Positions 1-64,000 of a stretch of DNA of 64,000 bases are shown here, piece by piece. Numbering within the stretch: the stretch's first letter is position 1; every line of letters begins with the position of its first letter. The translations under genes and the position numbers were made by a program. The stretch covers positions 734,435 to 798,434 of the forward strand of contig CALSTG010000001.1 in NCBI GenBank assembly GCA_943789205.1, read 5' to 3'. The notes under the pieces were generated by a model that saw only the letters and a program-made list of their open reading frames with translations, was not told where the DNA came from and did no database searches. This DNA is from an uncultured Flavobacteriales bacterium. Lineage in GTDB: Bacteria > Bacteroidota > Bacteroidia > Flavobacteriales_D > Crocinitomicaceae.

Positions 1-174
1 TTTTGTTCTGTCTGCCGCAGAGCAATATAAGTCAACTAACTCATCCTTAAGCTTTGGCAAAACAAACTCCGCTAAAGCCTCACATTGGACAATTCCTTTA
101 TTTGATAATTCGCGTTGAAAGTCTCCAATATTCGACTCAGAAGCATTCGCATGGCGCAGCAAATACAGCTTCAA
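1..174 (-). CDS. SixA-type histidine phosphatase, partial (N-terminal 58 residues)
   Basis: This gene runs off the left edge of the window. The visible N-terminus starts LKLYLLRHANASES, with the RHA signature of the histidine phosphatase superfamily at residues 7-9, and reaches a region ending YCSAADRTK that fits the S-x-x-x-R-T element of SixA-like enzymes. Members remove phosphate from phosphohistidine or small phosphoesters in the cytoplasm. The likely start is TTG at 172-174, which overlaps the TGA stop of the upstream phosphatase gene (TTGA), so translation is probably coupled. It is the last visible member of the polysaccharide operon. Substrate and full length cannot be judged from this fragment. 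Confidence 0.75.
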   Translation of the reverse strand, partial: MKLYLLRHANASESNIGDFQRELSNKGIVQCEALAEFVLPKLKDELVDLYCSAADRTK

Positions 175-914
175 ACCACCAAGTTTTTCACTAAATAATT
201 ACCCAGTTTGTGTATATAAGGATTGGTTAAATTTTCCTCAAGTAATGATAAATGTTCTATTCTATGACAGTCTGTTCCAACAAAATCAAAGGCACCTGCA
301 TCTATTAATCTTTCGGCTTGCTTTTTTACCTCCGGCCCATACTGACCTGAAAGTGAGTTGAGATTAATCTGAATATTTATACCATCCTTTCGCCATGATT
401 CTGCTTTATCTACTGATCCTAAGAAATACATGTAACGTTCAAAATGCGCAATCACTGGTCGGTATCCTTTTGCTTTAAGTTCAAAGAAAAGCTGTTCTAA
501 AAATTGAGGTTTAGAATGAAATGCAAATTCCACAAGTACATAATTGTCACCAAACGTTAGGAGCTCTTTATTCTCTATTTTAGGCATTAATGTCTCATCA
601 AAATAGTATTCAGCCGCAGCTTCAATCTCAATTTCAAGACCATGGCGTTTGGCTTCTTCTCTGAGATTTCCAAGACCCTCTAGAATGATTTCATTCGTAT
701 TAGGAAAGGAGTCTGTCATAACGTGAGGTGTTGTCACTACCTTTTTAAACCCTAAGTGCTCAAACTTTGCAAGCATGGCTATAGATTGATCCATATTTTG
801 AGCGCCATCGTCAATACCAGGAATTAAATGAGAATGAATATCAACTTTCAATCTTCCGATATCAAATGGTTCAAGTTGCTCCTGCTTTTTAAATATGTTT
901 CCGAAAAAACCCAT
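171..914 (-). CDS. CpsB/YwqE-type PHP-domain tyrosine-protein phosphatase
   Basis: The protein has 247 residues, a normal length for the family. It carries the PHP metal-binding set: DIHSH with H27 and H29, TTPH at H64, E102, AHFERY at H157 and GTDCH at D215/H217. In characterised members (CpsB, YwqE, Wzb-equivalents of Gram-positives and Bacteroidota) this manganese-dependent enzyme dephosphorylates the tyrosine-rich tail of a BY-kinase that controls polysaccharide chain length and export. No kinase is visible in the window, so its partner would lie outside. The ATG shares one base with the stop codon of the dehydratase gene upstream, and its own stop overlaps the SixA-like start. This placement supports a role in regulating polysaccharide assembly. 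Confidence 0.88.
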   Translation of the reverse strand: MGFFGNIFKKQEQLEPFDIGRLKVDIHSHLIPGIDDGAQNMDQSIAMLAKFEHLGFKKVVTTPHVMTDSFPNTNEIILEGLGNLREEAKRHGLEIEIEAAAEYYFDETLMPKIENKELLTFGDNYVLVEFAFHSKPQFLEQLFFELKAKGYRPVIAHFERYMYFLGSVDKAESWRKDGINIQINLNSLSGQYGPEVKKQAERLIDAGAFDFVGTDCHRIEHLSLLEENLTNPYIHKLGNYLVKNLVV

Positions 915-1969
915 TAATTTCGATCACTATACATTTTAGAATAATATTCCTTGTAAGACCCACTTGTAACTTGCGCGACCCAATCCTTATTTGACAAATA
1001 CCAATCTACTGTTTTTGAAAGACCTTCTTCGAATGTAATGGAAGGCTTCCAGCCTAGCTCATTTTCTAACTTTGTAGCATCAATGGCATAACGCTTATCA
1101 TGACCTGCGCGGTCTTTTACATAAGTGATCAATTGTTCAGAATCTCCTTCAGTCCTTCCGAGCTTTTCATCCATCAATCGACACAAAAACCGAACGAGCT
1201 CAATATTAGTCCATTCATTAAGACCACCGACGTTATAAGCTTCTCCTAATCTGCCGTTGGTGAAAATAGCATCTATAGCACTCGCATGATCCTCTACCCA
1301 AAGCCAATCTCGAATATTGTCTCCTTTGCCATATATCGGAAGTGCTTTTTTATTTAGAATATTATGAATCATAAGAGGTATCAACTTTTCAGGAAAGTGA
1401 TGGCTCCCGTAATTATTGGAACAATTCGATATTTTTATGGGCAACCCATAAGTGTGAAAATAGGCACGTACAAAATGATCAGATGATGCTTTAGAGGCTG
1501 AATAAGGACTTCTTGGGTCATATGAAGTGTCTTCAGTAAATAAGCCCTCATCTCCAAGGGAGCCATAAACCTCATCTGTGGAAACGTGATGAAAGACATG
1601 TTCTCCTGAAGTCCAGAATTCCTTAGCTGCATTCAATAAATTCACAGTTCCTACAACATTTGACATTACAAATTCCATGGGACCTTCGATAGAACGATCT
1701 ACATGAGACTCTGCTGCTAAATGAATCACATGCGAAATTTTATAACGTTTAAAGATTGCGCGAACAGCCTCGCTGTCGGTAATATTTAATTTTTCAAATA
1801 TATAGTTTGGCTCAGACTCAACATCACGCAAATTTTCGAGATTTCCAGCATAAGTAAGTGCATCTGCATTGATCACTGTATCATTCGGATAATTATTTAC
1901 AAATCTTCGTACAACATGTGATCCAATAAAACCCGCTCCACCAGTTATTAAAATATTACGTTTTTCCAT
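914..1969 (-). CDS. rfbB: dTDP-glucose 4,6-dehydratase
   Basis: This 351-residue extended short-chain dehydrogenase converts dTDP-glucose to dTDP-4-keto-6-deoxyglucose, the branch point to rhamnose, fucosamine, quinovosamine and related deoxysugars. Visible features are the NAD-binding GGAGFIGSH at residues 10-18, the STDEVYG segment with the catalytic Thr131-Asp132-Glu133 triad, and YSASK with Tyr156 and Lys160. The length and the TDE triad distinguish it from UDP-galactose epimerases. It sits directly downstream of the UDP-HexNAc dehydrogenase gene with only one base between them, and overlaps the CpsB-type gene by one base. The rest of a rhamnose pathway (RfbA, C, D) is not in this window. 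Confidence 0.92.
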   Translation of the reverse strand: MEKRNILITGGAGFIGSHVVRRFVNNYPNDTVINADALTYAGNLENLRDVESEPNYIFEKLNITDSEAVRAIFKRYKISHVIHLAAESHVDRSIEGPMEFVMSNVVGTVNLLNAAKEFWTSGEHVFHHVSTDEVYGSLGDEGLFTEDTSYDPRSPYSASKASSDHFVRAYFHTYGLPIKISNCSNNYGSHHFPEKLIPLMIHNILNKKALPIYGKGDNIRDWLWVEDHASAIDAIFTNGRLGEAYNVGGLNEWTNIELVRFLCRLMDEKLGRTEGDSEQLITYVKDRAGHDKRYAIDATKLENELGWKPSITFEEGLSKTVDWYLSNKDWVAQVTSGSYKEYYSKMYSDRN

Positions 1970-1970
1970 A

Positions 1971-3276
1971 TTACAAACTCCAATATTCTAATTCACTCAT
2001 TTGGTCCTTAAAAATCCCCTTAACGTCAACAAAAACGCCATTTTTATCCTTTAAAAGGGATTGAAAATAAGATTCGTCGTGTTTCAAATAAGCAGCATGA
2101 TTAACAGCGACAATAACCGCATCGTAATCATTGGCCATCTTTGAAGCCAAAGGCGTGCCATATTCGTGCTCCATTTCCTTCGAGCTGGCATGAGGATCTA
2201 CCAAATCAACCTTTACCTGAAAAGATTTTAGTTCATTTACAATATCAATCACCTTTGAATTTCTTATGTCTGAAACATCCTCTTTAAAGGTTGCGCCCAT
2301 TACCAAAACTTTAGCATCTTGAATATGTTTCCCTTGTGCTAAAATCTTTTTTACAGTCTGTTTTGCGATATAAAAACCCATTGAATCGTTAACATACCTT
2401 CCACTCGTAATTACTTTTGCATGGTAACCAGCTTGCTGAGCCTTGTGGGTGAGATAATATGGGTCAACACCTATACAGTGTCCTCCAACCAATCCAGGGA
2501 GCAAACTTCAAGAAATTCCATTTTGTACCTGCAGCTTCGAGAACATCAAAAGTGTTTATATCCAGCTTATTAAATATTATTGAAAGCTCGTTGATCAATG
2601 CAATATTAACATCACGCTGCGTATTTTCAATGATTTTAGCCGCCTCTGCAACTTTAATACTCGGAGCTCTATGAACACCTGCACCAACCACAAGTTCATA
2701 TGTTTTGGCTATTTCTTCAGAGGATTCTTCACAACATCCAGAAGATACTTTTACAACATTTTGTAAGGTATGCACCTTATCTCCTGGATTTATTCTTTCC
2801 GGCGAATAACCAACCTTAAAGTCTTCTTGAAACTTCAAACCTGAACCTTTTTCTAGGACAGGTATACAATCTTCTTCAGTACAACCAGGATAAACAGTTG
2901 ATTCATAAACTACATAATCCCCTTTTTTTAAAACCTGGGCTACTGTTTTACTCGCACCAATGAGCGGCGTTAAATCAGGCAAGTTTGAATCATCTATTGG
3001 AGTTGGCACAGCTACAATAAAAAATTCAACATCTTTAAGACCCTCAATATTTGCGGTAAATACAATATCGCAGCCCTCGAAATCCTTAGCTTCAAGCTCG
3101 TTACTTGGATCAATATTATTTTTCATCATATCAACGCGTTCTTGGTTGATATCAAACCCAACTACCTTTATTTTTCTTGAAAAATCAAGTGCTATTGGTA
3201 AACCAACATAACCCAAACCTATGACTGCAAGCTTAGATTTCCCTTTCAGCATTCTATCATAAATCAAATCACTCAT
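1971..3276 (-). CDS. Nucleotide-sugar dehydrogenase (UDP-HexNAc 6-dehydrogenase, WbpA/TviB-like), frameshifted
   Basis: Two overlapping reading frames together encode one complete dehydrogenase of about 434 residues. The first (2464-3276) begins with the Rossmann motif GLGYVGLP around residues 20-27. The second (1971-2504) contains [14 protein letters not shown], whose Cys (about residue 267 after joining) is the catalytic thiol of the family. The join needs one base removed around 2496-2499, reading GCT-CCC-(T)-GGA on the coding strand. The family oxidises UDP-GlcNAc or UDP-GalNAc to the uronic acid, and the neighbouring WlbA/WlbB-like genes favour UDP-GlcNAc. Without the shift the product stops before the catalytic Cys and would be inactive. 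Sequencing error, mutation and recoding are all possible. Confidence 0.82.
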
Positions 3277-4303
3277 CTGCTTTCTTATTTTTGTTTTTTA
3301 CTTTATAAATTCTTTCTATTATTTCAACTACCTTAAGCCCCTCTAAAGCATTTGTTGTCGGTGAAGTTCTACCTTTTACACTATCAATAACATTGGATAT
3401 CACATAGTTATGATTAGCAGCTGAGCCCTTATATGGCCCATAATCGTTAGCAGGGTTAGAGGGCTTTAATTCTGGCATTTCATAATTCTTTATGTTGCAA
3501 ATTTCAACTTCATTCATATATTGCCCGCCAATTTTAACGCTACCATTTTCACCTATAATGGTCATTGACGATTCTAAATTTTGATTCGCCACTGCAGTTG
3601 AATAATTCAAACAACCCATACCTCCGTTAATAAAATCGAAAGTAACCAAACCTGAATCTTCAAAATCTGTAGAATTTTGATGCGTGAAATCTTTAAATTT
3701 ACCTTCGATATTATCAATATCCCCAAACAACCAATACATAATATCGATAAAATGAGAGAACTGAGTAAACAGGGTACCTCCATCGAGTTCTTTGGTTCCC
3801 TTCCAACCTCCCTTTTTGTAATAACGGTCATCACGGTTCCAATAACAATTAAGTTGAACCATAAATATTTTTCCTAAAATACCGTCTTCAACAATGGACT
3901 TTATCCACTCGGAAGGAGGAGAATACCTGTTCTGCATAACGCAAAAAACTTGTCTTGAAACTTGCAATGCCTTGAAAATGATTTTTTCGCAATTATCCTT
4001 GGATAAACCCATTGGCTTTTCGCAGACCACGTGCTTCTTCATCTCGAGTGCCTTGAGTGATTGGCTTGCATGCAAGCCGTTTGGCGTACAAATATTGACC
4101 ACATCAACCTCTAAATCACTTTGTAACAATTCCTCGATACTCGAGAAAAATGGCACCTCAAAATGCAAAGCGTCACATGTTTCTTGAGAACGACAATCCA
4201 CCAAAGCAACCAATTCGGCTTCAGCTTCTCTTTTAATCATCTCAGCGTGACGTTTCCCAATATGACCAGCCCCTACAACTGCAAATTTTACTTTATTACT
4301 CAT
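3269..4303 (-). CDS. Gfo/Idh/MocA oxidoreductase, WlbA/WbpB-like
   Basis: The 344-residue protein has the N-terminal Rossmann motif GAGHIGKRH (residues 11-19) and the Gfo/Idh signature CEKPMG (94-99). It also has the segment [18 protein letters not shown] followed by [22 protein letters not shown], which matches WlbA/WbpB enzymes and includes the conserved D187/H184 region. In that pathway the enzyme oxidises C3 of UDP-GlcNAc uronic acid to the 3-keto sugar, coupled to 2-oxoglutarate recycling. The acetyltransferase and aminotransferase that follow in the pathway are encoded in the same operon. The gene overlaps both neighbours by a few bases. The exact stereochemistry of the substrate is inferred from context. 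Confidence 0.85.
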
Positions 4304-4869
4304 TTTTTTCTGACCGTATTATTTTTAAGTATGTATACCGCTTTACTTTCAAGGCATACAGCTTCATTGTTATTATCGAATTCTAAACGATGACCAAACT
4401 CACTCATCCAACCTACTTGACGCGCTGGATTCCCAACGACTAAAGCATAATCTGGGATTGTCTTTGTGACCACCGCACCAGCGCCAATAAATGCAAACTT
4501 CCCAATATTGTGACCACAAACTATTGTTGCATTTGCTCCTATGCTCGCTCCTTTCCTAACAATTGTTCTCGAATAGGAACCACGTCGATTAATTGCACTT
4601 CTAGGATTTAAAACATTTGTAAAAACCATAGATGGCCCTAAAAAAACATCATCTTCACAGGTCACTCCTGTATATATGGAAACATTATTTTGAACCTTAA
4701 CATTATCGCCAAGTGTAACTTCAGGTGAAACAACTACATTTTGACCTATATTACACCGTTCTCCTATAGTACAACCAGGCATAATATGCGAAAAATGCCA
4801 GATCTTAGTTCCTGCTCCAATGGTACAACCAGCATCGACTGCTGCCGATTCGTGCGCAAAATAATCCAT
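4300..4869 (-). CDS. Hexapeptide N-acetyltransferase, WlbB/WbpD-like
   Basis: This 189-residue left-handed beta-helix protein has successive hexapeptide turns (for example [38 protein letters not shown]). It also has the family block [15 protein letters not shown] and ends with the [15 protein letters not shown] segment typical of WlbB/WbpD-type acetyl-CoA transferases. These act on the 3-amino group of UDP-GlcNAc(3NH2)A to give UDP-GlcNAc(3NAc)A. The start ATG is adjacent to the sugar decarboxylase stop, and the stop overlaps the next start (ATGA type), which indicates one translationally coupled operon. The family is usually a trimer in the cytoplasm. Confidence 0.88.
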
Positions 4870-5855
4870 TATCTAACAATGTAATTATCGAAATTCATAT
4901 GATCTTTTTTGAAAAGTTCTTCTTTCGACAGTGATTTAAAATAATCGTAAGTAATCTTCAATCCTTCCGCTCGTGAAAATTTGGGTTCCCAATCTAATAT
5001 AGATTTTGCTAATCTTATATCAGGTCTCCTTTGTTTAGGGTCATCAACTGGTAAATCTTTATATATCACCTTTTGAGTAGTACCCGTCAATTTTATAATC
5101 TCTTCAGCAAATTGTGAAATTGAAATCTCTGATGGATTTCCAATATTAACAGGTTCAGTATAATCACTATGAAGCAGGCGATAAATTCCCTCAACTAAAT
5201 CTTCTACAAAGCAGAAAGATCTTGTTTGAGAACCATCTCCAAAAACAGTTAAGTCTTCTCCTCTCAGTGCTTGACCAATAAAAGCGGGAAGTACACGGCC
5301 GTCATTGAGTCTCATTCTCGGTCCATACGTATTAAATATGCGAGCTATTCTGGTTTCAATCTCATGAAATGTATGGTATGCCATCGTCATGGCTTCTTGA
5401 AATCTCTTTGCCTCATCATATACACCACGAGGACCAACTGGGTTTACATTGCCAAAATAAGTTTCAGGTTGGGGGTGTTCGACAGGATCACCGTACACCT
5501 CAGAAGTTGAGGCTATCAAAACTCGCGCTTGTTTAACACGAGCAAGACCTAAGCAATTATGAATCCCCAATGAACCAACTTTAAGCGTTTGAATCGGGAT
5601 TTTTAAATAGTCAATGGGACTTGCAGGTGAGGCAAAATGGAGTATATAATCTAACTCACCAGGAATATGAATATGTTTTGATACATCATGGTGATGAAAC
5701 TCAAAGTTTGAGAGTTTCATAAGGTGCTCTAAGTTTGACATTCTACCCGTAATCAGATTATCCATACCTATTACGTGATAACCCTCTTTCGTAAATCTAT
5801 CGCACAAATGAGACCCTAAAAAGCCTGCAGCACCAGTAATCAATACGGTCATCAT
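4869..5855 (-). CDS. uxs: UDP-glucuronate decarboxylase (UDP-xylose synthase)
   Basis: This extended SDR of 328 residues has the NAD motif GAAGFLGSH (8-16), the family-specific [11 protein letters not shown] (73-83), STSEVYGDP (116-124) and the catalytic YDEAK (Tyr146, Lys150). The [11 protein letters not shown] context and the [13 protein letters not shown] segment are characteristic of UXS enzymes, which decarboxylate UDP-glucuronate to UDP-xylose. The substrate would come from the UDP-glucose dehydrogenase encoded immediately upstream, whose stop overlaps this start by four bases. This gives a complete two-step route from UDP-glucose to UDP-xylose. The C-terminus (about 20 residues beyond the usual end) is slightly extended and charged. 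Confidence 0.9.
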
Positions 5856-7174
5856 AATTGCGATTTTAAAACCCTACCTATGCTTGAATAATAGTAACCC
5901 TTTAAATTCATCTCGTGAATATCAAAGAGGTTCCTTCCATCAAATATTACAGCATCATTTAATAGCATTTTCATTTTATCGAAATCAGGATTTCTGTAAA
6001 CACCCCACTCTGTACAAATCAATAAAGCATCAGCGCCCTTCAAAGCATCATACTCGTTGTCTGAAAATGATATTTTTCGGGCCACTGGCAAAGTTTTTAC
6101 ATTTTCTATGGCCTCAGGATCGTGAGCTACAACATCTGCACCAGCCTCAATGAGTTTGTCTATCATATAAAGCGCGGGTGCTTCCCTGATGTCATCTGTA
6201 TCTGGTTTAAATGAAAGACCCCAAATTGCGATTTTTTTACCTCTTAAATCCCCTTTAAAGTAGTTTCTTATTTTCGGATAAAGAATCGTTTTTTGTTCAT
6301 GATTAACCTTGGTTACGGCATCAAGAATCTGAAATTGAAAACCATTATCAACCCCAGTTTTAACAAGCGCTTGAACATCTTTAGGAAAACAAGACCCTCC
6401 ATAACCAATTCCAGGGAATAAAAATCGTTTACCGATACGCGTATCAGAACCGATTCCTATCCGCACTTTATCTACATCTGCTCCTACTAGCTCGCAAAAA
6501 TTTGCAATCTCATTCATAAAAGTGATTTTAGTCGCAAGGAATGAGTTTGCAGCATATTTTGTCAATTCTGCTGATTTTTCATCCATAAAATAAATAGGAT
6601 TTCCCTGTCTTAAAAATGGCTTGTATAGGCTACCCATTATTTTTATTGCTCGCTCATCACTAGTTCCTATTATTACCCTGTCAGGTCTCATAAAATCTGA
6701 AACCGCAAATCCTTCTCTTAAAAATTCAGGATTTGAAACAACGGCAAAATCAACAGATGCATTTTGAGCAATAGCAGCGTGAACTTTTTCTGCGGTACCT
6801 ACCGGAACGGTACTCTTATCGACAATTACTTTATAATCTTTCATAAGACCACCAAGCTCATTCGCCACATCTAGTATATAGGAGAGGTCTGCAGACCCGT
6901 CTTCTCCCGGAGGGGTGGGTAAAGCTAAAAATATAATATCCCCATGTGCGACCCCTTCTTCAAGGGATGTTGTAAATTTCAAACGTCCTGCAGAAATATT
7001 TCTATCGAAGTACGTATCCAAATTAGGCTCATAAATGGGTACATTCCCTTTCTTCATCTTTTCAACCTTGTTCACATCGATATCTACACACAACACATCG
7101 TTGCCAGTTTCAGCGAAACAAGTGCCGGTCACTAATCCAACATATCCTGTACCAACTACAGTTATTTTCTTCAT
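5852..7174 (-). CDS. ugd: UDP-glucose 6-dehydrogenase
   Basis: The 440-residue enzyme oxidises UDP-glucose to UDP-glucuronate with two NAD. It has [11 protein letters not shown] (7-17), [16 protein letters not shown] (84-99), the SNPEFLREG segment (147-155) and the catalytic [10 protein letters not shown] with Cys262. The second Rossmann domain is visible as [20 protein letters not shown]. It is full-length and intact, unlike the second dehydrogenase of the same operon at 1971-3276. Its product feeds the UDP-xylose synthase gene downstream. The gene starts six bases after the aminotransferase stop codon. Confidence 0.93.
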
Positions 7175-7180
7175 CTTTTT

Positions 7181-8306
7181 TTATTTTAAGCAATCAAGGA
7201 TTGCTGCGATAATAAATTTCATTTGCTCTTCCTCAAGCTCTGTATGCATGGGAAGTGATAACACTTGGGTGGTTAAGCTATCCGTGACTGGTAATGAATA
7301 ATCGATTTTAAAATGATCAAACATTTTTTGTTTGTGTGCCGGAATAGGATAATATATCATTGACGGAATACCTTTTGAAGCGAGCTTTTCATGAACCTCA
7401 TCCCTGTTTATGCCATTTAATTTTAAGGTGTATTGATGAAAAACATGGGTTGAATTCTCAGAGCGGAACGGTATGGTGATTTTTTTATTCCCTAAAAAAG
7501 CAGCATCATATATTCCTGCAGCCTTTTGACGTGCCTGAATATAAGCATCTAATTCTCTTAGCTTAATCCTTAATATTCCCGCTTGAAGATTATCAAGACG
7601 TGAGTTACAACCTACAACATCATGGTGGTATTTTTTGCTTTGACCATGATTGGCAATCATGATAATCTTTTGGGCTAAAGCATCGCTATTTGTACAAATT
7701 GCACCTCCATCACCAAAACAACCTAGGTTTTTAGAAGGAAAGAAGGAAGTGCATCCAATATCGCCAATAGTACCCTGTCTTCTGCCTTTTACCCGAACTA
7801 AATATGTAGTCAGAACCAATAGCTTGTGCATTATCCTCCACGACATATAAATTATTTGCTTTGGCAAAACTCATTATTGCCTCCATGTTCGCAGACTGAC
7901 CATACAAGTGAACAGGCACAATTGCTTTGGTTCTAGAAGTCAAAGCAGCACTCAATGATTCAGGATCAATACAAAAAGTATTTGGGTCTACTTCCACAAA
8001 AACCGGTCTTAATCCCAACAAAGCAATGACCTCGGTAGTTGCTATGTAGGTAAATGAAGGAGTAATCACCTCATCTCCTGGCTTTAACCCTAGTGACATC
8101 AACGAAATCTGAAGTGCATCTGTTCCGTTTGCACAAGGAATAACATGCTTAACATCAAGATATTCTTGAAGGTCATTTTTGAATTCCGCAACTTCAGGCC
8201 CATTGATAAATTGAGCTTTTGACATTATATCCTCTATTAGAGGCAGTACGGTTGGTTTAATTTTCTCGTATTGAGAAACCAAATCAACCATTTGAATTTT
8301 TTTCAT
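7181..8306 (-). CDS. DegT/DnrJ/EryC1 sugar aminotransferase (WbpE/WlbC-like), frameshifted
   Basis: Two overlapping frames join into one PLP-dependent aminotransferase of about 374 residues. The first part carries VEDNAQAIG (PLP-binding Asp158) and the second TSFFPSKNLGCFGDGG (Schiff-base Lys about 192). One base around 7772-7775 must be removed (ACA-GGG-(T)-ACT on the coding strand) to join them. Without the shift the product lacks the PLP lysine. The likely start is the ATG at 8306 (MKKIQMVDL). An ATG at 8342 lies upstream of the predicted -7 box and is rejected. With the WlbA- and WlbB-like genes it would transaminate the 3-keto sugar using glutamate. It is the first gene of the operon. 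Confidence 0.83.
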
Positions 8307-8324
8307 CCCAACGTTTAACAAGTA

Positions 8325-8332
8325 CAAATATA
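8325..8332 (-). promoter_or_regulatory. Promoter -7 box of the polysaccharide operon
   Basis: The minus strand reads TATATTTG, a perfect match to the Bacteroidota -7 consensus TANNTTTG, 18 bases ahead of the ATG at 8306. A clear -33 TTTG element is not obvious. Confidence 0.6.
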
Positions 8333-8439
8333 AGCAATTCACAAGGAATCATGAAGGGCTTTATGCGGATGTAAATGAATTAAAATTATAAAAAATCATA
8401 ATCCCAAAATACGATTCTTTAAAACACAAAAATTGCTCG

Positions 8440-8447
8440 TATTTTTG
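8440..8447 (+). promoter_or_regulatory. Promoter -7 box for the barrel protein/waaA pair
   Basis: TATTTTTG matches TANNTTTG and ends only six bases before the ATG at 8454. Transcription would begin at or just before the start codon, so the mRNA is probably leaderless or nearly so. Confidence 0.55.
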
Positions 8448-8453
8448 TAGAGT

Positions 8454-9212
8454 ATGAGGACGCTATTCATTTTTCTTATTCTCTTTATAAATATGCTGCA
8501 ATTCAATGCGCAGCAACAAGAAGTCAAAAGTCCAGTTTTTCGCACATGGGTTGGATTCGAATATGGAGCAAATAGTACTTTTGGGGACCTATCAAACCGT
8601 TATGGCTTTTTAAATAATGTAGGATTAATGACAGGTGTTAAAACCAAAAAAAACTATTTCCTAGGGTTAAACTCCACATTCCTTTTTGGTAATAATATTC
8701 GGTTAACAGGGATATTTGATCACCTTACGGATGCTTATGGAAACATTACGGATATTAACGGAGATATTGCCGCAGTAGTTGTTTTCCCAAGAGGATTTAG
8801 CTCGAATATCACCTTTGGTAAGGTTTTTTCAATTCTAAATCCTAATCCTAATTCAGGGCTCTTTATTCATGGCGGAGTGGGTTACCTTTTGCATAAAATG
8901 AAAATTGAAACAAACGACCAAGTGGTTCCGCAGCTTGAGCTAGACTATAAAAAAGGCTATGACCGACTTACAACAGGAATCAATTTTCATCAATTCATCG
9001 GTTACAACTTCATGGCTGAGTCAAGAGGGTATCATTTTTACGGTGGATTTTATGTACAAGAGGGCTTAACGAAAAATAAACGCACCTTGTTCTTTGACCG
9101 TCCAGATGAACCTGTCTCTAATGAAACCCGACTTGATATTCAAATGGGACTTAAATTCGGATGGGTTATTCCTATTTATAAAAGACAACCCCAAGAATTT
9201 TACTTTGACTAA
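8454..9212 (+). CDS. Predicted outer-membrane beta-barrel protein, unknown function
   Basis: The 252-residue protein begins with a signal peptide (MRTLFIFLILFINMLQFNAQ, cleavage near residue 20). It then alternates short amphipathic strands rich in Gly, Tyr and Phe, for example TWVGFEYGANSTFG, FIHGGVGYLLHKM and IQMGLKFGWVIPIY near the C-terminus. This suggests a small 8-10-stranded barrel. No catalytic motif is recognised. It overlaps the Kdo transferase start by one base (TAATG), so the two are co-expressed. A role in the outer membrane near lipopolysaccharide assembly is only an inference from that pairing. Confidence 0.7.
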   Translation: MRTLFIFLILFINMLQFNAQQQEVKSPVFRTWVGFEYGANSTFGDLSNRYGFLNNVGLMTGVKTKKNYFLGLNSTFLFGNNIRLTGIFDHLTDAYGNITDINGDIAAVVVFPRGFSSNITFGKVFSILNPNPNSGLFIHGGVGYLLHKMKIETNDQVVPQLELDYKKGYDRLTTGINFHQFIGYNFMAESRGYHFYGGFYVQEGLTKNKRTLFFDRPDEPVSNETRLDIQMGLKFGWVIPIYKRQPQEFYFD

Positions 9213-10438
9213 TGGGGTTCCTTTATCAAATAGGAATTCATTTTTTTATTCTATCTCTTAGAATCTACTCGGTATTTAATCAAAAAATCAGAGAAGGCTT
9301 GGAGGGTAGGAAAAATTGGTCCTCCACCTTAGAAGACATACCTGGAAATGCTGAAGTCTTATGGTTTCATTGTGCCTCACTGGGAGAGTTTGACCAGGGT
9401 TTACCTGTAATGCATGCGTTAAAAAAAAGGACGCCAAATGCTTTTATTCTTGTCACTTTTTTCTCGCCTTCCGGTATGCAGAACTTTGAGAAAAGAGCGC
9501 ATCCTGTTGATAAAGCTCTTTATTTACCATTTGATACAAAAATAAACGCTCTTACTTTTATTCAAAAAGCTAAACCAAAGCTTGCTATTTTTGTGAAATA
9601 TGAATTCTGGCCAAATTTCATTCTAGAATGCCGAGCAGCCAATGTCAAGCTTGTATCAATTTCGACTTTATTGCGTAAAAACCAAATCTATTTCAAAGAA
9701 TATGGCGGATATTTTGCACAGGTTTTAAAAAACGTAGACCACTTTTTTGTTCAAAATACCGAAACAAAATGCCTACTCGAATCCATCGGTATTAACGCTG
9801 TTGAAGTTTCAGGAGACACGAGATATGATAGGGTATTGCAGCATAAAGAAGCCTCCGTGGCAACCAATTCTATTTTGTCAAATTTCACCGCACATAGCCC
9901 CATCCTCATCGCTGGTAGTTCTTGGGAATGGGAAGAGAAAATTATTAACGATTTTCTAAAATCAAATCCCGAAACTAAAGTGATTATTGCCCCTCACAAT
10001 GTTAACAATGCAAATATTGAGCGCATAGAAACTTTATTAGAACAACCTACTATGCGTTACACAGATTTCAACGAAGCGCATGTCGAGCGTGTCCTTATTT
10101 TGGATACTATTGGACACCTGTCGTCTGCCTATCAATATGCGGATTATGCATTGATTGGAGGTGGGTTCTCAGGAAGTCTGCATAATATTTTAGAAGCGGC
10201 AGCTTTCGGACTCCCTGTATTTTTTGGACCCAATCACCAGAAGTTTCCTGAGGCACAAATCTTTATAGATGCAGATATTGGTTTTGTGGTTGAAAATGCA
10301 AAACAGCTGTCTGAAAAAATAAACGCTCTTGGAAACCAAGACGAGCTCAAGCAAAAAATTGAGGCCTTTATGCAAAGTCAATCAGGCGCCACAGAGAAAA
10401 TCGTGAATCATTCATTTATTAAAAACAAACTGAATTAG
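9212..10438 (+). CDS. waaA: 3-deoxy-D-manno-octulosonic acid (Kdo) transferase
   Basis: The 408-residue glycosyltransferase adds Kdo from CMP-Kdo to lipid A on the cytoplasmic face of the inner membrane. It has an N-terminal hydrophobic anchor (about residues 5-20) and WFHCASLGEFDQGLPV (around 50-65), with the conserved catalytic Glu of family GT30. It also has a C-terminal nucleotide-sugar domain with IAGSSWEWEE, ALIGGGFSGSLHNILEAAAFGLPVFFGPNHQKFPEA, which matches the WaaA GGG-HN-EPAA-GxPV pattern. The length is normal for Bacteroidota. It follows a barrel protein gene in one transcription unit and shows that the cell makes lipopolysaccharide. Confidence 0.93.
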   Translation: MGFLYQIGIHFFILSLRIYSVFNQKIREGLEGRKNWSSTLEDIPGNAEVLWFHCASLGEFDQGLPVMHALKKRTPNAFILVTFFSPSGMQNFEKRAHPVDKALYLPFDTKINALTFIQKAKPKLAIFVKYEFWPNFILECRAANVKLVSISTLLRKNQIYFKEYGGYFAQVLKNVDHFFVQNTETKCLLESIGINAVEVSGDTRYDRVLQHKEASVATNSILSNFTAHSPILIAGSSWEWEEKIINDFLKSNPETKVIIAPHNVNNANIERIETLLEQPTMRYTDFNEAHVERVLILDTIGHLSSAYQYADYALIGGGFSGSLHNILEAAAFGLPVFFGPNHQKFPEAQIFIDADIGFVVENAKQLSEKINALGNQDELKQKIEAFMQSQSGATEKIVNHSFIKNKLN

Positions 10439-10440
10439 AA

Positions 10441-11117
10441 ATGAAAATAAATCTTAAACTTATTAAAGTAGGTTGTCTTTTTTTGATGCTAGGATTATCC
10501 CTTCATACTTTTAGCCAGAACAAATATCATATAAAAGAGACATTTACAAAGGACGGAAAATTCAAAGAAAATTCTGTTGTTTATTTAATAAAGGATACCA
10601 TAAAAATCAATGGATTATTATTCGGCAATGAAAGAATCAAATTTGAGATATAATTTAAAGACGGGCAACGAAATGGTATAGCAAAGTCATGGCGTGCAGA
10701 CGGCACTAAAAAATGCTTTGTAAACTATGAAAGCGGGGAAATGAATGGCAGTAGAAAGTGCTGGCATGACAATGATAGGTTGTGGATTGACGCATTCTAT
10801 ACGAATGGGAAAAATGATGGAATAAAAAAATATACTACAAAAGTGGAGTGCTCAAATATGAAGGTAGATATATTGATGGTACTCCTGATGGTATTCATAA
10901 ATCGTTTTATAGAAGTGGTTCTCCGAAACACCAATCTAATAGTGTCAACGGAGATTTCCACGGGAAATATATTGAATGGTATGAATATTCCAAGAATATA
11001 AAATCAGAATGGATTTATGTCAATGGTAAAAAACATGGCAAACAAAAAGAATTTTCTTCAAGCGGCAAACTACAATCTGTAGAAATCTATGATAATGGAA
11101 AAAAAATAACTCCTTGA
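10441..11117 (+). pseudogene. Decayed MORN-like (YwqK-type) secreted repeat protein
   Basis: The 5' part encodes a signal peptide (MKINLKLIKVGCLFLMLGLSLHTFS) and continues to an in-frame TAA at 10651-10653. Beyond it the same frame reads FKDGQRNGIAKSWRADGTKK and further KNDGIKKY units. The frame then breaks in the run of seven A at 10824-10830. Restoring one base continues as YYKSGVLKYEGRYIDGTPDGIHKSFY and WIYVNGKKHGKQKEF. These G-x-x-x-G...Y/W repeats resemble MORN repeats and the YwqK-family toxin-antitoxin-like proteins. With one stop and one frameshift the gene of about 225 residues looks inactivated. It starts two bases after waaA. Confidence 0.72.
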
Positions 11118-13019
11118 TTAATAAGCCCTTTCATTTCGGTCTTCTTTCCAGTTGATAAAAGCTTTGTTTACGACCTTGTTTCCTCCGGGTGTTGGATAGT
11201 TTCCAGTAAAATACCAATCTCCAAGGTTATTCGGGCACGCTTTGTGCAAATTCTCGATCGATTGGAATACAATTTCTACAGGTGCTTGCATGTCTTTTGG
11301 CGTCAATAATTCAGAGATTTTCGCAGATATTTCTTCAGGTTTGAAAGGCGAGTAAATGTCTTTAACAAAATTGACAACCTCTTCTTTTGGAAGGTCCATT
11401 TGGCCTAGACACTTTGTATAAACATCCTCAATAGTGTTTTCCATACCGCGTTCCTTTAATAAAGCAATTGCTGCATTAAATGCAATGAAATCACCAAGTT
11501 TCGCCATGTCAATACCATAACAATCAGGATAACGGATTTGAGGAGCTGAAGAAACAATGACAATCTTTTTTGGTTTCAAACGATCCAAAATCTTGAAGAT
11601 ACTTTTGCGAAGGGTCGTTCCACGAACAATGCTGTCGTCAATGACAACAAGATTATCTTCGTTCGCACGAATACCCCCATAAGTGATATCATAAATATGT
11701 GAAACCAAATCATCTCTAGAATCATCTTGAGTAATGAATGTTCTGAGCTTAGCATCCTTAATAGCAATTTTCTCTATTCGGGCACGTTGGCGAATGACTT
11801 TTTGAATCTCTTCCTCTGATGGGTTAGAGCCTAAAGCTTGAATTTGAGCTATTTTCTTTTCGTTCAAATGCTGGTCCAATCCTTTTACCAATCCGTAAAA
11901 AGAAATCTCTGCTGTATTTGGAATAAATGAGAATACCGTATTGTCTAAATCGTGATTTATGGTTTCCAAAACTGGAGGCACAATCAGTTTACCTAATGCT
12001 TTTCTTTCGGTGTAGATATCTTTATCCGAACCTCTTGAAAAATAAATACGCTCAAAAGAACATTTTCTTGGTTCTTTGGGCTCGTTGATTAATGTTTCTC
12101 GTACTGAACCATCTTTTTTGATAATCAAAGCATGGCCAGGAGTCAATTCATTAACGTCTTCCACCTGAATATTAAATGCTGTTTGTAAGGCAGGGCGTTC
12201 AGAAGCAACTACACAAACCTCATCGTTTTCAAACCAAAATGCAGGTCGAATACCAGATGGGTCTCTAAGTACGAAGGCATCACCATGGCCCAATAAACCC
12301 GCCATTGTATATCCACCATCCCAATCTTCACTTGCTTTTTTTAGAATTTTTTCAATCCCAATCTCATCCGCAATTTTTGCATAGACTTTATCATTAGAAA
12401 GACCCTCTGTTTTAAAGTCATTATACAATTCATCATTTTCAACATCTAAAAAATGACCTATCTTCTCAAGAACCGTAACAGTATCAGACTTTTCTTTTGG
12501 ATGCTGACCAACATTGAGAAGTACATCAAACAATTCATCAACATTGGTGAGGTTAAAATTACCGGCAACCACAAGGTTTCTTGTGATCCAATTGTTTTGT
12601 CTTAAAAAGGGGTGACAACTTTCTTTTGAATTTCTACCAAAAGTACCATAACGTAAATGCCCCAAAAAAAGCTCTCCAGTGAAACCAACATTTCTTTTTA
12701 AAAAATCAACATCTTGGATTGAATCGGGATTGGCATCATACAAATCCTTAAACTTTGAATTGATTTGATCAAAAATGTCCTGGATAGGAGCTTTTTGCAC
12801 TGAGCGTACACGAGAAATATATCTTTCCCCTGGTTTCATACCTAATTTGATATTCGCCACTCCAGCTCCATCTTGTCCACGATTGTGTTGCTTTTCCATT
12901 AATAAGTGAAGCTTATTCACCCCAAAAAAGGCAGACCCGTAGTTATCTATGTAGTATTGAATTGGTTTTTTTAAACGAATTAAGGCGATGCCACATTCGT
13001 GCTGGATTGAATCACTCAT
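11118..13019 (-). CDS. Amidophosphoribosyltransferase, long Bacteroidota-type PurF homologue
   Basis: The 633-residue protein has an N-terminal class II glutamine amidotransferase (Ntn) domain. Cys9 in HECGIALI would become the N-terminal nucleophile after propeptide removal, and the domain includes EKQHNRGQDGAGVAN and GHLRYGTFG. The C-terminal phosphoribosyltransferase domain carries the PRPP motif VVIDDSIVRGTTLRKS at about residue 463. It would transfer glutamine-derived ammonia to PRPP, the first step of purine synthesis. It is about 130 residues longer than the Escherichia coli or Bacillus PurF and has an extended linker, as in a Bacteroidota-specific subgroup. Whether it is the main PurF or a paralogue cannot be told here. 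It stands alone and converges with the pseudogene. Confidence 0.85.
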   Translation of the reverse strand: MSDSIQHECGIALIRLKKPIQYYIDNYGSAFFGVNKLHLLMEKQHNRGQDGAGVANIKLGMKPGERYISRVRSVQKAPIQDIFDQINSKFKDLYDANPDSIQDVDFLKRNVGFTGELFLGHLRYGTFGRNSKESCHPFLRQNNWITRNLVVAGNFNLTNVDELFDVLLNVGQHPKEKSDTVTVLEKIGHFLDVENDELYNDFKTEGLSNDKVYAKIADEIGIEKILKKASEDWDGGYTMAGLLGHGDAFVLRDPSGIRPAFWFENDEVCVVASERPALQTAFNIQVEDVNELTPGHALIIKKDGSVRETLINEPKEPRKCSFERIYFSRGSDKDIYTERKALGKLIVPPVLETINHDLDNTVFSFIPNTAEISFYGLVKGLDQHLNEKKIAQIQALGSNPSEEEIQKVIRQRARIEKIAIKDAKLRTFITQDDSRDDLVSHIYDITYGGIRANEDNLVVIDDSIVRGTTLRKSIFKILDRLKPKKIVIVSSAPQIRYPDCYGIDMAKLGDFIAFNAAIALLKERGMENTIEDVYTKCLGQMDLPKEEVVNFVKDIYSPFKPEEISAKISELLTPKDMQAPVEIVFQSIENLHKACPNNLGDWYFTGNYPTPGGNKVVNKAFINWKEDRNERAY

Positions 13020-13036
13020 TGCTTTTAACTAGGTGG

Positions 13037-13044
13037 CGAAGGTA
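13037..13044 (-). promoter_or_regulatory. Possible promoter -7 box of the purF homologue
   Basis: The minus strand reads TACCTTCG, one mismatch from TANNTTTG, 17 bases ahead of the ATG at 13019. Confidence 0.4.
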
Positions 13045-13075
13045 AACATTTTTCCTCGAAAGAAATGAAAAAAAA

Positions 13076-13429
13076 CTAAAGGTGTGCTCCTGGTTGACAG
13101 CATTTAGGCAAATCATTCATTGCCTTCTCATTTGCCTCAACTTCTCCTGCTGAATAGCCTAATTCAGCAACTAACTTTTTAATGGAATCTTCATTGTGAA
13201 TTTTTGTTTTATACTTTACAGTAAGAAACATATTTTCCAAGTTAAGTTCAGCAAATTGAATCCCTCTTTCAAAATTCATAGCGCCTTCTATGATCTCTTT
13301 ACACATTCCACATTGTGCAGAAGTGTGAAACATTATGGTATTGGACTTTTGGGCATTGACTTGAGTTGAAAGCACTGATATTATTGTCATTAAAATGACC
13401 ATCAATGCGTGTTTTAAGTTATTTTTCAT
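13076..13429 (-). CDS. Exported heavy-metal-associated (HMA-like) protein
   Basis: The likely start is MKNNLKHALM at 13429, one base after the receptor stop. A longer start inside the receptor gene is less likely. A signal peptide (to about STQVNAQ) precedes a small ferredoxin-like domain. CGMC in HTSAQCGMCKEII occupies the position of the CxxC metal site of HMA domains, and TVKYKTKIHNEDSIKKLVAELGYSAGEVEA follows the usual beta-alpha-beta pattern. The C-terminus ends KCCQPGAHL, adding Cys and His residues. It probably binds a soft metal such as copper or zinc in the periplasm. It lies in an operon with a TonB receptor and a response regulator. Confidence 0.75.
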   Translation of the reverse strand: MKNNLKHALMVILMTIISVLSTQVNAQKSNTIMFHTSAQCGMCKEIIEGAMNFERGIQFAELNLENMFLTVKYKTKIHNEDSIKKLVAELGYSAGEVEANEKAMNDLPKCCQPGAHL

Positions 13430-13430
13430 C

Positions 13431-15615
13431 TTATTCTTTTGATTTAGCAATAGCAAAGCGAATGCCAAAATACAAATTATAACCTATTATTGGCCCCCAA
13501 GCTCGTGTTGCATCAAAAGAAGAACCAAATGGATTTTGAGGATCTACAATTGGGTTTTCTTGTTTATAATTGGTCAAATTTTCTCCACCTAAATAAAATT
13601 CCATCTTTTTAGTTCGGTAGGTAATCTGAGTATTTAGTTTCGGAAAAACTTCACTAAAGGCCTTATTTGAATTAAAGGACTCAGCAAGTCTCGCCTTTCC
13701 GAAAATAGACAGTGTTACATCAAAGTCCCAACGTTTATTTTTTGTTTGATATGCCGCATTCATAAAACCTCTGTGCTTGGGAATCATCACTTTGTTTTGG
13801 AGAACTCCCCCATAGCGTGCTTTCACATCCAAATACTTGTATGCAACTCTGAAAATAAAATTGTCGATGGGTTCAATACTAAGCTCGGCTTGAAGACTGT
13901 TAGAAAAAGATTCATTTTCTTGATTCTGAAATTGAATCAGATCATTCTCTCTATCGACAACGAGCTGATTTTCAAACCATGTTCTGTAATAGTCAATTGT
14001 AATACTTGCGTCATTGTCAAATATGGAGAATTCCTGAAACACAGAGCCTCCCGCATTCCAAGAAACCTCTGGCAAGATATTAGGATCAGGAATCCATGTG
14101 AAAGAGTTTGCGAGGAGAGATACATTATCTAATAAATAATTAGGAACACGCCAACCTTTTCCTGTTGTCAATCGCAAGTCAGTAAGTGGAGATACTTTAT
14201 ACTTTAAATGGGCCCTTGGTACGAATTGTTGACCATATAAAAAATGATAGTCATACCTTAAGCCAAGGACAGTAGTAAGTCTCTGTCCCATGAAAGTGTA
14301 TTCTCCAAAAACACCAGGGATATTTTCGATTCTTGAAAGATCAATTGAATCCACAACTTGTGTAATATCAATATAGGTATAGCTCAACCCCATTTTTACT
14401 TTATGATCAAGCGTCTTTATGTAGTCATCATAAATTAAGTTGAGATAACCTCGTTTCTCAAGCCCATAGAAATTGCGATTTCCGAAATAACCATTCAGCT
14501 TTTGTAACTTCCAATTACTTACAATACCTAAAGATTGACTAGGAGATTTGCCAAAAAATCCTGTTTTTGAATATATATCGATATGCTCATTCTGCAGTAA
14601 AACACCATACCCTAAAGATGGATCGTCTATTGTTGTCCCTATCTGACCTCCCAGCTTTTCGTTCAAATGGGCATTAACTCCGAACTTGGCCTCCATTTTA
14701 TCACCTTCAAAATCCCAACGGTTATGTAGTGCATAACCCTCTCCAATTGGGACATCCCTAAACCCATCGTCATTCTCATCTAAACTGTTCCACTGAGAGG
14801 TTACAAAGCCAAAAATTCCTGTAGACCATTTTTCAGAAATTTCAATCCCCGAAAGCAAATTAAGTTCACTTCTACCCAGCCTGTTTTGATAGGCATTCAC
14901 AAAAAAACCGATCCATATGTTCGGCTTTCTCAAATTCGAGATTAATCAAACCCGCCATAGATTCATAGCCATTTACTACATTACCTGTTCCTTTGGTGAT
15001 TTGTATAGATTCAATCCATGTGCCCGGAATTGTTTCGAGACCAAAAGAGCTTTCGATACCTCTGAGATAGGGAATGTTTTCAAACTGAACTTGTGTGTAA
15101 ACTCCCTCTAAACCCATCATTTGAATTTTCTTCGCTCCCGAAACTGCGTCCGTCATATTGACATCTACCGATGCATTCGTTTCAAAAGATTCTGAAAGAT
15201 TGCAGCATGCGGCTTTTCGCAATTCCGCTGAAGTCAATTCCTCAACATGCAGAACTCTTAATCTTGATATAGATGAAGATTTTTTTCTATACCCGACTAC
15301 CACTTCTGGAAGTAATTGTGTAGAATATAAAACAATATTAAAGGCTGTAAAACGATCGTTCTTTGTTACCGGAATGGTATCAGATAAATAACCTCTAGCT
15401 GTAATAATTAATGTATCCGGTAAAATCCTGGGAAGGACCAATTCAAATTGACCGTCTTCATCTGTTACGGCTCCTTCATTTGTTGCGGAAATTTTGATTT
15501 TCGCACCGTAAATTGGCTTAAGCTCATTTCCATTCTGTCCTTGAATAAGTCCCGTTACCTGACTCATGATCGAGAATTGAACGAAAAGAAAAAGGAGAAA
15601 TAAATAAGGTTTCAT
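13431..15615 (-). CDS. TonB-dependent outer-membrane receptor, frameshifted
   Basis: Two overlapping frames join into one receptor of about 727 residues. The N-terminal part has a signal peptide (MKPYLFLLFLFVQFSIMSQ), a carboxypeptidase-like regulatory domain (IYGAKIKISATNEGAVTDEDGQFELVL) and a plug domain beginning near LLPEVVVGYRKKSS. The C-terminal part is the barrel, ending YNLYFGIRFAIAKSKE. The frame breaks at a run of seven T on the coding strand (14901-14907), and removing one restores DRFF-VNAYQNRLGRSE. The ATG overlaps the response-regulator stop (ATGA). The HMA-like gene downstream suggests uptake of a metal or metal complex. Unshifted translation would give a secreted fragment without a barrel. 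Confidence 0.83.
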
Positions 15616-16307
15616 TGCTTTGACAAAGTGAATTTGTATCCCACGCCTCTTATGGAGTGGAAATAAATTGGATTTTTCGGGTTAGGTTCAAATAATTTTC
15701 TAAAAATAAGAATATAATTGTCTATAGTACGCGATGTAGGAAAATTATCTTTTCCCCATAGTTTGTCCAAAATTTCGTCTCTAGAAACCACAGCACCCTC
15801 TGAAGCCCTAAATAACTTCAATAATTCTATTTCTCTCTTTGAAAAAATATGTTTTGAACCTGTTTCTAGATCAAGCATTTCGTAGCTCATAAAGTCAATG
15901 GTCTTTGCTCCAATAACAAAAACTTTGTCATCTGCTGCAATCAAATTCTCTGTAGGTAGAAGATTTTGGATTCTTAATATCAGTTCTTCCAAATCAAAGG
16001 GTTTGGGCAGATAATCATTTGCCCCAAGTTTTAATCCATGTATCCGATCTGCCGCAATTCCTTTTGCCGATAAAAATAAAATCGGAATTTGGCTCTTGAC
16101 CCTAAGCTCCTTACAGACATCAAAACCACTATTTTCAGGAAGCATAACATCAAGTACAACTAAATCACATTTTATGATCTCATCAATTCGCTCAATAGCC
16201 AGTCTGCCATTGCTCAGAACAAAAACTTCAAATCCTTCCAATTCGAGGTTTAGTTTAATCAACTCAACGAGACTTTCTTCATCTTCGATTAGGCAAATCC
16301 TTGGCAT
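15612..16307 (-). CDS. OmpR/PhoB-type response regulator
   Basis: The 231-residue regulator starts at MPRICLIEDEE (16307). An upstream in-frame ATG at 16355 would add a Cys- and Lys-rich tail of 16 residues and is less likely. The receiver domain has the acidic pocket E8/D9, phosphoacceptor Asp53 in VVLDVMLPENSG and Lys82 in LFLSAKG. The C-terminal winged-helix domain ends in the trans_reg_C pattern SRDEILDKLWGKDNFPTSRTIDNYILIFRKLFE and IHSIRGVGYKFTL-like sequence. No histidine kinase gene is adjacent. Its stop overlaps the TonB receptor start, so it may control that operon, for example in response to metal. Confidence 0.88.
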   Translation of the reverse strand: MPRICLIEDEESLVELIKLNLELEGFEVFVLSNGRLAIERIDEIIKCDLVVLDVMLPENSGFDVCKELRVKSQIPILFLSAKGIAADRIHGLKLGANDYLPKPFDLEELILRIQNLLPTENLIAADDKVFVIGAKTIDFMSYEMLDLETGSKHIFSKREIELLKLFRASEGAVVSRDEILDKLWGKDNFPTSRTIDNYILIFRKLFEPNPKNPIYFHSIRGVGYKFTLSKQ

Positions 16308-16330
16308 TTTTAATTTTGAATTACAACACT

Positions 16331-16338
16331 TATATTTG
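16331..16338 (+). promoter_or_regulatory. Promoter -7 box of the secreted protease gene
   Basis: TATATTTG matches TANNTTTG. It predicts a leader of about 70 bases before the ATG at 16414. Confidence 0.5.
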
Positions 16339-16413
16339 TTTGGTAAAATTAACAAAACTATGTCGACTTAAGGAAATCTCACACCATCGACGACTATAAC
16401 CAAAAACAAACCT

Positions 16414-18519
16414 ATGAAAAACTTTGTTACCCTTCTTTTATGTGTGTTCGTTACACTCAGTTTAAACGCACAGAAAACCCTTATTTCAGTACCCTTTGAC
16501 GATATTAAAGCGATTCCAATAGTAGCTCTCGAGACCCCCGATATGACTCAAATTATTCTGGAGGATGATGCGCGTGAAAAGAATGGGGAGCTTTATCGAA
16601 TTGGCACGAGTATTTCTACAAATATAAATCCAAGTTATACAGGTGACTGGAAAATAAACAATGATGGTTCAAGAACATGGAAGCTACGTGTTAAGGTAAT
16701 GGGCGCAGAAGCGCTAAGTTTTCTGTTTTCCAAATTTGAGCTTTTTGGACAATCTAAACTTGAAATTAGAAATACCGACGGTTATATTGTGCACAAACCA
16801 ATGACACAGGAAGATGTTTTATCCCATAAAATGCAAAATGCAGCTTTATGTTTTGGAGATGATTTAATCTTAGTGCTCAACGAGCCTGCTAACACAAAAG
16901 CAAGTGACATCTTAATTGATCGAGTGATTTATAATTACCGTTCAACTGGAAATCCTAATGTGACAAAAATCAATGAATCTGATCCCTGTGAAGTAAACGT
17001 TAATTGTTCACCTGTAGGAGATTCTTGGCAAGACGAAAAAGACGGTGTGGCAAGAATATATATCGTTGAAGGCAATAGTGCAGGCTGGTGCACAGGTTCT
17101 TTAATAAACAATACAGCACAAGACTGCAAACCATATTTCCTTACTGCACTGCACTGTGGAGTTAACACCAGTGCAAACAATATGAACAATTGGCGCTTTT
17201 ACTTCCGTTATGAATCACCCAACTGCAACAATCCAAATTCAGCCGGATCTCTTGACGATCATTACATTACTGGATGTTTAAGAATTGCTGATTCTGATGA
17301 TGGAGGTGGGAATTCCGGTTCTGACTTTTTATTACTTAAACTTGGAAATAACAACAATGAAAACTCCGTTGTGAATACGCTCAAGTCATCAAGCTTTAGT
17401 GGATATTGGAATGGGTGGAAAGCTGCATCCTCCTCTACACAGGGTGGAGCTGGCATACATCACCCCGCAGGTGACATTAAGAAAATTTCTACTTTCAATG
17501 GGACAACTCAAAGCACATCTTGGGGTTCTGCAGGCGGTTCGCATTGGCAAATGTCTTGGTCTTCAAATGCCAACGGTCATGGTGTAACTGAAGGTGGTTC
17601 ATCAGGGTCACCCCTTTTCAATAACAATGGTTTAATTGTAGGAACGCTCACAGGAGGTAGCTCCTTTTGTACAAACCAAACTTCTCCTGATCTTTATGGT
17701 AAAATGTCTTACCATTGGACTTCTAATGGAACGGCAAATAATGAAAGATTGAAGCCTTGGTTAGACCCTACAAACTCCAATGCGACTACATTAAATGGCT
17801 CATCTGATCCTTGTTCAGGAACAGGGCCTGGTCCAAACCCGAACGAATGTGACTTACAAACGAATAACATTCTAAAAGTATCCTTATTGACTGATGATTA
17901 TGGTCCCGAAACTTATTTAGAAATAACAAATAGTGATGGAGGCGTAATTTGGTCCGAAGGGAATGAAAATGTTTCAGGGAATTTTGCTACGGGTGATGAA
18001 GCCGTGCCAGCAGACCCTACAAATCCATTAGAAAGTCTTACCCAATATAATTGGGATGTGAGTCTTCCTGATGCTGATTGCTATACATTCGCTATATACG
18101 ACTATTATGGTGATGGCTTAGGCGCCTCGCAATGGAATGGCACAGATGGAAACCTCCAACTTAAAAACAATGCAAATACGACTATTTTCACAATCAGCGC
18201 TCCTGATTTCGGAGGAAGTGAGTCTATTACCGTTGAAAATACTGGAGGAGGCACAACTGGTTTCGAAGAAATGTTAGATAATAATATTTCGATTTACCCA
18301 AATCCAGCTCAAAATGAAATAACCATTGATGCCTCTAATGCATCAATTGATTATGATCATATTTTAATTACGGACATTACTGGGAAAATTATTTTTGAAA
18401 CTGCTGTAGGTGGAAATAAAATTACGGCAATTAACCTTGGGAGTTTTGCTAACGGTATTTATCATGCGCGAATGGTTTCGACAACAGGAACTGCCGTGAA
18501 GCAATTCATTAAAAAATAA
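16414..18519 (+). CDS. Secreted lysyl-endopeptidase-like serine protease with T9SS sorting domain
   Basis: The 701-residue precursor has a signal peptide (MKNFVTLLLCVFVTLSLNAQ), a propeptide to about 185 and a trypsin-fold domain. Its probable triad is His247 in FLTALHCG, Asp304 in NSGSDFLLLKL and Ser399 in EGGSSGSPLF. Paired Cys residues such as CTGSL, DCKPY and CTNQ are typical of the Achromobacter protease I/lysyl endopeptidase group. A linker (PNPNECD) leads to a beta-sandwich domain of about 130 residues containing LTDDYGPETYLEI and YDYYGDGLG. A C-terminal sorting tail follows from about 625, with ISIYPNPAQNEITI and the final GIYHARMVSTTGTAVKQFIKK. It is a likely T9SS substrate, exported through the SprA machinery encoded nearby. 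Confidence 0.9.
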   Translation: MKNFVTLLLCVFVTLSLNAQKTLISVPFDDIKAIPIVALETPDMTQIILEDDAREKNGELYRIGTSISTNINPSYTGDWKINNDGSRTWKLRVKVMGAEALSFLFSKFELFGQSKLEIRNTDGYIVHKPMTQEDVLSHKMQNAALCFGDDLILVLNEPANTKASDILIDRVIYNYRSTGNPNVTKINESDPCEVNVNCSPVGDSWQDEKDGVARIYIVEGNSAGWCTGSLINNTAQDCKPYFLTALHCGVNTSANNMNNWRFYFRYESPNCNNPNSAGSLDDHYITGCLRIADSDDGGGNSGSDFLLLKLGNNNNENSVVNTLKSSSFSGYWNGWKAASSSTQGGAGIHHPAGDIKKISTFNGTTQSTSWGSAGGSHWQMSWSSNANGHGVTEGGSSGSPLFNNNGLIVGTLTGGSSFCTNQTSPDLYGKMSYHWTSNGTANNERLKPWLDPTNSNATTLNGSSDPCSGTGPGPNPNECDLQTNNILKVSLLTDDYGPETYLEITNSDGGVIWSEGNENVSGNFATGDEAVPADPTNPLESLTQYNWDVSLPDADCYTFAIYDYYGDGLGASQWNGTDGNLQLKNNANTTIFTISAPDFGGSESITVENTGGGTTGFEEMLDNNISIYPNPAQNEITIDASNASIDYDHILITDITGKIIFETAVGGNKITAINLGSFANGIYHARMVSTTGTAVKQFIKK

Positions 18520-18536
18520 TTCTGTAAAATCACATT

Positions 18537-18561
18537 AAAAGGGCCTGCGGGCCCTTTTTTT
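18537..18561 (+). terminator. Intrinsic terminator after the protease gene
   Basis: AAAAGGGCC and GGCCCTTTT form a nine-base-pair stem around a TGCG loop, followed by a run of T. It lies 18 bases after the stop. Confidence 0.9.
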
Positions 18562-18635
18562 ATTTCCTTTTTATCTGTTTTACTTTCGAAATGCAATTTA
18601 TTTTAAGTTCCTTGTGCTCAGATTAAGGAAATTCC

Positions 18636-18643
18636 TACCTTTG
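18636..18643 (+). promoter_or_regulatory. Promoter -7 box of sucAB
   Basis: TACCTTTG is a perfect TANNTTTG box. A TTG at 18612-18614 lies about 21 bases upstream, at a suitable distance for the -33 element. Confidence 0.65.
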
Positions 18644-18665
18644 CTCAGGTTAACTTTTGATTTTA

Positions 18666-21398
18666 ATGGATAAAACGTCATATATAGGCAATGCAGATCC
18701 TACTGCAATTGATTACTTATACAAACAATACTTGAACGACCCTGAAAGTGTCGATGTTGGATGGAAAAAATTCTTTGAAGGTTTTGAATTTGCACAAACC
18801 GATTTCGAGTCTAACGGTGAGATTCCTGATAACTTTCAAAAAGAATTCAAAGTTTTAAACCTTATAAACGGTTACAGATCAAGAGGTCATCTCTTTACAA
18901 AAACAAATCCGGTTCGAGAACGGAGAAAATATGCACCAGATTTATCGATTGAAAATTTTGGTTTATCTCAAGAAGATTTAAACACTGTATTTCAAGCTGG
19001 GGAAGACGTAAATTTAGGACCTGCATCCCTTAAACATATCATCGAGCATTTAGAATTGACCTATTGTCAATCCATAGGAATTGAATTTATGTATATCAGA
19101 GGTCCTATTCGGACCGCTTGGTTTAGAAATAAAATTGAAATTAAAAACCGGCCTACGTTTAATAAAGAACGTAAGCTTAAACTTTTTGAATCCTTAATAA
19201 GAACTCATGGCTTTGAATCTTTTTTAGGCAAGAAATTTGTCGGTCAAAAAAGATTTTCTATCGAAGGAGGAGAGTCCTTAATCCCTGCGCTTCAAAGGTT
19301 AATTAGCAAAGGATCAGAGCTGGGCGTTGAAAACTTCATTATGGGAATGGCGCACCGAGGGCGTTTAAATACATTAACCAATATTTTCAAAAAAAGACCA
19401 AAGGATATTTTTGCAGAATTTGAAGGTAAAGAATTTGACTTTGAAACAACATTTGATGGAGATGTAAAGTATCACCAAGGTTTCACCTCTAAAATAACTT
19501 TAGATAGTGGCAAAGATGTTGGTTTAACACTCGCCCCGAACCCTTCACACCTCGAAGCTATAAACGGAGTAGTTGAGGGTATTGCTAGAGCTAAAATTGA
19601 CCACATATACAAGGATGAGCAGAAGGTATGTCCTGTCTTGATTCATGGAGATGCTGCAATTGCAGGCCAAGGAATTGTGTATGAAACAATACAAATGGCC
19701 GAGCTCGATGGCTACAGAACAGGGGGGACAATACATATTGTGGTTAACAATCAAGTTGGTTTTACTACGAATTACCTTGATGGGAGATCATCGACCTATT
19801 GCACTGATATTGCAAAAACAACACTCAGCCCAGTCTTTCATGTGAACGGAGATGATGTTGAGGCAGTAATTACGGCTATTGAAATCGCAATGGAATATAG
19901 GCAACAATTTCACCGTGATATTTTTATAGACCTACTATGTTATAGGAAATTTGGACACAATGAGGGTGATGAGCCAAAATTCACACAACCAAAACTTTAT
20001 AATCTAATTGCCAAACACCCAAATCCAAAAGATATATACTACAACCAACTTGAGGCTGATGGTGTTTTAACAAAAGATGAAGCGAAGAAAATTGAAGGTG
20101 AATACAATAACTTTCTAGAGCAAGAATTTGATCTGGCAAACAAATCAGAAAAAGCTTTAGTACATGATTTCCTTAGTGAAATCTGGGAAGATTATCGCTA
20201 TTGCAATGGTAAAGACTTTGATACTTCACCCGACACCAAAGTAAACCTAAAAGCCCTAAAAGAGCTAGGAATCAAACTTTCCACATTACCTGAAGGTAAT
20301 AAATATTATAGAAAAATAGGAAAGATCTTTAAAGACCGATTAAAAGCATTCAGTAGTGATTCACTAGATTGGGGAAGCGCTGAAATGCTTGCCTACGCGT
20401 CATTACTAACAGAGGGCCACCCAATAAGAATCTCCGGCCAAGATGTAGAACGTGGTACATTTTCACACAGACATGCCGTTGTGAAAACAGAGGATACAGA
20501 AGAGGAAGTTGAAACTTTGAACCTTCTTGATAAATCGCAAGCGAAATTTACAATTTATAATTCCTTACTAAGTGAATATGGTGTTCTAGGTTTTGAATAC
20601 GGATACTCCTTAGCATGTCCGAAAGGCTTAACCATTTGGGAAGCTCAATTTGGTGATTTTTTCAATGGTGCTCAAATAGTCGTTGATCAATTTATTTCCG
20701 CCGGTGAAGATAAATGGGCAACGCAATCAGGGTTGGTTTTACTTTTACCTCATGGTTATGAAGGTCAAGGAGCCGAACATTCAAGTGGTCGAATGGAAAG
20801 GTTTTTACAGCAGTGTGCTGATCAAAATATGCAAATTGTAAATACCTCAACACCTGCAAATCACTTCCACCTTCTTAGGAGACAATTAAAAAGAGAATTT
20901 AGAAAGCCATTAGTGATTTTTACGCCTAAAATGCTTTTAAGACACCCAATGGCAACATCCAAAATGGAAGCATTAGCAAAGGGAGGCTTTCAAGAAGTCA
21001 TAGATGATGTTAATATTCAGTCTAAAAATATTGATACTGTTGTGCTATGTACTGGCAAGTTTTATTACGAAATGAAAATTAAAGCCAAAGAGCTTGGTGT
21101 TGAAAATATGGTCTTCATTAGAATAGAGCAATTATATCCATGGCCTCAAAAGCAAGTTGATAAAGTCTTGTCAAAATACCAAGCAAAACATATCATTTGG
21201 GCACAAGAAGAACCTGAAAACATGGGTGCATGGCAATATGTGGCCATGCAAAATAGAACACTAGCCATTACTGGTGTTTCTAGACCGGCCTCTGCTGCAT
21301 CAGCTGAAGGTTCAAAAAAACTACACGAAAAGAGATTGGCAAAATTATTTAACGAGCTCTTTTCATTTGCAAATGACAAAAGTTCACTAAAAAAATAA
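18666..21398 (+). CDS. sucA: 2-oxoglutarate dehydrogenase E1 component
   Basis: The 910-residue thiamine-diphosphate enzyme decarboxylates 2-oxoglutarate and hands the succinyl group to the lipoyl arm of SucB in the TCA cycle. It shows the N-terminal [35 protein letters not shown] segment, the HRGRLNTL motif, the TPP-binding [10 protein letters not shown] followed by [10 protein letters not shown], and the E1 C-terminal [23 protein letters not shown] block. The ATG at 18666 is preferred over a TTG nine bases upstream because the family starts close to this point. The sucB gene begins four bases downstream. The length agrees with family members of 900-950 residues. Confidence 0.95.
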
Positions 21399-21402
21399 AG
21401 AC

Positions 21403-22650
21403 ATGAGTTTGTTAGAAATGAAAGTCCCTAGTCCAGGTGAATCAATTTCAGAGGTTGAAATTGCAGCTTGGCTTGTTAGCGAAGGAGATTATGTGGAGAA
21501 AGATCAAGCTATTGCAGAAGTTGATTCTGACAAAGCCACCTTAGAGCTTCCCGCTGAAGAGAGTGGAACAATTCAATTTAAAGCTGAAGAAGGAGATGTT
21601 GTTGAGGTTGGACAAGTCGTCTGCATCATTGACACATCAGCAAAAGCTCCAGAGAAATCTGAACCTGTAATTGTAAAGGAAGAAAAACCAGCGCCAAAAC
21701 CAGAGGAGAAGCAACAAGCTCCAAAAGTAGCAACTACAGAAAAAAAGAGCTATGCAGAAGGTACGCCAAGTCCTGCCGCAGCTAAAATAATGTCTGAAAA
21801 CAACGTTGGGTCTGGGCAAATTTCAGGCACAGGAAAAGATGGGAGGATTCTAAAAAGTGATGTCTTAGAGGCGCTTTCAAAAGGCTTAGAAATGCCCATT
21901 CAAAAAGGATGGTCCAATAGCAGAGAAACCTCAAGAGAAAGAATGTCAATGCTTCGACGGAAAATTGCGGAAAGACTCGTTTCTGTTAAAAACGAGACAG
22001 CAATGCTCACAACCTTCAATGAGATTGATATGAAGCCTATCATGGACTTAAGAAAAAAGTATAAAGAAGCTTTTGCCAAAAAGCACGAGGTAAATCTGGG
22101 TTTCATGTCGTTTTTCACAAAAGCTGTGACTGAAGCATTACAATTGTTTCCTGCAGTAAATGCTCAAATTGATGGCAATGAAGTTCTTCTTCATGATTAT
22201 GCTGATATTGGGATTGCTGTTTCATCTCCTAAAGGGTTAATGGTTCCGGTGGTAAGAAATGCCGAAAGTATGAGTCTTGCCGAAATTGAGAGTGAGATAA
22301 AAAGACTAGCAATTAAAGCTAGAGATGGTAAAATTACACCTGATGAAATGACAGGTGGAACGTTCACCATAACTAATGGTGGTGTTTTTGGCTCCATGCT
22401 CTCAACCCCTATTATAAACCCTCCTCAATCCGCCATTTTAGGAATGCATAACATTGTTGAACGGCCGGTTGCAATTGATGGCAAAGTGGAAATAAGACCA
22501 ATTATGTATTTGGCCTTATCTTATGACCATAGAATTATAGATGGAAAAGAATCCGTTAGCTTTTTAGTAAAAGTTAAGGAAATGCTTGAGAATCCTGATA
22601 AAATGATTTTCGGTTCTAAAGACCCAAAGGAAATTCTTCTAGGTCTTTAA
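21403..22650 (+). CDS. sucB: Dihydrolipoamide succinyltransferase (E2 of 2-oxoglutarate dehydrogenase)
   Basis: The 415-residue protein has an N-terminal lipoyl domain with the modified Lys44 in [13 protein letters not shown] Pro/Lys/Glu-rich linker (about 80-120), a peripheral-subunit-binding domain ([38 protein letters not shown]) and the catalytic domain follow. The catalytic domain ends with the HxxxDG active-site motif in [18 protein letters not shown]. It transfers the succinyl group to CoA. Spacing of four bases from sucA shows that the two are co-transcribed. The E3 lipoamide dehydrogenase gene is not in the window. Confidence 0.95.
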
Positions 22651-22698
22651 TTCAAACAGACTTCTTACATTTTAGGTGTTTTAAGGCTTGTATTTTCG

Positions 22699-22706
22699 TA
22701 TATTTG
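22699..22706 (+). promoter_or_regulatory. Promoter -7 box of the maeB-ruvA-sprA operon
   Basis: TATATTTG matches TANNTTTG and lies 20 bases ahead of the ATG at 22726. Confidence 0.6.
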
Positions 22707-22725
22707 GGGCCCTTAACAAGCTCAA

Positions 22726-24990
22726 ATGTCCAAAGTAAGAAAACAAGAAGCACTCGACTATCATTCATCTGGTAAACCTGGAAAAATTGAAGTCATTCCA
22801 ACCAAGCCATATGCATCTCAAAGAGATTTATCTTTAGCCTACTCTCCAGGTGTGGCTGAGCCATGCCTGCGCATTTCAGAAAACATAGATGATGTCTATA
22901 AATACACAAGCAAAGCCAATCTTGTCGCTGTAATTTCAAATGGCACAGCTGTACTTGGACTTGGAGATATTGGACCTGAGGCATCTAAGCCTGTTATGGA
23001 AGGAAAAGGTTTACTCTTTAAAATATTCGCTGATATTGATGTCTTCGACATTGAAATTGACGCAAAAGACCCAGAGTTATTTATTCAAACGGTGAAAGCA
23101 ATTGCGCCTACATTTGGAGGGATAAATCTTGAGGATATAAAAGCTCCTGAGGCTTTTGAAATTGAAAGTCGACTAAAAGATGAATTAAACATTCCTATCA
23201 TGCACGATGACCAGCATGGAACGGCAATAATTTCCTCCGCTGCACTGTTGAATGCATTAGAAATTGCTAACAAAAAGATTGAAAAAATAAAGGTGGTTGT
23301 GTCAGGTGCAGGAGCATCAGCCATGTCCTGTGTAAAGCTGTACAGGTCTCTAGGTGTTCAGCTTAAAAACATATTTATGTTTGATTCAAAAGGCCTCATT
23401 TGGAATGGTCGCGAAGGACTGGATAAAATGAAGAAAACTTATGCGGTGCACAAAAAAGAGTGCTCCTTTGAGGATGCCTTTAAAGATGCGGATGTGTTTC
23501 TAGGTTTATCACGCGCGGGACTCGTTTCCAAAGAAATGATTGCATCGATGGCGATTAATCCTATTGTATTTGCTTTAGCTAACCCTGAACCAGAAATATC
23601 ATATAAACAAGCAACGTCAGCAAGGGAAGATATTATTATGGCAACAGGAAGGTCCGACCATCCTAACCAAGTCAATAATGTGCTTGGCTTTCCATTTATT
23701 TTTAGAGGAGCTCTCGATGTAAGAGCCACTTCGATAAACGAAGAAATGAAACTTGCTGCCGTTAAAGCCATTGCGGAATTAGCAAAAGAAACAATTCCTG
23801 AAGAGGTGGTTGAAGCCTATGGTGAAAAATCAATCTCTTTTGGAAAAGATCAAATCATACCTAAACCGTTAGATCCTCGATTAATATACAAGGTAGCTCC
23901 AGCTGTAGCCAAAGCTGCCATGACGTCTAAGGTTGCAAGACAGCCCATTGAAGATTGGGAAAAATACGAACACCAACTTAAAAAGAGATTAGGTCTTGAT
24001 AACAAGCTCCTGAGAGACATAACTCTAAAAGCTCAAAACAGTCCTAAAAAAGTTGTCTTTACCGAAGGAGACAATATTAAAATTTTGAAGGCCGCCCAAA
24101 TTGCCTACGAGGAAGGTGTCGCGACTCCTGTTTTATTGGGAAGAAAGACAAAAATTATGGAGCTCATGGAAGAATACGCTATTGAGCTTCCAGAAGTAGA
24201 AATTGTCGATCCCAAGGGAGATGAAGAAAATGAGCGTCGAGAAAAATATGGACAAGCATTCTTTGAAATAAGAAAAAGAAAAGGCTTTACAGAATATGAG
24301 GCCATGCAAATCATGAGAGAACGCAACTACTTTGGTTCGATGATGGTGAGTGAAGGAGATGCTGACGCAATGATTACAGGTGTGACACGAGGTTATCGTT
24401 CATGTATAAAGCCAGCTTTAAGCTCGGTAGGAATGCAAAAAGATGTAAAGGTCATTTCTGGGATGTATATTTTAAATACAAAAAGAGGACCTTTGTTTTT
24501 GGCAGATACAACGATTAACCTAAATCCTACAGCAGAGGAGCTTGCAGAAATAACAGTAAATGTGGCTAAAACAATACGAAAATTTCAAGTAAATCCTCGC
24601 ATAGCGTTACTAAGCTACTCTAATTTTGGTTCTTCTCCTGGAGCGGATGCAGTTAAAATGGGTGAGGCTGTCAAAATCCTTCATGAAAAACACCCAAATA
24701 TTATTGTTGATGGAGAGGTGCAAGCAAACTTTGCCTTGGATTCTGATATGATGAATGAGAAGTTTTCTTTTTCACAAATAGCCAATAGAGATGTAAATAC
24801 TTTAATCTTTCCAAACCTATCGGCAGGTAATATTTCCTATAAGCTACTACAAAATATGGTTGATGGTGATGCTGTTGGTCCCATACTCATAGGTCTGAAG
24901 AAATCTATTCACATCCTCCAACTTGGAGCAAGTGTTAGAGAAATAGTAAACATGGTAAAGATTGCGGTAATAGACGCCAAAAACAAATAA
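22726..24990 (+). CDS. maeB: Malic enzyme fused to a phosphotransacetylase-like domain
   Basis: The 754-residue protein has a malic enzyme N-terminal half and a phosphate acetyl/butyryl-transferase-like C-terminal half (from about 430, with [15 protein letters not shown] and the segment [16 protein letters not shown]). The malic half has [24 protein letters not shown] and the NADP domain [17 protein letters not shown]. It decarboxylates malate to pyruvate, usually with NADP. In MaeB-type enzymes the C-terminal domain is regulatory (acetyl-CoA sensing) rather than catalytic. The length is normal. It heads an operon with ruvA (two-base gap), sprA and a GNAT gene, an order also known from other Flavobacteriia for the first three. 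Confidence 0.93.
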
Positions 24991-24992
24991 TT

Positions 24993-25568
24993 ATGATTGC
25001 TCAAATTCAAGGTAAACTCATAGAAAAGAACCCGACAGATTTACTCATAGATTGTAATGGTGTTGGTTACGAAATTAAAATATCGCTGAATACATTTAGT
25101 GCGCTTCCAGATTCTGAATTCATTCGGGTACATACCAAATTAATTGTAAGGGAAGATGCACAATTACTCTATGGCTTTTATGCGAAGGAAGAAAGAGACA
25201 TGTTCAATTTACTTATTAGCGTTTCTGGCATTGGACCAAATACCGCGATGATTATGCTTTCATCACTAACGCCTGCAGATGTGGCTCATGCCATTCAAAG
25301 TGACGACGTGGCAACAATTCAAAGCGTCAAGGGTATTGGTGCAAAAACAGCGCAACGTGTTATTATAGATTTAAAAGGCAAGGTTTTAGCATTTGAATCA
25401 GATGCGGAAAATATTGGTGGAGCAAACAATACAAACAGATTTGATGCGTTAAATGCTTTAGTTTCTCTAGGGTTCGACAAAAAAGCAGCAGAAAAAACTT
25501 TAAACAAGATAGATTCTGGTGCAAATTCAGTTGAAGAACTCATAAAAGAGGCACTGAAGCTATTGTAA
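24993..25568 (+). CDS. ruvA: Holliday junction branch migration protein RuvA
   Basis: The 191-residue protein has the OB-fold N-terminus (MIAQIQGKLIEKNPTDLLIDCNGVGYEIKIS). Two helix-hairpin-helix motifs follow, LLISVSGIGPNTAMIMLSS and IQSVKGIGAKTAQRVIIDLKGK, and a C-terminal UBA-like RuvB-binding domain (NALVSLGFDKKAAEKTLNKI). It binds four-way DNA junctions and loads the RuvB motor during recombination. It lies two bases after maeB and one base before sprA. The ruvB gene is not in the window. Confidence 0.96.
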   Translation: MIAQIQGKLIEKNPTDLLIDCNGVGYEIKISLNTFSALPDSEFIRVHTKLIVREDAQLLYGFYAKEERDMFNLLISVSGIGPNTAMIMLSSLTPADVAHAIQSDDVATIQSVKGIGAKTAQRVIIDLKGKVLAFESDAENIGGANNTNRFDALNALVSLGFDKKAAEKTLNKIDSGANSVEELIKEALKLL

Positions 25569-25569
25569 A

Positions 25570-28500
25570 TTGAATACTTGTAAAACATACGGGACTAATG
25601 CAAAATGGAGTATCTTGCTCCTTTTTTATCTATTGACTTGGACGGCTTTCGGTCAAGGTGATAGTATTCAGCTTCCTTTTCCAATTTACAATCCTCAAAA
25701 TCCATTTCAAGTTGAAACGCAAAGCTTTGATTTAGGAGATCCTACGGGATTGGAACAAAACATCTCTTACGATCCAATAACAGGCACTTATATTTTTTCA
25801 GAAACTTTGGGCAATGGGCTAGATTATAGAAACCCTTCATTTTTAACTCTTGACGAATATTTAGAATTCAAGCGAGAAAAATCAATGTCACAAGATTGGT
25901 TGGAAATCATTGAAGAAGAAACCGAAGAGAATCGTGCTTTTGAGCTACCCATTAAAATCGGAAGTAAGGCTTTTGAAAACTTCTTTGGTTCAGATGAAAT
26001 AACAATTAAACCTCAAGGTAATATAGAACTCTCACTTGGAGCCAATCATAGCAGATATGATAACCCATTACTGCCTCTTCGTCAAAGACGCGTAACCCGA
26101 TTTGATTTTCAGCAAAACATCAATATGGATATTGTTGGACAAATAGGGACGAAACTTAAAATTGGAGCGAAATATAATACCCAAGCATCATTTGATTTTG
26201 AAAATATTTCTAAACTTGAACATACAGGAGATGAAGATCAAATCCTACAGAAAATAGCATTGGGAAATGTCGCATTAGAATTACCAACATCGTTGATTCA
26301 GGGTTCACAAACACTTTTCGGAGCAAAAACTCAATTAAAATTCGGGCGTGCGACAGTAGATTTAATTGCAGCCTCTTCTAAAGGGCAGAGAAATGAAATC
26401 AATGTTAGTGGTAAAGCACAAGTTCAAGAGTTTGAGTTAACTGCTGACAACTATGAAGCAAATAGACATTACTTTCTAAATCTATACCATCAGCAACATT
26501 ATGATGAAGCGATGTCTACACTTCCTGTTGTAAATTCAACAATGTATATCACAAGAATTGAAGTATGGGTGACAAATAGAAACAATAGCATTGAGAACAC
26601 TAGAAACATTGTTGCTTTTTCTGATTTGGGAGAAGCAAAAGCTGAAAATTGTCAAGGAGAACCCGGTTCCTTTTCTGCAAATGAAATTCCACAAAATGAG
26701 GCCAATGGTTTGTACAATTGGGCATCAAACCAACCTGCGATAAGAGGCTTTGCAAATTCTGTTAGTGTCCTAAGCTCACAGTTCTCCAGTCCTGGTCCAT
26801 TTGAACAAGCTGTGGAATATGAAAAACTAGAAAATGCTAGAAGATTGGAAACTAGTGACTTTACCTACAATGCTTTATTAGGATATATTTCATTGAACAG
26901 CCCGCTTAACAATGATGAGGTTTTATCTGTTGCATATGAATATACGTATCGTGGAGAAACCTATCAGATTGGAGAATTTTCTACCGATGGCTCAACAGGC
27001 CAAGATGCATTAATTTTAAAGCTTCTTAAACCAACAATCACGAATCCTAAAAACAAAATTTGGGATCTAATGATGAAAAACGTATACTCAATCGGAGCAT
27101 ATCAAGTTGACCAACTAGGCTTTAAAATAGATGTGCTTTACAACAATCCTGAAACTTCCGTTGAGCTTCCTATTATACCTTTTGACGGTGTTGATAAGAA
27201 GCAAATTGTCACACTAATCGACATGGATAAAATCAACCAAAATAATCAACCTTTTTCTGATGGTGTATTTGACTTTGCCCCCTTTAATCAAGTGCAAAAC
27301 AAAATTGACAATGGAGGCACAATCAACAAAAAAAACGGACGAATCTTTTTCTCAACCGTTGAGCCTTTTGGTCAAACTTTAGCTGATAAATTAACGGACG
27401 CTGGTATTCCTGAAATCACAGTAGATAAAATAGCTTTTTATGAGCTTTATGATTCTACAAAAACAGCAGCACAACAAATACCTAGCAAAAATAGATTTGT
27501 TTTTAAAGGAGAATATCAATCCTCCATCACTTCAGATATTCCGCTAAACGTAATGTCCGTGCCAGAAGGCTCTGTTTCTGTTACCGCAGGAGGTATCAGA
27601 CTAATTGAGGGCGTTGATTATACTGTTGACTATGCGTTTGGTAGGGTTAAAATATTAAATACCGGTATTCTCGAATCGAATACACCAATTAAAATATCGA
27701 TTGAAAGCAATTCTGTATTCGGTTTTCAAGCAAGATCGATGGTTGGAGGAAGGTATCAATACCGTTTTAGTGACCGTTTAAAACTCGGTGCAACATGGGT
27801 TCGAATGATGGAACGTCCGGTTACTCAAAAAGTGGATTTCGGTAGTGAGCCATTCAAGAATAATGTTATCGGCGCAGATATTTCCTTGAGGACGGACATT
27901 CCATTTCTTACGAAGCTGGTGGATTTTTTACCTGTTATTTCAACAAAACAAATGTCAACATTATCCTTCACAGGAGAATTTGCGCACTTAATTCCTGGAC
28001 AACCTAAAGCAATTCAAAAAGAAGGAACCTCTTACATCGATGATTTTGAAGCCGCTCAAAGTGCCATTGACCTAAGAAATGTGAATGCTTGGAGGCTCGC
28101 ATCAATACCCCAAGGTCAGCCAAGCTTATTTCCAGAAGCGACGAAAAAAGACTTAAGTGCTGGATTTAATAGAGCAAAAACTGCATGGTATGTCATAGAT
28201 CCTGTTTTCTTCCAAGGAACTTCCTTGACACCTCAACATATTCAAGAAAATGGTGGGGCAATTACGAGTGATAGTAGGATGAGACAGGTAAACCAAAACG
28301 ATATATTCCCACTTGTTGATATTCCATATGGTGGGATTCAAAACCTGCCTGTTCTTGATTTAGCTTACTATCCTAAAGAGAGAGGTATGTATAACTATGA
28401 TACCACAAATACTGTAGATTCGATTGGACAATTTGTTGATCCTGAAGAACGGTGGGGTGGTATCATGAGAGGGCTTACAACCAATGATTTTGAAGTCGCC

Positions 28501-31500
28501 AACATTGAATTCATTCAGTTTTGGGTACTCGACCCTTTTAACGAAGATGCTGAAGCGGTAGATAGTAATGCCTTTCACAATGGCGGAGACCTTTATTTCA
28601 ATTTAGGAAATATCTCAGAGGATGTCCTGCCAGATTCTAGGAAGAGTTTTGAGAATGGTTTACCACCACAAGGAGTCTCAGTCGATGACAACATTGACAC
28701 TACTGATTGGGCTCGCGTATCGACGCAACAAGTGGTTGTAAATGCCTTTGATAATGACCCCGCTTCCCGTCTCAATCAAGATGTCGGCTCTAGATGGCTG
28801 GGATAATTCAGAGGAAGGAATTGCATTTCAAGATTACGTAGCTTGGGTAAATAATCATCCAAATATGACACCCGAAATAAAACAGCAGTTAGTAAATGAC
28901 CCATCAGGAGATAATTACAACTATTATCTGGATGATAATTATGATAATGCAGAGGCTGATATTCTTAAACGATATAAAAAGTATAACGGAATGGAGGGTA
29001 ACTCTCCTACCACAGAGATTTCCGCTTCAATCAATGCAAATGGCTATCCTACGCAAGCAACCAATATGCCAGATATTGAGGATATCAATCAAGACAACAA
29101 CCTTTCTGAAACAGAAAGCTATTTTCAATATAAGGTGAGTCTCAGAAGAAATGACATGCAAGAGGGTAGTAATTATATCACCAATAAGCAGGTATATACA
29201 AATGGTAATAAAAGTGAGACCTGGTATCAGTTTAAAGTTCCAATTACAGATTATGAAAAACGTGTAAACGGAATTCAAGATTTCCGATCTATACGATTCA
29301 TGAGAATGTTTCTAAAGAACTTTGACGAAGAGGTCGTTGTTCGTTTTGCAAGGCTTGAATTAATTCGAGGAGAATGGAGAAGGTTTGTTGAAGATCTTAG
29401 CCAACCTGGGCTGAGTATCCAACCTGATCCAAATCTAACCACCTTTAATATCGGTGCGGTTAACATTCAAGAAAATGAACAAAGGGACCCCATCAATTAT
29501 AGCGTACCTCCCGGAATTCAAAGAGAAGTTGATCCCTCTCAACCATATGCGCGACAGATGAATGAACAGTCTCTTGTTTTGGAAATCTGTAACCTTCAGG
29601 ATGGCGATGCTAGAGCGGCATACCGAAACGTTCAATTTGATGTTCGGACATACAAGAAACTCAAGATGTTTGTTCATGCTGAAGAGATCATTCCTAATAC
29701 ACTTGACGATCATGAGCTTACCCTTTTTGTTCGCTTAGGGACTGATTTTGTGGATAATTATTACGAGTACGAGCTTCCAATGGATGTTTCAGAATGGTAT
29801 GAAAATGGTGCAGATGACATATGGCCTGCGACCAATGATATTGAAATCGTTTTTGATGATCTCATCAATTTAAAAAAAGAAAGAAACGCTATAGTCGAAG
29901 AAGGAGGAACTGGTATTTCATACATTGTAGAATACTCTAAAACTGATCCAAAAAATAACGAAAGAAGAATTAAAGTTAAAGGAAGTCCAAATCTACAAGG
30001 ATTGAAGACTATTATGATAGGTGTTCGAAACCCTCTTCAAAATGACCCAAATAATATTTGGCTTCCAGATGATGGAGATGCCGAATGTGTGAATGTCTGG
30101 GTCAACGAAATGAGACTTACTGATTTTGTTAGTGAGGGCGGTTCTGCCGCAGTTGGACAATTACAATTGAAACTTGCCGACTTTGCCAATATCAATGCGT
30201 CAGGAAACTACTCTGGCATAAATTGGGGAAGTGTAGATAGCCGTGTTCAAGATCGACAAAGAAATGAACAAATAGGATTTGATTTAAATTCAACAATTCA
30301 GCTGGGGCAATTTTTTGGGAAACAAGCTCGAGTTTCATTACCATTTTTTTATGGATACTCTTTAGGTTTGATCAATCCCGAATATGACCCTTTCAATCCA
30401 GATATTAAACTGGCAGATTATGATGATGCCACTAGAAGAGAACGTAAAAAACTAGGCCAAGATTTTAATGAAAGAAAATCATTCAACTTTTCGAATGTAA
30501 GAAAAGAAGCAAAGGCAGGAAGTAAAAATCATTTCTGGAGAATATCCAATTGGGCGGCAAGTTATGCCTTCTCAGAAAATCTGCAGCGAGATTTTAATAC
30601 TAAAAAAGACCTCACAAAAACATGGACAGGTGCTTTAAATTATAATTATACCTTCAAAGGAAAACCACTCCAACCTTTTAAAAAATGGAAACCTGTTCAG
30701 AAAAATAAATACCTCAAACTCATAAAGGATTTCAATGTCTTCTTGATGCCCAAAAATATTTCCTTCACAAATGATTATTCAAGAATCTATAATGAACGTC
30801 AGGTAAGAAACAATTTAGTTCCAGACTATGAATTCGACCCTATATTTTTAAAGCGTTTTGACTGGAATAGAAAATATGAAATTGGTTATGACATAACCCG
30901 AAACCTCAAAACGACCTTTAGTGCGAGAAACCAAGCTATTTTCGAAGAAGGAAACAACAGTGTTGACCGCAATGCAAATCCTGAGGGATATCGTGAGTTT
31001 TTAGACACCATACGTTCGCAAATGGCGACCTTGGGTAGAACGATGCAATATAACCAAAACGTCACCATAAACTATAAGATTCCTTTTAATAAATTCCCGT
31101 TAACAAATTGGATCAATGCCAATATAAAATATACGGGAGGTTACAACTGGTCGAGAGCACCATTGGGTCAAAGTGCCTTTGGAAATACGATTCAAAACAG
31201 TCGAAATATCAATATGACTTCTCAAGCTAATTTTGTCAACTTATATAACAAAGTGCCATTCTTCAAAAAAATCTTATCTGAAGGCCGAAACTCAAGAGGT
31301 AGAATCAACCCACGCAGCGGTCCAGGAAGCAAAGGGTCTGATGGCAACAACCCAAAAACAAATGATGAAGAAAATAAAAAATGGGAGTGGATCATTGTTG
31401 AAGATTTAGAGCCGGAAATCCCATTAGATTCCATGACAAAAGAAGAACTAAAGGCATACAAGAAAAAGAATAGAGCGCACAAAAGAAAAACGCGAAAAGA

Positions 31501-32923
31501 AGAACGTGCAAAAAGAAAAGTCCCAAAAATCCTTGGATTCTTTGCTCGAATGATTATGACTATAAGAAATGTCTCCGGTACATATGCATTGACTGACGGA
31601 ACGCTACTCCCAGGTTTTTCTGAAGAATCTAGATTTCTAGGGATGAATAATTCTACAACCCAACTCAGTGGATTTGTATTCGGGCAACAAGGCTACGATA
31701 TTTTTGGAAGGTCAAACGGTTACAATGTATCCCAGTTGGCAACGGATAATAATTGGTTGGTTCGAAATGAAAACCTCAATACCCAATATGCGACAACGCA
31801 TTCCACTAATTTATCAATGCGTGCCACCTTAGAACCTTTAAAAGATGTCAATATTGATTTAAACCTAAATAGAAACTACTCTAATAACTCTGGAGAGTTC
31901 TATCGTTGGAACGAAGGAGCTGAAGCATTTGAGGGACAAAGCCAATTCCAAACCTCCACCCTCACCTATTCAACAATCACATGGGGCACCTCATTTATTA
32001 AACAGGGATCGCAATACCAATCTTCAGTATTCGATAATTTATTAAATAATCGAACTGACGTTTCTCAACTTATAGGTAGTCAAAATTCAAATTCTTCATT
32101 AACAGGCGCGGGTGGATATTACAGTGGTTATTCAGGAAGTCAGCAAGATGTTGTTCTTGGCGCATTTATGACGGCATTTAATGATGCAGCGGTAAATAGT
32201 AGAAATATTGACCCTATGCAAAGCGTCCCGTTACCAAATTGGTCCGTAAACTATAGCGGACTTACCAAGTATAAATGGACTAAGAAATTCTTAAAGTCTT
32301 TTATCTTAAGACATGGATACAGTTCTACAGTTTCGTTGAATGGCATGCAAACTAATTTAAATTCAGAATCAGATAACCAAGGAAATCTAATCGCATTAGA
32401 TATCGATAACAATTACATTCCTGATATGCAAATTCAAAATGTTGTAATTAGCGAACGTTTTTCCCCTCTTATAGGTATCGATGCAAATTGGATCATTGGA
32501 AATCATACCCTTCAGACTCGATTTGAATACAAAAAAGACAGGCAAGCAACTCTAGCACTTAGTAACAATCAGGTTACAGAATCTCTCTCCGAGGAGATTG
32601 TTATTGGTACAGCGGCCCGTATTAAAGATGTCAAGCTACCTTTCCGTAATATTAAATCAAGCGATGTCAATATTAAATTTGATTTTTCTTTCAGAGACAA
32701 CCTAACTGTAATCAGAAAAATTATTGAAAACACCAATCAGGCAACGGCCGGTCAGAAAACAGTTGCAATAAAAATCTCTGCTGACTATAACATTACCAAT
32801 AATTTAACACTCATGTTTTATTATGACCAGAACTTAAATACACCTAAAGTCCAAACCTCGTACCCAACCGGCAATATTAACACCGGATTTAAAATCAGGT
32901 TCAATTTAGCTGGAGTACAATGA
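25570..32923 (+). CDS. sprA: SprA-type T9SS outer-membrane translocon protein, frameshifted
   Basis: Two overlapping frames (25570-28806 and 28742-32923) join into one protein of about 2450 residues, close to the roughly 2400 of known SprA. It starts at TTG with a signal peptide (SILLLFYLLTWTAFGQ). The N-terminal half contains PQGNIELSLGANHSRYDNP and SYIDDFEAAQSAIDLRN. The second half continues DGWDNSEEGIAFQDYVAWVN and ends in beta strands (LTLMFYYDQNLNTPKVQTSYPTGNINTGFKIRF). SprA forms a 36-strand pore that exports T9SS substrates. The join needs one base removed near 28786-28791 (GTC-GGC-(T)-CTA-GAT). Without it the barrel would be truncated, which would be expected to abolish T9SS secretion. 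Order maeB-ruvA-sprA supports the identity. Confidence 0.87.
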
Positions 32924-33378
32924 TTATAATAAGAGAAGTTAAGCCTCAAGATATTCCTTCTGTTCTAGAGCTTATTAGAGAACTGGCTGACTTTGAGCGC
33001 GAACCAAAAGCTGTTGTAAATACAGAGTCAGAACTCAACCAGCATATTTTCAAGGATAAAATATGCAATGCTATAGTGGCCGAAGACAAAAATGAAATAA
33101 TTGGATTTGCCCTTTACTATAATTCTTATTCAACCTGGAAGGGCAAATGCTTATATTTAGAAGATCTATATGTTCAAGAAGCCAAAAGAAAGCATGGTGT
33201 AGGAGCTTTACTTTTTGAAAAAATCATATCTATAGCTAAAGATCAAAAGGTAAGACGTTTGGAATGGTTGGTTTTAGATTGGAACCATCCGGCTATTCAA
33301 TTCTATAAGAAATACGGGGCCAAACTTGACAATACCTGGATGAATGGAAAAATCGAATTTAACGACTGCATCAAATAA
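32920..33378 (+). CDS. GNAT-family N-acetyltransferase (diamine acetyltransferase-like)
   Basis: The 152-residue protein has the GNAT fold. The acetyl-CoA loop is in LYVQEAKRKHGVGALLFEKII (R/Q-x-x-G-x-G/A pattern, about residues 85-105), preceded by the strand KCLYLEDLYV and followed by LEWLVLDWNHPAIQFYKKYGA. The IREVKPQDIPSVLELIRELADFEREP start and the YLEDLYV region resemble spermidine/spermine and diamine acetyltransferases, so a small amine is a plausible substrate. The ATG overlaps the sprA stop (ATGA), so it is the last gene of the operon. The exact substrate is not determined. Confidence 0.83.
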   Translation: MIIIREVKPQDIPSVLELIRELADFEREPKAVVNTESELNQHIFKDKICNAIVAEDKNEIIGFALYYNSYSTWKGKCLYLEDLYVQEAKRKHGVGALLFEKIISIAKDQKVRRLEWLVLDWNHPAIQFYKKYGAKLDNTWMNGKIEFNDCIK

Positions 33379-33454
33379 TCATTCAAATAGACTTTATTTT
33401 CATCCCGACATAGGCGTTTATTCATTGTATCGATTTTAGTCTTTCACATCTCTG

Positions 33455-33462
33455 TAACTTAG
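33455..33462 (+). promoter_or_regulatory. Promoter -7 box of ncRNA copy 1
   Basis: TAACTTAG, one mismatch from TANNTTTG, ends eight bases before the 5' stem of the RNA. Confidence 0.5.
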
Positions 33463-33469
33463 TTAGAGA

Positions 33470-33607
33470 AATAAGGAGAGACACAGGCAACTTCTTATGC
33501 AAAATTCAAAACTGCTTGGAGAAGCAGTTATTTCTAGTTTGATAAGAGTTTAATAGTTTTAGTCGACCCGCTTGGGTCATTTGCATGAGAAGTTCCTGTA
33601 CCTTATT
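33470..33607 (+). ncRNA. Structured ncRNA, copy 1 of 3 (possibly a 6S-like RNA)
   Basis: The ends pair over about 25 base pairs. AATAAGG pairs with CCTTATT, ACAGG with CCTGT and AACTTCTTATGCAAA with TTTGCATGAGAAGTT, interrupted by a one-sided internal loop (AGAGAC). Inside are a hairpin AACTGCTT-GGAG-AAGCAGTT, a single-stranded stretch containing the core TAAGAGTTTAATAGTTTTAG, and a hairpin GACCC-GCTT-GGGTC. A long closing stem around a large AT-rich internal region is the general shape of 6S RNA, the RNA polymerase-binding regulator, and a flavobacterial 6S family exists. That identity is a guess from shape, not from a match. The sequence continues through a shared tail (GCAGTAGCACAAACAATCAA) to a terminator. 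Confidence 0.75.
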
Positions 33608-33638
33608 AATAAAATGCAGTAGCACAAACAATCAATAT

Positions 33639-33667
33639 AAAGGCCTTTTTTAAGGCCTTTTTTTATT
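33639..33667 (+). terminator. Intrinsic terminator of ncRNA copy 1
   Basis: AAAGGCCTT and AAGGCCTTT form a perfect stem with a T loop, followed by a T run. It lies about 32 bases after the RNA closing stem. Confidence 0.88.
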
Positions 33668-33756
33668 TTAAAAGTGTAATAATAACTCAAAGTGTTATTT
33701 TCTTCAATTGAAAGGGTTGAATATTCATCGACCTTCTCCTACTTTAATGAAGTACT

Positions 33757-33764
33757 TATCTTAG
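33757..33764 (+). promoter_or_regulatory. Promoter -7 box of ncRNA copy 2
   Basis: TATCTTAG, one mismatch from TANNTTTG, ends seven bases before the RNA stem. Confidence 0.5.
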
Positions 33765-33770
33765 AAGTGA

Positions 33771-33907
33771 AATAAGGAGAGACACAGGCAACTTCTTATG
33801 CAAAAAGTTAACTGCTTGGAGAAGCAGTTTATTTCTAGTTTGATAAGAGTTTAATAGTTTTAGTCGACCCTCTCGGGTCATTGCATAAGAAGTTCCTGTA
33901 CCTTATT
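33771..33907 (+). ncRNA. Structured ncRNA, copy 2 of 3 (possibly a 6S-like RNA)
   Basis: This is the closest relative of copy 1, with the same closing stem (AATAAGG with CCTTATT, and AACTTCTTATGCAA with TTGCATAAGAAGTT). It also has the CTGCTT-GGAG-AAGCAG hairpin, the identical core TAAGAGTTTAATAGTTTTAG and the hairpin GACCC-TCTC-GGGTC. In copy 1 the 3' strand has TGCATGAGAAG where this copy has TGCATAAGAAG, a G-T to A-T change that keeps the stem. The tail GCAGTAACACAAACAATCAA and the terminator position are shared with copy 1. The duplicated unit therefore runs from promoter to terminator, about 200 bases. Confidence 0.75.
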
Positions 33908-33939
33908 TATAACTTGCAGTAACACAAACAATCAATAAG

Positions 33940-33963
33940 AAAGGGCCTTTTAGGTCCTTTTTT
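33940..33963 (+). terminator. Intrinsic terminator of ncRNA copy 2
   Basis: AAAGGGCC and GGTCCTTT pair with one G-T wobble around TTTTA, followed by T residues. Confidence 0.8.
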
Positions 33964-34050
33964 GATTTTATGTGTTTATTCGCACCCAACAAAAAAACGC
34001 AGAATCATAATATTTAAAGGCAAATACTCCAGAGTTTAACTGATTTTCCA

Positions 34051-34058
34051 TAACTTTG
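34051..34058 (+). promoter_or_regulatory. Promoter -7 box of ncRNA copy 3
   Basis: TAACTTTG is a perfect TANNTTTG box ending four bases before the RNA stem. Its match is better than those of copies 1 and 2. Confidence 0.6.
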
Positions 34059-34061
34059 TAC

Positions 34062-34201
34062 ATAAGGATAAACAGGTCCCTTCTCACGCATTACTTAAAA
34101 TCTTGCTTGGAGAAGCTAGATTTGTATCATCTAATGATAAGAGTTTAATAGTTTTAGCAAGGTCCACCTTGGACCACCCGTGTGAGAAGCCCTGTCCTTA
34201 A
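34062..34201 (+). ncRNA. Structured ncRNA, copy 3 of 3, most diverged (possibly a 6S-like RNA)
   Basis: The architecture matches copies 1 and 2 but the paired sequences differ. TAAGG pairs with CCTTA, ACAGG with CCTGT, and CTTCTCACG with TGTGAGAAG. The first hairpin is AAATCT-GCTT-GGAG-AAGC-AGATTT with a mismatch, and the second is GGTCCA-CCT-TGGACC. Both arms change together relative to the other copies, which is direct covariation support for an RNA. The unpaired core TAAGAGTTTAATAGTTTTAG is identical to the other two. No clear terminator follows, and the RNA end is about 25 bases from the stop codon of the convergent cyclase gene. Confidence 0.73.
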
Positions 34202-34224
34202 TTATCACTGATTCACACTCAGAT

Positions 34225-34968
34225 TCACTTGGATTCCTTTCTATATATAATTGGCCTGCTCGGACAAGCATCGTTTTTAAAAGCACTCATTTGCAATTCA
34301 AGTACAAAGACTCCGTCTTCTATAGAATTAGGCACGAAAATAAATTCTGTAATCGTCCGCTTTGTATTCGTGTTCAATGGCACCTCCCAAAAGGCATGAT
34401 GAAAAGCCAAAATTCCATCATCCTGTTCTTTATCGACAGATGGTAGATCTATCAATACATGTTCAATACCTTTTGAAATCAGATACGTTGCAATGCGCGC
34501 ATCAAGATATGGAGGATTGGTGCCAGTATATGAACGATTTCGCTTTAGCTCATTATTCGGTAAAGTTCTCAATATTATTGCCTCAATACCCATAGCTAAA
34601 TTTATATTTTGAAGCTGTCCTAAGGTGATTATTTGGTCGCCATTCTGAGCCAATGGTTCAATAGAAATAAGCTGAGCGTTAAAAAAGAAATCCTTTAAAC
34701 CATCATTTACTGAATGAAATGATTTGGTAATATGTCCGCAGCATTCAGTATGTGTAATGTGTGCGTGTGGATTGAAGAAAATATTCTTAAAATTCACCAC
34801 GCCACCTTCGGAAACACTACCTACAAAGTTACCGTCTCGAACGGGTTCAATGACCGGTTTACCCTGACCCCATGCTTTTAAACTACCATCTTCAGCATTA
34901 AGCTCTATTGATAAATCAATGGGTTTGTTCGTGTTTATATATTCAGTTTCATTCAGCCGTAAAATCAT
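34225..34968 (-). CDS. Cyclase/kynurenine-formamidase-like metal hydrolase
   Basis: The 247-residue protein belongs to the PF04199 cyclase family. The metal-binding H-x-G-T-H-like motif appears as HAHITHTECCGHITKSFHS (about residues 88-106). A C-terminal segment contains TGTNPPYLDARIATYLISKGIEHVLIDLPSVDKEQDDG and LAFHHAFWE. Members hydrolyse formylkynurenine, isatin or other amides and lactones, and the substrate cannot be chosen here. There is no leader peptide, so it is cytoplasmic. It stands alone between the ncRNA cluster and the divergently oriented glyS gene, separated from glyS by only 80 bases. Confidence 0.75.
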   Translation of the reverse strand: MILRLNETEYINTNKPIDLSIELNAEDGSLKAWGQGKPVIEPVRDGNFVGSVSEGGVVNFKNIFFNPHAHITHTECCGHITKSFHSVNDGLKDFFFNAQLISIEPLAQNGDQIITLGQLQNINLAMGIEAIILRTLPNNELKRNRSYTGTNPPYLDARIATYLISKGIEHVLIDLPSVDKEQDDGILAFHHAFWEVPLNTNTKRTITEFIFVPNSIEDGVFVLELQMSAFKNDACPSRPIIYRKESK

Positions 34969-35036
34969 AAGCTAAATTTAATACAATATTCCTTCATAAT
35001 TTATGATAGAATTCACCAAATAGTTCAGAACTGCAC

Positions 35037-35044
35037 TATCTTTG
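35037..35044 (+). promoter_or_regulatory. Promoter -7 box of glyS
   Basis: TATCTTTG is a perfect TANNTTTG box whose last base is four bases before the ATG at 35049. Transcription would start at or inside the start codon region, so the mRNA is likely leaderless. Confidence 0.55.
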
Positions 35045-35048
35045 TTTC

Positions 35049-36593
35049 ATGGAACAAAAACAAGATAAACTCAAGGAAATTATTTCTCATGCAAAAGAAT
35101 ATGGGTTTGTTTTCCCTTCTTCAGAAATTTATGATGGCCTAGCCGCCACCTACGACTACGGACAACTTGGTGCAGAGCTTAAGAATAATATTAAGCAATA
35201 TTGGTGGAAATCGATGACCCAGATGCATCAAAATATTGTGGGTCTTGATGCTTCTATATTTATGCACCCAACGACTTGGAAAGCATCTGGACATGTAGAT
35301 GCTTTTAATGATCCATTAATTGATAATAAAGATTCTAAAAAAAGATATAGAGCTGATGTTCTCCTGGAAGAACACATGGAGAAAATCAATAAAAAAATCA
35401 TTAAAGAAATCACTAAAGCGAAAAAACGATTTGGTGAAAAATTTGATGAAACCGAATTCAGAAAAACGAATCCCAATGTTCTTCGAAATCAAGGTAAAAT
35501 AAATGACATTGAAGCTTCCATGAAAAAGTCACTTGAAGAAAATGACCTCGAAGCATTGCGAAACCTCATTGTTGACTTGGAAATCTCTTGCCCGATTTCA
35601 GGCTCCAAAAACTGGACAGAAGTTCGGCAGTTTAATCTTATGTTTTCCACTGAAATGGGGTCTGTTGCAGGCGACGCCTCAACGATATACTTAAGACCAG
35701 AAACCGCTCAAGGTATTTTTGTGAATTTTTTGAATGTACAGAAATCAGGAAGGATGAAAATCCCTTTTGGCATTGCCCAAATTGGAAAAGCATTTCGAAA
35801 CGAAATTATAGCACGACAATTCATCTTTAGAATGCGGGAATTCGAGCAAATGGAAATGCAATTTTTTGTCCCTCCAGGAGAAGAACTCAAATGGTATGAC
35901 TATTGGAAGACACAAAGAGAAAAATGGCATAAAAACCTTAACCTCGGAGAAGACTTGCATAGATTTCATGATCATATTAAACTCGCTCACTACGCCAATG
36001 CTGCATGTGATATAGAATTTGATTTCCCGATGGGTTTCAAAGAGCTAGAAGGAATACATTCCCGAACAGATTTTGATTTGAAACAACACGAGAAACATTC
36101 AGGAAAAAAACTGAGCTACTTTGACCCTGAGCGAAATGAGAGCTATGTACCCTATGTCATTGAAACTTCCATCGGTCTTGATCGAATGTTTTTAGCAGTA
36201 TTAAGTGCCTCGTTTACAAAAGAGAATCTTGAGAACAATGCGTCAAGAACGGTTTTAAAAATACCTGCACCTCTTGCACCAGTAAAGGTTGCTATTTTAC
36301 CACTCGTGAAAAAAGATGGGCTCCCTGAAGTTGCTAATGAGCTAGCAAATAAGCTAAAATTCGACTATAATTTTCAGATTGATATCAAAGATTCAATCGG
36401 AAAAAGGTATAGAAGACAGGATGCTATTGGGACACCTATATGCATCACCATTGATCATCAAACTAAAACAGACCATACAGTCACGATTAGATTCCGTGAC
36501 TCAATGAAACAAGAAAGAGTCTCCATGGATCATATCGAGATGATTCTTAACGAGCAATTGGGTTGGAAAAATTTACTAACTAAATTAGCATAA
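35049..36593 (+). CDS. glyS: Glycyl-tRNA synthetase, class II dimeric type
   Basis: The 514-residue enzyme charges tRNA-Gly. It shows SHAKEYGFVFPSSEIYDGLAATYDYGQLGAELKNNIKQYWW at the N-terminus. Class II motif 2 is seen as GIAQIGKAFRNEIIARQFIFRMREFEQMEMQFF, motif 3 as YVPYVIETSIGLDRMFLAVL, and the anticodon-binding domain carries VAILPLVKKDGLPE and DSIGKRYRRQDAIGTPICITID. It is the alpha2 (eukaryote-like) form rather than the alpha-beta GlyQ/GlyS form. No T-box or leader is visible upstream. Confidence 0.95.
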   Translation: MEQKQDKLKEIISHAKEYGFVFPSSEIYDGLAATYDYGQLGAELKNNIKQYWWKSMTQMHQNIVGLDASIFMHPTTWKASGHVDAFNDPLIDNKDSKKRYRADVLLEEHMEKINKKIIKEITKAKKRFGEKFDETEFRKTNPNVLRNQGKINDIEASMKKSLEENDLEALRNLIVDLEISCPISGSKNWTEVRQFNLMFSTEMGSVAGDASTIYLRPETAQGIFVNFLNVQKSGRMKIPFGIAQIGKAFRNEIIARQFIFRMREFEQMEMQFFVPPGEELKWYDYWKTQREKWHKNLNLGEDLHRFHDHIKLAHYANAACDIEFDFPMGFKELEGIHSRTDFDLKQHEKHSGKKLSYFDPERNESYVPYVIETSIGLDRMFLAVLSASFTKENLENNASRTVLKIPAPLAPVKVAILPLVKKDGLPEVANELANKLKFDYNFQIDIKDSIGKRYRRQDAIGTPICITIDHQTKTDHTVTIRFRDSMKQERVSMDHIEMILNEQLGWKNLLTKLA

Positions 36594-36596
36594 CAC

Positions 36597-37472
36597 TTGA
36601 AACTGACGCAATATTTTTTATTCTTATTCTTGTCATTTTCTGTGAATAGTCAAATGATTTTGAATCAAAATGGAGAGGCGTTCATCGAACCTCAATTTTT
36701 CAACACTGCCTTCATTATTAAAAACAAAATAAAGTCCATTCACGGTAGCTATTCTTTTAAAAAGGATGGCGATTTGATTCGCGAGGTTCCTGGTTCATAT
36801 ACATACACTTTCGATCAATCAGGCAAACTAACATCAATGATTGACATCAAGTGGAATGGGAAAACATTAGATACCATTGTACATTATTATAGTTTTGACA
36901 GCTCCGGGAAATTATGTGTTATAAAAGAAAGTGAATTTGGAGGCATTACACAAAAAGAAATGCTTTATGACAGCATTGGAAGAATCGCGAGTATTACAAA
37001 CTTTAGAGTTGCCGTAGATAAGTTTGGAACAACCATAAAGAGCACTGAAGTGAATCAAGAGACTTTTAGCTATCACGGAGGCAAAAAAACGACCTACAAT
37101 TCTTACGGCTTGCCATATCTCATCTCCTCAGAAGAAACAGACACAGATGGCTACCTAGTATCTCGAAAAGAGAAATTAAAAAGAAGTGGTACGCTTTCTA
37201 CTAAAAAATATCAATACAATGAAAAAGGTTATCTCGATGTTATAGAAACCTATTACAACAAGACTATAGAGCCCGTTGAATCAGTTAGCTTTTTATACGA
37301 TCCATTTGGGAATCTTACCGAACGGCTAGATAAGAAAATGAACATTCTCGTTAATGAATTACAACTTATTTATGACGATAAAACCCAATTATTGTATTCA
37401 ATTATCAGACGAGATCCAAGTACGAATTTTATGGCAATCATTAGATTTAAGACCTACGAATACTACCCCTAA
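36597..37472 (+). CDS. Secreted YD-repeat-like protein of unknown function
   Basis: This 291-residue protein starts at TTG three bases after glyS. It has a signal peptide (MKLTQYFLFLFLSFSVNSQ) and at least six weak repeats with the pattern Y-x-F/Y-D/N-x-x-G-x-L/I. Examples are YTFDQSGKLTSMID, YSFDSSGKLCVIKE, LYDSIGRIASITN, YNEKGYLDVIETY and LYDPFGNLTERLD. This is the signature of the YD/RHS repeat superfamily in a short form. No toxin, protease or sorting domain is seen. The adjacency to glyS is probably read-through rather than functional linkage. Confidence 0.6.
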   Translation: MKLTQYFLFLFLSFSVNSQMILNQNGEAFIEPQFFNTAFIIKNKIKSIHGSYSFKKDGDLIREVPGSYTYTFDQSGKLTSMIDIKWNGKTLDTIVHYYSFDSSGKLCVIKESEFGGITQKEMLYDSIGRIASITNFRVAVDKFGTTIKSTEVNQETFSYHGGKKTTYNSYGLPYLISSEETDTDGYLVSRKEKLKRSGTLSTKKYQYNEKGYLDVIETYYNKTIEPVESVSFLYDPFGNLTERLDKKMNILVNELQLIYDDKTQLLYSIIRRDPSTNFMAIIRFKTYEYYP

Positions 37473-37617
37473 ATTAAAATAACATAACTTTAACAAATCG
37501 CTGTAAGTCAATATGGGACGTGTTTATATTATACATTCGGCTTGGTTTATCTCGTAGCGTTTCTTTTTTATCTAATTTGGCATAAAAATTCCAATAGCAA
37601 GGGAAATACACAACAAT

Positions 37618-40600
37618 ATGAAAAATTTATACTTATTTGTTCTTACTTTTTTATTGACTGGTACGCTTTTAGCACAAAAGAACAAAAGCAATTACGATTC
37701 CAAATGGTTTATTGGTTTTAATACTGGAGTAACATGGAGTAGTTCAGATATTGACGATTCATTCACCATAAGAGATGCACAAAATGGACGATCCACACGT
37801 CCCTCAGGTTGGAGTTTGTTTTTAGGCAAATCGTACAATTATGATTATGGCAAGCTGCTGAGTTTTGATATACGAGGACGATATTTACATGGGCACTGGT
37901 ATGGACAAAATACCGAAATCGATTCGTCATTAACCGCCATTAATGTTGATGCTCAGGATTTATACAATCAATACAACACCGAATTTGGTGGATTTATACC
38001 AAATTATTACACAGACTTGCGACGCTTGAGTCTAGAGCTGGTAATTCATTTAAACAAGATTCGTGAGAAAACAGGTCTTGACCCATACATATTCGGGGGA
38101 GTTGGATTTTCTTGGAAAACAATTAAAGCAGACTTAACATCGCTTAATGAATTTGGTGAATCAGAATTGTATTCTGAAACACAGATGCTCAATAATGATT
38201 TAGATTTTGAGTTCGAAACAGATCTTATTGACAAACAAAAATATTTCATGCCGAGTTTGGGATTTGGACTTGCTTATGATTTTGGCAAAACATCAATAGG
38301 TTTAGAACACAAAACAACGTTTACACGTGGCGATCAATTTGATGGTTATGTATCTGAGGTTCCTAGACTTGAAAATGATTTATATCACTACACCTCAGCC
38401 TTTATAAGATTTCGTCTTGGTGGATCTAGCCGAGCTCCTCGACCAGCACCTAAACCGTCGACTTCTTCGAATAATTCTTCTGGATTTACAAGTTGCCCGT
38501 CGCCCGTTGTAAATATTCTCAACACAAATAATACAAGTTCAACTCAAGGAACATTGATTATCGAAGCTAAACTCAACAACGTTAATGCTGTGAATCAAAT
38601 TAAATTAACTGATATGAATCAAATGCCGCTTCCATTTGATTATGATGCATTAACTAATAAAGTAACAGCCACAGTAACACTAGTTCCTGGCAACAATACT
38701 TTTTTCCTTAATGCTAAAACAAGTTGTGGTAGTGACATGGAGCGTCTCAATATTCAAAATACCACAAGCTCTTCTTCAGGCTTCACAAGTTGCCCTTCTC
38801 CAGTTGTGAATATCCTAAATAGCAACAATACTTCAGTTAGTCAAGGAACTGCGACTATTAATGCGCGTATAGAGAATGTTAACAATGTAGCAGAAATAAA
38901 GCTTACTAACGCAAATCAAGTTCAGCTTCCATTCAACTATGATATGAACAGTAAATTGCTTTCAGCTACAGTTACTCTAATTGAAGGAAATAACGTATTT
39001 TATGTGTCTGCTGCCAACAATTGTGGCGGTGATTCAGAACAAATAAACATACAGCATACTAATATTAACTGTCCTTCTCCAGCAGTAAATGTTATTAATG
39101 GAAACAATTCATCTTCAAGCCAAGGGGATTTAGTCATCAGCGCTCAGATCGAGAATGTAAATAATGTATCAGAAATAAAATTGACCAATGGAAATCAAAC
39201 ACCGATTCCATTTAATTATGATTTTAATTCTAAAATATTGACGGCAACAGTTTCATTAACTGAAGGAAACAACATATTCTTTATATCGGCAATAAATAGC
39301 TGTGGTGGTGATACAGATCAAATAAATATTTCATTTACTAACGTACCATGCCCATCTCCTACGGTCAATGTTTTAAATGCCAACAATACGCAAGTTAATC
39401 AAGGCATCCTATCGGTAAGTGCACAAATTATAAATGTAAATAGTGCTTCTGAAATTATTTTTACTGATATCAACCAAGCACCTATTCCATTTAACTACAA
39501 TTTTAATACGAATCAGCTTACGGCATCTGTATCTTTAACAGAGGGTATTAATACCTTTTTCATAACTGCCTCAAATAGTTGCGGTAGCGATACAGACCGA
39601 TTGAATATAGAATATACAAACTGTTCTGCCCCAACAGGAACATTTATTAGTCCTTCGTCAAATTCGACTGTGCAATCATCAAATAACTTAATTCAGGCAA
39701 GTATTATTGGTATTACTGATGTTTCATTAGTAAAACTATTTGTAAACAACAATCAATTGTTTGGATTTAATTTTAATCAAGATACGGGGCTTTTACAAGC
39801 CAATTTATCTTTGACTCCAGGTCAAAATGCTGTAAGACTTGATTTTGCAAATGACTGTGGTCAAGGAACCGTAAGTAATACAATTTTTTACCAGCAATGC
39901 GAACCTCCGGTTATAGAATTGATTCATCCTTCAGCATCTGGAGCTACAACAAATATTCAAAACCAAAATATTGATATTCAAATTACCGGAACAGATATTG
40001 TCAAAAACAACATTGAGGTAAAGCTAAATGGTAAGCTTATGAATATTTCGGCTGCGTCATATACCAACCAATTGTTAAGCTTTTCAATTGTTTTAGCACC
40101 TGGTATAAATACCATTTCTGTGGATGTTCAAAATGAATGCGGCTCAGCTTCAGAGATATTCACTATCGATTTTGAAAACTGTACCGCACCTTCAATTGCA
40201 TTTAATGGTATACAATCAGGACTCATAACAATGGCGTCGACCTTGAGCTTGAACATGACCATAAATGAAATTTTCGGAGCTCAAAATATTTCTTACAAGC
40301 TCAATGGTCAAAACATGGAAGGTCTAATGTATAATGCTCAAAGTAATAGTCTCTATGGTAATATTATATTAACTCCAGGTGACAACTACTTTACAATCAG
40401 CGCAACAAATGACTGTGGAACAGCGGTAGAAACATTGCATGTTTTCTATAACGATTGCGAAACACCTACAATTTCAATTTCGAGTTTAGGTTCGTCAACA
40501 GGAGGGACGAATGTATCTATTACCAATCCTACTTATACCCTTATGGCACAAATAAGTCATGTGAAATTACCCAAGTATATTTCACTGAAGCATAATGGAC

Positions 40601-42198
40601 AGAATGTTAATTTCTCATTTGTGAAAGGGGAATTATTCAGCAATGTAACATTGATGCCAGGTCTGAATAAGTTTACACTTTCCGTAAAAAGTCCATGTGG
40701 TGATGCAAGTGCAGATTTAACAATTGTATATGATGATTGTAGGCCTCCAATTATAAGTTTAAAAGTTCCTTCAAGTAATGTAACTCAGAGTACAAATCAA
40801 AAAGTTCAAATTATCGCAAAAATTACTAATGTCCCGAATAATGGTCAGGTCACTGTATTAAATGGTAACACATCTATCCCGTTTGCTTTTAGTAATGGGA
40901 TAATTAAAACACAGGTTATGCTTATTGATGGTCCAAATTCAATCACAATACGGGCTAAAAACCCTTGTGGGGAGGATACTGAAAATATTTCAATTTCTTA
41001 TGAACCTTGTCAGACTCCTCAGATCATAATGAACCCGAGTACACCTTCGATGGTCATGACATCCCAGGTTCAATTAAATGCAGTCATCCAGAATTATGCA
41101 GCAAGCACAAATGTGACAATAACTGTTAATGGACATGCCATAGCACCATCTAATTATCAAATAAATAATGGAAACCTTTCAGGTATGGTTCCATTAAATA
41201 ATGGTTCGAACGTCATAAGTGTATATGCCGTAAGTCCATGCGGATCGGATGCAAAAGAATTTTCTGTTCTTCGTTGTAAAAACCCTTCAGTTAACTGGAT
41301 TAATCCTGCATTGGTAAACACCGTTGTGACGAATGAAGCTTTTACACTTCAAGTAATGGCCAACAATGCTTTCAATGCTTCGAATATCATTCTTACATTT
41401 AATGGAGCTCCTATTGGCTTTAATTACAATGGCAATACAGATGCGTTGACTGCGAATGTGAATTTGGTACCAGGAGACAATGTGTTCTCAATGAGAATCT
41501 CTAATACTTGTGGTATGACAAGTTCTAATATTAAGTTAATTTACCAGCCGGGGAATAACGGTTCTAATGGCAATAATGGATCTAATAGCTTAAATGGAAA
41601 TAGTGGAAGCAATGGGTCAAACGGCAATAATGGTAATAATGGCTCCAATGGAAACAGTGGAGGTAACGGTTTAAATGGTTCTAATGGAAACAACGGAAGC
41701 AATGGGTCAAACGGCAATAATGGTAATAATGGCTCCAATGGAAACAGTGGAGGTAACGGTTTAAATGGTTCTAATGGAAACAACGGAAGCAATGGGTCAA
41801 ACGGCAATAACAATTCTAATGGAAATAATGGCCATGGAAATAATGGAGATGGTGTAGACGTCTCTAACCCTGGACAAGGCAGCGGCGGGCCTAATGGCCA
41901 AAATGACCCTAGTGGAAATGTGGATGACGAAAATCAACCAGGGAATGGATCAGGAAATATGGGGACAAATGGAAATAATGGCGGCCAAAATAATAAAAGC
42001 CAAACACCAAGTCCTTCGAACGCTCCAAAAGGGAATTCGGGATCCAACAAAAACACAACTGCACCAAAAGGAAATACATCCTCAGGAAATAAAGGCTCCG
42101 GTGTTAAGTCAAATAAACCGTCGGGCAGTTCGAACCAAAAGGGTACACCGAGCCCAAAAACACCAACAAAAAACAATGGAAAAGGAAAAGGCCGATAG
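37618..42198 (+). CDS. Giant surface protein: barrel-like N-terminus, 11 Ig-like repeats, Gly-Asn-Ser tail
   Basis: The 1526-residue protein has a signal peptide (MKNLYLFVLTFLLTGTLLAQ). An outer-membrane-barrel-like region spans about residues 25-280, with LSFDIRGRYLHGHWYG, PYIFGGVGFSWKTI, SLGFGLAYDFG and TSAFIRFRLGG. Eleven repeats of 89-100 residues follow from about 287 to 1305, each beginning near C-x-x-P and ending near the motif N-x-C-G. A collagen-like Gly-Asn-Ser segment and a Lys/Pro/Ser/Gly-rich tail ending NNGKGKGR complete it. It probably anchors in the outer membrane and exposes a long stalk. No enzyme motif is seen and no known family is recognised as a whole. Confidence 0.7.
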   Translation: MKNLYLFVLTFLLTGTLLAQKNKSNYDSKWFIGFNTGVTWSSSDIDDSFTIRDAQNGRSTRPSGWSLFLGKSYNYDYGKLLSFDIRGRYLHGHWYGQNTEIDSSLTAINVDAQDLYNQYNTEFGGFIPNYYTDLRRLSLELVIHLNKIREKTGLDPYIFGGVGFSWKTIKADLTSLNEFGESELYSETQMLNNDLDFEFETDLIDKQKYFMPSLGFGLAYDFGKTSIGLEHKTTFTRGDQFDGYVSEVPRLENDLYHYTSAFIRFRLGGSSRAPRPAPKPSTSSNNSSGFTSCPSPVVNILNTNNTSSTQGTLIIEAKLNNVNAVNQIKLTDMNQMPLPFDYDALTNKVTATVTLVPGNNTFFLNAKTSCGSDMERLNIQNTTSSSSGFTSCPSPVVNILNSNNTSVSQGTATINARIENVNNVAEIKLTNANQVQLPFNYDMNSKLLSATVTLIEGNNVFYVSAANNCGGDSEQINIQHTNINCPSPAVNVINGNNSSSSQGDLVISAQIENVNNVSEIKLTNGNQTPIPFNYDFNSKILTATVSLTEGNNIFFISAINSCGGDTDQINISFTNVPCPSPTVNVLNANNTQVNQGILSVSAQIINVNSASEIIFTDINQAPIPFNYNFNTNQLTASVSLTEGINTFFITASNSCGSDTDRLNIEYTNCSAPTGTFISPSSNSTVQSSNNLIQASIIGITDVSLVKLFVNNNQLFGFNFNQDTGLLQANLSLTPGQNAVRLDFANDCGQGTVSNTIFYQQCEPPVIELIHPSASGATTNIQNQNIDIQITGTDIVKNNIEVKLNGKLMNISAASYTNQLLSFSIVLAPGINTISVDVQNECGSASEIFTIDFENCTAPSIAFNGIQSGLITMASTLSLNMTINEIFGAQNISYKLNGQNMEGLMYNAQSNSLYGNIILTPGDNYFTISATNDCGTAVETLHVFYNDCETPTISISSLGSSTGGTNVSITNPTYTLMAQISHVKLPKYISLKHNGQNVNFSFVKGELFSNVTLMPGLNKFTLSVKSPCGDASADLTIVYDDCRPPIISLKVPSSNVTQSTNQKVQIIAKITNVPNNGQVTVLNGNTSIPFAFSNGIIKTQVMLIDGPNSITIRAKNPCGEDTENISISYEPCQTPQIIMNPSTPSMVMTSQVQLNAVIQNYAASTNVTITVNGHAIAPSNYQINNGNLSGMVPLNNGSNVISVYAVSPCGSDAKEFSVLRCKNPSVNWINPALVNTVVTNEAFTLQVMANNAFNASNIILTFNGAPIGFNYNGNTDALTANVNLVPGDNVFSMRISNTCGMTSSNIKLIYQPGNNGSNGNNGSNSLNGNSGSNGSNGNNGNNGSNGNSGGNGLNGSNGNNGSNGSNGNNGNNGSNGNSGGNGLNGSNGNNGSNGSNGNNNSNGNNGHGNNGDGVDVSNPGQGSGGPNGQNDPSGNVDDENQPGNGSGNMGTNGNNGGQNNKSQTPSPSNAPKGNSGSNKNTTAPKGNTSSGNKGSGVKSNKPSGSSNQKGTPSPKTPTKNNGKGKGR
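41605..41808 (+). repeat. 90-bp tandem repeat within the Gly-Asn-Ser segment
   Basis: Units at 41605-41694 and 41695-41784 look identical over 90 bases, and a partial third runs from 41785 to about 41808. Each unit encodes 30 residues of the form GSNGSNGNNGNNGSNGNSGG plus ten more. Length change here would remain in frame. Confidence 0.9.
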
Positions 42199-42208
42199 GC
42201 CTTTTTTT
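42186..42208 (+). terminator. Intrinsic terminator containing the stop codon of the giant repeat protein
   Basis: AAAAGGCC-GATA-GGCC followed by seven T. The TAG stop at 42196-42198 spans the loop and the first base of the 3' arm of the stem, so terminator and stop overlap. Confidence 0.85.
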
Positions 42209-42243
42209 ATTGGCTTCACTACAGTTTTCTCATTTAATCTTAG

Positions 42244-42251
42244 TATGTTTG
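42244..42251 (+). promoter_or_regulatory. Promoter -7 box of the ppiD-like gene
   Basis: TATGTTTG is a perfect TANNTTTG box 22 bases ahead of the ATG at 42274. Confidence 0.6.
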
Positions 42252-42273
42252 CAGACTAAAATTATTACAGGTT

Positions 42274-44526
42274 ATGGCATTAATAGGGAAAATTAGAGAA
42301 AAGTCAGTTCTTCTAGTAATCATTATCGGTCTTGCATTATTAGCTTTCATAGCAGGAGACTTCTTTAGCACACGTGGAGGAGCCGGTGCCTCAGGTGCAT
42401 ACGGCGTAGGACATGTTTTCGGAGAGAAAGTGGACATGAATAAATATGAATATTTAAGAGCTAAATATCAAGACAACGCTTGGCCTATACTCATTGACTC
42501 TATGATAATGAGTAAAGAATACCAAGACTTAGGAATTTCAGTATCAGATAAAGAGCTTAATAGTTATTTGATGGCTACCGATGGCTTTGATATTTGCCCA
42601 GATCAAAATATCCGTTCATTTTTTACAGATTCAGTAACGGGTCAAATCACGGAGCAGTCGAAAATTGATGGTCGTGTAAAACTCAAGCAGCAACTCGACG
42701 ATGTAAAAAAAGATAAAGCGCGTTGGGCCGAACTTAAACGTTATTATTCCAACCAGAGAATGAATCAAAAATATATTGATGTTGTTTCACAAGGTCTTTA
42801 TATTTCCAGTCTTGAAGCAAAAGACGATTTTACAAACAAAAACCTTCGAAAAGATATTGACTATCTTTTGAAAAATAACAATACAATCCCAAATGATAAT
42901 ATTGAAGTTAAAGATGCAGATCTAGCAGCATATTACGCTTCTCACAAATGGGACTCTAGATTTCAGAGTGATGAAGCATACAAGGTTGTGAAATTCTTCA
43001 GTATTGATGAATCCCCATCCTCAAAGGACACTACGGAATTCAACGCGAAATTTGAAAACTTCAAAACCGGTTTGGCTAGTGCAGATAATGATACCATATA
43101 TTCAAACTCTAAGAGTGATATTAAATTGTCTTTCTTTAATGCGCGTTCTACGTTTGTTCCTGAAGGACATTTTAAAGCCGAAGAATTATTTACATACCCT
43201 AAAACAATGGATTCGACTTTTGCAAATGCAACAATCGGTGCTATTGTTGGACCTTATTCTTGTGGACAAAAAATGAAGACTAAAACCAATGGTCTAGACT
43301 ATTATGCAGTTTCGAAGGTTATTGGAAAAACCTCTTCAAGAATAAAAGCAAGACATATATTACTGCAAGTAAATGCAGAAAGAGATTCTGCGTCAAATGA
43401 TGCATTGGCAGCAAGCCTTCTGAATCAAATCAAATCTGCAGCTGATAAAAATGTAACCTTCGAAGCTTTGGCTAAAGCAAATTCGGCTGATGCAAGTATA
43501 GAATTTGATAACCTCTTAGAGCTTACCTTAATATACCCTGAACAAACAAGAACAAAATTCTTTGGTAAAGAAATATCTGAATTCTGTACAAACAATGCTG
43601 CAGGTTCAGTTGCAATAGTAACCTCAAGCCTTGGAACCCACATCGTGGAGGTTCTTGAAAAAGATGACAATAGCTTGCCTAAGCTAGCCACTATTTTTAA
43701 AGAATTTAAGCCTTCGGAAGAAACAATGAATTTGAAAGAAAAAGAATCGGATAATATTTTGAGTACTTTATATCAAGGAACCGAAAAGTTAAAGTCTTCG
43801 AAGGAAATTAGAAGCTACTTTGACTCTGTAGTTCTTGCGAAATCTTATAAAGCTCGAGCTTTGAAATTAGTAGATAATAATCCCTTAGTTCCAGCGTCGT
43901 ATCTCAACAGTTCTAATGCAGGAGACAGATTAATTCGCGCTGCCTACAAAGAGGGATCAAAAGTAGGAACTCTCGTTGGGCGTCCAATTCGAGACAAAAA
44001 CACTTATGTTATTGGAATGGTATATTCTTCAAGATCGAAAGGTGCTCCTGGATTTAATGAAGTCGAAGACGAAATGCGTAAAGCATACATTAATGCTAAA
44101 AAATCTGAAATGATCGTTAAAGACTTTGGAGACAATTCTATTCAAGAACTTTCGAAAGATTTAAGTATTAAAATTCAGTCTGCTAGTGTTTCATTGAAAA
44201 GCTTGAACAATATTGATGCTAAAGTTATTGGTTCATTGTATTCTGCTAAAAACAATAAGGAGAATGTTTCATTACCTCCTCTTGTGGGTAAAAACGGTGT
44301 GTACAAAATCTTTATGAAAACAACGGCTGTTCCTGTAGAGAAAAAAAGCTACAAAGTAGAGAAGGACGTAATGAACAAAGAGCTGGTTACAAAATTGGTT
44401 AAAACACCCATTACTTTTAATCAAAATCGAGAGCGTTCGGAAGAAAGCTATTTGATCAATGGGCTTTACCAAAGAGCAAATGTCATAGACAATAGAAAGC
44501 TTCTACAGCTTAATATTAGAAACTAG
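42274..44526 (+). CDS. PpiD/SurA-type periplasmic peptidyl-prolyl isomerase and chaperone
   Basis: The 750-residue protein begins with a membrane anchor (SVLLVIIIGLALLAFIAGDFF, residues 11-31). It then has a SurA_N-like helical region and a parvulin-type rotamase domain around residues 355-470 (SSRIKARHILLQVNAERD through SSLGTHIVEVLEK). In known PpiD proteins the domain faces the periplasm and assists folding of exported proteins. The parvulin core is degenerate in parts (for example LLELTLIYPEQTRTKFF), so chaperone activity may dominate. The stop codon overlaps the convergent phospholipase stop by the shared palindrome CTAG. Confidence 0.85.
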   Translation: MALIGKIREKSVLLVIIIGLALLAFIAGDFFSTRGGAGASGAYGVGHVFGEKVDMNKYEYLRAKYQDNAWPILIDSMIMSKEYQDLGISVSDKELNSYLMATDGFDICPDQNIRSFFTDSVTGQITEQSKIDGRVKLKQQLDDVKKDKARWAELKRYYSNQRMNQKYIDVVSQGLYISSLEAKDDFTNKNLRKDIDYLLKNNNTIPNDNIEVKDADLAAYYASHKWDSRFQSDEAYKVVKFFSIDESPSSKDTTEFNAKFENFKTGLASADNDTIYSNSKSDIKLSFFNARSTFVPEGHFKAEELFTYPKTMDSTFANATIGAIVGPYSCGQKMKTKTNGLDYYAVSKVIGKTSSRIKARHILLQVNAERDSASNDALAASLLNQIKSAADKNVTFEALAKANSADASIEFDNLLELTLIYPEQTRTKFFGKEISEFCTNNAAGSVAIVTSSLGTHIVEVLEKDDNSLPKLATIFKEFKPSEETMNLKEKESDNILSTLYQGTEKLKSSKEIRSYFDSVVLAKSYKARALKLVDNNPLVPASYLNSSNAGDRLIRAAYKEGSKVGTLVGRPIRDKNTYVIGMVYSSRSKGAPGFNEVEDEMRKAYINAKKSEMIVKDFGDNSIQELSKDLSIKIQSASVSLKSLNNIDAKVIGSLYSAKNNKENVSLPPLVGKNGVYKIFMKTTAVPVEKKSYKVEKDVMNKELVTKLVKTPITFNQNRERSEESYLINGLYQRANVIDNRKLLQLNIRN

Positions 44527-45599
44527 GGCCGAAGAAGCTCGAAAAAGCCATTCTTAAAGCCAATCTTGTATGAACTCCAACGTTCATCAGCCTTGTAATA
44601 GTCTGTAGATATGATTTGAGCTCCACTTCTGAGAGCAGCATTCCATGTGTCGTAATTGTTTGACCTTGATTCAACACTACCGGCATCTGAACGAGTTCTA
44701 ACTATGAATTCAGAGTTAAGCTCTCTAATCTCTCTCTCGCTAGCAATTGGGTTATTTCGTAAAAGAAAAACAGTATTCGCATCACTTTGATTTCCATATT
44801 GGAAGAACAAAGGGCGCTCGAAAGTTCTATATAGATGCTTGTTATTTCCTTCCAGAATAAAAATAAATGTTCCTCGTACCTCCTCTAATAGTGGCCAGCC
44901 TTCAGCTAATACCCTTTCTTGAAGACTAGAATAGCTCTTTTTAAAATCGGAAGGTTTAAATATTTGATCAGGGCTTAGCGTAGCGGAAATTTCTTGCTCT
45001 AAATCTAAAAACGCTCTACGATCAAAGGGTATACACTTTTTGAACCCCAATCTTTTTAATGCCTTCGACTCATCAGCGGGATGCGATCCTTTTGCCTCCA
45101 AATTGATATAAATAGGAAAATGGTCTGGATGTAAATCACTCCAAGACTTTAAAGCTTCTAAGGCAGACTTGAGTGTAAGATAATTGGTTTCAAAATCTAC
45201 ATCCGAAATATGTAATATTTTAAAGCCAGGCTTCTTTAACGCCTTTCCCTTTAAACGTTGTCTTTGTCCAAAAAGGAATAAATTGACACGTCTTCTTTTA
45301 TATTGCCCCCCCTTGGGATCATAATTGACATCTAATTCTATACCACGTATACCATAATTGTCGAATTGTTCAGAAAAGGGTAAATGTCCATAATCAATAA
45401 AGTCCGGATTGTTTTGGTCGCCAAGCTTGTCTTGAAACTTTTTTAAAAATCGTAAAACCTTAGGGTGGGGTTTCTTTTTATAACTATTATGCGAAGCAAT
45501 GATTCTTATCTGGTTTATTGGAATTGAATCAATTGGAAGCTGTACATAAGCATTGCCAACAATAAAAATGCACCAAGAAAAAACCAAAAATCTCATCAT
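44523..45599 (-). CDS. Ca2+-dependent phosphoinositide-specific phospholipase C-like protein
   Basis: The 358-residue protein has a signal peptide (MMRFLVFSWCIFIVGNAYVQ). It has the PI-PLC active-site pattern of the Ca2+-dependent bacterial family: RIIASHNSYKKKPH, with the first catalytic His at about 35. GIRGIELDVNYDPKGG and LHISDVDFETNYLTLKSALEALKSW follow, then PIYINLEAKGSH. This family cleaves phosphoinositides or related phosphodiesters. A natural substrate in this organism is unknown. It is the third gene of an operon with urocanate hydratase and a polytopic membrane protein, and its start overlaps the membrane-protein stop by four bases. Confidence 0.8.
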   Translation of the reverse strand: MMRFLVFSWCIFIVGNAYVQLPIDSIPINQIRIIASHNSYKKKPHPKVLRFLKKFQDKLGDQNNPDFIDYGHLPFSEQFDNYGIRGIELDVNYDPKGGQYKRRRVNLFLFGQRQRLKGKALKKPGFKILHISDVDFETNYLTLKSALEALKSWSDLHPDHFPIYINLEAKGSHPADESKALKRLGFKKCIPFDRRAFLDLEQEISATLSPDQIFKPSDFKKSYSSLQERVLAEGWPLLEEVRGTFIFILEGNNKHLYRTFERPLFFQYGNQSDANTVFLLRNNPIASEREIRELNSEFIVRTRSDAGSVESRSNNYDTWNAALRSGAQIISTDYYKADERWSSYKIGFKNGFFELLRP

Positions 45600-47161
45600 T
45601 TAATGTATTTAGAGAGCCATGATCTTAAATGCGCACGCTGGCAATCAATTTGAGTTGAAAAATAATGAGAAGCTTTGAATCTAGCAAAATCATTATTATA
45701 GTCTAAAATAGAGTCAAAACAGTTAGACGAATCCTTCGACTTATAAATACAGGAAAAATTATCTATGTTTTTTTCACGAATTACATTTACAATATTATGA
45801 TTCGGCCAATATGATGAATCTTCTAACATTCTAGCTGTATATGGGAATATTCGTTCTGCTTCACCTTTAAAACCATATAATATAAGCCCCCCTTGAAAAT
45901 CCTCTATAAGCGAAAAAACAGGTTCATTATTGTAATTTGAAGTTAAAAAATAGGGGCTCTCAACAAATACATAATCGAGGGTGTTCTCCTCAGCTAATAA
46001 TGGAACCAAATCTTCATAATGGTTTTTTCTTTGCTCCCATGATCGTATGGTATTAATCACCTGCATTTCCATAGATGCAAACCACAAAACAACAATCACA
46101 TAAGACAATACATAAAAATTACTATTCAAAAGCCAAGAACATATAAATGTTAAAACTACGGCTACAAATAAATGACTTGGAAGAAGCATTTTATTGTAAA
46201 AACCATAGGTAACAGCAGGATAATTAGAAAGAATAAAAATCAAACAGCATGCAATAATGGTAATAAAAGCATGTATCATTGTTATTTTGTCGTATGACCC
46301 GATCAATTCTGATCTTGACCAATAAACTACCGGTAGCGCCAAAAAACTAAGCCATAACAATGGCTCGGATAAATAAAACGGAATAACTTCTATCAAAAGC
46401 AAAGGCAGTTCGATAAAAATTGCGATGAAATAATATAGGCCTTGTAAAATAGAATGAGTTGAAAAAGAAAAGCCGTAAACCGCATTATCAATCTGGTAAT
46501 AAGGCCCTATGGTAAACTTTAAAATTAGTACAACTAAAAACACCAATCCCGTTGTTAGTAAAACCTTCCTAAATGCCCATTTATTTTTAGACGAACTTCT
46601 AAACTGTAATAGTAGAAATAGAAATAAAGGAAAAACTATTTCACAAGAAAGCAAAGCTAATAATGACCAAAAAAAATAAATCAAATAAAAACGAGTGGTC
46701 TCTGCGCCATTTTGAGTAGATCTTAGCGCTAGAAGAAAAAATAGAATGGACAATATATACCCAGTTTGCATCGCATTAAAAAGCTGGGAAGAAGCAAAAA
46801 TGGGAAAGGATAAAAAAAATAAAAATAATAATGTGTTTTTACTACCTAAAGATTTTTTAAAAACAAGATTAGCAGTGATTATAAGAGCTGCCCATAGCGA
46901 AAGACGAAAAATATTATACAGCACATAGCTTGAGCCAAACAAATGCAATGTTGTGGTTTGTATAAACCCATAGATAGGTCGTGAAATATGCCCTGACCTA
47001 GAAAGACTATATTTTAAATCGTGCCAATAATCTGTGCCAATATGAGCTACAAGAGACAAATCGTCTGAAGTCCCGAATCCTCCTAAAAAAATGAGTGGGA
47101 CATATAATATTAACGCCAATAATATTAACCAATAATACCTCTGAAACCTTTGAGGTTTCAT
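45596..47161 (-). CDS. Polytopic membrane protein, possible GT-C glycosyltransferase
   Basis: The 521-residue protein has about ten to twelve hydrophobic helices in the first 370 residues (for example YWLILLALILYVPLIFLGGF and LLFLFFLSFPIFASSQLF). A soluble C-terminal region of roughly 130 residues contains two Cys pairs. The first loop has the acidic motif GTSDDLSLV, in the position where GT-C glycosyltransferases keep catalytic acidic residues. No family is recognised with confidence. It overlaps the urocanate hydratase start by one base and the phospholipase by four, so the three are co-expressed. Confidence 0.6.
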   Translation of the reverse strand: MKPQRFQRYYWLILLALILYVPLIFLGGFGTSDDLSLVAHIGTDYWHDLKYSLSRSGHISRPIYGFIQTTTLHLFGSSYVLYNIFRLSLWAALIITANLVFKKSLGSKNTLLFLFFLSFPIFASSQLFNAMQTGYILSILFFLLALRSTQNGAETTRFYLIYFFWSLLALLSCEIVFPLFLFLLLQFRSSSKNKWAFRKVLLTTGLVFLVVLILKFTIGPYYQIDNAVYGFSFSTHSILQGLYYFIAIFIELPLLLIEVIPFYLSEPLLWLSFLALPVVYWSRSELIGSYDKITMIHAFITIIACCLIFILSNYPAVTYGFYNKMLLPSHLFVAVVLTFICSWLLNSNFYVLSYVIVVLWFASMEMQVINTIRSWEQRKNHYEDLVPLLAEENTLDYVFVESPYFLTSNYNNEPVFSLIEDFQGGLILYGFKGEAERIFPYTARMLEDSSYWPNHNIVNVIREKNIDNFSCIYKSKDSSNCFDSILDYNNDFARFKASHYFSTQIDCQRAHLRSWLSKYIK

Positions 47162-49167
47162 TAAGAAACATCAAGTTTTAATAGTAATTCATCCTCAACT
47201 GAGTGCGGCATGGTTACCTTTAAAAGAGGTTCCTTTTCCATCGCTCTAGCAATTGCAAAATTTGCATTTTCATTTCTAGCCCAACTTCTTCTTGCAATAC
47301 CATTATTCACATCCCAATGAAGCATTTGCTTGATATGTAAAGAAGATTTTTGACTTCCATCGATGAGCATTCCAAAACCACCATTGATTACTTCTCCCCA
47401 TCCAACACCACCACCGTTGTGAATTGAAACCCATGTGGCTCCCCTAAAACTATCTCCTATAACATTCTGAATCGCCATGTCAGCGGTGTACCTGGAGCCG
47501 TCATAAATATTTGAAGTCTCACGATATGGCGAGTCTGTTCCAGAAACATCGTGGTGATCACGTCCCAAAATCACTGAGCCTATTTTACCATCTTTTATCG
47601 CCTGATTAAAAGCTTCTGCTATTTTCATTCTACCCTCAGCATCAGCATAAAGAATTCTAGCTTTTGATCCAACAACAAGTTGATTCTCTCGTGCTCCCTT
47701 AATCCATTGAATATTATCCGCCATTTGCTGTTTAATTTCAGGTGGACTTTTAAGCATCATTTCTTCAAGAATATTACAAGCAATTTGATCTGTCATATCC
47801 AAATCAGATTGTTTTCCACTCGCACAAACCCACCTAAAAGGACCAAAACCGAAATCAAAACACATCGGGCCCAAAATGTCTTGAACGTAGGAAGGGTAAA
47901 TAAAATCATCGCCGTTTTCTGCTCTTAATGCAGCACCAGCCCTTGTAGCTTCCAACAAAAAAGCATTACCGTAATCAAAAAAATAAGTTCCTTTATCTGT
48001 ATTTCTTTGAATCGCAGCAGCATGACGAATTAAGGTTTCTTGTACTTTTTGCTTAAATAAATCTGGATTTGAAGCCATCATTTCATTTGAATCTTCAAAA
48101 CTTTGACCCACAGGATAGTATCCTCCTGCCCAAGGATTGTGCAAAGATGTCTGATCGGAACCCAAATCAATATGAATGTTTTCACTGTCAAATTTCTCCC
48201 ATACATCTACAATATTTCCCAGATACGCAATAGAAACTATCTCCTTACCTTCCTTTGCAGAATGAACTCTCGCACAAAGTAAATCTAAGTCCTCAATAAT
48301 CTCATCTACCCAGCCTTGCTCATGTCTTGTTTTTGCGGCCTTAGGATTTACCTCAGCTGTTACCGAAATTACTCCTGCAATATTACCTGCCTTAGGTTGT
48401 GCTCCAGACATACCTCCTAAACCTGCGGTAACAAATAGCTTTCCTTTTGTAGATTCATTAGGCTTCGTCATTTTACGAATCGCATTTAAAACGGTAATGG
48501 TTGTACCATGAACAATTCCCTGTGGACCGATATACATGTAAGAACCGGCAGTCATCTGCCCATATTGTGTTACTCCAAGTGCATTAAATTTTTCCCAATC
48601 ATCAGGTTTAGAATAATTTGGAATCATCATACCATTCGATATCACAACCCGAGGCGCATCTTTATGAGATGGAAATAACCCTTGTGGATGTCCTGAATTC
48701 ATAACAAGTGTTTGCTCCTCAGTCATTTCAGATAGATACTTCATCGTCAATCGATATTGAATCCAATTCTGAAATACGGAACCATTACCACCATAAGTGA
48801 TAAGCTCATGGGGATGTTGCGCCACTGCCAAACTTAGATTATTCTGAATCATTAGCATTATAGCTTTTGCTTCAGCGCACTTTCCAGGGTAATCAGTTAT
48901 CGGTCTTGCTATAATTTCATGACTTGGACGAAATCTGTGCATATAAATACGGCCATAAGTATTCAATTCATTTAAGAATTCTGAAATTAAAACAGCATGT
49001 TGTTCTTTTGGGAAATAACGCAGTGCATTTTTAAGTGCGAGTTTTTTTTCCTCCGAATTCAGTATTGCTTTTCGCTTCGGTGCGTGATTTATTGCTGGAT
49101 CAATTGGTTTTTCTGCTGGAAGATGCGCAGGTATTCCTTCTAAAATCTCTTCTGCAAATGGCTTCAT
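47161..49167 (-). CDS. hutU: Urocanate hydratase
   Basis: The 668-residue NAD-dependent enzyme converts urocanate to imidazolone propionate in histidine degradation. It shows ALRYFPKEQHAVL, GKCAEAKAIMLMIQNNLSLAVAQHPHELITYGGNGSVFQNW, the NAD-binding TAGLGGMSGAQPKAG and the C-terminal GPMCFDFGFGPFRWVCASG. It also has TDSPYRETSNIYDGSRYTADMAIQNV. The length fits the long Bacteroidota subgroup (about 660-670) rather than the 550-residue pseudomonad enzyme. Other hut genes (hutH, hutI, ftcD) are absent here. It heads a three-gene operon with unrelated membrane functions. A perfect -7 box lies 23 bases upstream. Confidence 0.93.
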   Translation of the reverse strand: MKPFAEEILEGIPAHLPAEKPIDPAINHAPKRKAILNSEEKKLALKNALRYFPKEQHAVLISEFLNELNTYGRIYMHRFRPSHEIIARPITDYPGKCAEAKAIMLMIQNNLSLAVAQHPHELITYGGNGSVFQNWIQYRLTMKYLSEMTEEQTLVMNSGHPQGLFPSHKDAPRVVISNGMMIPNYSKPDDWEKFNALGVTQYGQMTAGSYMYIGPQGIVHGTTITVLNAIRKMTKPNESTKGKLFVTAGLGGMSGAQPKAGNIAGVISVTAEVNPKAAKTRHEQGWVDEIIEDLDLLCARVHSAKEGKEIVSIAYLGNIVDVWEKFDSENIHIDLGSDQTSLHNPWAGGYYPVGQSFEDSNEMMASNPDLFKQKVQETLIRHAAAIQRNTDKGTYFFDYGNAFLLEATRAGAALRAENGDDFIYPSYVQDILGPMCFDFGFGPFRWVCASGKQSDLDMTDQIACNILEEMMLKSPPEIKQQMADNIQWIKGARENQLVVGSKARILYADAEGRMKIAEAFNQAIKDGKIGSVILGRDHHDVSGTDSPYRETSNIYDGSRYTADMAIQNVIGDSFRGATWVSIHNGGGVGWGEVINGGFGMLIDGSQKSSLHIKQMLHWDVNNGIARRSWARNENANFAIARAMEKEPLLKVTMPHSVEDELLLKLDVS

Positions 49168-49189
49168 ATTTCTTCTTTTGGTAGAAATA

Positions 49190-49197
49190 CAAAGTTA
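49190..49197 (-). promoter_or_regulatory. Promoter -7 box of the hutU operon
   Basis: The minus strand reads TAACTTTG, a perfect TANNTTTG box, 22 bases ahead of the ATG at 49167. It lies just inside the short gap after the adhesin stop. Confidence 0.6.
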
Positions 49198-49205
49198 GGA
49201 GATTC

Positions 49206-52106
49206 TTAGTATTTAAGCACTACAAAACCATGCTTTTGTACAGTTTGTCCTCCTTCAAAAGTTGCTTCAATTTTGTAGAAGTAGGTCCCTTCATCCACAA
49301 CTTTACCTGATTTATTCGTTCCAGGCCAACTTGCCGCAGGGTCTGTATACTCATAAATCAAATTCCCCCACCTATTTAAGATAAGGCAGTTAAACTTGTC
49401 TATTCCATTGTAGTTAACGAAAAACTCATCGTTTCCTACCGTCGATGACAAAACTATAACGTTCGGCACCTCAAGGTCACACCCATACAACCCTAATGTT
49501 CCTATATCTGAAATATTACCACAAATATGATTCAATGTGACGGTGTAATCGCCTCCTTCACTCACGGTTATTGACGGGCCTTCCGATCCATTACTCCATG
49601 ACAGGTCATAATCTATTGGATAGCCTACCTGTGTAGCATCCGGTATACCTAAAGCGCTTAAGGATACTATTGAACCAATGCAGACATTAGTGTCCATAGC
49701 TATTACATTGTAATTAGGTGGAAATGATACAAACATGGATTGTTCACTTAAGCAAGTTGGATCCGTAAAAACAAGCTCAAATAAACCGGCAATCGAGGCA
49801 TCTACAATCGGATTAATTACATCACCTGTTATAGCAATATCAGAGCTCGAGGAAGACCAAAAACCACCATTTGGCGCATTGGTTCCATCAATCTGAAAAG
49901 AATAATCACAAACAGTAGTGTCATTAGGAACTGACGCATTCGGCAATATTGTAAAGTTCTCGGAAACTTCAACGCATTCATTCAATACCGTAAACACATA
50001 GGTCCCAGCATTATTAATGACAAGTGTTGAGTCAGTCGAACCATCCTCCCATAAATAATTCAGCGTTGGAACATATCCTGGATCCAAATCATTTGCCGTA
50101 ACGATTGGAACCAACTCATAATTAGACCCTGCACAAACAGCTGTGTCGGGCATTTCAATATATAAATAGGGTGGGAAATGAATCTCGGCCTCAACTGTAA
50201 CATTACATTCGTTGTCCGTGTATGAAACATCAAAATACCCTCCAGAAGAAGAGGAAATCAATGGATTATCGTTGAACTCATTACTAAAAGTAAGCGCTGT
50301 ATCTAATGTAGACCATTCACCACCGCTGAAAGATTCTGTTCCCGATACTTGAAAAGCTAAATCACACGCAATCGTATCTGGAAAAATCAGCGGTCCTTCT
50401 GTAACAGTAAAAGAAACTGTGGTGTCAAATGGACAACCATAATCATCAATAATGTTAAATGTATAACTATAGGTCCCCACCGCATCAGGTTGCACTTCGA
50501 TCAGGGTATCATTCATTCCTGAAATAATTGTAGGGTCTTCAGTCCACCAACTCGTATCAGCCGAAGTCTGATAAGAACCTAAACCTGGAAAATAAGAGGC
50601 GTCAAAGTAAAGTCCCCATTCAAATATATAACCATCGTCAATACCAATATTATCTTGAACAAAGATCGTCCAATTTCCATTTACAGGACAACCTATGAGG
50701 GAATTGAAGGAAGTTTCCGGTTGATAAACGTCATTAGGATCTATGGAAGGACCGTTATTTCCAAAGTTTGGAGCTGGTATTGTATTTCCGAGATTATCCG
50801 TTAATGGACCTAAATCATTAAAAACAGAACTGAAGCAGTACTCCCAGCCCTCGCCAGGGCCTCCGCCACCTGCATCATCAATAGGGTCGCCCATATAAGT
50901 ACCAAACCCTGAATTACCGCCTGGTAAAAACCCTCCGGTAAATGAATTTACAAGAGGTGCTATTGTACCATTCGGACACTGCAGCCAAATTTCTAAATCA
51001 CCTAAGTATGAATGCTCCATAGTGATACAAACCTGATTAAGATCCTGATCATTAGTTATTGTAGAGCCCCCAGGAAAACCATTAATGGTTATCGGAGCCT
51101 CATATTGTTGTCCCGAACCATCAGGAAGATAGGTTAAACCTGCAAAGTTACCACCCAACTCAAAACTACCTGAAGGAATTTCAACACCTACAGTATCTTG
51201 CGATGTAACTCCTCCAATGAGTGTTGTACTTGCTCCAAGGCATACAGAATCTTGAAGAGGACCTGTGCCAGCAAAACTCGGCAATAATGAAACACGTACT
51301 TTACTTCTTACACGTTGATTTAACGGAAACTGGTCTTCAATTTTCAAATCGACAAGGTAGCCTGCCCTTGCCGGTGGCGTAAACCAGACAGAATCGTTGT
51401 TAGGATATACATTCCCATCTGTAATATTCCATTCAAAATCTATATCGATATCTACATTTTGAGAATACCCAAATCCTGTTGAATCAAGCGAATTAGGAAA
51501 GATAGGTTTTGCTACAAAAAGAATACTATCACCAAAACATATATCAACGAAGCCCGTATCGCTTGGATTTATAGCATCTGGGCCCACACCATTAATATAG
51601 GCTTCCATGTGTGCCTCAAAAGGCTGAAATTGATTTCCGCATGAAGCGTTCGCCTGCCAGCCAGTACCTTCATTGGCTCCATCTGATTGAAATACTACAG
51701 TAAGACAACCTGAAGGGTTATTCCAGCTTGCTTGATACGTAAAACCTGTTGGGTCAGATATGGAATTGTGAGCCCCCAACAATGGAGCTGAGGTGTTCGG
51801 ACCATCATATACACTAATAAAATCTGACCCATCGACATCAAATTCATATCCTGCATTTATAGCGAAGGTAATGGATGCTTTTGTTCCAAGATTCAAGTCA
51901 GGACAAAAAACAGTAGAATCAATAAAATTGGGAGGGTAGTTTCCTCCAGCCCCCGGATCTTGAAAGTTTGTTCCTGTTATTCCAAAATTATTACAATCCA
52001 TTGGGTTCGTTTCTGGAAAACCGTCTTCACCCATAATTATGGTTTGTGACCATGAAAATGTAGCCGCAACAATGATGAATAAGCTAGTAAGAAATCTCAT
52101 TATCAT
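49206..52106 (-). CDS. Secreted CUB/P-domain adhesin with CHU_C-type T9SS tail
   Basis: The 966-residue protein has a signal peptide (MIMRFLTSLFIIVAATFSWSQ). A CUB-like domain spans about residues 25-155 (AGYEFDVDGSDFISVYDGP to SGCLTVVFQSDGANEGTGW). A proprotein convertase P-like domain spans about 310-500, with VCITMEHSYLGDLEIWLQCPNGT and WTIFVQDNIGIDDGYIFEWGL. Several Ig- or PKD-like segments follow, and the gliding-motility C-terminal (CHU_C) domain ends the protein (FNCLILNRWGNLIYEYTD ... VDEGTYFYKIEATFEGGQTVQKHGFVVLKY). The tail marks a type B T9SS substrate. It overlaps the upstream small exported-protein gene by four bases. Confidence 0.85.
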   Translation of the reverse strand: MIMRFLTSLFIIVAATFSWSQTIIMGEDGFPETNPMDCNNFGITGTNFQDPGAGGNYPPNFIDSTVFCPDLNLGTKASITFAINAGYEFDVDGSDFISVYDGPNTSAPLLGAHNSISDPTGFTYQASWNNPSGCLTVVFQSDGANEGTGWQANASCGNQFQPFEAHMEAYINGVGPDAINPSDTGFVDICFGDSILFVAKPIFPNSLDSTGFGYSQNVDIDIDFEWNITDGNVYPNNDSVWFTPPARAGYLVDLKIEDQFPLNQRVRSKVRVSLLPSFAGTGPLQDSVCLGASTTLIGGVTSQDTVGVEIPSGSFELGGNFAGLTYLPDGSGQQYEAPITINGFPGGSTITNDQDLNQVCITMEHSYLGDLEIWLQCPNGTIAPLVNSFTGGFLPGGNSGFGTYMGDPIDDAGGGGPGEGWEYCFSSVFNDLGPLTDNLGNTIPAPNFGNNGPSIDPNDVYQPETSFNSLIGCPVNGNWTIFVQDNIGIDDGYIFEWGLYFDASYFPGLGSYQTSADTSWWTEDPTIISGMNDTLIEVQPDAVGTYSYTFNIIDDYGCPFDTTVSFTVTEGPLIFPDTIACDLAFQVSGTESFSGGEWSTLDTALTFSNEFNDNPLISSSSGGYFDVSYTDNECNVTVEAEIHFPPYLYIEMPDTAVCAGSNYELVPIVTANDLDPGYVPTLNYLWEDGSTDSTLVINNAGTYVFTVLNECVEVSENFTILPNASVPNDTTVCDYSFQIDGTNAPNGGFWSSSSSDIAITGDVINPIVDASIAGLFELVFTDPTCLSEQSMFVSFPPNYNVIAMDTNVCIGSIVSLSALGIPDATQVGYPIDYDLSWSNGSEGPSITVSEGGDYTVTLNHICGNISDIGTLGLYGCDLEVPNVIVLSSTVGNDEFFVNYNGIDKFNCLILNRWGNLIYEYTDPAASWPGTNKSGKVVDEGTYFYKIEATFEGGQTVQKHGFVVLKY

Positions 52107-52471
52107 CGCTTGATTTTTTGTTCATTTCTTAAAACCCAAAAAGATTTTACAATGATGATTTTTTGCTGATTTTCCCAAACGTAATATTGATTTTGATTTT
52201 TAATTTTAAACCTAAAATCTGTAAAGGAGGCAGTTTCTGGTGAAATATCGTTATTGACATGTTCTAAATTGGAGTGTTTCGATTCAAAATATTCACCAAA
52301 TTCCAATGCGTTTTCAATAGCATAGGATAATAGTTCATAATCAGCAATATTTACTTGCTTTAGCTCATTAAGTTCTGATTGCGTATAACTATCCAGTAAA
52401 GCACTTTGGCTAAAAGCATGAAAACAAGAACAAAAAATGAGGATAAAGGAGAGTAAAAAATTCATAAACAA
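52103..52471 (-). CDS. Small exported protein of unknown function
   Basis: The 122-residue protein starts with a signal peptide (NFLLSFILIFCSCFHAFSQ). The rest is polar with the segment LNELKQVNIADYELLSYAIENALEF and a C-terminal strand-rich part (YYVWENQQKIIIVKSFWVLRNEQKIKR). No family is recognised. Its stop overlaps the adhesin start (ATGA), which suggests co-translation. Because the adhesin is a T9SS substrate, a role in its folding or display is possible but speculative. No -7 box with a perfect match was found upstream. Confidence 0.6.
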   Translation of the reverse strand: MFMNFLLSFILIFCSCFHAFSQSALLDSYTQSELNELKQVNIADYELLSYAIENALEFGEYFESKHSNLEHVNNDISPETASFTDFRFKIKNQNQYYVWENQQKIIIVKSFWVLRNEQKIKR

Positions 52472-52558
52472 TTTGTTTTCACCATTAAAGACCTCAAAAT
52501 CGTTGAAAAGTTGCTCCTATTGTTCAAAGAAAATTCAAAGTCAAACGACAATTAAAAT

Positions 52559-52566
52559 TAGTTTTG
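52559..52566 (+). promoter_or_regulatory. Promoter -7 box of the transketolase operon
   Basis: TAGTTTTG is a perfect TANNTTTG box, 33 bases ahead of the ATG at 52600. Confidence 0.55.
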
Positions 52567-52599
52567 TAAAGTTAGCAATACTATCCAATAAATAAAACC

Positions 52600-53442
52600 A
52601 TGAATAAAGAGGACTTAAAATCAATTGCATCCCAAGTAAGAAGAGATATCGTAAGAATGGTATCCGAGGTAAAATCAGGGCATCCAGGGGGGTCTCTAGG
52701 TTGTGCAGACTTTCTAACGTATTTGTATTTCGAAGCAATGACAGAAAATGCATCAAATTTCAATATGGATGCAAGAGGAGAAGATGTGTTTTTTCTCTCA
52801 AACGGACATATTTCACCCGTTTGGTATAGTGTGTTGGCACGAAAAGGATATTTCCCTGTTCCAGAATTAGCAACATTTAGAAAAATTTCTTCAAGACTTC
52901 AAGGGCATCCTTCAACAGATAAGAAACTTCCGGGTATTCGAATGGCATCAGGATCTCTAGGTCAAGGTTTGTCCGTAGCAATTGGAACGGCAGAAACGAA
53001 AAAATTAAATCAAGATCCTACAACGGTATATACCTTGCATGGAGACGGAGAATTACAAGAAGGCCAAATATGGGAAGCTGCTATGTACGCTGCTGCAAAC
53101 AAGGTAGATAACCTCATCGCTACAATAGATTACAACGGGAGGCAGATTGATGGGGATGTCGACGATGTACTCTCTTTAGGTTCATTAAAAGAAAAATGGC
53201 AAGCTTTTGGATGGGAGGTTCTAGAAATGGACGGTCATAATTTTGAAAATATACATCTTACCATGTCTGCAGCGAAAGAAAAAACAGGTAACGGAAAGCC
53301 TGTAGTCGTTATTATGACAACTGAAATGGGTATGGGTGTGGACTTTATGATGGGTACTCACAAATGGCATGGTGTAGCGCCAAATGAGGAGCAGCTTGCT
53401 GATGCGTTGGGCCAGCTCAAAGAAACATTAGGGGATTATTAG
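52600..53442 (+). CDS. Transketolase, N-terminal subunit
   Basis: The 280-residue protein is the TPP-binding half of a split transketolase. It has [65 protein letters not shown] and the TPP motif [32 protein letters not shown] (pattern GDG...N). It interconverts pentose phosphates in the cytoplasm together with the C-terminal subunit encoded at 54800. The two halves are separated by a gene for a VWA-domain protein. The stop TAG shares one base with the GTG start of that gene. Confidence 0.92.
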   Translation: [280 protein letters not shown]

Positions 53443-54797
53443 TGAATAAATTTGTTTTCATTCTTTTTATTATCGTCGCCTTGACTGCTCAAAGTCAAAG
53501 CAAAACGAGAATACTATTTATTTTGGATGCTTCCAATAGCATGAATTTAAAATGGGAGAACCAATCAAGAATGGAATCTGCAAAAGAAATACTAAACAGC
53601 TCCATTGAAGAGCTTAGAGGTATTCCAAATCTAGAAATTGCATTACGCGTTTACGGCCATCAATCAGCTGTAAGTAACATGTCGCAAGACTGCAATGATA
53701 CTAAATTAGAGGTCCCTTTTGGCAAAAACACCATAGACGCTATTAAGAAAAAAATCAAGTTCTTATCTGCAAAAGGCGCAACACCCATAGCTAGATCTTT
53801 AGAGGCTGCAGCAGGAGATTTTCCATCCAACGATGGTAGAAACTTTATCATTCTTATAACAGATGGACTAGAATCTTGCGACAATGATCCATGCGTCATT
53901 GCACAAAAGCTTAAAGAAAAAGAGGTAAATGTTACACCATTTGTAATAGGCATAGGATTGGACTTAAGCTACCTTGAGAAATTCAATTGTATTGGCTCAT
54001 TTACAGAAGCTGAGAATAAAAAAACATTTAAAAATGTGTTAACAAACATTATAGATAAAGCATTACTAAACACTACCGTTCAGGTAAACCTAAATGACTT
54101 AGCACTTAACCCTAAAGAAACTGATGTGAGTTTATTCTTTTACAGAGCTGGAACACAGGAGCTTATTTATACCTTTACCCACACCTTAAACAGGTACAAA
54201 AATCCGGACACACTAATTCTTGACCCTTCTTTTAAATACGATTTGAGGGTGGCCACATTACCTGAAATCAATCAAAAAAATATTGAAATTATTGAACACG
54301 CGCATAACACAATAAATTTAAATGCGGCTCAAGGATACTTGAAGTTTATCAGCTCAAGAAGCAACTACAATGTAAAATATGCCACAAGAGTTTTTCAAAA
54401 AGATAAAAACTATAACAAAACCATAAACCATCAACAATTGGGTAGCACAGAAAAATATCTTATTGGCAGCTATGATCTTGAAATATTCACATTGCCAAGA
54501 ACTTATCTGAATATAAATATTAATGAGTACAAAACGACAACAGTTGACATTCCTGCACCGGGAAATCTAGACTTAAAAACAGCAAAACTTTATGTAGGAC
54601 AAATATTTGTGAAAAGAAAAATTGGAGCTTATGAATGGGTATGTAATCTCAATGATAATGTACGCAGCCAAAAATGGCAATTACAACCTGGTGAGTATAA
54701 AATTGTTTACCGAGAAAAAGGGCAGTTTACAAGCGCTTACACAAATGAAAAAGAATTTAGCATAAAAACATTGAATACGAATTATTTAAAATTATAA
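53442..54797 (+). CDS. Exported von Willebrand factor A-domain protein
   Basis: The 451-residue protein starts at GTG, overlapping the transketolase stop. A signal peptide ([20 protein letters not shown]) is followed by a VWA domain (about 22-200). The MIDAS metal site is intact: DASNS with Asp29, Ser31 and Ser33, the Thr of GATPIARSL, and the Asp of [10 protein letters not shown]. Cys pairs (SQDCN, SCDNDPC, FNCIG) lie on the surface of the domain. The C-terminal 250 residues are beta-rich (for example [24 protein letters not shown]) and may form Ig-like modules. Known VWA proteins mediate metal-dependent adhesion or complex assembly. The ligand is unknown. Confidence 0.78.
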
Positions 54798-54799
54798 CT

Positions 54800-55756
54800 A
54801 TGGAAGGCATTGAAATATTAGGTAATAAAGATACGCGATCTGGATTCGGGGAAGGGCTCGCAGAATTAGGTGCAGAAAATGAGAATGTTGTTGCGCTTTG
54901 TGCTGATTTGACAGGCTCCCTTAAAATGAATGCTTTTCAAAACGCATTTCCCGAACGCTTTTTTCAAGTTGGCATAGCCGAGGCAAATATGATGGGAATG
55001 GCAGCCGGCATGACTATTGGCGGTAAAATCCCTTTCACTGGGACTTTTGCAAACTTCTCTACGGGGCGCGTATACGATCAAATACGACAATCCATTGCGT
55101 ACTCTCAAAAAAATGTTAAGATTTGTGCTTCTCATGCAGGCTTGACGCTTGGAGAAGATGGAGCGACGCACCAAATTTTAGAAGATATCGGAATGATGCG
55201 CATGCTGCCAAACATGACTGTTGTTGTCCCCGCGGATTTTAATCAAACGAAACAAGCAACTAAAGCCATCGCGTCGCATGACGGTGCTGTTTATTTGCGT
55301 TTTGGAAGACCTGTAATGCCGATTTTCATAAAACCTAATGCCGTTTTTGAAATTGGAAAAGCAGATGTCATTCAAGAGGGTTCTGATGTGACAATTATCG
55401 CTTGTGGTCATATGGTTTGGAAATCAATTGAAGCTGCTCAAACCCTAGCTGCGAAGGGGGTTTCTGTAGAGCTTCTAAACATGCACACCATTAAACCAAT
55501 AGACGAGTCAGCCATTTTAAAATCTGCAGGCAAGACCAAATGCATTGTGACCGCTGAAGAACATATGGCAAATGGCGGATTAGGCGAGGCCGTTGCTCGG
55601 GTGCTTGCTACAAATACTCCTTGTCCTCAAGAATTTATCGCCGTAAATGATTCTTTTGGAGAGAGTGGAAAACCAATGGATTTAATGGAAAAGTACGGCT
55701 TAGGTGCTTCTCACATTCATGATGCAGCACTAAAAGCTATTCAGAGAAAAGCTTAA
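54800..55756 (+). CDS. Transketolase, C-terminal subunit
   Basis: The 318-residue protein has the pyrimidine-binding and C-terminal domains of transketolase. It includes [84 protein letters not shown] and [10 protein letters not shown]. It must pair with the N-terminal subunit at 52600 to be active. It begins three bases after the VWA gene, so all three genes form one operon. Confidence 0.92.
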
Positions 55757-55758
55757 AA

Positions 55759-57750
55759 TTAAATTTGTTTAAGTAACGCTTCGATTGATTCTATTCTTGG
55801 TAGGCATGTGTTATTTTCACAAAAGAAAATACCCTTCTCAGAATATCCTTTCGTCATTGGAATCTCCCTGTGGTAAGAAATAACGATGCGTTTTCTAAGA
55901 AGGATTAACAACTCCGCACGATTGGGTTTATGCGTAGTTAATACATGAAGCTCTTTAGTACCTTTGAGTATTCTGAAATACAATGCCATCCAATTTAAAT
56001 ATCCGCTAGGATATTTAGAGATAAGGCCCTTAAGCTTCCCCAACATCTCTTGGCTTTTTTCGAGCCATTCATCCTTTCTGAAATAAACGCCCAATTCATA
56101 AAGATTATGAGCCATAACTGAATTGGAAGATGGGATTACATCATCGTCGATATCTATTTTCCTAGCAATCAGTTTCGCATCCTTTTGCGTGTAAAAGAAT
56201 AATTTTTGGGTCTCACTGTAAAACTCAGAAAACACGAAGGCTGTCATTCTTTTTGCATGATGCAAATAGCTTAGATCTCCTTGTACTTGATATAAATAAA
56301 TAAAGGATTGAATCGTATTAGCATAATCGTCTAAAAAACCATCTATACTCGAAACGCCGTCCACGTAATTTCGCTTGAGAGCACCTTTTTCATCAAGTTG
56401 TTTCTCTACTATCCATGATGCTAGATCCCCAGCCTCTATTAGATACTCCTTGTTATTAAATGCAAGATAAGCTTGTATTAGCCCATTGATTAAAAGTGCA
56501 TTCCACGAGGTTAATGATTTTGTATCAATGACAGGTCTCGTTCTCTTACCTCGTTGTAAGAAAAGTATGTTTTTTACGCGGCTTAAATGTTCTTTCGCTT
56601 CAGCAATCGTCCAGTTTTGTTTTTTGGCAACATCAATTAGTGCTTGTTTCCGCTGAAGTATAAACAAATCATTTTCCCAAACTTCATCTTCATAAATCCC
56701 AAAAAAATCTTTAACCCAATGAAAATCTGTCTTAAGAATTTTTTTGATCTCATTATTTCTCCAGCAATAATATACACCTTCAGCGCCTTCACTATCGGCA
56801 TCTTGAGAACATAAATACGGACCGAACTTTGTCTTTAAATTACGTTTTAAATACTCAAAAGTCTCATAAACAATGGTGCCATAATACTCACAATCCGAAT
56901 TTGAATTAGAATGCATTGCTGCCTTACTATACAATCCGATGAGTTGGGCATTATCGTATAACATTTTTTCAAAATGAGGAACCTTCCAAAGCGCATCAGT
57001 TGAATACCTAGAAAACCCACCTTCAACATGGTCATAGATTCCACCATTACCCATTGCAAAAAGAGTTCTACGTATGTGTAGCTCAATCGTTTCGTCCTGC
57101 TCTTGACTGCCGAAGTCTAATAGAAATTCAAGATGATTTGGTAATGGGAACTTGGGTACAAACGCATACCCTCCAAACTCCGTATCAAATGTAGATTTTA
57201 GCTTAGAGATCCATTTTTTCATGGTGCCGAGATTTAAGGCATCATAATCTTTAATCTGTTCGTAGGAAGCATCCTGAAGATGACCTTGAATTTCTTTTCC
57301 AAATTCTTCTACACGATCAGGTTGTTTCCGACTTGTTTCTACCAAGGCCTTAAGAACCTCTAACCATTTTTCTTTTTTGAAGTAAGTGCCGCCATATATA
57401 GGCCGCCCATCAGGAAGTAATATACAGTTTAAAGGCCATCCACCTTGAACACCCATCAATTGAATTGCTGACATATATAACTGATCAACATCCGGACGCT
57501 CCTCCCTGTCTACTTTTACATTTACAAAATGTTTATTCATAAAGGCTGCCACTTCTCGATCCTCAAAACTTTCCTTTTCCATCACATGACACCAATGACA
57601 TGAAGAATAGCCGATACTTACGAGCAGCAGTTTGTTCTCTTCCTTTGCGAAATCTAATGCCGCATCAGACCATGGCTGCCAATGCACAGGGTTTTCTGCA
57701 TGCTGTAATAGATATAAGGAAGTTTCAGTAGAGAGATTGTTATCTTTCAT
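55759..57750 (-). CDS. YyaL/SSP411-type thioredoxin-domain protein
   Basis: The 663-residue protein has an N-terminal thioredoxin-like domain with the CHWCHVM motif ([17 protein letters not shown], about residues 47-63) and [18 protein letters not shown]. An (alpha/alpha)6 barrel like that of N-acylglucosamine 2-epimerases follows, with [44 protein letters not shown] and [16 protein letters not shown]. Homologues are conserved from bacteria to humans (spermatogenesis-associated protein 20). Their biochemical role is not well established. A weak minus-strand -7 box (TAGTTTTT at 57765-57772) lies 14 bases before the ATG. Confidence 0.88.
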
Positions 57751-57771
57751 CGTTAGTATTTGTTTAAAAAC

Positions 57772-57779
57772 TATATTTG
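57772..57779 (+). promoter_or_regulatory. Promoter -7 box of the SGNH-SGNH-MBOAT operon
   Basis: TATATTTG is a perfect TANNTTTG box, 18 bases ahead of the ATG at 57798. A TTG start at 57777 would fall inside it, which argues for the ATG. Confidence 0.6.
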
Positions 57780-57797
57780 TTTAGCAAAGGTTTTTTA

Positions 57798-59285
57798 ATG
57801 AAGGAATACAGACCGATAAATGTACTTTTTTTTCTTTTATTGACCTGTTCTTTATTGCTCCCAATAGTATACTTTGCCCCTGAAGATGGTTATGTAATTT
57901 TTGGTGAAAACATAAGGTTCTTAACTTGGGAAAGGTTAATAACTCCTAAGAATCAAGAAAAGAAGAATATCGACTTTTTAGAGAATGTTGATGTTTCAGA
58001 TATTAATGACGATTCCTTTAATTCGCAATTAGATACAGCCAATACAAATCTTGGTTTACCGTCAAAAAGTAGTGTTCTTCGCGTTGCGAGTCAAACGCAT
58101 TTGGAACAAAATGCCGAGGCTAAAGAAAATCTAGGTGCTTTTTTTAGTATTCTAAATAACATTGCTTCTCGAAAAGAAAAGGTTAATATTTTCCATTACG
58201 GTGATTCTCAAATCGAAGGAGATCGCATGACCGCTTTTATTCGTCAACGACTTCAAAGCCAGTTTGGAGGTGCGGGACCTGGTATGATTCCTGCAATTAA
58301 CGTTTACAACACGATATCATTTGGACATAACTACTCCCAAAACTTCATTCGAAAAATTATTTTTGGAAAAGAAAAGCTGACTTCAAAAAAATATGGCGCA
58401 ATGCTTTCTGCCGCAAAATTCAACATTGATAGTATTGCGCTAAGTCAAAATAGGCCAACCGAGGCATGGATTGAAATCACTCCTTCTACAAAAGGTTATT
58501 CTCGATGTAAAGCCTACACAAACGTCTCTTTATTCTACAATGATTGCATTGACACTTGCACCCTTGATGTTTTTGTGAATGATGCTTTTTATGGTTCTGA
58601 CTCTTTAATAGCAGATGGAGATGCACACCAACTTTTATTGAAATTTACGACAACACCCCAAAAACTTAAGTTTGTTTTTAAATCGAAAAATAGCCCTACA
58701 ATAAATGGTATTTCACTTGAAGGGGATGTCGGTGTTCAAATGAATAATGTTGCAATGCGTGGCTCCTCGGGCACCCAATTCAGCTCATTAAATAAAGAAG
58801 TCTTCTCCTTTATGCATCAAGCGCTAAATACAAAGCTGGTTATTATGCAATTTGGTGGGAATTCAATCCCATTCTTTAAAGATAGTAGCGCTGTGCGCTC
58901 CTATGCGAGAAGGTTTAAACGACAAATTGAGTTTGTTAAAAAATCAACTGATAATGCAGCAATCATTGTTATTGGACCTAGTGATATGTCACAATTACAG
59001 GAGGGCATTTATGAGACATATCCCTTTATTCCATATTGTATTCAACAAATGAAAAAGGAGACTCTGAATGCAGGTGGCTCTTATTGGGATTTGTACAACG
59101 CCATGGGGGGTAAAGACTCAATGTTTGCATGGGTAGAAAACAATCTCGCCGGAAAAGACTATGTTCATTTTACGAACAAAGGATCAAAAAAAGCTTCTCA
59201 ATTATTTTATGATGCCTTTATCGATGCTTTCAAGGTTTGGGAGAAAGACCTTCAAAAAGATATAACAAAGGAAAGTAATGAATAG
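57798..59285 (+). CDS. Membrane-anchored SGNH-hydrolase-like protein
   Basis: The 495-residue protein starts at MKEYRPINVLFF (57798). One N-terminal transmembrane anchor lies at about residues 8-27. The SGNH core shows block I with the Ser in IFHYGDSQIEGDRM (about 130-143), block III-like MQFGGNSIP, and block V DYVHFTNKGS near the C-terminus with the catalytic Asp-x-x-His. Such proteins next to an MBOAT (AlgJ/AlgX/PatB type) move or remove acyl groups on exported polysaccharides. It overlaps the second SGNH gene by eight bases. Confidence 0.75.
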   Translation: MKEYRPINVLFFLLLTCSLLLPIVYFAPEDGYVIFGENIRFLTWERLITPKNQEKKNIDFLENVDVSDINDDSFNSQLDTANTNLGLPSKSSVLRVASQTHLEQNAEAKENLGAFFSILNNIASRKEKVNIFHYGDSQIEGDRMTAFIRQRLQSQFGGAGPGMIPAINVYNTISFGHNYSQNFIRKIIFGKEKLTSKKYGAMLSAAKFNIDSIALSQNRPTEAWIEITPSTKGYSRCKAYTNVSLFYNDCIDTCTLDVFVNDAFYGSDSLIADGDAHQLLLKFTTTPQKLKFVFKSKNSPTINGISLEGDVGVQMNNVAMRGSSGTQFSSLNKEVFSFMHQALNTKLVIMQFGGNSIPFFKDSSAVRSYARRFKRQIEFVKKSTDNAAIIVIGPSDMSQLQEGIYETYPFIPYCIQQMKKETLNAGGSYWDLYNAMGGKDSMFAWVENNLAGKDYVHFTNKGSKKASQLFYDAFIDAFKVWEKDLQKDITKESNE

Positions 59286-60576
59286 CCTCTTTTTTCATAT
59301 CATTTTTTATATTCCGATACTGGTTCATGGGCAAGTTGAACCTGATTCTAATAGAATCAATCTGTTTGAAACCGTTTGTATCGACTCGAATGCTGTGAAT
59401 CAATTTCCGTTTATAAATTTTGATGAAAATGTTTTCATATTCCCCTCTAGTGACAACGGAAGTTGGGATGAGCTATACACCTCAATGGATTCTATGATTC
59501 GATTTAAAGATCGAAAACTAAATTTTTACCATATTGGAGGCTCTCATATTCAAGCTGATATTTATACCCATGATTTTAGGAGCTTTTTACAAAGAAATTG
59601 GCCAGGACTCGGAGGTCATAGAGGCCTCGTTTTTCCATTTAATTTAGCGAGAACAAATAATCCAAGCAATTATCGATTCACCTCATCGAATAGCTGGAGT
59701 GGTTATCGAAGCGTGATTCAACGTCCTGAGTTTGTACACTACGGTATCACAGGAGCGGCAATCTCCTGCTCAGACTCGCTTATAGACTTGAATTTCATCT
59801 ACAAGAAAACAAGAGTGAGCCCTCCTATTGAGGCTATTAGAATCTATCACAATAGTGGTGTTATTCCTTTTGAATTTAATTTTGGATCAAATGAATTATT
59901 AATCGAGTCCGTTCGTCGCTGTTCTGAAATGGGATATACAGAAATTCAGTTTACCGATGCTATTGATACTTTAGATATCCAATTTATACGAAACACTAAA
60001 GAAAAGTACAGATTGGATCTTTATGGATTTGAGCTCATGAATGCACAACCAGGTATTTCATATAATTCAATTGGAATAAATGGTGCAGGATTATATACCT
60101 ATTTGGATAACGAGTTCTTTTTAAGGGACCTTAAACAAACGCCTCCTGACTTTTTTGCTTTTTCTGTTGGTACAAATGACGGTTTTGTCCCATATGCTAG
60201 CTTCAAACCTGAGGTCTACAAGAAAAACCTCGAAGCAATGGTTAAGATTGTTTTAGAGGCCAATCCAAAATGCGCCATCCTTCTTACTGTCCCAAATGAT
60301 TGTTATTATAAAAGACGTTATCCAAATAAAAACACGGACAGACAAAGAGCTGTAATAATTGAGCTTGCTTCTAAATATAAAACTGCAGTTTGGGACTTTT
60401 ACGGTTTCATGGGAGGCCTTGGATCTTCTGATACATGGAAAAATGCGGGCTTAATGAGAAATGACCTTGTTCATTTCACCAAAGAGGGATATCATCTAAA
60501 GGGTGAGCTTTACATTGATGCTTTTTTAAAGTACTTGAATCAAAAGGAATGCGAACAGGAAAATATAAACTTTTAG
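59278..60576 (+). CDS. Secreted SGNH-hydrolase-like protein
   Basis: The 432-residue protein has a signal peptide (MNSLFFHIIFYIPILVHGQ) and SGNH blocks. The Ser lies in FYHIGGSHIQAD (block I reads GGSH instead of the usual GDS). GTNDGF is block III, and DLVHFTKEGYHL provides the C-terminal Asp-x-x-His. The change at the usual Asp of GDS is odd but the Ser is kept. It is similar in layout to the preceding protein, so the pair may be an old duplication. Paired with the MBOAT gene two bases downstream, it probably acts in periplasmic or surface O-acylation. Confidence 0.75.
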   Translation: MNSLFFHIIFYIPILVHGQVEPDSNRINLFETVCIDSNAVNQFPFINFDENVFIFPSSDNGSWDELYTSMDSMIRFKDRKLNFYHIGGSHIQADIYTHDFRSFLQRNWPGLGGHRGLVFPFNLARTNNPSNYRFTSSNSWSGYRSVIQRPEFVHYGITGAAISCSDSLIDLNFIYKKTRVSPPIEAIRIYHNSGVIPFEFNFGSNELLIESVRRCSEMGYTEIQFTDAIDTLDIQFIRNTKEKYRLDLYGFELMNAQPGISYNSIGINGAGLYTYLDNEFFLRDLKQTPPDFFAFSVGTNDGFVPYASFKPEVYKKNLEAMVKIVLEANPKCAILLTVPNDCYYKRRYPNKNTDRQRAVIIELASKYKTAVWDFYGFMGGLGSSDTWKNAGLMRNDLVHFTKEGYHLKGELYIDAFLKYLNQKECEQENINF

Positions 60577-60577
60577 G

Positions 60578-62239
60578 ATGGAGAGGCTGATACAACTTTT
60601 TTCTTTTGATGAAGCGCAACCCTTGATCTTCACTCAGCTTGATTTTTGGATTTTCTTTTTAATTGTTCTTTCGATTTTCAGTTTCATTCAAAAACATAAG
60701 CTAACTAGGAGTATTTTTCTTTTTGTCGTAAGTCTTTTCTTCTATTTCAAAACCTCTGGATTGCTAGTTTTGCTGCTAAGCGCAAGTATTATACTAAATT
60801 ACTTTATAGGAAGAGGACTTGGGAAAACAAGCTCAAAAATCCATAAAAAAGTTTTTGTCACCCTATCCGTATTGTTCAATCTGCTTACGCTTGGATACTT
60901 CAAATACGCCTACTTTTTTACAGATTCATTTAATGAAATGTTTCATACTAAATATGAAGTCTTTAATGTTTTTGCTCGCATGGCCAACAGTTTTATGGGG
61001 GGCGGAAGTTTTGCAGATAATATTGTACTTCCCGTTGGAGTTTCATTCTTCACCTTTCAAAGCATAAGCTATGTTGTTGATATATATAGGAAAGAAGTCC
61101 AACCTGTTCAAAACTTCTTCGATTACGCCTTTTTTGTTAGCTTTTTCCCGCAGCTTGTTGCAGGACCAATTGTTAGAGCTAGAGATTTCATTCCGCAAAT
61201 CAGAAAACCATTTCAGCTAAACCACAATGAATTTAGCTGGGCTATTATTCAAATTGTAAAAGGGATTCTAAAGAAAGTTGTTCTTGCCGATTATATAGCT
61301 ATTCATTTTATAGATAAAGTTGTTGATGCACCCGAGGCATTTCCTGGATTTATAAGTATTCTGGCAATGTGGGGTTATTCACTACAAATCTATGGTGACT
61401 TTTCCGGCTACACAGATATAGCAATCGGGGTATCAAGATTAATGGGATTTAAGCTCCTGGAGAATTTCAACTCACCATACAAAGCAATAAACGTAGCTGA
61501 TTTTTGGAGGCGTTGGCACAAGTCATTAGGCTCCTGGCTTAGAGACTACTTGTATATTCCTCTGGGAGGAAACCGAGGTGGAGGCATAGGCACCTATATT
61601 GCAACTCTAGTTATTTTAATCTTTATGGTTTTTATAACGCAATGGTATTGGTTGATTTTCATCTACCTCGGTCTAATGCTCCTTTACATAGTTTTTTCTT
61701 TATTATTTGTCAACTTTAAAAAATACATACATCGAGACCTAAACCTTCTTATAACGATGGTTTTAGGAGGGCTCTGGCATGGAGCAAGTGAGAATTTTGT
61801 CATCTGGGGTGCTATGAATGGAATTGCCCTTATTCTTTACAATCATTGGAAAAAAATTAGCCCTTATGAGCAATTAAATAATTGGGGTGTTCATATTTGG
61901 AAAATATTTATCACCTTCAATTTCATCACCTTTACTAGAATTTGGTTTCGACTTGAAAAAGATGGTGCGCCTTCGCAGATGCTTCATCAAATCTGGCACA
62001 ACTTTGAATTAAATCAAGAATCCATATCGATACTTTTAGAAGGATTTGACATCGCATTGCTCGTAATGCTTATTGGATATATCATTCACTGGTTACCCGG
62101 TAAAACCAAATTGTTTGGAGAAAAATTATTCACTAAACTACCCATGTATATACAATCTATTGTTGTTGCAATCATTCTTGTTTTTGTTTATCAGGCCTTT
62201 TCTGACACTTTCAAACCCTTTGTTTATTTTCAGTTTTAG
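60578..62239 (+). CDS. MBOAT-family O-acyltransferase (AlgI-like)
   Basis: The 553-residue membrane protein has about eleven to twelve hydrophobic helices. It has the MBOAT signatures FFPQLVAGPIVRARDFIPQI, YGDFSGYTDIAIGVSRLMGFKL, NVADFWRRWHKSLGSWLRDYLYIPLGGNRGG and the catalytic-His block LGGLWHGASENFVIWGAMNGIAL. In alginate, peptidoglycan and other O-acetylation systems this protein passes an acyl group across the inner membrane to a periplasmic SGNH partner. Here two such partners are encoded just upstream. The polymer acylated is not identified. It starts at an ATG one base after the previous stop. Confidence 0.9.
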   Translation: MERLIQLFSFDEAQPLIFTQLDFWIFFLIVLSIFSFIQKHKLTRSIFLFVVSLFFYFKTSGLLVLLLSASIILNYFIGRGLGKTSSKIHKKVFVTLSVLFNLLTLGYFKYAYFFTDSFNEMFHTKYEVFNVFARMANSFMGGGSFADNIVLPVGVSFFTFQSISYVVDIYRKEVQPVQNFFDYAFFVSFFPQLVAGPIVRARDFIPQIRKPFQLNHNEFSWAIIQIVKGILKKVVLADYIAIHFIDKVVDAPEAFPGFISILAMWGYSLQIYGDFSGYTDIAIGVSRLMGFKLLENFNSPYKAINVADFWRRWHKSLGSWLRDYLYIPLGGNRGGGIGTYIATLVILIFMVFITQWYWLIFIYLGLMLLYIVFSLLFVNFKKYIHRDLNLLITMVLGGLWHGASENFVIWGAMNGIALILYNHWKKISPYEQLNNWGVHIWKIFITFNFITFTRIWFRLEKDGAPSQMLHQIWHNFELNQESISILLEGFDIALLVMLIGYIIHWLPGKTKLFGEKLFTKLPMYIQSIVVAIILVFVYQAFSDTFKPFVYFQF

Positions 62240-62283
62240 GAATAAAAAGCGTGATTTACTTGACAAACGGGGTATGCATGTTG

Positions 62284-62291
62284 TATCTTTG
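62284..62291 (+). promoter_or_regulatory. Promoter -7 box of queA
   Basis: TATCTTTG is a perfect TANNTTTG box. A TTGAC at 62260-62264 lies about 20 bases upstream as a -33 candidate. The ATG is at 62326. Confidence 0.65.
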
Positions 62292-62325
62292 CATTCTTTG
62301 AATAGATAATGCTAAAATCCCAACT

Positions 62326-63384
62326 ATGAGTAAGATGAAATTATCGGAGTTTAACTTCGATCTTCCTGAAGAGCTAATTGCAAAATACCCAAGTGAAAAC
62401 AGAGATGAGTCTCGCTTGATGGTCGTCCATAAGGACACTGGAGAAATTGAGCATAAACAGTTTAAGGATATCATCGATTACTTCGATGAGGGAGATGTAA
62501 TGGTAATGAACAATACCCGTGTTTTCCCTGCAAGAATGTATGGAAATAAAGAAAAAACCGGTGCTAAAATTGAAGTATTTTTACTTAGAGAATTAAATAG
62601 AGACAGCCTTCTTTGGGATGTCTTGGTGGATCCAGCTAGGAAAATCAGAATTGGAAACAAATTGTATTTTGGGGAAGATGACTCTCTCGTTGCTGAAGTT
62701 ATAGACAATACAACTTCTAGAGGCAGGACATTACGCTTTCTTTTTGATGGGCCTTATGAAGACTTTAAAGCCAAAATTACTGAGCTTGGCGAGACACCTC
62801 TACCTAAATACATTAAAAGAGATGTTGAACCTTCTGATGAAGAACGATATCAAACTATTTTCGCAAAAGAAGAAGGCGCTGTTGCAGCACCAACTGCAGG
62901 TTTACATTTTTCGCGACAGCTACTTAAAAGATTAGAACTTAAGGGCATCGAATTTTCTGAAATCACGCTTCATGTTGGACTGGGAACATTCAGACCTGTG
63001 GAAGTTGAAGATTTAACCAAGCATAAAATGGATTCTGAGCAAGCAATCATAACTGAAACTGCATCCGAAATAGTAAATACTGCAAAGCGTGCTAAACGAA
63101 AAGTTTGTGCTGTTGGTACAACATCAATGAGAACTATTGAAACTGCGGTAACAACAGACGGATTCTTAAAGCCGTATGAAGGATGGACCAATAAATTCAT
63201 TTTTCCTCCTTATGAATTTAGTATTGCGAATTGTTTGATTACAAATTTCCATACGCCCCTATCTACATTATTGATGATGATATCAGCATTCTGTGGTCAC
63301 GACTTGATGAAAAAAACATACGAAGAGGCAGTAAAAGAAAAGTATCGCTTTTATTCGTATGGTGATGCCATGTTGATTATCTAA
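62326..63384 (+). CDS. queA: S-adenosylmethionine:tRNA ribosyltransferase-isomerase
   Basis: The 352-residue enzyme transfers the ribosyl part of SAM to 7-aminomethyl-7-deazaguanine in tRNA to give epoxyqueuosine. It shows [78 protein letters not shown] and [23 protein letters not shown]. Near the end are [11 protein letters not shown] and [13 protein letters not shown]. The length and motif order are normal for the family. It is monocistronic and convergent with tyrS. Confidence 0.96.
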
Positions 63385-63397
63385 TAGCTAGGATTTA

Positions 63398-64000
63398 TTA
63401 ATCTATTACAATAATGTAATTTGACTTTTTTCCTTTACCTAGCAGTAGGTATTTGTCATTAATCAGGTTACTTTCTTTAACGAGGAATGCTTCATTTACT
63501 TTCTGCTTATTCACAGAAATAGCGTTTGCCTTTAATGCACGTCGTGCCTCTCCATTTGACGAAAGAAATCCAGATTTACCGGCTAAAAGCTCTATAATTG
63601 AAGCCCCATTTTCTAGCTCAGAACGAGAAATATGTGCTTGAGGAACGCCATCAAAAATCTCTAAAAATTCAGAAGAGGACAATCGCAGTAAATCTTCTTG
63701 AGTAGACTTTCCAAATAAGATTTTTGATGCATTAACTGCCTGCTCATATGCTTCATTTCCGTGCACTCGTATCGTAATATCTTCAGCTAACTTCTTTTGA
63801 AGCGACCGCATATGAGGTGCTTCATCATGCTCTTTTTGCATAGCACGGACCTCATCCTGATTAAACAAAGTGAAAATCTTTATAAAATTAGTAGCGTCCT
63901 CATCAGAGGTGTTGAGCCAATATTGATAAAAGGCATACGGTGAGGTCTTCTCTTTATCTAACCATATGTTTCCACTTTCAGTTTTACCGAACTTCGTTCC
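63398..64000 (-). CDS. tyrS: Tyrosyl-tRNA synthetase, C-terminal part (gene runs off the right edge)
   Basis: The open frame continues to the window end, so only about 200 C-terminal residues are seen. Near the edge the class I KMSKS-like loop reads GTKFGKTESGNIWLDKEKTSPYAFYQYW. Then come the helical domain (FNQDEVRAMQKEHDEAPHMRSLQKKLAEDITIRVHG) and the C-terminal S4 RNA-binding domain (GEARRALKANAISVNKQKVNEA ... LLGKGKKSNYIIVI). This matches bacterial TyrS. The enzyme charges tRNA-Tyr. Confidence 0.93.
   Translation of the reverse strand, partial: GTKFGKTESGNIWLDKEKTSPYAFYQYWLNTSDEDATNFIKIFTLFNQDEVRAMQKEHDEAPHMRSLQKKLAEDITIRVHGNEAYEQAVNASKILFGKSTQEDLLRLSSSEFLEIFDGVPQAHISRSELENGASIIELLAGKSGFLSSNGEARRALKANAISVNKQKVNEAFLVKESNLINDKYLLLGKGKKSNYIIVID

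Follow-up and report, generated by a model that had tools for sequence, protein, structure and literature searches.

The window, a 64,000-nt stretch of the genome of an uncultured aquatic Crocinitomicaceae bacterium, carries three tandem copies of a gene for a structured RNA, probably a regulatory one whose expression a LytTR two-component system activates, as judged from comparative sequence analysis. Comparison across relatives reveals a conserved structure, conserved sequence, direct repeats at a nearly fixed place upstream, a recurrent gene neighbourhood and co-occurrence with one regulator. In many relatives, the RNA lies right behind the gene of this predicted switch protein and therefore looks like the RNA output of a sensing system. 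Each unit would be a gene for a non-coding structured regulatory RNA with a structure of about 140 nt, the predicted transcripts of copies 1 and 2 extending over about 195–200 nt to the terminator end.

All three units lie on the + strand and are direct repeats of one RNA gene that have diverged from each other (Table 1). They occupy the gap at 33379-34224, between a GNAT gene ending at 33378 and a convergent Cyclase gene; gene coordinates confirmed that this interval is protein-free over 846 bases, as the first-pass annotation had stated. By BLAST, copy 2 shares 92% identity with copy 1, and copy 3 about 72% over the alignable part. The core described as identical in all three copies was indeed found to be so over 23 nt (TGATAAGAGTTTAATAGTTTTAG), with no further match in the window at up to three mismatches (shuffled sequences expect 0). 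In addition, no fourth copy was found in the same genome by BLAST or covariance model. The repeats, together with folds far below those of shuffled sequence, bear out the earlier claim of three related structured RNA units, each with a -7 box. Terminators had also been claimed after copies 1 and 2, and a terminator scan placed terminator-like hairpins behind both and none behind copy 3. The scan returned seven sites against 0.6 expected, four of them being the P3 hairpins of copies 1 and 2 (either strand) and one the copy-1 terminator reversed.

Table 1. Features of the RNA interval, with positions in the window. Fold z compares each copy with shuffled sequence; R1 is the covariance model of the RNA.
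Feature	Position	Strand	Basis and remarks
Predicted operator of copy 1	33397-33425	+	TTTTCAT 33397-33403, TATTCAT 33419-33425; period 22, against 21 in most relatives
-7 box of copy 1	33455-33462	+	TAACTTAG; read from sequence
RNA copy 1	33470-33607	+	Rod P1, hairpin P3, core 33540-33562, hairpin P4; R1 106.1 bits; fold z -7.25
Terminator-like hairpin of copy 1	33639-33660	+	Followed by T run; terminator scan
Predicted operator of copy 2	33701-33728	+	Degenerate TCTTCAA 33701-33707, TATTCAT 33722-33728; 21 bp apart
-7 box of copy 2	33757-33764	+	TATCTTAG; read from sequence
RNA copy 2	33771-33907	+	Core 33841-33863; R1 109 bits; fold z -5.76
Terminator-like hairpin of copy 2	33936-33964	+	Terminator scan
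-7 box of copy 3	34051-34058	+	TAACTTTG; read from sequence; full consensus box
RNA copy 3, diverged paralogue	34061-34202	+	Core 34135-34157; R1 50.1 bits; fold z -5.05; branch 98/99
Cyclase gene	34225-34968	-	Convergent with RNA copies

The fold is clearest in the single-copy form of the window's genus, in which both ends form a long rod (P1), and P2 (GUUGAC/GUCAAC) encloses hairpin P3 (CUGCUUGGAGAGGCAG) and the nearly invariant stretch behind it. A small hairpin, P4, carries a loop that alternates between GAAA, UUCG, CUCG and CACG. Window copies 1 and 2 retain little of the 5' strand of P2 and have a longer P3 and P4. The layout first read from the window, with its closing stem, hairpins and core, was accordingly sound in those parts and missed the enclosing stem P2 of the wider family. 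The genus set comprised 56 copies, after redundant loci from the window's own genome (L002-L004, L044, L045) were dropped; removal of eight more (duplicates, copies with N or without a 5' anchor) left 48, of which 24 single-copy orthologues formed the covariation alignment. The copy-1/2 kind was left out, as were L026, near-identical to L025, and L027-L030, L074, L076 and L086, in which MAFFT misplaced a stem. Across 42 pairs, 96.2% of cells are paired versus 92.4 in shuffles, a percentage flattered by leaving out these rows. Changes on both sides occur in 45 cells, compared with 12.0 for shuffles and no more than 11 for slid controls; they fall in 10 of the 42 pairs (5.2 and at most 4, respectively). 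The covariation proposed from the three window copies thus extends to a wider alignment, well above shuffled and slid controls.

Support differs among the helices. The outermost helix shows one-sided changes and mismatches only, and P3 is invariant in the 24 orthologues, so that this set says nothing on it. In rows outside the alignment set (L028, L029), P2 differs in sequence and is still paired, and an alternative to it is predicted by single-sequence folding in some orthologues, such as L010. A further hairpin within the core, P5, has four pairs that are 82.5% paired; P3 and P5 jointly hold two cells changed on both sides versus 0.6 in shuffles, a value reached by 26 of 500 shuffles, and P5 is plausible on this weak support. 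A pairing between core and tail, weighed by eye alone, was not taken up. Of the 48 distinct copies, 13 have no ATG reading frame and the longest frame in any copy has 22 codons; a peptide-coding role was rejected, as the copies share no common reading frame or conserved ORF.

A covariance-model search of the kind proposed in the first-pass annotation was run over 249 genomes of the order with model R1, for which the scoring round including the window copies covered 35 sources, a part of the loci collected by then. The RNA was recovered in 60 genomes, all of one family, named Crocinitomicaceae on the strength of record titles, in 8 of 64 genera and mostly as one copy. A core-only model (R2), run over 395 genomes of the class, matched 17: 10 family members and 7 genomes from elsewhere, the latter at E 0.007-0.045 per genome, which is chance level. 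Searches over more than 40 genomes used stricter filters with few candidates scored per genome, so their negatives are soft; a later look gave three loci that the 249-genome search had missed. The exact core pattern retrieved 55 stretches from a named genome collection, titled mostly as Crocinitomicaceae, Cryomorphaceae or Flavobacteriales MAGs, and the few records titled as other groups look like mislabelling. The same pattern occurred in 0 viral contigs and thus gave no sign of phage origin. BLAST matches outside the family (G046, G050, G058) were rejected, having no RNA layout around them (L038-L040).

Copy number varies within the window's genus. Outside it, each RNA-bearing genome has one match, and 27 of the 31 RNA-bearing genus genomes in the 249-genome search likewise have one, the other four having three (G000, G025, G026, G032). 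Two to four copies were also found in G018, G030, L055, L062 (four), L087 and L094. In a 34-row tree, built on 143 columns and flagged by the program for long branches, the copy-3 types of seven records including the window form one branch (98/99) and those of L009, L055 and L094 a second (100/98), the two not being shown to be sisters. The middle two copies of L062 do not differ in any column used, a likely sign of recent duplication or gene conversion. The suggestion that the copies have specialised is plausible, given that copy 3 of the window branches separately with support and no longer has the operator. A different kind of divergence was observed in the genus members L041-L043 and L032, in which most of the core is deleted (CTAGTCAAAAGTTT) and the rod and P3 are kept.

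Outside the genus, the gene neighbourhood links the RNA to a regulator. Among 27 loci (L190-L216), 22 have the regulator gene next to the RNA on its upstream side and in the same orientation, the exceptions being L196, L200, L203, L204 and L205; with L218 and G213 added, 24 of 29 genomes have a LytTR response-regulator gene immediately before the RNA. In the other five and in the window's own genome, the two lie apart, and no linked case was found by contig and position among the genus genomes in which both were located. The single LytTR protein of the window's genome is the orthologue of the RNA-adjoining regulator (64% identical), is encoded 718 kb from the RNA copies and adjoins a TPR histidine kinase (L258). 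A histidine kinase stands beside the regulator in all three loci read: the order is kinase, regulator, RNA in G138 (L217), and kinase, LytTR regulator, RNA, convergent Cyclase gene in G226 (L218). By Pfam, the regulator consists of Response_reg and LytTR domains, and the kinase of TPR, His_kinase and HATPase_c (L218, L258). The Cyclase gene is found downstream of the RNA in 12 of 28 loci outside the genus (L190-L216, L218) and in 13/13 genus loci tested; because it is kept there, the RNA site is probably old, and it would be the regulator pair that left in the window's genus.

Furthermore, regulator and RNA co-occur. An orthologue of the regulator (E up to 1e-70) was found in 76 of the 249 genomes, all of Crocinitomicaceae. 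All 60 RNA-positive genomes are among these 76, and none of the 15 family genomes listed without the regulator is RNA-positive, a co-occurrence inside one family whose genomes are not independent; the two lists were compared by hand, and the listed handles agree. Of the 16 genomes with regulator only, 11 were fetched (seven outside genus g28, four of the seven within it), and in three of these model-negative loci the RNA was recognised behind the regulator; it is complete in L318, and L308 and L309 have a reduced version with P3, UUUUCUAGUUU, the tail and a perfect repeat pair. This leaves 13 of the 76 without a found RNA, two of them in the genus and seven with regulators just 48-54% identical; five (G007, G190, G146, G222, G230) were covered by the model search only. 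One LytTR protein each was counted in the window's genome and three others of the genus (4/4), and 7, 12, 21 and 26 LytTR matches, two of them below cut-off, in four other family genomes, where the regulator is therefore assigned by neighbourhood alone. Behind the regulator gene of G097 (end 1593 on the - strand; L315), a different rod-like unit was observed, AAGTCAGGTTAA... with ...TTAACCTGACTT followed by a T run; it lacks the known core and may be a far-diverged form of the RNA.

The region upstream of the RNA carries repeats of the type expected for such a regulator. LytTR sites are described in the available text of one source as direct repeats of 9 bp each, mostly 12 bp apart, located just upstream of the promoter (PMC6193735). 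The repeats upstream of the RNA are likewise direct, with a spacer of about 12 bp, and so share the geometry of LytTR-regulator sites. Among the 56 genus copies, TATTCA motifs recur at -90, -69 and -48 from the RNA 5' end, most fully in the single-copy form; ATTCA pairs most often have a spacing of 21 bp (28 cases), followed by 42 (9 cases). The best TATTCAT pair has at most 2 mismatches in 49 of these copies and more than 3 in four (L062 twice, and the copy-3 types of L055 and L094). Outside the genus, it has at most 2 mismatches out of 14 positions in 26 of 31 loci and 3 or 4 in the others (L192, L194, L202, L206, L209), with a spacing of 21 in 30/31 and the first repeat at -74 to -71 in 26/31. 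Two mismatches were reached in 1.3% of trials with shuffled upstream sequence. Window copies 1 and 2 combine one perfect repeat with an imperfect first one, and copy 3 has no good pair upstream (5 mismatches at best); in the copy-3 types of six records, the best pairs have 3 to 5.

Such pairs are also found elsewhere in the genomes. At up to one mismatch, the window's own genome has 14 TATTCAT pairs versus 1 for the reversed pattern, and five other genomes have 1-12 versus 0-4; 19 of 32 classed placements lie inside open frames, and therefore no regulon was drawn up. One perfect pair in the window's genome, 21 bp apart (L104, G000:C1:398909-398936, - strand), is followed after 56 bases by a 71-codon ORF whose start resembles a signal peptide and which may be a second target of the regulator. 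Another perfect pair, also 21 bp apart, lies upstream of an rpoD-like gene in G015 and G002 (L131/L132). Shared control of rpoD was dropped, since the pair is present in 2 of 21 genus loci read (22 fetched, one unreadable) and absent in the other 19.

From these features, we infer a circuit that runs from sensing to RNA output. The LytTR regulator, once activated by phosphorylation, would bind the TATTCAT direct repeats upstream of the -7 box and so switch on transcription of the RNA. The RNA would then pass the signal on to its targets, with base pairing through the nearly invariant unpaired stretch as the most likely means. Most loci outside the genus retain the segment UUUUCAUUUUCUAGUUU, which could anneal to A-rich sequence around the AUG at the start of messages; this is a guess, because the CAU of the segment is missing in several genus members, in copies 1 and 2, and in L308 and L309. 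The GGAG loop and the ACUAC-rich tails would also allow for a protein partner. RNA and regulator would have become separated in the window's genus, with the RNA multiplied to two to four copies in some members and some of these copies having shed the operator.

A protein partner could also take the place of base pairing. The RNA would then serve as a sponge or scaffold, its GGAG-loop hairpin and ACUACUA-rich tail binding a protein and not mRNAs; this is compatible with two-component control and competes with the base-pairing step only. The strong conservation of hairpin and linker sequence across genera and the repeated ACUAC motifs in many tails agree with it. However, no candidate protein stands behind it, L029, L030 and the copy-3 type of L009 do without the GGAG loop, the core is incomplete in L032 and L041-L043, and the tails of the window copies are without the ACUAC motif, all of which makes it rather unlikely. 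Far less probable still is a cis-acting element, either a 3' untranslated region or an attenuator of the regulator mRNA. It would suit the close succession of regulator gene and RNA seen in most genomes outside the genus, but the repeats and the -7 box sit between the two, and in the window and the five unlinked genomes the RNA is apart from the regulator and yet has the repeats upstream.

The shape had at first been likened to 6S RNA, and a 6S-type RNA particular to the lineage, in which RNA polymerase would bind at an open bubble within a long rod, was weighed. As in 6S and 6S-Flavo RNAs (RF00013, RF01685), a long rod is closed by both ends around a large open internal loop; unlike these, the RNA has an enclosed hairpin (P3, within P2), a sequence-conserved core, an operator and tandem copies, and its tail and terminator extend beyond the closing stem. 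No Rfam 15 family reaches its gathering score in the window. At a relaxed threshold, 34 weak hits fall in the interval (BSnc120, Histone3 and 32 others), all below gathering scores; they were rejected, the best ones mostly covering the copy-1 terminator. Nothing relevant was matched in Rfam by 16 distant RNA loci. RF01685 gave nothing over cut-off in the window's own genome or in 60 genomes of the order (G000-G059), and RF00013 matched 0/60 at E up to 1. These models are weak tests here, because no control genome matched RF01685 over cut-off at the settings used, and the Bacteroides control was also unmatched by RF00013. Their silence extends to the other sampled families of the order, so that it weighs little in either direction: the 6S of the 60 genomes is either too diverged for the models, lost to filters or missing, and the 6S gene is to that extent unaccounted for. 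The same repeats upstream of the rpoD-like gene in two genus genomes would suit a polymerase-binding RNA, but only in 2 of the 21 genus loci read. The likeness to 6S was not borne out, the LytTR-type operator and the regulator neighbourhood being the stronger argument, and such a function is considered improbable.

To our knowledge, few RNA regulators of Bacteroidota have a known controller. For the RNA described here, read as the output of a LytTR two-component system, both a regulator and an operator are predicted, and its gene is found linked to the regulator, apart from it or multiplied, depending on the genome. Some of the genomes with a match consist of one contig (G138, G141, G161) and may come from cultured strains, in which the predicted wiring could be tested directly. 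If true, this wiring would also assign a function to the only LytTR protein of each of the four counted genomes of the window's genus.

Activation of a structured regulatory RNA by a LytTR-family regulator via direct repeats is known from AgrA-RNAIII in Staphylococcus and VirR-VR-RNA in Clostridium. ComE-like proteins belong to the LytTR family as well. RNAIII also codes for a peptide, whereas the Crocinitomicaceae RNA is without a conserved ORF; both systems belong to another phylum, and the sequence comparison with them consists of the Rfam non-match only. Closer in taxonomy, Rfp18 of Flavobacterium psychrophilum is described in the available text as a structured sRNA conserved beyond its species in the flavobacterial genus (PMC9723704). 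It is likened here by description alone, the main text of that paper, as far as available, being without the word LytTR (PMC9723704). A literature search returned nothing on noncoding RNA in Crocinitomicaceae or on sRNA in Fluviicola. The nearest arrangement is fasBCAX of group A Streptococcus, for which the available text reports sensor kinases, a ComE-like response regulator and a downstream monocistronic sRNA gene, FasX (205 nt), with a match to a ComE-like site upstream of its -35 region (PMC12675982). By arrangement, as far as that text describes it, the present system is alike in having a kinase, a LytTR regulator, an RNA gene downstream and a regulator-type site upstream. Unlike fasBCAX, with its two kinases, it has one TPR histidine kinase where read, belongs to a different phylum, and has the RNA unlinked from the regulator and multiplied in the window's genus. 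It is quite possible, if short of probable, that in small-genome Crocinitomicaceae of lakes and sea the sole LytTR two-component system has this RNA as its main output, as a fasX-like switch that arose independently of the streptococcal one; with the RNA multiplied in some members and one copy freed of this switch, constant and induced forms would coexist there. With no Rfam match and fasBCAX as the nearest arrangement, the RNA is regarded as a new family, placed in a circuit logic already known from another phylum.
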